DNA of 35,506 bases, taken from the IMG/VR virus record IMGVR_UViG_3300025785_000046, positions 1 through 35,506 of that record, one strand, 5' to 3'. Below the pieces are notes generated by a model. The model ran no database searches, was not told where the DNA came from, and saw only the letters and a program-made list of their open reading frames with translations. Source of the DNA: a virus. Every line of letters starts with the position of its first letter. Within the stretch, counting starts at the first letter, position 1. Positions 1 through 35,506 of the stretch are shown piece after piece. The position numbers and the translations under genes were made by a program.

Positions 1-138
1 AACGCTTTGCTGCCATGGTATGACGCTAAGCGGTAACCAACTAAGCGGCTGATAGTTTGCGTTGAGTATCAGAGTGTCCGACATGTAATGTATTTACTTC
101 CATAATGTGACAATTTAATAATACTACATGTACAAAAT
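1..138. other. Unassigned left edge upstream of terminase
   Basis: One plus-strand frame is open from the window edge to a TAA at 34-36 and could be the last eleven codons of an upstream gene (in T4 the small terminase gene 16 precedes gene 17), but eleven residues cannot be identified. An 8-base direct repeat CTAAGCGG occurs at 26-33 and 41-48. I found no convincing tRNA, promoter or terminator in the rest. Confidence 0.2.
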
Positions 139-144
139 ATGTCA

Positions 145-151
145 ATAAATA
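145..151 (+). promoter_or_regulatory. T4-type late promoter of terminase gene
   Basis: AATAAATA at 144-151 matches the T4 late consensus TATAAATA except at the first base. Five bases separate it from the ATG at 157. In T4 the last A of the element is near -6, so transcription would start at or next to the A of this ATG. No Shine-Dalgarno is visible. Confidence 0.6.
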
Positions 152-156
152 TTTGC

Positions 157-1716
157 ATGGCAAAACCCGTAGAAAATAAACTTATACGTAAGCCGCATAT
201 ACGTATGCAAATTACCGAACAGCAACTAATTGAATTTAGTTTGTGCGCCGATCCTGTGACAGGTCCAGAATATTTCATTAGAAATTTCTTTTATATTCAG
301 CATCCTACCAAAGGCAGATTACAACTTAGTCCGTTTGATTATCAAGAAGAACTGCTACACAACTATCATAATAATCGTTTTAGTATTAACATGCTAGGTC
401 GCCAAATGGGTAAATCCACACTAGCGGCGGGCTACTTGTTATGGTATGCTATGTTTGTTCCAGATAGCACTATTCTTGTAGCAAGCAACAAATATACTGG
501 CGCACAAGATATCATGCAACGTATTAGATTTGGTTATGAAAATTGTCCAGACCATATTCGTGCTGGTGTAATTGATTATAACAAGGGTTCGCTTGGATTT
601 GACAATGGTAGCCGTATCGTAAGTTCAACCACCACTGAAACGACAGGTCGTGGTATGAGTATTTCACTCCTATACTGTGACGAGTTGGCGTTTGTTCGTC
701 CTACTATTGCAAAAGAGTTCTGGACATCTATTAGTCCTACACTATCAACGGGTGGTAAGGCAATTATTACTTCTACTCCTAATAGCGATGAAGACCAATT
801 TGCTGATATTTGGAAAGAAGCCAATAAGAAATTTGATGCCCACGGCAATGAAACTCCACTTGGTCGTAACGGATTTAGTCCATTCCTTGCAACATGGGAC
901 CGTCATCCAGAACGTAATAAGGATTGGGCAGAACGTGAAATAAGTAGCGTTGGTGTTGATCGTTTCCGTCGTGAGCATAATTGCGAGTTTGTTATCTATG
1001 ATGAAACGCTTATTGCACCAGGTGTACTTGTTGATCTTAGTGGTGTTGAACCAATTGAAAAACAAGGTCAAGTTCGTTGGTATGAAAAGCCACAGCGCAA
1101 TCATGTTTATATTGTAGCACTTGACCCAAGTCTTGGTACAGGTGGCGATCCTGCCGCTATTGAAGTATATGATGCAACTACTATGCGACAAGTAGCAGAG
1201 TGGCAACATAATCTTACTATTATTCAAAAGCAAGTGCTAATTATGGCTGAAATATGCAAATATATTAAAGAAACAACGGGCAATGCTGGTGATATCTATT
1301 ATAGTATAGAAAACAATAGTATTGGTGAAGCCGCACTTAATGCAGTTGCTGACATTGGCGAAGAGAATATACCAGGCAGTTTCTTAAGTGAGCCTGGTGG
1401 TGGCGGACGCAGATTTCGTAAAGGATTTAACACCACGCCAAAGAGTAAGATTGCAGCATGTTCTAAGTTTAAACTATGGATGGAAACAGGCAAGATTAAA
1501 CTATGCAGTAAGAGTTTAATTAGCGAACTTAAAACATTTGTGGCACATGGCGTAAGTTATAGTGGTAAAACTGGCGAGACAGATGATCTTGTTATGGCAA
1601 CACTGCTTGCAGTTCGTATGATTTTACATCTGCGTCAATATGATAGTAGAATTAGCGATGGTTTAGCAATGGATGCAGCAGACATCATTCCACCAATGCC
1701 GTTTGTTATGTTATGA
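157..1716 (+). CDS. 17: Terminase large subunit (gp17-like packaging ATPase/nuclease)
   Basis: This is the motor that pumps DNA into proheads and cuts the concatemer. Numbered from the ATG at 157 (519 aa), the ATPase domain has Walker A GRQMGKST at about 81-88, Walker B SLLYCDE at about 170-176 and a coupling motif ITSTPN at about 204-209. The RNase H-like nuclease domain has an Asp in VALDPSLG (about 323), a Glu in SIEN (about 385) and Asp residues in TGETDDLV (about 476-477), the expected acidic triad. An ATG at 139 is in frame and would add six residues. I prefer 157 because a late-promoter element lies directly in front of it. It is followed at once by another promoter and a structural-type gene. 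Confidence 0.95.
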   Translation: MAKPVENKLIRKPHIRMQITEQQLIEFSLCADPVTGPEYFIRNFFYIQHPTKGRLQLSPFDYQEELLHNYHNNRFSINMLGRQMGKSTLAAGYLLWYAMFVPDSTILVASNKYTGAQDIMQRIRFGYENCPDHIRAGVIDYNKGSLGFDNGSRIVSSTTTETTGRGMSISLLYCDELAFVRPTIAKEFWTSISPTLSTGGKAIITSTPNSDEDQFADIWKEANKKFDAHGNETPLGRNGFSPFLATWDRHPERNKDWAEREISSVGVDRFRREHNCEFVIYDETLIAPGVLVDLSGVEPIEKQGQVRWYEKPQRNHVYIVALDPSLGTGGDPAAIEVYDATTMRQVAEWQHNLTIIQKQVLIMAEICKYIKETTGNAGDIYYSIENNSIGEAALNAVADIGEENIPGSFLSEPGGGGRRFRKGFNTTPKSKIAACSKFKLWMETGKIKLCSKSLISELKTFVAHGVSYSGKTGETDDLVMATLLAVRMILHLRQYDSRISDGLAMDAADIIPPMPFVML

Positions 1717-1719
1717 GGC

Positions 1720-1726
1720 ATAAATA
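1720..1726 (+). promoter_or_regulatory. T4-type late promoter, leaderless geometry
   Basis: CATAAATA (1719-1726) lies just after the terminase stop. Five bases separate it from ATG 1732, so the predicted start of transcription coincides with the start codon. GAGG at 1715-1718 is too far upstream to be a good ribosome site. Confidence 0.65.
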
Positions 1727-1731
1727 ATCCT

Positions 1732-4125
1732 ATGAGTGATATCAATCAAGCAGCCGAAGACCTATTTTTTAAATTAAGAAATCGTTTTCCCAAGATAAAA
1801 CTTGGTGATGAAGACGGTAAGCCTACTATTGATCCTGCAAAAGGAAGATTTTTTAATTTTCCATATACTGATAAAGACAGTAATCGTAATTATGGCGATA
1901 TTAGCTGCAGTTTAATTGATGGCAATAGTCTTAAAGTATTCTTTGATACTGCTATCACAGAACGCATGTTACCAGAAGATAAAAATTATTGGTATCAATT
2001 TTTACGTGAATTGCGTCGAATGGCAAAATCACACATGTTAAATTTTGATGTTCGTGATATTACAAAAGATACACTAAGTCGTAGAGACTATGAATACATG
2101 ATTAAATTAAACCCAGAGAAGAAAAAAATGAAAGAATCATTAGAAGAAAGCCGTGTATTATGGCAACGTCGTGGTAAGTTTAGCGAAGGAACGTTAAACA
2201 ATGTTCGTATCAATGTTGTTCATAACGAAAAGATGCTAGAAAACCCAAATAATCGTTTGCTTAAAGTGGATCGAATTTACTTGGTAAATGAAAATGGTGA
2301 GAAGTTTTTACTACCATTTAAGAGCGTTGGTGGTGCCAAGGCAATGGCTAATCATGTATCACGTGGTGGAAATCCTTATGATTCACATGGTCAAATTATT
2401 TCACGTGCAATTAGCGAAATGAAAAATTTAAGTCGTTTCACTAGTGTAACTCGCAATCGTACATTTGAAAGTGCAGAAGCAGGTGATGTTATTACTGCTG
2501 CACAACAAATGAAAGAAAGTATTAAGCGTCATGTAACTCGTCTTACGCATAATAGTCGTTCATTTAGTGAAAGTTTGGAAGCATTAAGCACTCTATTGGG
2601 CGAAAATAATGAAGATGTTACAGAAGTAAAAGGTTGGTTCACCCAACAAACTTACAATGAAAACTTAGACAATTACCTAGCAAGTGCTGCTGGTGCTTAT
2701 AAGAAACTTAAAGAAGGTGTGTTTATCGTGCAAGAAGCTGCTGGTGATGTTGAAAAGAAAATTTTAGACCCTAATTTTAAACTTGTTCTTAAGAGTGATC
2801 CAGGTCTCGATAAGTTAATGGTTAGTCGCCAATATACCAATACTACTGCACTGCTAACCGCAGTGTTAGGCGACATTGCCAATCGTATGATGGCAAAAGA
2901 TGGTGATGACATTGCTAACTTCGCAAGTCTTATGGGTGACCTGGTAAGCAGCGAAGGTGAAAGTTTTGGTCAAAAAAGCGAACCAGAATATAATCGTGAT
3001 AAAAAACTTGCTATCATGTTAGCACAAAAATATATGAAAGACTTAGCTGAAATTCGTAAAAATCCTGAATATGAAAAGCAAGTTCGTAAAACTGCAAATC
3101 GTGATTTTTCAGCTAAGGAAAGCATTAGAACAGAAGCAGATCAATTTGCCGAAGAAATTATGAATATTGGTGAAGAAGAAGTCGAAGAAAGCGGCTTACA
3201 ATATTATACTGGTAAAAAGAAATATGGCAAAGACGGTATGGAAGCACTTGCAAAAGCAGGTCGTGATGGCGCAAGTCAAGAAGAACTTGGTCGTGTTAAA
3301 GACAAGTACATGAAAAAAGAAGATGCTGTAAATGAAGAACCAAATGAAGGTAATGAGTTTAGTGGCAATCTTGCAAAGGCAAAGGCTGCTGGTAAGAAAG
3401 AATTTAAAGTAGATGGCAAGACTTACCCAGTTAAGGAAGGCGATGCAAGCGAACCAGAACACAAAAAGGCAGACGCCGACGATAAACGTTATGATGATGA
3501 AGAAGATTATTATGATGCTGACGGTTCAACCAATCCACATGGTGCATATGATGCCGGTGGTCACTATTATCCAGAACGAGATATGAAAGAAACAAAGGAA
3601 ACCCCAATGAAAAACAAAAATATTGAAGAAATGCGTAGATTGGCAGGTCTGCCTTTGATGGAAAATTATATCTATGCGCAAGAAGAAGACAAGAGTGAAG
3701 ACGAAGAAAATGCTCCTGACACTGTTCCACATAAGGCAGATGAGCCAAGTGCTGATGACAAGGCAGAATATGATCAAGAAGGTCGTATGGCAAAGAGCGA
3801 TTTAAAAACCGCTAAAGATGCTGCTGATGAACTTCGCTCAATCCTAGATGACGATGAAAACCTACCAGAATGGGTACAAGCTAAGATTACAAAGGCTGTT
3901 GATTATCTAGACACTGCTCGTGATTATATGAAAGATAACGATGTAGAATATACTGATGAAACAGTAGAAGAAGCCAAGTCAAAAGGCAAGCCAGATTATC
4001 TTGACTTTGACAAGGATGGCGACAAAGAAGAGTCAATGAAGAAGGCACTTAGCGATAAGAAAAAGATGAAAGAAAGTGCTGACCTAACTTGGCTTCAAGC
4101 AATTGCAGGTATTAATCGCAAATGA
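1732..4125 (+). CDS. Large acidic protein, probable virion or prohead component
   Basis: 797 aa with no enzymatic motif that I recognise. The N-terminal 130 residues look globular, the middle is helical and charged, and the last 250 residues are low-complexity and rich in D, E and K, hence probably disordered. Near the C terminus DFDKDGD (about 758-764) resembles an EF-hand or dockerin calcium loop. The neighbouring text PDYLD-FDKDGDKEE and the phrase MRRLAGLPLMEN (about 640-650) belong to motif types that I recall from structural and scaffold proteins of marine T4-like phages. The gene lies directly behind terL, has its own late-type promoter and overlaps the next ORF by ATGA, all consistent with late structural expression. 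The exact role is unknown. Confidence 0.6.
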   Translation: MSDINQAAEDLFFKLRNRFPKIKLGDEDGKPTIDPAKGRFFNFPYTDKDSNRNYGDISCSLIDGNSLKVFFDTAITERMLPEDKNYWYQFLRELRRMAKSHMLNFDVRDITKDTLSRRDYEYMIKLNPEKKKMKESLEESRVLWQRRGKFSEGTLNNVRINVVHNEKMLENPNNRLLKVDRIYLVNENGEKFLLPFKSVGGAKAMANHVSRGGNPYDSHGQIISRAISEMKNLSRFTSVTRNRTFESAEAGDVITAAQQMKESIKRHVTRLTHNSRSFSESLEALSTLLGENNEDVTEVKGWFTQQTYNENLDNYLASAAGAYKKLKEGVFIVQEAAGDVEKKILDPNFKLVLKSDPGLDKLMVSRQYTNTTALLTAVLGDIANRMMAKDGDDIANFASLMGDLVSSEGESFGQKSEPEYNRDKKLAIMLAQKYMKDLAEIRKNPEYEKQVRKTANRDFSAKESIRTEADQFAEEIMNIGEEEVEESGLQYYTGKKKYGKDGMEALAKAGRDGASQEELGRVKDKYMKKEDAVNEEPNEGNEFSGNLAKAKAAGKKEFKVDGKTYPVKEGDASEPEHKKADADDKRYDDEEDYYDADGSTNPHGAYDAGGHYYPERDMKETKETPMKNKNIEEMRRLAGLPLMENYIYAQEEDKSEDEENAPDTVPHKADEPSADDKAEYDQEGRMAKSDLKTAKDAADELRSILDDDENLPEWVQAKITKAVDYLDTARDYMKDNDVEYTDETVEEAKSKGKPDYLDFDKDGDKEESMKKALSDKKKMKESADLTWLQAIAGINRK

Positions 4126-4334
4126 ATTATGATTTAGCATGGCTTCAAAATTGGGCATCAACACAAACTTATACAGATAGCGGTTCGGCAAGTTGGGCAG
4201 TAATTTCACAAGTTATTCCTAACTTCCCCAATCACAGTGTTACGCTTGGTTCTACTGATGATGGTCGTTATCAAATCATTCTTACTGGTGAGCAAATAGA
4301 TGGCACACCAGTTTATATTAATCCGCTAGCCTAA
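4122..4334 (+). CDS. Small hypothetical protein
   Basis: 70 aa, starting in an ATGA overlap with the stop of the preceding gene and sharing one base with the next (TAATG at 4332-4336), so it is translationally coupled on both sides. It begins MNYDLAWLQNWA, which echoes the DLTWLQAIAGI tail of the upstream protein. No signal peptide, membrane segment or cysteine pattern is seen. It is probably co-expressed with the upstream late gene. The function is unknown. Confidence 0.6.
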   Translation: MNYDLAWLQNWASTQTYTDSGSASWAVISQVIPNFPNHSVTLGSTDDGRYQIILTGEQIDGTPVYINPLA

Positions 4335-5041
4335 TGAAAAAACCCTTACTCACGGATATAGAAGCATATCCTCAATATCCGTGGGCAAGATGGGTTTATA
4401 ATAAATTACTGCTGTCTCAGGCGCTCCAATATGAGTGCGCTCCTCATGGTATCCCTCCTACAACATATCCTGTATTTTCTAAACCAATAATGAACTTGGA
4501 AGGTATGGCACTTGGCAGCAAAGTATGGCATAGTGCTGATGACATTGAATATATTGCTGGTCATTATTGGATGCCACTATTCACCGGCACACATTGTTCA
4601 TATGACGTTCAATTAAAAAATGGTGAAGTAATCTATTGTAAAAAAGCAATAGCAACCCATAGCGATGACCATAAATGCATACAGTATTGGAAAATATTCA
4701 ATAGTGACTTAAACGAAGCACAACGCATTTGGAAAAATTTACTACCAGAGTTCACTGGTTATGTAAATTTTGAAACTATCGGCGGTAAAATAATTGAAGT
4801 TCATCTGCGTTGGTCAGCAGAATGGTATGATTGGTATGATACGCCAATCTTTTACAGCGTTCCAGTTTGGTGGAAAAATTTACCAAAAACTATTGACATT
4901 CCGCCAAACACCTGTTATGTTAAGGATGTGTGCGGCGATATTACGAATCAGTCATTGGAAATTAAACGTAGTCACCTAATACTCTGTGAAGATTTGGCAG
5001 AGGGATTAGCACTACGTGACAAAATAATTTCAAATAATTGA
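4334..5041 (+). CDS. Hypothetical protein with an ATP-grasp-like C-terminal segment
   Basis: 235 aa, rich in Trp and Tyr. The segment FTGYVNFETIGGKIIEVHLR (residues about 141-160) resembles the metal-binding strand pair of ATP-grasp ligases, where a Glu follows a hydrophobic strand and is succeeded by an I-I-E-x-H-L-R phrase. An ATP-grasp glycine loop is not evident, so the match is partial and the protein could be a divergent or degenerate ligase or something unrelated. It is translationally coupled to the preceding small ORF (TAATG) and is the last gene before the gp32 promoter. The adjacent genes give no metabolic context. Confidence 0.5.
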   Translation: MKKPLLTDIEAYPQYPWARWVYNKLLLSQALQYECAPHGIPPTTYPVFSKPIMNLEGMALGSKVWHSADDIEYIAGHYWMPLFTGTHCSYDVQLKNGEVIYCKKAIATHSDDHKCIQYWKIFNSDLNEAQRIWKNLLPEFTGYVNFETIGGKIIEVHLRWSAEWYDWYDTPIFYSVPVWWKNLPKTIDIPPNTCYVKDVCGDITNQSLEIKRSHLILCEDLAEGLALRDKIISNN

Positions 5042-5073
5042 AGAAAGATATTGCATCTATCTTATCGTTGGTG

Positions 5074-5081
5074 TATAAATA
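5074..5081 (+). promoter_or_regulatory. Consensus T4 late promoter upstream of gp32 gene
   Basis: A perfect TATAAATA at 5074-5081. The predicted start near 5087 gives a leader of about 60 bases that ends in an A-rich stretch with AAAAGGA (5131-5137) as ribosome site for ATG 5147. The A-rich, weakly structured leader would suit gp32 translational autoregulation as known in T4, but this is inference. Confidence 0.65.
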
Positions 5082-5146
5082 GATATATGCAGTGGAGAGA
5101 GTTCCATTGTATATGGCATATATGGCAAACAAAAGGAAAATACATT

Positions 5147-6151
5147 ATGGCTTCATTGGCAGAAATCCGTGCGAAACTCGCACAACAAGAGTCCCGCAAC
5201 AGCGGAAATAACAGCGGCGGCGGTCGTGATAACGCAATTTACCCCCATTGGGATATTCCAGAAAGTTCAACAGCACGTATTAGGTTCTTGCCTGATGGTG
5301 ATGCGAAGAATGACTTTTTCTGGGTTGAACGTGCAATGATCCGCTTGCCTTTCGCAGGTGTTAAGGGTCAGATGAACAGCAAGCCTGTTACTGTTCAAGT
5401 TCCTTGCATGGAAATGTGGAATGAAACATGTCCAATTCTAACCGAGGTTCGCACATGGTTCAAGGACAAGAGCCTTGAAGAAATGGGTCGCAAGTATTGG
5501 AAGAAGCGTTCGTATCTTTTCCAAGGCTTTGTTCGTGATAATCCACTTACCGAAGACAGCACTCCTGAGAATCCAATTCGTAGGTTTGTAATTAGCCCAA
5601 GCATTTATCCTTTGATCATTGCTGCATTGAAAGACCCTGATATTGAGGAACTACCGACAGACTATGATCGTGGTCTGGACTTTAGTGTCACTAAAACGAG
5701 CAAGGGACAGTATGCAGATTATGCTACCAGTAAGTGGGCCCGTAAAGAAACCCCTCTCACTCAGACAGAACGTGCGGCAATTGATGCCTATGGTTTGTTT
5801 GACTTGAAGAGTTTCCTTCCAAAGAAACCAGGTGATACTGAAATGAAGATCATCAAAGAGATGTTTGAAGCATCTGTTGATGGTGCTACCTACGACGAGT
5901 CACGTTGGGGTCAGTATTACAAGCCAAGTGGCATGAACGGCAATGCTAACAGCGATGCTGATGATGTTCCTGCTGCAAAACCTACTGTGGCATATAGCCG
6001 TCCAGCACCAGTTCAAGAGGATGTTCTTTTTGATATGGACGATACGCCAGTTGCCAGTGCGCCAGTAAGCACTGCACCAAAGAGTGGTGATAGCAACCAA
6101 CGTGCTGCTGACATTCTCAGCATGATTCGCAATCGTAAGACTGCAGAATAA
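5147..6151 (+). CDS. 32: Single-stranded DNA-binding protein (gp32-like)
   Basis: 334 aa (T4 gp32 is 301). It coats single-stranded DNA during replication and recombination. The start MASLAEIRAKLA has a clear AAAAGGA ribosome site; an in-frame start further upstream would add an unlikely W/H-rich stretch. The basic N terminus is followed by a Gly/Asn-rich linker, then a core containing IYPHWDIPES, ARIRFLPDGD and FFWVERAMIRLPF, features I recognise in gp32 of marine T4-like phages. Cys87 and Cys95 sit where the T4 zinc ribbon lies, although the full zinc ligand set is not obvious. The C-terminal 60 residues are flexible with an acidic DVLFDMDDTP segment, as expected for partner binding. A terminator-like hairpin and the uvsX promoter follow. 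Confidence 0.85.
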   Translation: MASLAEIRAKLAQQESRNSGNNSGGGRDNAIYPHWDIPESSTARIRFLPDGDAKNDFFWVERAMIRLPFAGVKGQMNSKPVTVQVPCMEMWNETCPILTEVRTWFKDKSLEEMGRKYWKKRSYLFQGFVRDNPLTEDSTPENPIRRFVISPSIYPLIIAALKDPDIEELPTDYDRGLDFSVTKTSKGQYADYATSKWARKETPLTQTERAAIDAYGLFDLKSFLPKKPGDTEMKIIKEMFEASVDGATYDESRWGQYYKPSGMNGNANSDADDVPAAKPTVAYSRPAPVQEDVLFDMDDTPVASAPVSTAPKSGDSNQRAADILSMIRNRKTAE

Positions 6152-6162
6152 TAGCACTATTC

Positions 6163-6190
6163 GGGACAGGATTATTGACAATCCTGTCCC
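6163..6190 (+). terminator. Perfect 11-bp hairpin after gp32 gene
   Basis: GGGACAGGATT (6163-6173) pairs perfectly with AATCCTGTCCC (6180-6190) around a six-base loop. It is followed by AATTTC rather than a strong T-run, so termination may be incomplete. The loop contains most of the -35 box of the next promoter. Confidence 0.6.
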
Positions 6191-6203
6191 AATTTCATAT
6201 AAT
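6175..6203 (+). promoter_or_regulatory. Consensus sigma70-type promoter of uvsX
   Basis: TTGACA (6175-6180), a 17-base spacer and TATAAT (6198-6203) match the bacterial consensus perfectly. The predicted start near 6210 leaves a leader of about 22 bases with AAAGG before ATG 6232. The -35 box overlaps the hairpin loop of the gp32 terminator-like structure. Confidence 0.85.
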
Positions 6204-6231
6204 AATTGAATAATATAATAAAGGCATAATC

Positions 6232-7281
6232 ATGGCTAAACCATTTGACATATCAAAATTTCGTAAAAGTCTAACCAAGAGTATTGAAGGTCTCAGCATT
6301 GGTTATAATGATCCAACTGATTGGGTCTCAACAGGTAATTATACACTTAACTATTTGATTAGTGGTGATTTTAATAAGGGTATTCCACTAGGCAAGGTTA
6401 CTGTGTTTGCTGGCGAGTCTGGCGCAGGTAAAAGTTATATTTGCAGTGGTAATATTGTTCGCCATGCACAGGAACAGGGAATTTATGTTGTTCTTGTTGA
6501 TAGTGAAAATGCACTTGACGAAGATTGGCTTAAGGCACTTGGCGTAGATACCAGTGAAGAAAAACTTCTTAAACTCAATATGGCAATGATTGATGATGTT
6601 GCCAAGACAATTAGTGAGTTTATGAAAGAATATCGCACGATGCCAGAAGATGGTCGTCCAAAGGTATTATTTGTGATTGATTCGCTTGGTATGTTGCTTA
6701 CTCCAACTGACCTTAATCAGTTTGAAGCAGGTGATTTGAAGGGTGACATGGGACGTAAGCCAAAGGCGCTAACTGCATTGGTGCGTAACTGTGTTAATAT
6801 GTTTGGTGCAGCAAATGTTGGCATGGTGGCAACCAACCATACCTATGCTTCACAGGATATGTTTGATCCAGATGACAAGATTTCTGGTGGTCAGGGCTTT
6901 ATCTATGCTTCTTCTATCGTAGTTGCTATGCGTAAGTTGAAGTTGAAGACTGATGAAGATGGCAATAAGACTACTACAGTTAATGGTATTCGTGCTGCAT
7001 GTAAGATTATGAAGACACGCTATGCTAAGCCATTTGAAAGCGTTCAAGTTGAAATTCCATATAAAACTGGCATGAGTCCATATAGTGGATTGATTGATAT
7101 GCTTGAAAGTCAGGGTATTCTTGTCAAGGCTGGTAACATGTTGCAATATACAAGTCCTGTTACTGGTGAGATTACTAAAGCATTTCGTAAAAACTGGACA
7201 GATGAACAACTTGATATAATTATGGAAGAGTATGCAAAACATGCTCCTATTACTAAGAAGGAAGAAGTAGAAGATGAGTGA
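6232..7281 (+). CDS. uvsX: UvsX, RecA-like recombinase
   Basis: 349 aa. It is the phage strand-exchange protein that forms filaments on single-stranded DNA for recombination-dependent replication. Walker A GESGAGKSY lies at about 61-69 and Walker B VLFVID at about 145-150. LLTPTDLNQFEAGDLKGDMG follows in the position of the mobile DNA-binding loops, and VATNHTYAS reads like the sensor segment. The length is close to the roughly 390 aa of T4 UvsX. It has a near-perfect early promoter directly upstream, and its 3' end overlaps the next small ORF by 8 bases, so uvsX, the small acidic ORF and uvsY form one operon. Confidence 0.93.
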   Translation: MAKPFDISKFRKSLTKSIEGLSIGYNDPTDWVSTGNYTLNYLISGDFNKGIPLGKVTVFAGESGAGKSYICSGNIVRHAQEQGIYVVLVDSENALDEDWLKALGVDTSEEKLLKLNMAMIDDVAKTISEFMKEYRTMPEDGRPKVLFVIDSLGMLLTPTDLNQFEAGDLKGDMGRKPKALTALVRNCVNMFGAANVGMVATNHTYASQDMFDPDDKISGGQGFIYASSIVVAMRKLKLKTDEDGNKTTTVNGIRAACKIMKTRYAKPFESVQVEIPYKTGMSPYSGLIDMLESQGILVKAGNMLQYTSPVTGEITKAFRKNWTDEQLDIIMEEYAKHAPITKKEEVEDE

Positions 7282-7498
7282 TACAAGCGAATTACTTGTT
7301 CAATTTTGGCAAACAGTAAAAGAATATATTTCAGCAAAAGACCGTCAGGTAGCAGCCGACCATGTTATTAATGAGTTGGTTGAATTAGGCATTACAGATC
7401 ACGATTTACAAGAACTAGCCGTTGATAGTGCCATGCGAGCAGCAATTGCTGAACATCTTGAAGTAGAAGACTCTGACGAAGATAGTGATGACGAATGA
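7274..7498 (+). CDS. Small acidic protein between uvsX and uvsY
   Basis: 74 aa with a helical N-terminal part (FWQTVKEYISAKDRQVAADHVINELVELG) and an acidic tail ending DSDEDSDDE. It overlaps uvsX by 8 bases and the next ORF by ATGA (7495-7498), so coordinated translation is likely. I recall similar short ORFs next to uvsX in marine T4-like phages, but no function is assigned. The position suggests an accessory role in recombination or replication. Confidence 0.6.
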   Translation: MSDTSELLVQFWQTVKEYISAKDRQVAADHVINELVELGITDHDLQELAVDSAMRAAIAEHLEVEDSDEDSDDE

Positions 7499-7956
7499 GT
7501 GGTTGGTACACTAAAGTAAGTCAAGATTTGTCTAATATTCCTAACTTCATAGAACACTATGAACGGGAATTAGAAACGGCAAAACGTGATATTAATATCT
7601 ACGGCAACGTAGAAAAAAATATCAGTAACTTACCTGGTATTACTGCTTATCGTTTTAACCAATTACAAGAAATTGAAGCAATTCTTAATCATCTGAATAT
7701 TCAGTTGCGTAAGATTCGCCGCAAACATTTTCAAAAATACTTAGAACACTATGCTCGTGCGCTAACTGCACGTGATGCAGAGAAATACGTTGATGGTGAA
7801 GAAGAAGTTATTGACTTTGAAACCATCATCAACGAAGTAGCCTTACTGCGAAATAAGTGGTTAGGAATCATGAAAGCAATGGAAAGTAAGAACTTTATGC
7901 TAGGTCATTTAGTTAAGTTAAAAACTGCTGGCATGGAAGATTTTAATATATCTTAA
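7495..7956 (+). CDS. uvsY: UvsY-like recombination mediator
   Basis: 153 aa (T4 UvsY is 137). UvsY helps UvsX displace gp32 from single-stranded DNA. The call rests on operon position behind uvsX, size, and overall pattern: a basic helical centre with LRKIRRKHFQKYLEHYARAL (about 71-90) and a C-terminal KWLGIMKAMESKNFMLGHLV segment. The latter resembles the T4 helix in which a run of hydrophobics precedes a Ser-Arg/Lys-x-Phe turn and an isoleucine-rich end. Sequence identity to T4 is low by eye, so a profile search should confirm it. Confidence 0.7.
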   Translation: MSGWYTKVSQDLSNIPNFIEHYERELETAKRDINIYGNVEKNISNLPGITAYRFNQLQEIEAILNHLNIQLRKIRRKHFQKYLEHYARALTARDAEKYVDGEEEVIDFETIINEVALLRNKWLGIMKAMESKNFMLGHLVKLKTAGMEDFNIS

Positions 7957-8010
7957 TTATTTAATTAAGTGTATAATCAGTAATATATACAAGATATCAA
8001 CGAGGAAAAC

Positions 8011-9033
8011 ATGAAGAAAGCACTTATTACAGGCATTGCTGGTCAAGACGGCAGTTATCTAGCAGAACTACTATTAGACAAAGGTTACGAAGTTCACGGT
8101 CTTATCCGTCGTAGCGCAAACTTTGACCATCCTAATATTCAAAATGTTAAGGATCAGGTTAAGTTTCACAATGGTGATTTGAGCGATTCAAACAGTATTC
8201 GCAATCTTATTGACAAGGTTCGTCCAGACGAGATTTATAATCTTGCTGCACAAAGCCATGTTAAGGTATCATTTGATATGCCAGAACTTACTGGTGACAC
8301 CAATGCATTAGGTCCGCTGCGTATTCTTGATAGTATTCGTTCATTAAAAATGACAAACGATACCAAGTTTTATCAGGCATCAACTAGTGAAATGTTTGGT
8401 ATTCAGAAGTTTAATCCACAGAAGGAAGATACGCCATTCTATCCTGGCTCACCATACAGTGCAGCCAAGTTGTATGCTTATTGGATCACGGTAAATTATC
8501 GTGAAAGTTATAAGATTTTCGGTTGTAATGGTCTTCTATTCAACCATGAGTCTCCTCGTCGTGGCGAACTTTTTGTTACTCGTAAGATTACTAAGGCATT
8601 TGCCAACATGGTATTGGGCAAGCAGAAGGTGTTGGAACTTGGTAACATGGACTCACTTCGTGATTGGGGACATGCCAAGGATTATGTTCGTGCAATGTGG
8701 ATGATGTTGCAGCATGATACGCCAGATGATTATGTTGTTGCAACTGGTATTCAGAGCAGCATTCGTGATTTCTGTAACCTTACTGCTCAGTACTTCGGTA
8801 TTACCCTTAAGTGGGAAGGCAGTGGTGTTGATGAAGTTGCCCGTAACGCTGCAACTGGTGACATTATGATTCAGGTAAATCCAGAATTTTATCGTCCTGT
8901 TGATGTTGTCAATATTCAAGGTGATGCTACTAAGGTTCGTCAGGTTCTTAACTGGTCACCAGAGTATGATTTGCAAGCATTGGTCAATGATATGTGCGAA
9001 ACTGATTTGAAACTTGCAAAGGCATATCTATGA
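8011..9033 (+). CDS. gmd: GDP-mannose 4,6-dehydratase
   Basis: 340 aa, full length for the family. It converts GDP-D-mannose to GDP-4-keto-6-deoxy-D-mannose with bound NADP. The Rossmann motif TGIAGQDG is at about 7-14, catalytic Thr and Glu lie in STSEMFG (about 124-130), and the YxxxK pair is Tyr149/Lys153 in SPYSAAKLYAYW. NHESPRRGELFVTRKI is a Gmd signature. A GAGG ribosome site precedes the ATG, and TATAAT at 7972-7977 may be the -10 box although no good -35 is present. It overlaps the next gene by four bases and opens the glycan module. Confidence 0.95.
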   Translation: MKKALITGIAGQDGSYLAELLLDKGYEVHGLIRRSANFDHPNIQNVKDQVKFHNGDLSDSNSIRNLIDKVRPDEIYNLAAQSHVKVSFDMPELTGDTNALGPLRILDSIRSLKMTNDTKFYQASTSEMFGIQKFNPQKEDTPFYPGSPYSAAKLYAYWITVNYRESYKIFGCNGLLFNHESPRRGELFVTRKITKAFANMVLGKQKVLELGNMDSLRDWGHAKDYVRAMWMMLQHDTPDDYVVATGIQSSIRDFCNLTAQYFGITLKWEGSGVDEVARNAATGDIMIQVNPEFYRPVDVVNIQGDATKVRQVLNWSPEYDLQALVNDMCETDLKLAKAYL

Positions 9034-9416
9034 GCATGATTCTTGCTCCAATCGGCGTTGGAGAATTGTATGATAAGATTACAATTCTTCAAATTAAATT
9101 GCAAGAGATTGCAGATTTTGATAAACTAAATCATGTCAGACGTGAGTTAAGCGAACTTACCTCACTTACTGGAAAATTTGAGGACGTTGATTTGGCTCAA
9201 GAAATTGCAGAATTGTTAGAAGTTAATAAGGTTATTTGGCGTAATGAAGACCTTGCCAGAACATATGGTTCTACCGAAGACAAGAAACCATATGATACTG
9301 ACTTTGTTCGTATTGCAAGTTCTACCTATGCTGCTAATACCCGTCGTGCGCAAATTAAACAAACCATCAACAAAAAGTGCAATAGCACTATCGTAGAAGC
9401 AAAAAGTTATACATGA
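9030..9416 (+). CDS. DUF6165-like protein
   Basis: 128 aa. The N terminus APIGVGELYDKITILQIKL followed by KLNHVRRELSEL matches the pattern that I know for the DUF6165 family, which is found near lipopolysaccharide and sugar-nucleotide genes and has no proven biochemical role. It overlaps gmd by ATGA, so it is likely to be made with Gmd. A helical, charged middle follows, and no membrane segment is seen. The gene context supports a part in sugar modification or its regulation. Confidence 0.65.
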   Translation: MSMILAPIGVGELYDKITILQIKLQEIADFDKLNHVRRELSELTSLTGKFEDVDLAQEIAELLEVNKVIWRNEDLARTYGSTEDKKPYDTDFVRIASSTYAANTRRAQIKQTINKKCNSTIVEAKSYT

Positions 9417-9426
9417 GGAATAATCA

Positions 9427-10647
9427 ATGAAGAAGATTTTAGAATTAGGCGATCACTATGTAAGTGATTTTATGAAACCAGGCGCAGAAATGCGTGAAAC
9501 AAAACCATGGAGTCTTGATTTGTATCTTGACGAGACTATGGGAGCAGTTCGTCTCGATGGCGTTGCTCCACTTGACAAGATGTATGGACAGTATTGGTAT
9601 CGTAGTGGTATCAACACAAGCATGACAAAACAATTAGGCGAAATTGTAAGCGAGATTACAAGTCGTGTAAAGATTAATAATGGTGATATCTGGTTGGATA
9701 TTGCTTGTAACGATGGTACGCTACTTCGTCAAGTACCTGATAATATGATTAAGTTGGGCATTGATCCTGCCGATGATTCATATTTGGAAGAAAGCAGCAA
9801 GGTTGCCGAAGTAAAACAAGACTTCTTTAGTCGTGAAGCCTATGATAGTCTTGGCTATGGCAATGAAAAGGCAAAAGTTATTACTTGTATTGCCATGTTC
9901 TACGATCTTGCTGATCCACGTCCTTTCATCCGTGATGCTCATTCTATTCTTGCAGAAGATGGTGTATTTGTTCTTCAAATGAGTTATACTCCGCTTATGT
10001 TGAAGCAGTTGGCATTTGATAACATCTGCCATGAACATGTTTATTACTATGACCTTCGTAGCATTAAGAAGTTGTTTGAAGATGAAGGCTTTGTGTTACG
10101 TGATTGTTCATTGAATGACACGAATGGCGGTTCATTCCGTGTTACCTTCCAAAAGGCTAGCAGCGATGAAAAAACCTTTGCTACACAGCAAGTTCGTGAC
10201 GTATGCGAATTCCGTATTAACTCAACTCTTGCTTATGAAAAGCAGTCATGGGACATCACTGACGAAAACCTTTGGAAGGACTTTGGTGATAATATCTGGT
10301 CATTGAAGCAGCAGGTTCTTGATTTCTTGCATCAAGCTAAGGCAGAAGGCAAGAAGGTTTATGGATATGGTGCATCAACTAAGGGCAATACGCTCCTACA
10401 GTTGTTTGGTATCACACCAGATTTAATGATTGCTATCGCTGAACGTTCGCCTTATAAGTTTGGGTTGCAGACTGTTGGAACTAATATTCCAATCGTAAGC
10501 GAAGCAGAGATGCGAGCAGCAAACCCAGATTACTTGCTTGTTCTTCCTTGGCATTTTGTTGATGAGTTTGTCAAGCGTGAGCAAGATTTTATCGCCAATG
10601 GCGGTAAGCTAGTTGTCCCATGTCCAACCTTTCAGGTTATTGGATAA
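9427..10647 (+). CDS. Sugar C-methyltransferase (SAM-dependent, NDP-hexose type)
   Basis: 406 aa. The SAM-binding motif WLDIACNDGTLL is at about 89-100 and the catalytic block ICHEHVYYYDL at about 200-210, followed by NDTNGGSFRV. The C-terminal domain has YGYGASTKGNTLLQ. This arrangement is that of the TylC3/NovU-type NDP-hexose 3-C-methyltransferases. Those enzymes normally start with a Cys-rich zinc domain (CxxC pairs); here the protein begins close to the LELGDHYVSDF part of that domain and the Cys pairs appear absent. The likely substrate is a 4-keto-6-deoxy sugar, which fits Gmd two genes upstream. GAGGA at 9414-9418 is the ribosome site. Confidence 0.82.
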   Translation: MKKILELGDHYVSDFMKPGAEMRETKPWSLDLYLDETMGAVRLDGVAPLDKMYGQYWYRSGINTSMTKQLGEIVSEITSRVKINNGDIWLDIACNDGTLLRQVPDNMIKLGIDPADDSYLEESSKVAEVKQDFFSREAYDSLGYGNEKAKVITCIAMFYDLADPRPFIRDAHSILAEDGVFVLQMSYTPLMLKQLAFDNICHEHVYYYDLRSIKKLFEDEGFVLRDCSLNDTNGGSFRVTFQKASSDEKTFATQQVRDVCEFRINSTLAYEKQSWDITDENLWKDFGDNIWSLKQQVLDFLHQAKAEGKKVYGYGASTKGNTLLQLFGITPDLMIAIAERSPYKFGLQTVGTNIPIVSEAEMRAANPDYLLVLPWHFVDEFVKREQDFIANGGKLVVPCPTFQVIG

Positions 10648-10650
10648 TCT

Positions 10651-11562
10651 ATGGAGAACATAGTATTCTTCAATCATTGGCATTACGGTGACTTATTCTC
10701 TACAAGAGGATGGGTTGCCGATATCAAACGACAGATGCCGCAATCAAACTTCTATTATGCACACAAGAAGAATCCTCGTGCAATTATTGACCTTGTGGAG
10801 ACACTAGATGAAGAAAATAATGCGACGGTTCTTGATGGCATCAATCAGTGGAACCGTTTTGGCAGTGACGACGATACCATTCTTATTAATACATGGGTGG
10901 GATCATATATGGGATTATGGGCTAACACCCATCCTTCTTACATTAGCCATCACCGCATTGTGGGCGAGTGTTACAATAATCTTCGTCAGCAATTTGGAAT
11001 TGACCTCAAACTAAGTGATAATGTGTGGGATTATGTTCCACAGATTGATTATAGTAAGTATAATCGTGCTGCGGTAGATAATTATAAATTTTCAGGTAAT
11101 GTATATCTATTCTGTAATAGCGAAGTAGCTAGTAAGCAAAGTAGTATGGACAATATGCAAAAGATTATTGAATATGTTGCTGCTAATCATACTACAGATA
11201 CATTCGTAGCTACCGAAAAGTTTGATACTAAACTTAACAATATTATCTTTACTAACGATATTTTTAGCGATGCATGTGACCTATGTGACATTTCTTATCT
11301 TTCAACTAAAGTTAATTTGATTGTAGGGAAAAACAGCGGTCCATTCACTTATGCTAATACTAAGGATAACTTGCTTGACAAGAATAAAGTTTTTATTAAT
11401 TTTAGTCATAAACCAGAAGACACGTTACCATATGGTTTAGATATTGCTGCAGATTTCCGCAGCAGTATTGTAACTTATGCAAGTCCAGCAGTGCGAATTA
11501 TTGAAACTGCTATTTCTGATATTAAAAACGATAAGCAGGTTGCCGGTTTTAAGAATGCGTAA
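10651..11562 (+). CDS. Putative GT-B glycosyltransferase (GT9-like)
   Basis: 303 aa. It starts NIVFFNHWHYGDLFSTRGWV and later has LIVGKNSGPFTYA (about 224-236), which resembles the acceptor loop and the late GPF/GP-x-H region of heptosyltransferase-like (GT9) enzymes. No DxD motif is apparent, as expected for GT-B folds. It follows the C-methyltransferase after three bases and its 3' end overlaps the next glycosyltransferase start by 8 bases. The substrate is unknown; the module suggests transfer of a GDP-activated deoxy or methylated sugar. Confidence 0.6.
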   Translation: MENIVFFNHWHYGDLFSTRGWVADIKRQMPQSNFYYAHKKNPRAIIDLVETLDEENNATVLDGINQWNRFGSDDDTILINTWVGSYMGLWANTHPSYISHHRIVGECYNNLRQQFGIDLKLSDNVWDYVPQIDYSKYNRAAVDNYKFSGNVYLFCNSEVASKQSSMDNMQKIIEYVAANHTTDTFVATEKFDTKLNNIIFTNDIFSDACDLCDISYLSTKVNLIVGKNSGPFTYANTKDNLLDKNKVFINFSHKPEDTLPYGLDIAADFRSSIVTYASPAVRIIETAISDIKNDKQVAGFKNA

Positions 11563-12484
11563 AATTGCAATCGTAATGAATAGCGAAACAAACTGTGGGA
11601 TTCATACCTATGGTTTGTTTTCTTTCAATATCCTTAAACAAAGCAAGAAGTATAAGTTTGAACTTGTCGAAGTTGATCATCAAAATGGTTTCTTTAATTA
11701 TTTTGAAGAATCTATTATTGATGGTATTATTTGGAATCATCATCCAACAACAATGCCTTGGTTAGGTAATTATGTGCTTGAACGCACTGGTATTCCACAA
11801 TTTGTTATCACTGGACATGACAATTATAATATCTTTACTCATGTAGATCATCATTTTGTTTGCGACCCTACGTTTCAAGCAACTGAAACGCATAGTCCTG
11901 TTGGCAGACCGCTTATATTCTATGATGACATTAAGTATTCTCCGCCTGGCGAAGTATTAAAGATTGGCTCATTTGGTTTTGGTCAGCATACAAAAAACTT
12001 TCCACGCATTGTTGAATTAGTTAATGCGCAGTTTGATGAGCCTGTTGAAGTTAATATCAACATCTCATACGGTGCGTATGTTGATATGACAGGTGGATTG
12101 GCAAAGCAAATAGCAGATCAATGTCGTGCAATTGCTAAACCCAATGTTAAGGTCAATATCACTCATGATTTTATTCCAGACCGTTATAGTCTTGCAAAAT
12201 TCTTAAATAATAATGATCTTAATATGTTTTTATATGCTACACAACCTGGTCGTGGTATTAGTAGTTGTATAGATAGTGGTTTGACTGCAATGAAACCTAT
12301 GTTGCTAAGTGACAGCAATATGTATCGTACAATGAACTGGAAGCAAGAATTGTTAGCAGAAAAAAATAGTATTCGTGATACGATTGCTCGTGGTTTAGAA
12401 CCTACCAATGAGTTTCGCGAATTATATAGTAACGAAAATTATATACGAGATTTTGAAAAAGTATTGGATAGATATTATGACTAA
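11555..12484 (+). CDS. GT-B-like glycosyltransferase, paralogue A
   Basis: 309 aa from the ATG at 11555, which overlaps the previous stop by 8 bases. An upstream in-frame start would overlap much more and is not favoured. It contains SETNCGIHTYG near the N terminus, IGSFGFGQHTKNFPRIVELV at about 157-176 and ATQPGRGISSCIDSGLTAMKP around residues 224-250. This matches, block for block, the protein at 13442 (IGFQGFGPPHKGIARLARKV and DYLDGAGIASSPDYALAARRP), so the two are paralogues with a nucleotide-sugar binding C-terminal half of GT-B type. The acceptor is unknown. Confidence 0.65.
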   Translation: MRKIAIVMNSETNCGIHTYGLFSFNILKQSKKYKFELVEVDHQNGFFNYFEESIIDGIIWNHHPTTMPWLGNYVLERTGIPQFVITGHDNYNIFTHVDHHFVCDPTFQATETHSPVGRPLIFYDDIKYSPPGEVLKIGSFGFGQHTKNFPRIVELVNAQFDEPVEVNINISYGAYVDMTGGLAKQIADQCRAIAKPNVKVNITHDFIPDRYSLAKFLNNNDLNMFLYATQPGRGISSCIDSGLTAMKPMLLSDSNMYRTMNWKQELLAEKNSIRDTIARGLEPTNEFRELYSNENYIRDFEKVLDRYYD

Positions 12485-13445
12485 AACTGCAATTGTTATT
12501 GGTGCTGGTGGATTTATTGGCAGTCACATTGCCAAAAGATTAAAAGCAGATGGGTATTGGGTTCGTGGTGTTGATTTGAAACAACCTGAATTTGCACCAA
12601 GTGCGTGTGATGAGTTTTTCATTGGCGATTGTCGCAATCCACAGGTAGTTGATTTTATTATTGACCAAAAGGTTGATCGTGTATTTCAACTTGCTGCTGA
12701 CATGGGCGGTATCGGATATATTGGTAATGTGGATAATGATGCCGATGTTATGACAAACAGCGCCAAGATTAATCTTAACGTAGCAGATACTGCTCGTCGC
12801 CAAGGAGTTGAACAAGTATTTTTTAGCAGCAGTGCTTGTGTTTATAATGAATACAATCAGATAGACCCACAAAATCCTGATTGTCGTGAAGATACTGCAT
12901 ACCCTGCTCATCCTGATACTGAATATGGTTGGGAAAAATTGTTTAGCGAAAGACTTTATCTTTCTTATAATCGTCAGTATGGTATGCGTAATCGCATTGC
13001 ACGTTTCCATAATATCTTTGGCGAACACGGAACATGGCAAGGTGGCAAAGAAAAAGCACCAGCAGCAATTTGTCGTAAAGTAGCGATGGCTAACGATGGA
13101 GAATCAATTGAAGTATGGGGTGATGGATTACAAACTCGTTCATTCCTACATATTGATGATTGCGTAGAAGGTGTAATGCGTTTAATGGACAGCGATTTTG
13201 AAGGTCCAGTTAATATTGGCAGTGACCATCTTATTTCTATCAATGATTTAGTAACTATGGTTGCTGAAATTGCTGGCAAAAATCTCATTATTAATCATAT
13301 TACTGGCCCACAAGGTGTTCGTGGGCGCAATAGCAACAATAATCTTATTAGGGAAAAACTAGATTGGGTGCCTAAACAAGATTTGCGTAGCGACATTGAA
13401 AAAACATATCGTTGGATTGAAGAACAGGTAAAGGCAGATCAATGA
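12477..13445 (+). CDS. GDP-mannose 3,5-epimerase homologue
   Basis: 322 aa extended SDR enzyme. The NAD motif GAGGFIGSH is at 9-17. The text follows plant GDP-mannose 3,5-epimerase closely: LAADMGGIGYI (72-82), SSSACVY with Cys121 (the catalytic Cys145 of the Arabidopsis enzyme), Tyr150/Lys154, GGKEKAPAA with Lys193 (Lys217 equivalent) and GVRGRNSNNNLI. All the catalytic residues that I know are retained, so conversion of GDP-mannose to GDP-L-galactose or GDP-L-gulose is likely, or action on a modified GDP-sugar. The start at 12477 overlaps the previous gene by 8 bases; a longer in-frame extension lacks sense. Confidence 0.85.
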   Translation: MTKTAIVIGAGGFIGSHIAKRLKADGYWVRGVDLKQPEFAPSACDEFFIGDCRNPQVVDFIIDQKVDRVFQLAADMGGIGYIGNVDNDADVMTNSAKINLNVADTARRQGVEQVFFSSSACVYNEYNQIDPQNPDCREDTAYPAHPDTEYGWEKLFSERLYLSYNRQYGMRNRIARFHNIFGEHGTWQGGKEKAPAAICRKVAMANDGESIEVWGDGLQTRSFLHIDDCVEGVMRLMDSDFEGPVNIGSDHLISINDLVTMVAEIAGKNLIINHITGPQGVRGRNSNNNLIREKLDWVPKQDLRSDIEKTYRWIEEQVKADQ

Positions 13446-14419
13446 AACCTAGAGTATTATTCGTAACACAAACCCTTGGCGACAAGGCTGCGTGTGGTAT
13501 TGGACTAATCGGAAACCTTATTGGAAATACACTTATTACTCATCAAGAGTATGAGTTTCAGGTGTTATATACCGATGGGTGGAGCGATGTAATGGCTGCT
13601 TATAACTCGTGGCAACCAAGTGCAATCATTTATAACTATGCACCAGGAACTACTCCTTGGATGGATCAACCACATCCACGCAGTGAAATTACGGTGCCAC
13701 AGGTTCGTATCATGCATGATATGTATCAAGCACTTGCGGATAGTTATGATCCACATAATAATTATGGTTGGCAATATATTCTTGCGGATGATCCAAGCGT
13801 AGTAGGAAATGATCATGTATTCATTACTAATCGTCTATTACCACCTACCACAACTCATGTTTATGAGGATGGCGATAAGCCTATCATTGGTTTCCAAGGT
13901 TTTGGACCACCGCATAAGGGTATTGCTCGTCTTGCTCGCAAGGTTCAAGAAGAGTTTGATGAAGCTATTCTACGCTTACACATTCCATTTGGATACTATG
14001 AAGACCTTATTCATGGTTATGCTGGTAGCAATGCCAATGCTCGTGTGCAAGAAGTAAAAAGTATCATTACTAAACCAGGCATTGAGTTGCAATTTAGTCA
14101 TGAACTTATGGAAACAGATGAAGTAGTTGATTGGCTAGCGCATAATACTATTAACTGCTACTTCTATGATTATCTTGATGGTGCGGGTATTGCAAGTTCG
14201 CCTGACTATGCTCTTGCTGCTCGTCGTCCTATTGCTATGACTAAGAGCCATCAGTTCCGTAATTTCTGGAATGTTGATCCAAGTATCTTTATTGAAGATA
14301 AGAGCATCAAGGAAATCATTGCACAAGGCACGGCTCCGCTTGAAAAACTATATCGTGATTATAGTGCTGAGAGCGTTCTTGCTGACTATGCTGCAATGCT
14401 ACGTAAATTAATACCGTAA
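13442..14419 (+). CDS. GT-B-like glycosyltransferase, paralogue B
   Basis: 325 aa, starting in an ATGA overlap with the epimerase gene. It is the paralogue of the protein at 11555: GFQGFGPPHKGIARLARKVQ and DGAGIASSPDYALAARRPIA align to the same blocks, and both end in a DYxxxx-L helical tail. An acidic-aromatic N-terminal half (NYAPGTTPWMDQ) would bind the acceptor and the C-terminal half the sugar nucleotide. Together the two transferases flank the epimerase gene. The 3' end overlaps the convergent minus-strand gene by 12 bases. Confidence 0.65.
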   Translation: MKPRVLFVTQTLGDKAACGIGLIGNLIGNTLITHQEYEFQVLYTDGWSDVMAAYNSWQPSAIIYNYAPGTTPWMDQPHPRSEITVPQVRIMHDMYQALADSYDPHNNYGWQYILADDPSVVGNDHVFITNRLLPPTTTHVYEDGDKPIIGFQGFGPPHKGIARLARKVQEEFDEAILRLHIPFGYYEDLIHGYAGSNANARVQEVKSIITKPGIELQFSHELMETDEVVDWLAHNTINCYFYDYLDGAGIASSPDYALAARRPIAMTKSHQFRNFWNVDPSIFIEDKSIKEIIAQGTAPLEKLYRDYSAESVLADYAAMLRKLIP

Positions 14420-15208
14420 GAAAGCTAATTCTAACCCAAGCTGCAGTAAGTTATACTCTTTAATTCTTAAATTACTGCCAGTATAACTTCTGCTGCTTGT
14501 GTTTTCTACAATAACCTTATTATAATCTAAACCTTTTATTTCACAGAAAATCTTTGCTTGTTGGCTTAAGGTATATTTGTTTTCATAAACACAATTAATT
14601 GCTTTATGTCGAATTTGATTATTTAAAACTAAATCAATAACGGATGGTACATCTTCTAAGTTAAAGAAGTCATGCTTGCGATCTTCGGTAATTATTACTT
14701 TATCATCATTTAGCAACCGTTGGAAAAATCTGCTGCTTGGTTCGCTAAAATGTGTTAAACCAAATAGTCGTATATTATAACAGTTATCTCGTTCAAGTAA
14801 GTGCATTGCTTGCTTATGTTTAAGTGAAGCATAGGGTAGTTTAGGTTCTACATATAGAACATCATCTTCGTCTGCAAAATCTATATTGCGCTCGTTATCA
14901 TATTCATATCCACTTCCAAGATGAATGAATTTCTTGTAATGTTGTGATTGATTCAATAGATTACCAAACATTGCAAAGTTCTTAACATAAAAATTTTCAT
15001 CTGGATTGTAAATCATTTCACGACCATAAAATGCAGCATTGATTACACAGTCAACTGGATGCTCAGCCATATAGCGTTCTGTAGCCGCCAAGTCTGTTAA
15101 ATCAAGTTTGCTACTGCTTGGTGCCAACACCTGATGTCCATATTCTGTATAATATTTGACAAGGTAATTTCCAATGTAACCGTTACCGCCTGTGATTAAT
15201 AATTTCAT
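14408..15208 (-). CDS. NAD(P)-dependent SDR epimerase/reductase
   Basis: 266 aa from the start MKLLITGGNGYIGNYLVKYY; an upstream in-frame start would add 17 residues before the Rossmann strand and is unlikely. The TGGNGYIG motif is intact. INAAF (about residues 72-76) and IHLGSGYEYD follow, and LPYASLKHKQAM supplies a Y-x-S-L-K type YxxxK pair. DHFF-type and late Arg contacts are consistent with RmlD- or WcaG-like reductases. In this module it is a candidate 4-ketoreductase completing a GDP-deoxysugar. It is convergent to the glycosyltransferase at 13442 and divergent from the methyltransferase at 15261. Confidence 0.75.
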   Translation of the reverse strand: MKLLITGGNGYIGNYLVKYYTEYGHQVLAPSSSKLDLTDLAATERYMAEHPVDCVINAAFYGREMIYNPDENFYVKNFAMFGNLLNQSQHYKKFIHLGSGYEYDNERNIDFADEDDVLYVEPKLPYASLKHKQAMHLLERDNCYNIRLFGLTHFSEPSSRFFQRLLNDDKVIITEDRKHDFFNLEDVPSVIDLVLNNQIRHKAINCVYENKYTLSQQAKIFCEIKGLDYNKVIVENTSSRSYTGSNLRIKEYNLLQLGLELAFLRY

Positions 15209-15243
15209 ATGATGATAATATCCTAATATATAATGTATATCAA

Positions 15244-15250
15244 TATTTAA
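15244..15250 (-). promoter_or_regulatory. Possible late promoter for the minus-strand SDR gene
   Basis: TTAAATA on the minus strand, with a predicted start near 15238, would give a leader of about 30 bases before the ATG at 15208. The element matches the TAAATA core only, so this is tentative. Confidence 0.35.
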
Positions 15251-15260
15251 CGGAAACAAA

Positions 15261-15992
15261 ATGACACCACAAGAAAGCCATCAACACAGTCTTAAAACTC
15301 TTGAATATCTTGCGCTACTTGATGATTATTTGTTGGGTATAGAAAATGTCGCAGTAATGGGTGCTGGCATTGGATTAGATGCAGTATGGTGGGCAACACT
15401 TGCTAGACCAGATGGGCGAACATATAACTTTAATGTCACTGCAGTTGATTTTGCTCCAAGTATGGAAATTAAAACTGCTGGAAAAATGCAATGGCGGTTT
15501 GAAGATTTTTCAACAATAGAATTACCATCTCAAGATTTGATTTGGTGTCACAATACGCTACATCATACAATGAACCCTATTGGTACGTTGTTTCATTGGC
15601 ACAAACTACTGCGTAAAGACGGTTTGTTAATTGTGGAGATACCTTATTCATTATCTATAAGTCAGCATATAGAACACAATACTATAAATGTTAATATGGT
15701 AAGCGGAATGTATCATGTTTATACAATGAGCAGTCTTATTATTCAATTAGCAAGTGCTGGATTTGATTGTCGTCAGGCTAACTTCCAATTAGATAAGGAG
15801 AGCGGCTGGTTACGTGCGGCAGTTTATAAGACTGATGATGAGCCAAAAATGTATAGTAGTTTATATGAATTAAAAGAAACAGGCAGACTTCCACAATGTT
15901 TAGATGCAGTGTTGGGCGGCATTGACAAATTTAACGAAGGCGATTTAGTCCTAGAATGGATTGATCGTAGCCAAAGTATTTTAGGATTGTAA
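15261..15992 (+). CDS. Class I SAM-dependent methyltransferase
   Basis: 243 aa. VAVMGAGIGLDAVWWA (about 30-45) is the SAM-binding glycine loop, AVDFAP the acidic ribose-binding strand, and DLIWCHNTLHHTMNPIGTLF the motif-IV region of ubiE/COQ5-like small-molecule methyltransferases. GLLIVEIPYSLS follows as the next strand. A GGAA ribosome site stands before the ATG. The position next to the glycan module suggests O- or N-methylation of a sugar, but the substrate cannot be read from the sequence. Confidence 0.78.
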   Translation: MTPQESHQHSLKTLEYLALLDDYLLGIENVAVMGAGIGLDAVWWATLARPDGRTYNFNVTAVDFAPSMEIKTAGKMQWRFEDFSTIELPSQDLIWCHNTLHHTMNPIGTLFHWHKLLRKDGLLIVEIPYSLSISQHIEHNTINVNMVSGMYHVYTMSSLIIQLASAGFDCRQANFQLDKESGWLRAAVYKTDDEPKMYSSLYELKETGRLPQCLDAVLGGIDKFNEGDLVLEWIDRSQSILGL

Positions 15993-15996
15993 AACG

Positions 15997-16200
15997 ATGA
16001 CCACAACTGATGAACTGCTAGAAAGAATGCTATTGGCAATGGAAAAAATGATTGATGCCCAAGATGATATGTGGGAAGAAGAAAAGTATTCTAACTATCG
16101 CTATCGTGATAAAATTAAAAAAGAAGTGTTTTTACCAGCCAAAGATGAGTTCAAACAATTATTCATAGAAGTCGTCAAGAGTGTCAAGACATCTGCGTAA
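15997..16200 (+). CDS. Small hypothetical helical protein
   Basis: 67 aa, highly charged and predicted helical (LLERMLLAMEKMIDAQDDMW), four bases behind the methyltransferase stop. There are no cysteines, membrane segment or recognised motif. It is probably co-transcribed with the methyltransferase. The function is unknown. Confidence 0.5.
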   Translation: MTTTDELLERMLLAMEKMIDAQDDMWEEEKYSNYRYRDKIKKEVFLPAKDEFKQLFIEVVKSVKTSA

Positions 16201-16292
16201 AACGCATACCAGAGTTTCCTAAAAATCCCTTGTTTTTTGCTGCGCTGCAACATATATTATAATAAGTATTATTGCAATGCAAGGAGATAACA

Positions 16293-16481
16293 ATGAAAAA
16301 GATTAAACAAATTTTAAAGAACCTCTTTCCATCACATGACGAATTAATGCAACGCAGATTTGAAAAGTTCATGGAAGGCGCAAGCGACCTTCGTGAAATT
16401 GAATATCGCCACTATCTTTGGGATCGTGGATATGGTCACCCAAAAAACCATAATTTTAATGGCATGAAAGTACATTACTAA
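16293..16481 (+). CDS. Small basic protein, DUF3563-like
   Basis: 62 aa from the ATG at 16293, which is chosen because AAGGAG (16281-16286) stands six bases upstream; a TTG seven codons earlier would include the ribosome site itself. FEKFMEGASDLREIEYRHYLWDR resembles the short bacterial DUF3563 pattern (a 'x-A-x-D-L-x-x-I/L-E-x-R' helix). The role is unknown. TATAAT at 16258-16263 is a possible -10 box, and the leader is nearly the same as that of the gene at 32585. A late promoter for an RNA gene begins at its stop codon. Confidence 0.6.
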   Translation: MKKIKQILKNLFPSHDELMQRRFEKFMEGASDLREIEYRHYLWDRGYGHPKNHNFNGMKVHY

Positions 16482-16484
16482 ATA
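16479..16484 (+). promoter_or_regulatory. Late-type promoter of the small RNA gene
   Basis: The TAAATA core (16479-16484) begins at the stop codon of the preceding gene. With the T4 spacing, transcription would start at G16490, exactly the first base of a GGGA stem. Confidence 0.5.
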
Positions 16485-16489
16485 ATTAT

Positions 16490-16610
16490 GGGACTAGATG
16501 CAGAGTCTAGTATCCCTTAACTAGCTTACCCCCTGCTACTATTCGTAGTAGTAGTCCATAACTTTCAGAAGTTATGCTGTTAAAAACCTCGCTTCGTGCG
16601 GGGTTTTTTA
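16490..16610 (+). ncRNA. Probable structured small RNA with terminator
   Basis: No ORF explains this stretch. The transcript predicted from G16490 folds into consecutive hairpins. The first is GGGACTAGA (16490-16498) with TCTAG and TCCC (16506-16516), with a two-base bulge. The second is a 9-bp stem 16533-16541/16546-16554 with a UUCG tetraloop. The third is the 8-bp CATAACTT/AAGTTATG stem (16557-16564/16569-16576) with a UCAG loop. The fourth is the terminator stem 16586-16604. An alternative fold pairs GGACTA (16491-16496) with TAGTCC (16552-16557) around a 16507-16511/16520-16524 hairpin and the UUCG stem, giving a tRNA-like three-way shape without a D-arm. No known family is recognised. 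It could also be only a processed leader, but it has its own promoter and terminator signals. Confidence 0.6.
16583..16609 (+). terminator. Rho-independent terminator of the small RNA
   Basis: ACCTCGC (16586-16592) pairs with GCGGGGT (16598-16604) around TTCGT. It is flanked by an A-run and followed by six Ts (16604-16609). Confidence 0.85.
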
Positions 16611-16639
16611 TTGACAGCACATATAACTTGATATATATT
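16611..16639 (+). promoter_or_regulatory. Sigma70-type promoter of tRNA-Ala
   Basis: TTGACA (16611-16616), a 17-base spacer and TATATT (16634-16639). The predicted start near 16646 is four bases before the mature tRNA. It begins two bases after the T-run of the preceding terminator. Confidence 0.8.
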
Positions 16640-16649
16640 ATTATCTAAT

Positions 16650-16724
16650 GGGCTGCTAGTGATAATGAGAGCACGTCGCCTTTGCACGGCGAAGGTCAGG
16701 GTTTGATTCCCTGGCGGTCCACCA
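16650..16724 (+). tRNA. tRNA-Ala (anticodon TGC)
   Basis: A cloverleaf can be drawn. The acceptor GGGCTGC (16650-16656) pairs with GCGGTCC (16714-16720) using two G-U pairs. The anticodon stem TCGCC/GGCGA (16676-16680/16688-16692) carries the loop TTTGCAC, so the anticodon is TGC, reading GCA codons. The T-stem CAGGG/CCCTG (16697-16701/16709-16713) has the loop TTTGATT, and ACCA is encoded (16721-16724). The D-arm is weak: only GTG/CAC pairs and the usual GG of the D-loop is missing. T-loop position 3 is T instead of C. It is the only tRNA seen in this window and is probably transcribed together with the following gene. Confidence 0.88.
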
Positions 16725-16743
16725 TTAACAACAAGGTAATGAT

Positions 16744-17460
16744 ATGACTCCGATTAAGATTTTCTGGCACGTAAATGAACTAGGTGGTTGGAACCAAGTA
16801 ATGGACCAACAGTGGGATTTGATTGTCAAATCTGGACTATGGGATGCTGCCAGTGAAATCAATATCTGCATGAATGGTCAGCCTTGGACATTTAGCGGTT
16901 GGTTACAGTCTAAAAATATCAATGACCCAACTGGAAAACTTAAATTAGTAAATGTTAATAAAGATGCAGCATACCATGAATATCCAACCCTTAACTTTTT
17001 GCATACTGTTGCAAAGAATGCTAATGATGAATGTTATGTTTGCTATATCCATCTAAAAGGATTGCTACGTTTTGGCGATCCTAATGTAGGCGACTGGCGT
17101 GATTTCATGAATTATACCACCATCGAACGTTGGGTAGATAATGTTGAAGCACTTAATGAAGGTGCGCAAGCTGTTGGTACAAATTATAATGTAGAACCGT
17201 GGCCACATTTTGCTGGTAATTTTTGGTGGGCTAAGCTAAGTTATATTGCTACTCTTGATGCGCTTCATCATCCAGAAGATAAGTTAAATCGTAGCTACAC
17301 ACAATTTAAACCACATCCAACACAACCACATTGGCGTTATGATCATGAAGCATGGTTGCATAGCAAAAACCCAGATTATGTAGAATTAGCTCGTAGTTTA
17401 GAACCAGGTGAGCGCCACTATCGTGAGCGTTATCCTAAAGAAATGTATCGAACAATTTAA
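16744..17460 (+). CDS. Glycosyltransferase-like protein
   Basis: 238 aa. It begins PIKIFWHVNELGGW and contains CYVCYIHLKGL (about 97-107) and PHFAGNFWWAKLSYI (about 154-168). The HxxGNFWWA-type motif is one that I know from short glycosyltransferases in capsular and rhamnan gene sets and in phages. No conventional DxD is visible. An AAGG ribosome site lies just before ATG 16744, 20 bases behind the tRNA, so both may share a transcript. The acceptor is unknown; it probably works with the upstream glycan module. Its stop overlaps the convergent minus-strand gene by four bases. Confidence 0.6.
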   Translation: MTPIKIFWHVNELGGWNQVMDQQWDLIVKSGLWDAASEINICMNGQPWTFSGWLQSKNINDPTGKLKLVNVNKDAAYHEYPTLNFLHTVAKNANDECYVCYIHLKGLLRFGDPNVGDWRDFMNYTTIERWVDNVEALNEGAQAVGTNYNVEPWPHFAGNFWWAKLSYIATLDALHHPEDKLNRSYTQFKPHPTQPHWRYDHEAWLHSKNPDYVELARSLEPGERHYRERYPKEMYRTI

Positions 17461-17834
17461 ATATTAGGTTCTCTTTTTGATCCAGTCCAACTATCAGGAT
17501 AACTATATTCTACTCTAATAGTATAGTGATGTTGCGGAAACCAATTTTTTTTTGCATTTTCCCAAGCAATTTGTACTGGATCAGTTGTAAGAGAAGTTTC
17601 AAATCTTTCAAGTGCTTCATTGCTACTAAAAGAAATTTCTTTCACTATTTTAATTTCAGAGTTCCATATATTAATTTCAACTATATCACCAGAATCTTTT
17701 AGCTGTTGTTCAATAACATCTGTTTGAGCAGCAAGTGCTTCCATCTCTGGGCTTGATTCTCTCAAACCAGTAGAAATTGTTGGGTTTTGATCTGGATTTT
17801 GTAATTCTCGTATTTCAATTCTCTGAAATTTCAT
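17457..17834 (-). CDS. Hypothetical protein (minus strand)
   Basis: 125 aa from the ATG whose complement is at 17832-17834, chosen because GGAGA stands just upstream on the minus strand; longer in-frame extensions would run into the divergent promoter region. The N-terminal half is acidic and Gln-rich, and the C-terminal half has alternating hydrophobic strands (IVEINIWNSEIKIV, YTIRVEYSYPDSW). No family is recognised. A late-type promoter lies upstream, so late expression is likely. Confidence 0.55.
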   Translation of the reverse strand: MKFQRIEIRELQNPDQNPTISTGLRESSPEMEALAAQTDVIEQQLKDSGDIVEINIWNSEIKIVKEISFSSNEALERFETSLTTDPVQIAWENAKKNWFPQHHYTIRVEYSYPDSWTGSKREPNI

Positions 17835-17856
17835 CAATTTTTCTCCAAAATAATGC

Positions 17857-17884
17857 TTGACAACATGGATATTTATGCTATTGT
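17857..17884 (+). promoter_or_regulatory. Possible sigma70-type promoter of the AAA+ gene
   Basis: TTGACA (17857-17862), 16 bases, then TATTGT (17879-17884). The predicted leader is about 26 bases with GAAGG before ATG 17917. Confidence 0.5.
17870..17876 (-). promoter_or_regulatory. Late promoter of the minus-strand gene
   Basis: CATAAATA read on the minus strand. The predicted start near 17864 gives a leader of about 30 bases that contains the GGAGA ribosome site. It interleaves with a plus-strand TTGACA box at 17857-17862. Confidence 0.55.
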
Positions 17885-17916
17885 AAGTTATAGGCTCAAA
17901 CACAGAAGGTGTTCCC

Positions 17917-18702
17917 ATGACTCGCATGAATGATGAAGCAATTATGGCTCGTATTGCCGAGCGGTTTGAAATCCTTGAAGATATGACCACTGCCGTAAAG
18001 GAAGGTGATGTCCGTGCTATGATTGTGGTAGGACCGCCAGGCGTAGGTAAATCATATGGCGTTCATAAGAAGTTGGATGAGCATTCACTGTACGATGAAG
18101 TTGCTGGCAAGGTTAAGTATCAAGTTGTCAAGGGTGCTATGACTGCGCTTGGTCTATATGCTAAGTTGTATGAGTTCAGCGATACTGGCAGCGTATTGGT
18201 GTTTGACGATTGCGATAGTGTCCTCATGGATGAACTGTCGCTCAACATTCTCAAAGCCGCTCTTGACAGTGGCAAGAAGCGCACCATCCATTGGAACGCT
18301 GACAGCAATCTTCTGCACAAGCAAGGCATCCCCAACAAGTTTGATTTCAAGGGTGGCGTTATCTTCATCACTAACTTGAAGTTCGAGAACATTCGTTCTA
18401 AGAAACTGCAAGACCATCTTGGTGCGTTGCAGTCACGTTGTCACTATATTGATTTGACGATGGATACTGAACACGATAAATATCTTCGTATTCGGCAGAT
18501 TGCAGAAAGCGGACAGTTGTTTAGTGGTTATGATATGACCAAAGAACAGGAAAAAGAAATTCTGCAGTTTATGAAGGACAACTCTAAGCGGTTCCGTGAA
18601 ATGTCACTGCGTACTGCACTTAAGTTGGCAGACCTTCGTAAGTCGCAGCCAAATCGCTGGCAGCGTGTTGCAGAAGTAACGATTATGAGGAATGGTGCAT
18701 GA
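17917..18702 (+). CDS. AAA+ ATPase
   Basis: 261 aa. Walker A GPPGVGKS is at 39-46 and Walker B VLVFDDCD at about 93-100. FITNLKF (about 150) sits as sensor 1 and RFREMSLRTALKLADL as the lid helix with a sensor-2-like Arg. A single AAA+ domain of this size resembles ATPases of the MoxR/DnaC/clamp-loader spectrum. Phage roles could include remodelling of replication or virion complexes, but no partner is evident. It is followed in an ATGA overlap by a 57-aa ORF and then a terminator, so the two form a short operon. Codons look slightly richer in G+C than in the accessory genes nearby. Confidence 0.8.
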   Translation: MTRMNDEAIMARIAERFEILEDMTTAVKEGDVRAMIVVGPPGVGKSYGVHKKLDEHSLYDEVAGKVKYQVVKGAMTALGLYAKLYEFSDTGSVLVFDDCDSVLMDELSLNILKAALDSGKKRTIHWNADSNLLHKQGIPNKFDFKGGVIFITNLKFENIRSKKLQDHLGALQSRCHYIDLTMDTEHDKYLRIRQIAESGQLFSGYDMTKEQEKEILQFMKDNSKRFREMSLRTALKLADLRKSQPNRWQRVAEVTIMRNGA

Positions 18703-18872
18703 AGACATATGATATCAAGGGTTATGTGACAAAACCACATGAACCAACTGCACAGTTTCAATTGACCGTAAATGCAAACGATCAGAGTAGCGCAAGACGA
18801 CTAGTTCAAATGCAATATGGTATGGGTGGAACAGTTACTATCCAACGAATATTAGAAAAGAAAACCAAATAA
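18699..18872 (+). CDS. Small hypothetical protein downstream of the AAA+ gene
   Basis: 57 aa beginning MKTYDIKGYVTKPHEPTAQF and ending RILEKKTK, in an ATGA overlap with the ATPase gene. It has beta-strand-like alternation (FQLTVNAND) and a helix with SARRLVQMQYG, similar in outline to a compact single-domain alpha/beta protein. It ends nine bases before a strong terminator hairpin, so it is the last gene of the unit. The function is unknown, perhaps a partner of the ATPase. Confidence 0.6.
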   Translation: MKTYDIKGYVTKPHEPTAQFQLTVNANDQSSARRLVQMQYGMGGTVTIQRILEKKTK

Positions 18873-18880
18873 CTTTCTTA

Positions 18881-18905
18881 AACAGGGCTTTTGCCCTGTT
18901 TTTTT
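18881..18905 (+). terminator. Rho-independent terminator
   Basis: AACAGGGC (18881-18888) pairs with GCCCTGTT (18893-18900) around a TTTT loop, followed by a run of seven Ts. Confidence 0.92.
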
Positions 18906-18906
18906 A

Positions 18907-18935
18907 TTGCATTATACTAAACAACCCTGTATATT
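18907..18935 (+). promoter_or_regulatory. Sigma70-type promoter of uvsW, leaderless geometry
   Basis: TTGCAT (18907-18912), 17 bases, TATATT (18930-18935), then seven bases to ATG 18943. Transcription would start at the ATG or one base before it. Confidence 0.6.
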
Positions 18936-18942
18936 AAGATAA

Positions 18943-20388
18943 ATGTTGTGCAAAATAATTATCAGAGACGAAGTAAATTGTAAATTAGAAGGACTTGATG
19001 CAGATACTCGCCGTAGGCTTGTAGCAAAATTCAAGTATGAAGTTCCATATGCTCGCCATCTACCAAGCGTTAGGTTAGGACGTTGGGATGGAAAGGTTGC
19101 GTATTTTCAATTAGGTGGTTCTACCTATATCAACTTACTTCCAGAAATTATTGAATATCTCAGTGAGCGTAATTGGGAATTTGAAATAGAAGATAATCGT
19201 TCATCTCGACAATCATTTCAATTTACGCAAGTAGATAAAAATACATTTGCACACAAGACGTGGCCAAAAAATCATCCAAATGTGGGGCAACCAATTGTCT
19301 TACGTGATTACCAAATTGACATTATTAATGAATTCTTAAACGATACACAGTGTATGCAAGAAGTTGCAACAGGTGCTGGTAAAACCATTATGACAGCAGC
19401 ATTAAGCCTCATGGTTGAACCATATGGACGTACTATCGTTATTGTTCCAAGCAAAAGTTTAGTTCTGCAAACAGAAGAAGATTATAAAAATCTTGGACTA
19501 GATGTTGGCGTTTATTTTGGCGAACGCAAGGAACTAGGTCGCACACATACTATCTGCACATGGCAGAGCCTCAATAGCCTTTATAAAGGTACCAAGGGTG
19601 TAGGTAATGAATGGACTATGATGCTTAATGTTGCAGCAGTAATTGTTGATGAGGCTCATCAGGCAAAAGCAGAAGTTCTTAAAGCATTGCTTACCACTGA
19701 GTTTGCAGATGTTCCTATTCGCTGGGGATTAACAGGAACTATTCCAAAAGAACAATTTGAAAAGGTAGCCTTGCTGGTATCCATTGGTAAAGTCATTGGG
19801 AAACTCACTGCAAGTGAATTACAAGAGCGTGGAGTTCTATCTAATTGTCACGTTAATATTGTGCAGACAGTCGAACATAGCGACTTTAGAAACTATCAAG
19901 AAGAATTAAAATATCTAACAACCAATAAAGATCGCCTTGACCACATGGCAAGTTTTCTTAGTGAAGTTATTAAAACAGGAAACACACTTGTGCTAGTAGA
20001 TCGCCGTGAATGTGGTGAGGAACTTGTTGCACGGTTGCCTAATAGTGTGTTTGTTCAAGGAGACATGAAAAATGCAAAGCGTAAAGAACATTATGATGAG
20101 ATTGCTAACGTCAGTGATAAAATCATTGTTGCAACTTATGGCGTGGCTGCAGTTGGTATTAATGTTCCTCGTATTTTTAACCTTGTTCTTATTGAACCTG
20201 GCAAGTCATTCGTTCGTGTCATTCAGTCTATCGGTCGTGGCATTCGTAAGGCAGAAGATAAAGACTTTGTTCAAATCTGGGATTTAACTGCCGATTGTAA
20301 GTTTGCCAAACGACATTTAACAAAACGCAAACAGTTTTATAAAGAAGCCAATTATCCATTTACACAAGAAAAGAGTATCTATAAATGA
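18943..20388 (+). CDS. uvsW: UvsW, SF2 DNA/RNA helicase
   Basis: 481 aa. In T4, UvsW unwinds R-loops and branched DNA and helps shift origin-dependent to recombination-dependent replication. The N-terminal 90 residues form the small substrate-binding domain (ARHLPSVRLGRWDG). Motif Q/I follows with VLRDYQ and ATGAGKT (142-148), the motif II box is DEAH (236-239), motif III is LTGT, and motif VI is QSIGRGIRKA (about 428-437). The length is close to T4 UvsW (about 500). Downstream the SGNH-like ORF overlaps by four bases. Confidence 0.93.
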   Translation: MLCKIIIRDEVNCKLEGLDADTRRRLVAKFKYEVPYARHLPSVRLGRWDGKVAYFQLGGSTYINLLPEIIEYLSERNWEFEIEDNRSSRQSFQFTQVDKNTFAHKTWPKNHPNVGQPIVLRDYQIDIINEFLNDTQCMQEVATGAGKTIMTAALSLMVEPYGRTIVIVPSKSLVLQTEEDYKNLGLDVGVYFGERKELGRTHTICTWQSLNSLYKGTKGVGNEWTMMLNVAAVIVDEAHQAKAEVLKALLTTEFADVPIRWGLTGTIPKEQFEKVALLVSIGKVIGKLTASELQERGVLSNCHVNIVQTVEHSDFRNYQEELKYLTTNKDRLDHMASFLSEVIKTGNTLVLVDRRECGEELVARLPNSVFVQGDMKNAKRKEHYDEIANVSDKIIVATYGVAAVGINVPRIFNLVLIEPGKSFVRVIQSIGRGIRKAEDKDFVQIWDLTADCKFAKRHLTKRKQFYKEANYPFTQEKSIYK

Positions 20389-21122
20389 GTTATAGTCATG
20401 TAGTATTCTGCGGTGATAGTTATATGCGTTGCTACATTGATTCTAATGGTCATTTAGAATTGTGTAAGCAGCTTGGTGCAGAACCTGTTATGTTATATCG
20501 CAGTGGCAGTGCGCATGAATATGTTATAAATCACATCTATAATAAAATTGCAAAACTTCCAAAATGTTTAATCATATGGGGATTATCATTCCCAAGTCGA
20601 TTAGATGTTCCATATAACGATCCTATAACAAGAAAAAGTATGTGGGCTACACTAAATTATGATCATATAGTTGGTGATGATGACAAGCACAATTTTAATA
20701 AATCTCAAAAAAATGCCGAAGATGATAGATTGCTAAATTTATTTAAAGATTATCTTTATAATACGTTAAATCATAGTGCGCTGTTTATTGAAAAAAGCCT
20801 ACAACAAATTGCTATGACTGCTGGTTGGTTAAAAAATAATGGACATGATTATTTGATTTGGAACCAAGCCGCTGGAGATTTTTCTCATTTTAAAGAACAT
20901 AATTTTCCTGTGATGGCTGATATAGCGAGTGATAGTGGATTTTATAGATTATTTGATTTTTATATGAATCAACATACACATGATTGCGGAGTTCCTATTC
21001 GTGACATAGATTACTATAATGGTAAATGGCATTTAGCTGCACATCCATTAGAGTGCGAACAATTATCAAATGTGATTAACACATTTATTTTAGATAACTT
21101 AAAAGGTAGAAATTTAATATGA
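20385..21122 (+). CDS. SGNH-hydrolase-like protein
   Basis: 245 aa in an ATGA overlap with uvsW. FCGDSYMR at about 8-15 looks like the GDS block of SGNH esterases and LAAHPLECEQ near residue 220 like the His block of that fold. The Asn block is not clear. It may act on acyl or acetyl groups of glycans, but catalytic competence is not established. It is more A+T-rich than uvsW, consistent with an acquired accessory gene. A second SGNH-like protein occurs at 28138. Confidence 0.55.
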   Translation: MSYSHVVFCGDSYMRCYIDSNGHLELCKQLGAEPVMLYRSGSAHEYVINHIYNKIAKLPKCLIIWGLSFPSRLDVPYNDPITRKSMWATLNYDHIVGDDDKHNFNKSQKNAEDDRLLNLFKDYLYNTLNHSALFIEKSLQQIAMTAGWLKNNGHDYLIWNQAAGDFSHFKEHNFPVMADIASDSGFYRLFDFYMNQHTHDCGVPIRDIDYYNGKWHLAAHPLECEQLSNVINTFILDNLKGRNLI

Positions 21123-21619
21123 GAATACTAACAGTAGATAACACTGTCTTTGAAATGAATAACTTGCCAGAACAGGTAGATGATTTACGATTCTGTGTAT
21201 TGGATAATTCAAATCCAAGTGAAGCAGATTATTATTTCTTGCCATTGGTTTTCTTAGAAAGCTTTAATGATCCTGCACTTGTGTTAAAGATTGGCAAACA
21301 CAGAATTATGATGCCATATAATTGGCGTATTCTTATTGGCGAAGCAGAGATTGGCGATTTAGAAGCCTTACCACTTACAAAACTTAATGATCGTGGATTC
21401 CAAGCATTTACATTTAATCCAATTAGTTCATTTCGTGCAGCATTTATGAATATTGAAATTGAAGATGTATATCAAGATGTGCGTTGGTATTTTCCTAAAT
21501 TAAAAAATGGACAGCTATTATGTGTGCCATTAAGTGATGGACCAAAGCCAGTATGTGCATACTTTGTTAAAGAAATTTCTCGTGCAAGTGAGACTATTGA
21601 CATCCAGAACATTATATGA
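21119..21619 (+). CDS. Conserved hypothetical protein next to the gp62-like gene
   Basis: 166 aa starting in an ATGA overlap. Soluble alpha/beta composition with ADYYFLPLVFLESF, RIMMPYNWRILIGEAEIGDLEALPLTKLN and VRWYFPKLKNGQLLCVPL. I recall similar ORFs in marine T4-like phages, without function. It stands between uvsW and the clamp-loader-like gene, so a replication or transcription role is possible, but nothing in the sequence proves it. Confidence 0.55.
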   Translation: MRILTVDNTVFEMNNLPEQVDDLRFCVLDNSNPSEADYYFLPLVFLESFNDPALVLKIGKHRIMMPYNWRILIGEAEIGDLEALPLTKLNDRGFQAFTFNPISSFRAAFMNIEIEDVYQDVRWYFPKLKNGQLLCVPLSDGPKPVCAYFVKEISRASETIDIQNII

Positions 21620-21625
21620 TAGGAT
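21597..21625 (+). promoter_or_regulatory. Possible sigma70-type promoter
   Basis: TTGACA (21597-21602), 17 bases, TAGGAT (21620-21625), then six bases to ATG 21632. The -10 box is weak, and AGGATA could instead serve as a ribosome site. Confidence 0.35.
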
Positions 21626-21631
21626 AATATT

Positions 21632-21829
21632 ATGGGAAACGCAACGACACAGAGTAGTAGCATGAGCACATATGAAAACAACATTGGACCTGCCAGGTGG
21701 ATGGCAATTCTTCGTGCAACTGAAAACAATCCTACGCTAAAAGAACTTGCTGATGAATTGCATGTGATGTATCAGTTAAGTGAAGAAATAAAGCAAGATG
21801 ATGACAGCATCTCTGGTTTCACCAACTGA
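21632..21829 (+). CDS. Small hypothetical protein
   Basis: 65 aa, Ser/Thr/Asn-rich N terminus (MGNATTQSSSMSTYEN) and a helical C terminus (ELADELHVMYQLSEEIKQDDD). No motif is recognised. It lies between the conserved hypothetical gene and the gp62-like gene, with a GGAGAGGAG ribosome site for the next gene 12 bases after its stop. Confidence 0.5.
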   Translation: MGNATTQSSSMSTYENNIGPARWMAILRATENNPTLKELADELHVMYQLSEEIKQDDDSISGFTN

Positions 21830-21855
21830 AAAAGGTAAATGGAGAGGAGTAATCC

Positions 21856-22320
21856 TTGGTTAATAAACTTGACATTGGCTATGAGATGGCACAGCTTGAT
21901 TTGCGCAATCGTGAGTTCTATGATGAATTGACGGATGAAGAACGCAAGAAGTTCTCTACCTATCTTATGTTGCGTTGGGGCAGTGCGGTAGGCGGTGAGC
22001 CTATGTTGCAGCAATATTATCTGCAAGCAATGAACGAGCGTGTTAATAAACGGTTCTTTGATCTTGGTAAGCATCCTAAACTACAATGGCTGTTGCTGAC
22101 CACTGTAAGCCCCAACATGGGCAAGCATCGTCATGAGTGGATGGCGTTTAGCGCACGTAAGTCAAAGAATAAACGTGCAGATATTATTGCAAAACTTTAT
22201 CCAGAATATAAACTTGACGACTGTGAGTTAATGGCGGCAAGTATTCCTGATGTCGAGTTTAAGGCAATGTTGGTAGAATTAGGTTGGAACGATAAAGAAA
22301 TCAAGGATGCAATGAAATGA
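21856..22320 (+). CDS. 62: Probable clamp-loader small subunit (gp62-like)
   Basis: 154 aa with a TTG start at 21856, supported by the purine-rich GGAGAGGAG (21841-21849) seven bases upstream. Gp62 joins gp44 to load the gp45 sliding clamp. The pattern KKFSTYLMLRW, then KHPKLQWLLLTTVSPNMGKHRHEW and then ADIIAKLYPEYKLDDCELM parallels the T4 gp62 layout YSKFMVENALS, HFNYLMAAVPRGKRYGKW and LIIKLLAKRYQVNTNDAIN. The match is by layout rather than strong identity, and the other clamp-loader genes are not in this window. Alternatively it is an unrelated helical protein. Confidence 0.55.
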   Translation: MVNKLDIGYEMAQLDLRNREFYDELTDEERKKFSTYLMLRWGSAVGGEPMLQQYYLQAMNERVNKRFFDLGKHPKLQWLLLTTVSPNMGKHRHEWMAFSARKSKNKRADIIAKLYPEYKLDDCELMAASIPDVEFKAMLVELGWNDKEIKDAMK

Positions 22321-22532
22321 CAATTAAAGGCGCTTTTACAAATGCTGGCGATGTTGGTTATATCAACATCCAAGAAACACACGGCGGTCAAAATATTGAT
22401 ATTAGGTTTTCTATGGAAATGATGGAATTGGTTACGTTCTGGAAAGAATGGGGTCCAGTGTTCAAAAGCAACAATCTAAGTGTTATAGATGCACTGAATA
22501 ATGCCAAAGTATTGCATGAAATAACAAAATAA
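22317..22532 (+). CDS. Small hypothetical protein
   Basis: 71 aa in an ATGA overlap with the gp62-like gene. A beta-rich start (GAFTNAGDVGYINIQETHGG) is followed by a helix (MELVTFWKEWGPVF). No recognised family. It is followed by a late-type promoter at its stop codon. It is probably co-expressed with the gp62-like gene. Confidence 0.55.
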   Translation: MTIKGAFTNAGDVGYINIQETHGGQNIDIRFSMEMMELVTFWKEWGPVFKSNNLSVIDALNNAKVLHEITK

Positions 22533-22535
22533 ATA
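22529..22535 (+). promoter_or_regulatory. Late promoter with leaderless geometry
   Basis: ATAAATA (22529-22535) with four bases to ATG 22540. It overlaps the stop codon of the previous gene. No Shine-Dalgarno is visible. Confidence 0.55.
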
Positions 22536-22539
22536 TTGC

Positions 22540-23499
22540 ATGTTTGATATATTTGTTGTTGTATGCAAAGATGATTTTCCTCTGCTAAAAGTTCTTGGAA
22601 GAAGCATTAATAAATTTTGCAATAAATTTCCGCTCAACCAAATTGTAATTGTAAGCAATAATCAAAATAATAATATGTCTGATGCAATTAATAGCATGAG
22701 ATTGTATTTTGGTTCATTTAATGAACGCATAAGCATACATGATTTCAGTGAAATATATGATGGTCCATGGGTAAATGGATATAATGTTCAGCAAATTTTA
22801 AAATTATATGCTTATAAATTATGTCACAGTGAAAATATAATGATTCTTGATGCTAAGAATTTTTTTATTAATCCTGTCAGATTAGAAGAAGTAATGAATA
22901 GTGAAGGAAAATTACGAGCAGTATATGATATTGCTCCAGAATTTTGGTTAGAAAATAAAATATTCACGCACAAATTATTTGAACTTCCGCCCAATAGTCA
23001 GCAAATTATGTTGCGAACACCATTTTTTATTAAACGACAAACTCTAATAGAATGTGTAGATTACATTAAAGAAAATTTTAATCTTTTGCCACAAGATATT
23101 ATTGGATACGATGCTCCAAATAAAACAAATGAGTTTATGTTAATCCAATCTTTCATATTAAAAAAATATAGTGATTTTAAAGAATATTTCTTTTTTACAG
23201 ATGATACTCCGCAGCAAGGAAATTATTGCACTGGAATATGGCCAGTAGATGTTGAACATTGGGAAGATTTTCATTGGACTTATATTCCACATACAGAAGT
23301 TAAAATTAGAAAAAGTTTAATGCAAGCCGCATTTTTAGATTGGGTTGGTGGAATTTTTTGCAGTAGTGTGCATTATAGGTCTATTAGAATAATGTCTGAG
23401 GAACTATTATCTGAATTAAAAAATTTTTGGATTGAACTAGAACTATGTTATGGCGATGAAGCAACTAAAATAATAAATGATGTGAAAAATCATGTTTGA
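22540..23499 (+). CDS. GT-A-like glycosyltransferase, tandem copy 1
   Basis: 319 aa, distinctly A+T-rich (many AAT, ATA, AAA codons). It begins MFDIFVVVCKDDFPLLKVLGRSI, as GT-A-like DUF6492-type proteins do, and has MILDAKNFF (about 104-112) in the place of a DxD-type metal motif, later NEFMLIQSFIL and SVHYRSIRIM. Its relation to the next gene is plain: start, LDAKNFF/LDSKNFF, TPFFIKRQTL/TPFLIKKQTL and SVHYRSI/SAIHYRSI all correspond. The role is probably glycosylation of a virion or host structure. It has its own late-type promoter and is absent of any core function, so it is likely an accessory gene. Confidence 0.62.
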   Translation: MFDIFVVVCKDDFPLLKVLGRSINKFCNKFPLNQIVIVSNNQNNNMSDAINSMRLYFGSFNERISIHDFSEIYDGPWVNGYNVQQILKLYAYKLCHSENIMILDAKNFFINPVRLEEVMNSEGKLRAVYDIAPEFWLENKIFTHKLFELPPNSQQIMLRTPFFIKRQTLIECVDYIKENFNLLPQDIIGYDAPNKTNEFMLIQSFILKKYSDFKEYFFFTDDTPQQGNYCTGIWPVDVEHWEDFHWTYIPHTEVKIRKSLMQAAFLDWVGGIFCSSVHYRSIRIMSEELLSELKNFWIELELCYGDEATKIINDVKNHV

Positions 23500-24385
23500 T
23501 TTATTCGTCGTAGCATACGAAAATGACTATCCACTATTAAAAATATTTGCCAATAGTATTGGTAAATTTTGTCAGAACTTACCAATAACAAATATTCATA
23601 TTGTTAATAATTGTGATGCGCAACTACTAGTATTAAATTTTGGTATGTTTAATGATCGGATAAAATTTTACAACTATAAAGATTTATATAATGGCAGGTT
23701 GATAGATGGATATGTGCGACAACAAGTTTTGAAATTATCTGCACATCAAGTATGTACTGCTAAAAATATTATAATACTTGATTCAAAAAATTTCTTTATA
23801 CGTAACATCACGAGCGCAGATTTTGTAATAGATAATAAATTTCATGCTTGCTATAGTCACACAATAACCCAAGACACGTTGCCAGAATATCCTATTAAAA
23901 AATATGCATTTGATTTATTCAGTGTATCAGTTGATACTCCAACAATGTCTATTAATACACCGTTTTTAATTAAGAAACAAACTCTTGAAGAATTAGAATC
24001 AGTACTTGTGCAGAATTTTAACTTAGCACTTGATAATTTTTTTGGTAATTTTGTGCCAGCAAGTACAAATGAATTTTATTTAATGCAAGCATATATTATA
24101 TCAAAATATGGTAGTTTAGAAGAATATTATTATTTCACTAATCCTTTTAGCACTGGTTTATGGGATTCAAACCTACATTTTCTTGATGACAGTATGACAT
24201 TGAAAGATTTCTTAAATGTTACCTATACTAATAAGTTTGATATAATGGTATCAGCAATTCATTACAGAAGTATTAAAGAAATGAATGATTCAGTTAAACA
24301 GCAACTTATAAATTATTGGACAGAACTTGATATCATTTCTCGTGATGAGGCATCTCAGATTATTAATGATATTGTAAATGAATAA
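23492..24385 (+). CDS. GT-A-like glycosyltransferase, tandem copy 2
   Basis: 297 aa, overlapping copy 1 by eight bases. It is a divergent paralogue: FDLFVVAYENDYPLLKIF, IIILDSKNFFI, MSINTPFLIKKQTLEELE and VSAIHYRSIKEM all align with copy 1, and both end with an E-x-x-x-I-I-N-D-x tail. It is equally A+T-rich. A tandem duplication with divergence suggests different acceptors or a heteromeric pair. No signal or membrane segment is present, so it acts in the host cytoplasm. Confidence 0.62.
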   Translation: MFDLFVVAYENDYPLLKIFANSIGKFCQNLPITNIHIVNNCDAQLLVLNFGMFNDRIKFYNYKDLYNGRLIDGYVRQQVLKLSAHQVCTAKNIIILDSKNFFIRNITSADFVIDNKFHACYSHTITQDTLPEYPIKKYAFDLFSVSVDTPTMSINTPFLIKKQTLEELESVLVQNFNLALDNFFGNFVPASTNEFYLMQAYIISKYGSLEEYYYFTNPFSTGLWDSNLHFLDDSMTLKDFLNVTYTNKFDIMVSAIHYRSIKEMNDSVKQQLINYWTELDIISRDEASQIINDIVNE

Positions 24386-24400
24386 CTGGTGTGCTATAGT
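24372..24400 (+). promoter_or_regulatory. Sigma70-type promoter with leaderless geometry
   Basis: TTGTAA (24372-24377), 17 bases, TATAGT (24395-24400), then six bases to ATG 24407. No Shine-Dalgarno is present. Confidence 0.6.
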
Positions 24401-24406
24401 ATGGTC

Positions 24407-25132
24407 ATGAGTGAATTGCAAAAGATTGCAGAAGAAGCAAGGCGTGATATGAAACCAGGCGAGCACAAATGCAAATATTGTGGTCAAGGGTTTGTGCGCG
24501 AAAGCACATTGGCAGTTCATCAATGTGAGCCAAAGCGTCGTGACTTGCAGCAAGGTGAGAAGGGCGTTATTATTGGTTTCAAAACTTGGTTGCGGTTTTA
24601 TGAACTTACGCAAGGCTCTGCTAAGTTAAAGACTTATGCAGACTTTTGTAATAACAACTTTTACAATGCATTTGTAAAGTTTGGGCGACACTGTGTAGCA
24701 ATTAGTGCAATCAATGTTAATCAGTTTATGGATTATGTGTTAAAGAAACAAATCAAGATTGATAACTGGTGCAAGGATAAGGTATATGAAGAATATCTAT
24801 ATGGATTGTTGCGCAGTGAAAGTTCAAGTGATGCACTAGAACGTTCAATCATAACCATGCAAGAATGGAGTGAAGAAACTGGTAATGATATTACTACATA
24901 CTTTACTGAGGTAAGTTCTAATCGTTTTGTGCAACATGTTTTAAATGGTCGTGTTAGTTGTTGGGCAATCTATTGCTGTGATAATGGTATTGCTAAATTT
25001 GAAACGCTAAGTGAAGAACAAGTTACACTGCTAATGCCATGGATTGATCCTGAGTTTTGGCAACGTAAGTTGCATGATTATACTGCTGATGCAGAATTAA
25101 CCAAGCATATATTGGCGCAAGCAAATTTCTAA
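24407..25132 (+). CDS. Zinc-finger conserved hypothetical protein
   Basis: 241 aa from ATG 24407 (ATG 24401 is also in frame, but the promoter geometry favours 24407). The N terminus has a C-x2-C-x12-H-x-C finger (Cys22, Cys25, His38, Cys40), so zinc and possibly nucleic-acid binding are likely. The rest is helical with LKTYADFCNNNFYNAFVKFG and a C-terminal WIDPEFWQRKLHDY. I recall such proteins from marine T4-like phages without assigned function. Its place among replication genes and its early-type promoter suggest a role in DNA metabolism; helicase-loader-like activity is conceivable but not shown. Confidence 0.6.
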   Translation: MSELQKIAEEARRDMKPGEHKCKYCGQGFVRESTLAVHQCEPKRRDLQQGEKGVIIGFKTWLRFYELTQGSAKLKTYADFCNNNFYNAFVKFGRHCVAISAINVNQFMDYVLKKQIKIDNWCKDKVYEEYLYGLLRSESSSDALERSIITMQEWSEETGNDITTYFTEVSSNRFVQHVLNGRVSCWAIYCCDNGIAKFETLSEEQVTLLMPWIDPEFWQRKLHDYTADAELTKHILAQANF

Positions 25133-25392
25133 TGACTAAAGAAAAGCAAAGATTTGTTGTTCCTTCTCCAATACCTGGCATTAATGGCAGCGAAGGACTT
25201 AGCATGTTAGTTATTTCTGATGTTAAGTTTTGGCAAGCAAATGAAAATGAAATTCGAGCATGGGTAAATGCTAATTTAAAAGAAGTATCGCCTGCATGGG
25301 AAAAGTGGGGAAATAAAAGTTGGCAAACTGGTATGGTATTGGTATTTGCTGATGAAGAAGACCGAATGTTATTCTTGATGAGATGGGCATAA
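25132..25392 (+). CDS. Small hypothetical protein
   Basis: 86 aa, coupled to the zinc-finger gene by TAATG (one shared base) and directly followed by ATG of the next ORF, so the three are translated together. It contains ISDVKFWQANENEIRAWVNANL and MVLVFADEEDRMLFLMRW, a compact alpha/beta outline. No family is recognised. The linkage suggests it could be a partner of the downstream polymerase-like protein. Confidence 0.55.
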   Translation: MTKEKQRFVVPSPIPGINGSEGLSMLVISDVKFWQANENEIRAWVNANLKEVSPAWEKWGNKSWQTGMVLVFADEEDRMLFLMRWA

Positions 25393-25953
25393 ATGGATAT
25401 TGACATAGACTTTGGAAACCGTGAGGATATCTTGAAACTTATCAAGCATATTCCTGCGAGCATTACTCGTGATGGTGTTGTTGTCAAGCACAACACTGGA
25501 GTCTATGTCAATCCCGTTCCTTATAATCCGATAACAGGATTATCTAATATTGATTATAATGAAGCCGAAGAACTTGGCTATATGAAATTAGATATGTTGA
25601 ATGTGCATATCTATAATTTAGTCAAGAGCAATGAGCATCTTGATGAGTTAGTAGCAAAAGAACCTGATTGGAATTTGCTTAAAGATAAAGAGTTTGTTGA
25701 TAAGTTGATGCATCTCAACAATCATTTTGATACAGTGCAAAAGCATTTTCCCGATACGCTAGAGAAACTAGCAATGGTATTGGCATTGATTCGCCCAAGT
25801 AAGCGATATCTTATTGGCAAACGATGGAAGGAAATTGCAGAAGAAATTTGGATTAAACCGCATGAAGGATATTACTTCAAGAAAGCACATGCGGTGTCAT
25901 ATGCCCAATTAGTAATGGTACATATGAATCTATTAGGAGAGACGCTTAACTAA
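25393..25953 (+). CDS. Miniature PolIII-alpha (C-family) palm-like protein
   Basis: 186 aa. The text follows the palm and fingers region of bacterial DNA polymerase III alpha. MDIDIDF (residues 1-7) matches the PDFDVDF motif with the catalytic Asp pair (D401/D403 in E. coli DnaE), and GYMKLDMLNV (63-71) with Asp67 matches KFDFLGL (D555). DTVQKHFPDTLEKLAMVLAL and IRPSKR (113-138) match the 'SFEDLIALLALYRPG' region, and YFKKAHAVSYAQLVMVHMNL (161-180) matches the FxKSHAxAYA helix. PHP, thumb, beta-binding and OB parts are missing, and the whole is about one sixth of DnaE. It starts directly behind the 86-aa ORF without a gap. It could be a catalytic minimal enzyme or a structural or decoy relic. 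Confidence 0.6.
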   Translation: MDIDIDFGNREDILKLIKHIPASITRDGVVVKHNTGVYVNPVPYNPITGLSNIDYNEAEELGYMKLDMLNVHIYNLVKSNEHLDELVAKEPDWNLLKDKEFVDKLMHLNNHFDTVQKHFPDTLEKLAMVLALIRPSKRYLIGKRWKEIAEEIWIKPHEGYYFKKAHAVSYAQLVMVHMNLLGETLN

Positions 25954-26304
25954 CTGCAATACACGGCGTTTTGTGCGACGTTCTGCAAGTTTAGCAATTG
26001 AAACAATATGACCTTGTTGTTCAACTATGTCTTTGCACGTTAGCGTTACTGTGCTGTAACGGTATGGATTCCATGTTTCTTTTAAAAATATGTTGATTGG
26101 TATAAGACGATTGCTTTCCCACCACCATATTTCTGCTGCTTCTAGAAACCCAAGTTTATCTTTTTCAGTTCGAAGTTTATTAAATGCATAGATTGAAACT
26201 ATATCAGTATCATGATTTTGTATAATACCTATGTAGTCACTATGCGTGTATTTTATATAACTTAGGAAAGGATATTTTTCAAGCATTTGTTCAATTGAAA
26301 TCAT
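25933..26304 (-). CDS. Hypothetical protein (minus strand)
   Basis: 123 aa, convergent with the polymerase-like gene (overlap of 21 bases at the 3' ends). It has a central AAEIWWWESNRLIPINIFLKE and a strongly basic tail (AERRTKRRVLQLVKR) that may bind nucleic acid. A good early-type promoter lies seven bases upstream of the ATG on the minus strand, and no Shine-Dalgarno is seen. The function is unknown. Confidence 0.55.
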   Translation of the reverse strand: MISIEQMLEKYPFLSYIKYTHSDYIGIIQNHDTDIVSIYAFNKLRTEKDKLGFLEAAEIWWWESNRLIPINIFLKETWNPYRYSTVTLTCKDIVEQQGHIVSIAKLAERRTKRRVLQLVKRLS

Positions 26305-26305
26305 A

Positions 26306-26312
26306 ATAAATA
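26306..26312 (+). promoter_or_regulatory. Late promoter of tail-like gene
   Basis: AATAAATA (26305-26312). The predicted start near 26318 gives a leader of about 12 bases starting within the AGGAG ribosome site region of GTG 26330. It overlaps the -10 region of the divergent minus-strand promoter. Confidence 0.6.
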
Positions 26313-26339
26313 TTGTAGGAGTCCATTCTGTGCAGCCAA
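26312..26339 (-). promoter_or_regulatory. Sigma70-type promoter of the minus-strand gene
   Basis: On the minus strand TTGGCT (26339-26334), 16 bases, TACAAT (26317-26312), then seven bases to the ATG (26304). This gives a leaderless or near-leaderless mRNA. Confidence 0.5.
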
Positions 26340-27118
26340 TTATAGGTTATTTATATACGCAAATTATTGATATTGTAAAGAACAGTGATTTCACACCTCA
26401 CACGGAGAATCAGTTAGTGTATGCAAAACCATTACAAATCTACAAAGGCGTAGATAATAGATTTCAGTTTTTGATTAAAAACCAAGATCAGAAACCTGTT
26501 AGCCTACTTGACAGTTCGGTTTTATTTAACCTAATTGATCCGACAACAAAAGAATTAGTTTTTAGTAGAGTGCTGCAGATGGTTTATACCGATACTGGCA
26601 CCGCTACTACATTGGTTGAAGGAACATTGCTAAATGATATTTCGGCAGGATTATATAATTATAGTATAGTAATTACTAGTCCAGAAGGCGAACAACAAAT
26701 TGCATTCAGTGATGATAATTATAATGCACAAGGTCAAGCAAGATTACTTGACAGCGTATATCCTGCATTTGTTCCAAGTGCCAATCTTTCTATTCCTGTT
26801 TATACAAATGATGTTAGTACTAACTATACTAATGTTGCCTATACAAGTACAACCGTTACAGCAGATCGTGTAAAATCACGTGCTGTTTATCAAACAGTTC
26901 AATATAATACAAATAGCTTTACTGGCAATATTGATATTCAAGCAAGCCAAGATTCAATAAGTGTTAGTAATGCAAACAATTGGGTAACTGTAAATACGGC
27001 TGTATTCAGTAATTCAACTGGCAATCGATATTATAATTTTCAAGGTAAGTTTGGCGCTGTTCGTTTTAAGGTTACACAAACTAGTGGCACGGTAAATTAT
27101 ATCGCATATCGTCCTTGA
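26330..27118 (+). CDS. Probable tail or baseplate structural protein
   Basis: 262 aa with a GTG start supported by AGGAG (26317-26321). The first part (KGVDNRFQFLIKNQDQKPVSLLDSSVLFNLIDPTTKELVF) resembles the N-terminal Ig-like domain of baseplate upper proteins of the BppU type. The remainder is Thr/Ser/Asn-rich with beta repeats (NIDIQASQDSISVSN, VRFKVTQTSGTVNYI), typical of fibre or adhesin domains. It is monocistronic with a late promoter upstream and an early promoter for primase behind, so it is a late structural insert inside the replication cluster. Confidence 0.6.
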   Translation: MQPIIGYLYTQIIDIVKNSDFTPHTENQLVYAKPLQIYKGVDNRFQFLIKNQDQKPVSLLDSSVLFNLIDPTTKELVFSRVLQMVYTDTGTATTLVEGTLLNDISAGLYNYSIVITSPEGEQQIAFSDDNYNAQGQARLLDSVYPAFVPSANLSIPVYTNDVSTNYTNVAYTSTTVTADRVKSRAVYQTVQYNTNSFTGNIDIQASQDSISVSNANNWVTVNTAVFSNSTGNRYYNFQGKFGAVRFKVTQTSGTVNYIAYRP

Positions 27119-27142
27119 CTTTTGTTATAAATCTGTTATATT
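27115..27142 (+). promoter_or_regulatory. Sigma70-type promoter of primase, leaderless geometry
   Basis: TTGACT (27115-27120), 16 bases, TATATT (27137-27142), then six bases to ATG 27149. The -35 box overlaps the stop codon of the previous gene. No Shine-Dalgarno is present. Confidence 0.62.
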
Positions 27143-27148
27143 AATGTT

Positions 27149-28147
27149 ATGGAAATTACTGACCAAATCATGCAGCATCTGCCATGGAAGCGCAAATCCA
27201 CGCCTAGCGGTTGGATAAGTTTCAATGCTGTTTGCTGCCATAATAATGGTCATGCAGTAGATACTCGTGGGCGTGGTGGTATTATGCCATCACCAGAGGG
27301 TGGTATCACTGCACACTGTTTTAACTGTCATTATACTGCCTCTTGGCAACCTGGTAATCGTTTATCATATAAGATGCGTCGTTGGATGTCATGGCTTGGC
27401 ATGGGCGATGATACTATTTCTCGTCTTAGTTTATTTGCATTGGCACAATCTACACCTGATGCTCCAAAGGTTGAACCTCGTGAGTTGCCAACTTATGAAC
27501 CTCGTGACCCATGTCCCGGTCGTCCTGTTACTAGTTGGCTTAATGATGGATATATCAATGAAGACGATTATAATTCTCTTGAAGCTGCTATTCATTATCT
27601 TGATGCTAGAGGGTTTGGTGATAAGTTGTCTGAGTTTTATTGGACCGATGACGCATCATTGAGAAACCGTGTGCTTGTTCCATTTACTTGGAAAAAGAGA
27701 CCAATGGGTTTTAGTGGTCGGCTGTTTGAGGATGGCAAGAAGAAGATAAAATACTTCTCTAACTATCCAAGCAATATGATATGGGGATATGATAAACAGC
27801 CTAAAGATGCAAAGTTTTGTATTGTTGTAGAAGGATTGTTAGACGCCGTTGCCATTGGTGCGCTTGCAATTTGTTCAAATGAAATCAATGATGGTCAGGC
27901 TCAAGTTATTGAAACACTTGACCGTGATATCATTGTTGTCCCTGACCGTGACAAGGCTGGTGGAGCAATGGTAGAGGCTGCGCTAAAGTATGGTTGGGGC
28001 GTAGCATTTCCTGATTGGGAAATGGGTATTAAAGATACGGCAGATGCTGTTGCAAAATACGGCACATTGTTCACGATGCGCAGTATTTTAGATAGTGTGC
28101 AAACTAACAAACTTAAAATTCAATTGGTATCTAAGAAATGGTTTTAA
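27149..28147 (+). CDS. 61: DNA primase (gp61-like)
   Basis: 332 aa (T4 gp61 is 342). It makes RNA primers for lagging-strand synthesis with gp41. The N-terminal zinc domain has Cys29/Cys30, His31, His35 and the pair Cys57/Cys60 in HCFNCHYT. The TOPRIM domain has CIVVEGLLDAVA (Glu228) and VVPDRDKAG with Asp266 and Asp268. GFSGRLFEDGKKKIKYFSNYP precedes it, as in TOPRIM primases. Two possible ATGs lie at 27144 (out of frame) and 27149; 27149 is in frame and matches the predicted transcription start. The end overlaps the following ORF by 10 bases. Confidence 0.9.
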   Translation: MEITDQIMQHLPWKRKSTPSGWISFNAVCCHNNGHAVDTRGRGGIMPSPEGGITAHCFNCHYTASWQPGNRLSYKMRRWMSWLGMGDDTISRLSLFALAQSTPDAPKVEPRELPTYEPRDPCPGRPVTSWLNDGYINEDDYNSLEAAIHYLDARGFGDKLSEFYWTDDASLRNRVLVPFTWKKRPMGFSGRLFEDGKKKIKYFSNYPSNMIWGYDKQPKDAKFCIVVEGLLDAVAIGALAICSNEINDGQAQVIETLDRDIIVVPDRDKAGGAMVEAALKYGWGVAFPDWEMGIKDTADAVAKYGTLFTMRSILDSVQTNKLKIQLVSKKWF

Positions 28148-28875
28148 AAATAGCAACATTTGGATGTTCTTGTACGTTTGGCGATGAATTTCCAGATGCA
28201 TCGCTGTACAACATTGTTCAACCAAGCAATCATACTTGGACAAATCATTTATATAAAGATGCTACCATATTTAATTACGGAATATCTGGAGCAGGTTGTG
28301 GTCAAATAATGACTAAAATTTTGTCTTCTGATTTAACAGACATTGATTTAGTTGTTGTTATGTGGTCATTTTTAGAAAGAATAACTTTTTATAAAAATAA
28401 TTTTCCTGTAAATTTTTCTCCAAGTGGTATTAATCTTTATGATCAAGATTTTAAAATATACAAACTAGTTTCACAAAAATTCAAAGACAAATCAAAATTA
28501 AAAAATTTACAAAATGTCTATGAAACTTTAGTATTTGAGAAAAAGATATTGTTTAATGAATATTTTAAAAATATATTATTGACTCAACAATACTTAAAAT
28601 TAATGAACAAAAAGTTTTATTTTACAAGCACGATTGATTATTTTTCAGAATATGAAACTATTAGAAAAAATATTAACAGTATTAACAGTGATACGGATAT
28701 CTTCTATTCTAAAATTGACAAAAATAAATTTTTTCTACCAGAAAATTTAGGATTTAATCAATGGGCAAGCAAGCATAACTATGAAAAATTTGAAAAAGGA
28801 CATTATGCAGAAATGGCACACATAGATTTTGCATCTTTATTTAAATTGTGGATCAACAATAATAGTGACAATTGA
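28138..28875 (+). CDS. SGNH-like accessory protein
   Basis: 245 aa, clearly more A+T-rich than its neighbours. It starts KIATFGCSCTFGDEFPD, a pattern of the GCSxTxG type found in SGNH-like phage proteins, and continues with IFNYGISGAGCG and LVVVMWSFLERITFY. The Ser is replaced by a Cys-Ser-Cys context and a His block is not obvious, so activity is uncertain. It overlaps primase by 10 bases and separates primase from helicase, which are adjacent in T4. This makes it a good candidate for a later insertion. It is related in outline to the protein at 20385. Confidence 0.5.
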   Translation: MVLKIATFGCSCTFGDEFPDASLYNIVQPSNHTWTNHLYKDATIFNYGISGAGCGQIMTKILSSDLTDIDLVVVMWSFLERITFYKNNFPVNFSPSGINLYDQDFKIYKLVSQKFKDKSKLKNLQNVYETLVFEKKILFNEYFKNILLTQQYLKLMNKKFYFTSTIDYFSEYETIRKNINSINSDTDIFYSKIDKNKFFLPENLGFNQWASKHNYEKFEKGHYAEMAHIDFASLFKLWINNNSDN

Positions 28876-28893
28876 TTAAATTAAAGATATAAT
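28865..28893 (+). promoter_or_regulatory. Sigma70-type promoter of helicase gene, leaderless geometry
   Basis: GTGACA (28865-28870), 17 bases, TATAAT (28888-28893), then six bases to ATG 28900. Only weak purine runs precede the ATG. Confidence 0.68.
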
Positions 28894-28899
28894 TACCTA

Positions 28900-30294
28900 A
28901 TGGCAAAAACATATGATAGCGCAATACAGAAGTTATTCGTTGAAATGATGTTAAGTGACCCGCAAAGTTATGTGCGTGTCCAAAACATCTTTAACCCAAA
29001 TAATTTTGACCGTAGTTTAAAAGGTGCAGCAGAGTTCATCAAGGAACACTGTGAAAAGCATACTGTTATGCCTATTGTTGAGCAGATTAATGCTGCTACC
29101 AATAACACCTTTGCCCAAGTTCCTGGTATGACTGATGATCATACCTCTTGGTTTTTGGAAGAGTTTGAAGACTTTACTAAGCAGAAAGAACTTGAACGAG
29201 CCATTCTTGCCGCCGCAGATTTGCTAGAGAAAGGTGATTTTGGTCCAGTTGAAAAACTTATTAAAGACGCTGTTCAAATCAGTCTAACCAAAGACCTTGG
29301 TACCGATTACTTTGCTGATCCTAAAGCACGTTTGATGAAAATCAAAGATAACAATGGTCAGGTTTCGACGGGGTGGAATGCACTTGATCAGAAATTATTT
29401 GGTGGGTTCAACAAGGGAGAACTTAACATCTTTGCTGGCGGTTCAGGTAGCGGTAAGTCACTGTTCATGCAGAACATTGCAGTTAATTGGATGCAACTTG
29501 GTCTCAATGGTGTATATGTTACGCTTGAATTGAGCGAAGAACTTACCTCTATGCGTATCGATAGTATGGTAACCAATATTGCCAGCAAGGATATCTTCAA
29601 AGACATTGATAATGTTGATATGAAGGTTGTCATGATGGGCAAGAAGAGTGGTAGATTACAGATTAAGTATCTACCAGCCCAAAGCAATATCAACGATGTT
29701 CGTTCTTATGTAAAGGAACTTCAAATTCGTACTGGTCGTAAGGTTGATTTTATTATGATCGATTATCTTGACTTGCTCATGCCTGTTAGTGCCAAGGTTA
29801 GTCCAAGTGATTTGTTCGTCAAGGACAAATATGTCTCCGAAGAAATTCGTAACTTTGCTAAGGAAATGCAAATCCTATTGGTCACTGCATCACAGTTGAA
29901 TCGTGCGAGTGTTGAAGAAGTAGAATTTGACCACAGTCACATTAGTGGTGGTATTTCAAAGATTAACACTGCTGATAATCTATTTGGTATCTTTACATCT
30001 CGCAGTATGCGAGAGCATGGCAAATATCAGTTACAGATTATGAAAACTCGTTCATCTAGTGGTGTTGGGCAAAAGGTTGAACTTGAGTTTGATGTTGATA
30101 GTTTGCGTATCCGTGACTTGCCAGATGATGGTGAAGGCATGACATTTAAGAAGCCAGTTAGCAGTATATTTGACGGTGTAAAAAATAAGAGTACTGTGAT
30201 ACCAGCAGCAGAGCCAGAAGAACGTGGCAAAATAGTTTCAGATGTCAATAGTACTAAGTTAAAACAAATGTTAGCTAACATAAAGAAAACTTAA
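28900..30294 (+). CDS. 41: Replicative DNA helicase (gp41-like, DnaB family)
   Basis: 464 aa (T4 gp41 is 475). It is the hexameric 5'-3' helicase of the replication fork. The N-terminal domain (about 1-130) is followed by a linker and the RecA-type motor: GGFNKGELNIFAGGSGSGKS with Walker A at 180-187, VYVTLELSEEL as the conserved Glu motif, Walker B FIMIDYLDLL (284-293), and LVTASQLNR followed by HISGG as sensor and loop segments. It is preceded by a consensus-like early promoter with the ATG at the predicted start of transcription. Confidence 0.93.
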   Translation: MAKTYDSAIQKLFVEMMLSDPQSYVRVQNIFNPNNFDRSLKGAAEFIKEHCEKHTVMPIVEQINAATNNTFAQVPGMTDDHTSWFLEEFEDFTKQKELERAILAAADLLEKGDFGPVEKLIKDAVQISLTKDLGTDYFADPKARLMKIKDNNGQVSTGWNALDQKLFGGFNKGELNIFAGGSGSGKSLFMQNIAVNWMQLGLNGVYVTLELSEELTSMRIDSMVTNIASKDIFKDIDNVDMKVVMMGKKSGRLQIKYLPAQSNINDVRSYVKELQIRTGRKVDFIMIDYLDLLMPVSAKVSPSDLFVKDKYVSEEIRNFAKEMQILLVTASQLNRASVEEVEFDHSHISGGISKINTADNLFGIFTSRSMREHGKYQLQIMKTRSSSGVGQKVELEFDVDSLRIRDLPDDGEGMTFKKPVSSIFDGVKNKSTVIPAAEPEERGKIVSDVNSTKLKQMLANIKKT

Positions 30295-30297
30295 ATA
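30291..30297 (+). promoter_or_regulatory. Late promoter with leaderless geometry
   Basis: TTAAATA (30291-30297) overlaps the helicase stop codon. Five bases separate it from ATG 30303. No Shine-Dalgarno is visible. Confidence 0.55.
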
Positions 30298-30302
30298 CTA
30301 TC

Positions 30303-31313
30303 ATGATTTCAATACAAGATGTAGTCCATTTACACATGGAATTTAGTTCGCTGTGCAATGCTCGTTGTCCGCAGTGTCCGCGTAATTTATTTGGCTATCC
30401 ATTTAATAGTGGATACGAAGAAACAAATCTTTCGTTAGAACTTGTTAAAAAATCTTTTAGTCCGCAGTTTATTTCACAATTAAAACATATATTGGTCAAT
30501 GGAAATCTTGGTGATTTTACTTCAAATTTAGAATCATTGGATATTATTCAATATTTTAAATCGCACAATGAAAAATTAAGAATAGAAATAAGCACAAATG
30601 GTAGCGCAAGAAATGCAGCATTTTGGGCAGACTTGGCACAGTTTAGTTATACAGAAGTTCAATTTTGTTTAGATGGTCTTGAAGACACTCACCATCTTTA
30701 TCGTCAAGATACTGATTATAATAAAATTTTGCAAAATGCAAAAACATTTATGGATAATGGTGGGCATGCTATATGGAAAATGATAAAATTTGACCATAAT
30801 TCACACCAAATAGAACAATGCAGAGAACTTTCTAAAAGTTTAGGTTTTGCTAACTTTTTATTAATAGATGATGGTAGATGCGTTGGTCCAGTATTTGATC
30901 GTGATGGAAAATTATCCCACATCATGGGCGATTGGGCTGGCGATACAGTAATTGAAAATATTATTGCTGACAAAAGTAATCGGAATAAAGAATTTTTTAT
31001 CTCGCCACATGTACCTGGTACAACATATTCTTGTTTTTCTAAGAATCAAAAATCGATATACATTGCATCAGATGGCAAAGTATATCCATGCTGCTTTATG
31101 GGTTTTAATCCAGAAAAATATGATAAAGGTTGGAATGGAAAACTAAATCAACAAATTAAACCATTGGTGTCACAGTATAGTTTGCACGAATATGATTTAG
31201 AAACATGCATGCGTTGGTTTAGTAAAGTTGAAAGTGCTTGGACTCGTGATAGCTACGAAGATGGTGCTCTTACAACATGTGTAAAAATGTGCGGAAAAGT
31301 TCCACAAGCATAA
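30303..31313 (+). CDS. Radical SAM enzyme with C-terminal cysteine cluster
   Basis: 336 aa. CNARCPQC (Cys18, Cys22, Cys25) is the canonical CxxxCxxC iron-sulphur motif. EISTNGSARN and FCLDGLEDTHHLYR are typical radical-SAM strands. A C-terminal region with SCFSKNQKSIYIASDGKVYP then CC, and TTCVKMCG (Cys326, Cys330), resembles a SPASM-type auxiliary cluster domain used for peptide or protein modification. It stands between gp41 and a late structural block and has a late-type promoter, so it may modify a virion protein. The substrate is unknown. It is A+T-rich compared with helicase. Confidence 0.8.
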   Translation: MISIQDVVHLHMEFSSLCNARCPQCPRNLFGYPFNSGYEETNLSLELVKKSFSPQFISQLKHILVNGNLGDFTSNLESLDIIQYFKSHNEKLRIEISTNGSARNAAFWADLAQFSYTEVQFCLDGLEDTHHLYRQDTDYNKILQNAKTFMDNGGHAIWKMIKFDHNSHQIEQCRELSKSLGFANFLLIDDGRCVGPVFDRDGKLSHIMGDWAGDTVIENIIADKSNRNKEFFISPHVPGTTYSCFSKNQKSIYIASDGKVYPCCFMGFNPEKYDKGWNGKLNQQIKPLVSQYSLHEYDLETCMRWFSKVESAWTRDSYEDGALTTCVKMCGKVPQA

Positions 31314-31319
31314 TTTCCA

Positions 31320-31326
31320 ATAAATA
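31320..31326 (+). promoter_or_regulatory. Late promoter
   Basis: AATAAATA (31319-31326). The predicted start near 31332 leaves about 13 bases before TTG 31345, including part of the CGGAG site. Confidence 0.55.
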
Positions 31327-31344
31327 ATAGCGGAGTAGTAGATT

Positions 31345-31593
31345 TTGCGCAAACAATCACGTTCTATATTAGATGAACTAAGCACTTTAAGTGTTGGTAA
31401 AAATACTGGATTAGTATTAGAAAGCCGTGCTAACCATATTATTAATAGTGCTATCAATCTAATTAATCAAATACGTGAAACTTATGATACTCCAGAAGCA
31501 GATGAACTTGAACGCCGACTTTTAAATAGTATTCGTGCGCAAGAACCTGCTAAATTTATTCGTGGATTGCGAAAGATAGACGAAAGCCGTTAA
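31345..31593 (+). CDS. Small conserved helical protein
   Basis: 82 aa with a TTG start (31345) supported by CGGAG nine bases upstream. It reads RKQSRSILDELSTLSVGKNTGLVLESRANHI, followed by helices with YDTPEADELERRLLNSIRAQEP. I recall similar short ORFs near late genes in marine T4-like phages but cannot name a function. It is its own late unit between the radical-SAM gene and the structural gene. Confidence 0.6.
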   Translation: MRKQSRSILDELSTLSVGKNTGLVLESRANHIINSAINLINQIRETYDTPEADELERRLLNSIRAQEPAKFIRGLRKIDESR

Positions 31594-31626
31594 TCTACTA
31601 TATACGCCTTAATTTTTAACTCAAAC

Positions 31627-31633
31627 ATAAATA
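31627..31633 (+). promoter_or_regulatory. Late promoter of the abundant structural gene
   Basis: CATAAATACTATT (31626-31638) matches the extended T4 late consensus. The predicted start near 31639 gives a leader of about 35 bases with TGGAGA before ATG 31674. Confidence 0.72.
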
Positions 31634-31673
31634 CTATTAGCGTAATAATAAACGCAAATTTTGGAGAATTAAA

Positions 31674-32096
31674 ATGGCAGATTTTTATCGTACAAATGGT
31701 AATGCTGGTGTAGTTGGTGATGGTAAGGGTTTTATCTCAACAGCAATCGGTGCTAGCTTTATCGGAAAGTTCCCTGTAGCACTTGCAGGTTATATCGCTA
31801 ACACTAGCGGCACAGCACAAGATATTCGTGGTGAAAGCGCAGTAAACTACGCAATTCCTGCAATCCTAAACGCAATTGAGTCAAACGTGACTGTTCTTGC
31901 ATATCAGGTTGAAGCATCATCTGGTGGTAACATCAGTCTTCTTCTTGAAGGCGCACAAGGTCTTGCATCAACTGATGCTGGCATTGCAAGTGTTGTTCAG
32001 GCAACTGTTCGTAGTCTAACTGCTGCTGGTAACAACGCAGTTGATTGCAGCGGTTCAGTATTCGCTAACCGTGGTTTCAAGCTAAGCTACACTTAA
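31674..32096 (+). CDS. Probable abundant virion protein
   Basis: 140 aa, low in charge, rich in Ala, Gly, Ser and Asn (AIGASFIGKFPVALAGYIANTSG, TVLAYQVEASSGGNISLLLEGA), with beta-strand alternation and no long helix. The gene has a good late promoter, a clear TGGAGA ribosome site and a strong terminator straight after, so it is a self-contained monocistronic unit. Codon choice is more C-ending (AAC, ATC, CTT mixed) than in its A+T-rich neighbours, consistent with high expression. It may be a decoration, fibre or tail-associated protein. Confidence 0.62.
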   Translation: MADFYRTNGNAGVVGDGKGFISTAIGASFIGKFPVALAGYIANTSGTAQDIRGESAVNYAIPAILNAIESNVTVLAYQVEASSGGNISLLLEGAQGLASTDAGIASVVQATVRSLTAAGNNAVDCSGSVFANRGFKLSYT

Positions 32097-32122
32097 TATA
32101 TCCTAGATATATTACAAAGTTC

Positions 32123-32147
32123 AAGGGCGGGCAACCGCCCTTTTTCT
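32123..32147 (+). terminator. Rho-independent terminator
   Basis: AAGGGCGG (32123-32130) pairs with CCGCCCTT (32135-32142) around a GCAA tetraloop, followed by TTTCTTT. Confidence 0.9.
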
Positions 32148-32178
32148 TTGCCTAAAATAATATACAATAAGTAAAACC

Positions 32179-32544
32179 ATGATTAGATGTTTAACACTTT
32201 TTGATATTACCAGAAATGGCGATTATTATGCTCAAAATCAATTAAAAAATTGGCACACATTAGTTCAAGCTATTGGTTTAAAATCTATTCCTACAATTCA
32301 AGCATATCCTACGAGAGTATATCGAAAAATAGATGATATTGGATTTGGTGAGAATTATACAGGATTTCATAATGTATGGTTGTTTGATTTTGATTCTGAT
32401 AACTTCAAAAATAACTTAGAATCATTAGAAAATGAAATTGGTTTTATACCAATGATAACTGGTCTCGAAGAAAGTGTAGAAGACCTTAAAAAATATACCA
32501 TTGTTTCTGGTGAAAATAAAAATATCTGCTTTTTATTATTATAA
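32179..32544 (+). CDS. Hypothetical protein
   Basis: 121 aa, MIRCLTLFDITRNGDYYAQNQLKNW, later YTGFHNVWLFDFDSDNF and LKKYTIVSGENKNICFLLL. It has a mixed alpha/beta outline and no metal or nucleotide motif. No clear Shine-Dalgarno or promoter is seen, although TACAAT at 32163-32168 could be a -10 box. It stands just after the terminator and before a late unit. The function is unknown. Confidence 0.55.
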   Translation: MIRCLTLFDITRNGDYYAQNQLKNWHTLVQAIGLKSIPTIQAYPTRVYRKIDDIGFGENYTGFHNVWLFDFDSDNFKNNLESLENEIGFIPMITGLEESVEDLKKYTIVSGENKNICFLLL

Positions 32545-32551
32545 TTGATAT

Positions 32552-32559
32552 TATAAATA
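32552..32559 (+). promoter_or_regulatory. Consensus late promoter
   Basis: TATAAATA, a perfect match. The predicted start near 32565 gives a leader of about 20 bases with CGGAG for ATG 32585. Confidence 0.75.
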
Positions 32560-32584
32560 TTATTTGCAATGCACGGAGTTTGTT

Positions 32585-32857
32585 ATGGCAAAGAAACCAT
32601 ATGAAATTGAGCGAACCAGTTTAGAAGCGCATGTCGATATCTGTGCAGAGCGTTATGAACAAATGGATAATAAAATGGATACTATGGAATTAAGACTTGC
32701 AAAGGTTGAATCCATAGTCAGCGATATTAAAAACATGTTAATCGAAAAAGAAACTTTGGCTTATAAAAAACTCGTTGGCTTAGGAATTGGCATTATTGGC
32801 TCACTATTAACGGCACTTTTGGGACTTATATTATATGTGGCAAAAACGCATAGTTAA
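32585..32857 (+). CDS. Small membrane protein, XhlA/holin-like
   Basis: 90 aa from ATG 32585 (CGGAG six bases upstream); an earlier in-frame TTG would cover the ribosome site. The N terminus is a charged helix or coiled coil (YEQMDNKMDTMELRLAKVESI, with heptad-like spacing of hydrophobics). It is followed by a single membrane segment at about 64-85 and a short C-terminal tail. That architecture matches XhlA-type haemolysin/holin accessory proteins, so it may take part in host lysis. The late promoter fits. A structural or anchoring function cannot be excluded. Confidence 0.58.
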   Translation: MAKKPYEIERTSLEAHVDICAERYEQMDNKMDTMELRLAKVESIVSDIKNMLIEKETLAYKKLVGLGIGIIGSLLTALLGLILYVAKTHS

Positions 32858-32887
32858 TTGACAAGTGGTTGTGCTTTGTGCTAAATT
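32858..32887 (+). promoter_or_regulatory. Possible sigma70-type promoter
   Basis: TTGACA (32858-32863), 18 bases, TAAATT (32882-32887), then six bases to ATG 32894. The -10 is imperfect. If used, the mRNA would be leaderless. Confidence 0.4.
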
Positions 32888-32893
32888 AATAGC

Positions 32894-33331
32894 ATGATTA
32901 ATGAAAGCAAAACCCTCAACAAAATCAAAAAATTCGTCACGGAAGAATACGATCACTTGCCTAACAAGGGCGCAGTGATTGTAAAATCCGTGGGGAGCGG
33001 ATATGTAGTCAATGGCGTTGAAGTAAAATTAAATGATAATAAATGGACCGTAATTAATAAGAATACGGTAATTTCAACACTTCGCCAACGCCGTATTGCA
33101 ATACTTACTGCTGCGCTTGTTGCAAAGAACAAATATAATGATATTAGTTCTGCTACAGCAATCGACAAACAATTAGATATATACCTTGCAGATCAAAATC
33201 ACTTTCGCATGCGATTAAAAAACAACCCGCATAATGCAGTTGCGCAAGATCGCCTTGCAAAAGTAGATAGCGAATTAGACTTACTGCATCAACAGATAGA
33301 CCTTTTAGAAAAAACCGTCTCTATTAAATAA
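32894..33331 (+). CDS. Hypothetical protein, possibly head-related
   Basis: 145 aa. A compact beta-type segment (GAVIVKSVGSGYVVNGVEVKLNDNKW) is followed by a basic helix pair and a C-terminal coiled-coil-like DRLAKVDSELDLLHQQIDLLEK. No recognised family. It precedes two probable head or scaffold proteins and ends just before a late promoter. The lack of a Shine-Dalgarno fits the close TTGACA-type promoter. Confidence 0.55.
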   Translation: MINESKTLNKIKKFVTEEYDHLPNKGAVIVKSVGSGYVVNGVEVKLNDNKWTVINKNTVISTLRQRRIAILTAALVAKNKYNDISSATAIDKQLDIYLADQNHFRMRLKNNPHNAVAQDRLAKVDSELDLLHQQIDLLEKTVSIK

Positions 33332-33334
33332 ATA
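33328..33334 (+). promoter_or_regulatory. Late promoter
   Basis: AATAAATACTATT-like element (ATAAATA at 33328-33334) overlapping the preceding stop. The predicted leader of about 18 bases contains TAAGGA before ATG 33358. Confidence 0.68.
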
Positions 33335-33357
33335 CTATTAAATGTAAGGACAACACT

Positions 33358-34269
33358 ATGTTTGTTAAAGAATTCGGAAAGACATCTTCTGCAGAGTTAA
33401 ATCAGCAATTGGACAAAGTTTATAAATGGCAACTTAATCTTGCTAAGATAAATGAAAGCGATGCTAATCAGATGTTGAAAACTATTGGCACAAAGATTCG
33501 TGCAATTAAGACATCAAGTCAGGCACACTATGCCGAACGCAATCCACAATATATGGAAGCTGTTATGGTAGGCAAGATTTTAGAAACATGGAAAAACGAA
33601 ATGGCACAAGGTCGAGCAATATTAGCAGAAAAAATGCAAGCAATTACTGATTATTGCACAGTAAATCTTAATGAGCGTGAATTATCACCGAGCGAACTTA
33701 AGAAGCGTGAGCATTATGCAAAGTCACTTAAAGGCAAGAAGGGTGATTTTGAAAAACGTTATGGCAAGCGTGGCGAAGAAGTTATGTATGCTACTGCTAC
33801 TAAGATGGCAAAGAATGAAAGCATTGAGTTGCCACCAGCACTAACCGAAGGTGAAATTGAGCAAGCACGTGTTACTATGGCTGCTCGTGACCTTGCAGAT
33901 ACTGTTCAAGACATTGTTGAAAAAATCAGCAAGATGCAGAACGAACAACTACCAGCACTAGTAAGTGCTATGAAAGATGAAGTTGGTATGGAACAAGCTA
34001 ACTCATTTAATGATACAACTAAGCAAGTATTGGGTAGCTTACTTGATGCTGCTAATGGCGCACGTGATACTCTTGATAATGCAAGCCGTGGTGTCTATGG
34101 TGCTGCTCCTATGGGCGAACCTGCTCCTGATATGGGTGCTGCTCCTATGGGCGAGCCTGCTCCTGATATGAATGCTCCTATTGGCGATGAAAATGATAAT
34201 GAGCCTGAGTTAAATGCAGTTGATAGTGCTACAGGCGGACCCGCAGAAATGGGACGTGGTTTAAGATAA
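33358..34269 (+). CDS. Probable virion or prohead protein with C-terminal repeats
   Basis: 303 aa. The segment LKKREHYAKSLKGKKGDFEK followed by RYGKRGEEVMYATATKMA (around 119-160) is a motif that I recall in many structural proteins of marine T4-like phages. The C terminus has a tandem GAAPMGEPAPDM repeat followed by an acidic, Pro-rich tail, which suggests a flexible extension. The corresponding DNA is a 36-base direct repeat. The ORF is coupled to the next gene by a TAATG overlap. The exact position in the virion is unknown. Confidence 0.65.
   Translation: MFVKEFGKTSSAELNQQLDKVYKWQLNLAKINESDANQMLKTIGTKIRAIKTSSQAHYAERNPQYMEAVMVGKILETWKNEMAQGRAILAEKMQAITDYCTVNLNERELSPSELKKREHYAKSLKGKKGDFEKRYGKRGEEVMYATATKMAKNESIELPPALTEGEIEQARVTMAARDLADTVQDIVEKISKMQNEQLPALVSAMKDEVGMEQANSFNDTTKQVLGSLLDAANGARDTLDNASRGVYGAAPMGEPAPDMGAAPMGEPAPDMNAPIGDENDNEPELNAVDSATGGPAEMGRGLR
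34099..34170 (+). repeat. Two 36-base direct repeats in the structural gene
   Basis: 34099-34134 and 34135-34170 differ at one base (GAA to GAG, synonymous). Each encodes the GAAPMGEPAPDM unit, so copy number could vary in frame. Confidence 0.9.
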
Positions 34270-34607
34270 TGAAACTTCTTGAAGTTGCTCCAGATTTTGT
34301 AAAGAGTCAAGCCGGTGTTTTTATGACTATTTTACAATATCTGGAGAGTAAGACTAAACCAGGCGTACAAATTCCAATGGCCAACATTAGTAAATTAATG
34401 AATAATGCTGGCTATTCTTTTTCTTATGAAAACCTTGAAGAATTAATTAATTCAAATCCTAGTATTGGTGAAATGATTAGTGATTATAACAACCAGCATG
34501 TTGTGCTAGGAAAAGAAAGCGTAGCCAGCAAACAACCTGATAAATCAGACATTGAAAAGCAATCTGCCACTGTAGATAATATGGCAAAAAGCGCAGCCAA
34601 GTTCTAA
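34269..34607 (+). CDS. Small hypothetical protein
   Basis: 112 aa, coupled by TAATG to the structural gene. MKLLEVAPDFVKSQAGVFMTILQYLESKT, then IPMANISKLMNNAGYSFSYE and a Lys/Ser-rich C terminus with KSDIEKQSATVDNMAKSAAKF. It is likely a helical winged-type or scaffolding accessory protein. No family is identified. Confidence 0.55.
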   Translation: MKLLEVAPDFVKSQAGVFMTILQYLESKTKPGVQIPMANISKLMNNAGYSFSYENLEELINSNPSIGEMISDYNNQHVVLGKESVASKQPDKSDIEKQSATVDNMAKSAAKF

Positions 34608-34613
34608 TAAATA
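34607..34613 (+). promoter_or_regulatory. Late promoter with leaderless geometry
   Basis: AATAAATA (34606-34613) overlaps the stop codon at 34605-34607. Four bases separate it from ATG 34618. Confidence 0.55.
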
Positions 34614-34617
34614 CTTA

Positions 34618-35506
34618 ATGCGCATAGGTGATTTAGAAACCTTAACTACATTTCATGATAAACTTAACCCAGATTTATGGGAAGGCAATCATTTAAAACC
34701 ACAAGTTCGTCTTGCACTTTTTAAAATTGCAAAAGCATTTGTTGAATTTATCAATGTAGAAGACCTAGAACTTACTGATATTACAATAAGTGGTAGCAAT
34801 GCTAGTTTTAATTATAATAACAAGAGTGATATTGACCTTCATCTTATTGCTAACAGTAGCGGACCTTGTAAAGTTAATCTCAAAGACCTTTTTCAAGCCA
34901 AAAAAGTAATATTCAATGATCAACACGATATTACAATTTTAGGTCATGCTGTTGAAGTATATGTTCAAGGCAGTGAAGATAAACACATTTCTAATGGTGT
35001 TTATAGTGTGTATAATGATAACTGGGTACAGTTTCCAAAAAAGATAACTGCCAAGCCAGATGTTACTAATATTGAACATAAGTTTGAACACTTAGAAGAA
35101 GAAATTAAACAGGCACTTGAGAGTGGCGATCCGCAAACTATTGCAAGACTTAAAAAACGTATTAAAGATATGCGTCAAAGTGGTTTAGAAAAGAATGGCG
35201 AGTTTGGTGTAGAAAATTTAGCGTTCAAACTACTTCGTAACACTGGTTTAATTCAGAAATTATATGATGCCGAAACTATTGAGACCGATAAAGAATTAAG
35301 TCTTGGAGAGGGCAATGCTTTTTTGGGTGCGCTTAACACTGCCAGAAAAAATAATCTAGAGTATTTTATAGTTGATGGCAAGAAATACAAAGTAAAAAAG
35401 AACAAGAAGATTGTAAAAGAAGCGGAACTGACTGAAAAGTGGAGCAAGAAATACAAGCGCAGTATAGATTGTTCTCATCCTAAAGGTTTTAGCCAAAAGG
35501 CTCACT
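34618..35506 (+). CDS. Nucleotidyltransferase-like late protein (3' end outside window)
   Basis: 296 complete codons to the window edge, without a stop. GSNASFNYNNKSDIDLHLI at about 61-79 is the GS plus D-x-D-L motif of the nucleotidyltransferase (Pol beta) fold, so a metal-binding Asp pair is retained. Further on, LRNTGLIQKLYDAE, GNAFLGALNTARKNN and a basic SKKYKRSIDCSHPKGFSQ segment followed by KAH are seen. The last motif is frequent, to my recollection, in late proteins of marine T4-like phages. The start was chosen from the TAAATA-type promoter four bases upstream. The function is probably in virion maturation or modification, but it is uncertain. Confidence 0.65.
   Translation, partial: MRIGDLETLTTFHDKLNPDLWEGNHLKPQVRLALFKIAKAFVEFINVEDLELTDITISGSNASFNYNNKSDIDLHLIANSSGPCKVNLKDLFQAKKVIFNDQHDITILGHAVEVYVQGSEDKHISNGVYSVYNDNWVQFPKKITAKPDVTNIEHKFEHLEEEIKQALESGDPQTIARLKKRIKDMRQSGLEKNGEFGVENLAFKLLRNTGLIQKLYDAETIETDKELSLGEGNAFLGALNTARKNNLEYFIVDGKKYKVKKNKKIVKEAELTEKWSKKYKRSIDCSHPKGFSQKAH

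Follow-up and report, generated by a model that had tools for sequence, protein, structure and literature searches.

What occupies the gap between a 69-aa ORF and a tRNA-Ala(UGC) gene in this viral DNA, and what might it do? The window (the whole 35.5-kb virus record analysed here) carries terL and genes for a gp32-like SSB, a UvsX-like recombinase and helicases, and its terminase is closest to that of the 286-kb PA5oct group of Pseudomonas phages (53% identity). Its source is a large (jumbo) T4-like phage known only from lake metagenomes. The original prediction placed a late-promoted, terminator-bounded structured RNA in this gap, allowed for an alternative tRNA-like fold, and named compensatory substitutions in relatives as the check that would choose between the two folds. 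We carried out this check, and the fold with three hairpins passed it.

A predicted non-coding RNA between an ORF and tRNA-Ala

Positions 16490-16609 of the window (+ strand) correspond to a predicted non-coding RNA of about 120 nt, located 3' of the 69-aa ORF (16272-16481), which its feature abuts through a shared TAA, and 5' of the tRNA gene. As predicted, the interval 16490-16609 contains no plausible ORF: its longest ATG frame starts within the third hairpin, crosses the terminator, and shows non-conservative codon changes between relatives. A coding peptide at this position was rejected because it is not conserved among relatives. The minimum free energy of the RNA is -42.4 kcal/mol, compared to a mean of -26.2 for shuffled sequences (z = -4.5), and none of 200 shuffles was equally stable.

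The RNA is composed of a 5' hairpin (H1, 16490-16516), a linker with the sequence UUAACUAGCUUACCCC (16517-16532), a 9-bp hairpin with a UUCG loop (H2, 16533-16554), an 8-bp hairpin with a UCAG loop (H3, 16557-16576), and an intrinsic terminator (AAAAACCTCGC...GCGGGGTTTTTT, followed by U6; 16582-16609), all on the + strand. The terminator was missed by a simple terminator scan, but is plain in the sequence. Beyond it lies a sigma-70-type promoter, TTGACA-N17-TATATT (16611-16639, +), that forms a boundary outside the RNA and serves tRNA-Ala(UGC) (16650-16724, +), the neighbor in every relative whose gap sequence was examined. The same promoter occurs in relatives with and without the small RNA. 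The independence of the unit from the tRNA that follows it is supported, as originally predicted.

Distribution among related phages

Relatives were gathered by a protein search with a neighboring 238-aa gene, which yielded 80 loci. The RNA was present in 17 distinct sequences, all of them from the window's own clade of related jumbo T4-like phages, and was mostly located immediately upstream of tRNA-Ala(UGC). When a covariance model was applied to 20 related records, no record had more than one strong copy and 16 of the 20 had none. Among close relatives with the same neighbors but no RNA, two (L014 and L015) keep the terminator and two others (L016 and L022) lack both RNA and terminator. Since some relatives keep the neighboring genes without it, the RNA is an accessory and dispensable gene, and these natural relatives provide material for comparison.

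Searches beyond the clade returned no further members. Rfam contained no family at or above its gathering threshold for this RNA, and in annotated phages the match was to the terminator only. An initial pattern scan, mis-specified for the C run of the window-type sequence, recovered only the type found in L017 and L018 plus chance matches; of 17 loci with pattern matches in bacterial genomes, 11 were scored (one representing several Microcystis matches), and none exceeded 13.3 bits. None of the sources searched had catalogued this family of phage-encoded small structured RNAs.

Compensatory changes in the three-hairpin fold

The 3' domain of the RNA had a covariation score of 0.214, compared to 0.108 for shuffled alignments, a value reached by 0 of 500 shuffles. 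It exceeded all 500 shuffles in percent paired and in doubly changed pairs as well, and also exceeded all slid controls. H2 was paired in 100% of cells across 16 distinct sequences and has five doubly compensated pairs, with helix sequences that are fully different in L017 and L018. H3 and the terminator likewise covary, the terminator having two pairs changed on both sides together with consistent one-sided changes. Compensatory substitutions for one fold, as expected of a conserved structured RNA, are thus present, and 16490-16609 is very probably a real conserved RNA, as judged from these alignments. The discrete, three-hairpin, terminator-bounded unit of the original prediction is upheld.

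Other pairings behaved differently. A UUAAC/GUUAA helix that closes a three-way junction was either invariant or broken, and neither it nor the inner AGC/GCU pairs covaried. The version of H1 found in the window is represented by six near-identical sequences with two G-U replacements and two broken pairs, a pattern that argues weakly for H1 within this type.

Exchangeable 5' domains and a nearly invariant linker

Three unrelated 5' domains are joined to one common 3' scaffold. Type a, found in the window, has the form GGGA...UCCC; in its place, type b has AUAGG...CCUAU around inner stems that vary, and type c (L017, L018, and L031) has a longer, unrelated hairpin domain. L031 is a recombinant in which a type-c 5' domain is fused to a window-type 3' domain. 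The type-c domain contains a strongly conserved stretch, CACUCC..UGA.GAGUG.GU..AACUAACGGAAU, in which AACUAAC resembles the linker. A hammerhead-like appearance of the same domain (CTGACGAG...) was rejected because it is broken in L018.

The linker is the most conserved stretch across subtypes. Its consensus, UAACUARCUUA(A)CCCC, is nearly invariant (variants are AACUAGCUU, AACUAACUU, and AACUAGAUU), and L018 has almost the same linker as the window although H2 and H3 have been wholly rewritten. Retention of a linker while both flanking hairpins change is the pattern expected of a recognition element, and the invariant columns, which are mostly unpaired in the predicted folds, supply the exposed, conserved seed that would characterize a base-pairing small RNA.

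A late-promoter-type motif and the predicted start site

TAAATA, the T4-type late promoter box, occupies 16479-16484 (+), and its TAA doubles as the stop codon of the upstream ORF. The T4 late box, TATAAATA, spans -13 to -6 (PMC1524935). With T4 spacing, the TAAATA of the window begins at -11, and the predicted +1 falls at 16490, on the leading G of the GGGA that forms the base of H1; this is the position originally proposed. The window's form of the box, CTAAATA, is the form reported for phage Aeh1 (PMC1524935). TAAATA was present in 16 of the 17 sequences that bear the small RNA, the other (L005) having TAAAAA, and was absent from two of three relatives (L014, L015, and L016) that have the same ORF and no small RNA.

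We examined the motif genome-wide in G001 (also L252), a related 338-kb contig that carries a homolog of the gp55-type late sigma gene. Here TAAATA occurs 99 times between genes and 94 times in coding sequence, with non-coding DNA making up about 5% of the contig. On the gene strand of intergenic regions, it was observed 43 times versus 21.7 in shuffled sequence (about 2-fold), while its reverse complement was depleted (4 versus 14.3), and TATAAATA was enriched about 4-fold (10 versus 2.4). The original assignment of TAAATA as a late-type motif is borne out by this enrichment and by the gp55 homolog: going by sequence, the motif is genuinely of late-promoter type in this clade, and the locus appears to have the makings of a T4-type late unit, namely a box resembling TATAAATA at -13 to -6 in a clade with a gp55 sigma.

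We infer that the copy at 16479-16484 is used as a promoter, and consider independent late transcription of the RNA probable. Folds begun further upstream showed that H1 pairing extends past the predicted +1 in several relatives with types a and b. Because H1 can extend in this way, structure by itself neither fixes the start site nor proves the +1.

Comparison with known RNAs and the search for a target

The nearest analogs by size, location, and phage type are rnaC and rnaD of T4 (the species 1 and 2 stable RNAs), which are 139 and 119 nt long and of unknown function (PMC3014915). Like the window RNA, they are small RNAs that neighbor tRNA genes in a phage of the T4 type; unlike it, they lie within a tRNA cluster and share the strand of the tRNAs. 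The window RNA is equipped with a late box and a terminator of its own. The covariance model detected no homology to either: the best score, 5.6 bits (E = 3.6), fell on the wrong strand. In size, 5' hairpin, exposed single strand, and U-tailed terminator, the RNA also resembles the mRNA-pairing small RNAs of bacteria that end in intrinsic terminators. Compared to these it is a candidate, which may regulate host or phage RNAs as originally suggested, and no Rfam family reached its threshold.

As of a 2010 review, no small trans-acting regulatory RNA of T4 had been functionally characterized, and it was hoped that relatives would suggest candidates (PMC3014915). The present family is such a candidate: it is supported by covariation, its start and end are predicted, and its short linker, almost invariant, offers a target for mutation.

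No conserved pairing was found between the linker and phage ribosome-binding sites across five related sequences, and the linker scored worse than all 40 of 40 shuffled linkers. An antisense site, GGTAAGCTAGTT, at window position 10603 (a 12-nt match in a methyltransferase gene) was rejected because it is not kept in relatives. Among phage mRNAs, the only RNAs searched, no conserved complementary site emerged. The lack of a conserved phage ribosome-binding-site or mRNA target favors action on a host RNA, and leaves a protein decoy and a 3' UTR as the main rivals.

Proposed role and competing explanations

The computed features at this locus (a discrete RNA with a conserved fold and a constant linker, a late-promoter motif, and a 5' domain that can be exchanged) suggest the following model. 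Late RNA polymerase with a gp55-type sigma would start the RNA at 16490 and stop at the intrinsic terminator, near 16609. The 5' hairpin, exchangeable for unrelated ones, would cap and protect the start; H2 and H3 would act as two rigid hairpins and the terminator as a tail, leaving the linker exposed. The linker would then let the RNA act in trans late in infection, with base pairing to a host RNA as the most likely mode. We give this whole mechanism a probability of roughly 50%; the odds for action in trans through the linker, taken on its own, are about even. In a broader formulation, which we rate as less likely than not, lytic jumbo phages would use a late RNA of this design, with scaffold and linker constant and 5' domains interchangeable, to act late in infection on a conserved RNA or protein of the host. 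If true, it would give T4-type phages a trans-acting regulatory RNA with a defined function, the first known to us.

The RNA could instead be a structured 3' UTR of the mRNA of the upstream ORF, that is, a stability or termination module, or a 3'-UTR-derived RNA, with no start of its own. There is no terminator between the ORF and the RNA, TAAATA overlaps the ORF stop codon, the same ORF leads directly into the same terminator in L014 and L015, and H1 pairing can reach upstream of the predicted +1. However, the upstream ORF is different in L017, L018, and L031, in which the 3' domain of the RNA is retained; the late box is kept in nearly all carriers; and a 3' UTR has no need of an invariant unpaired linker. 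We regard this explanation as rather unlikely. We hold it unlikely, too, that the RNA is a decoy binding a host or phage protein through its linker and hairpins with no RNA pairing. Conservation of the linker beyond that of the helices, its avoidance of phage ribosome-binding sites, and the presence of AACUARC in the type-c 5' domain would all fit a decoy, but no known protein-binding motif was identified.

The tRNA-like alternative fares worst. The window sequence does permit 16491-16496 to pair with 16552-16557 (GGACTA/TAGTCC), as originally noted, and a tRNA gene adjoins the RNA. However, this pairing is confined to the window's subtype and occurs in 71.8% of cells versus 71.6% in shuffles, which led us to reject the tRNA-like three-way junction. 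Types b and c, in which the pairing is absent, have quite different 5' domains, and with the junction not conserved, the proposal of tRNA mimicry loses its basis. No tRNA model reported a hit on the small RNA, and we consider a tRNA mimic extremely improbable.

Genomic setting

Elsewhere in the window, genes for sugar-nucleotide epimerases and methyltransferases (8011-9033, 9427-10647, 14408-15259, and 15261-15992) form a run that looks like a phage cluster for glycan or sugar modification. The related 338-kb contig contains a tmRNA gene (L252:330-709, - strand; 108 bits to alpha_tmRNA and 100 bits to the permuted tmRNA model) and more than 20 tRNAs, hinting at an alphaproteobacterial host.

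The gap between the small RNA and tRNA-Ala looks like a hot spot for insertions. In L007 and L021 (approximately 2217-2811 in the latter) it holds a frame that by eye is HNH endonuclease-like. In L026 a GOLLD RNA (RF02032, 221.7 bits; L026:2372-2834, + strand) that contains a tRNA-like segment lies between the small RNA terminator and tRNA-Ala. GOLLD resembles the small RNA in being non-coding, beside tRNAs, and from lake phages, but it is far larger and forms a separate element downstream of the terminator.
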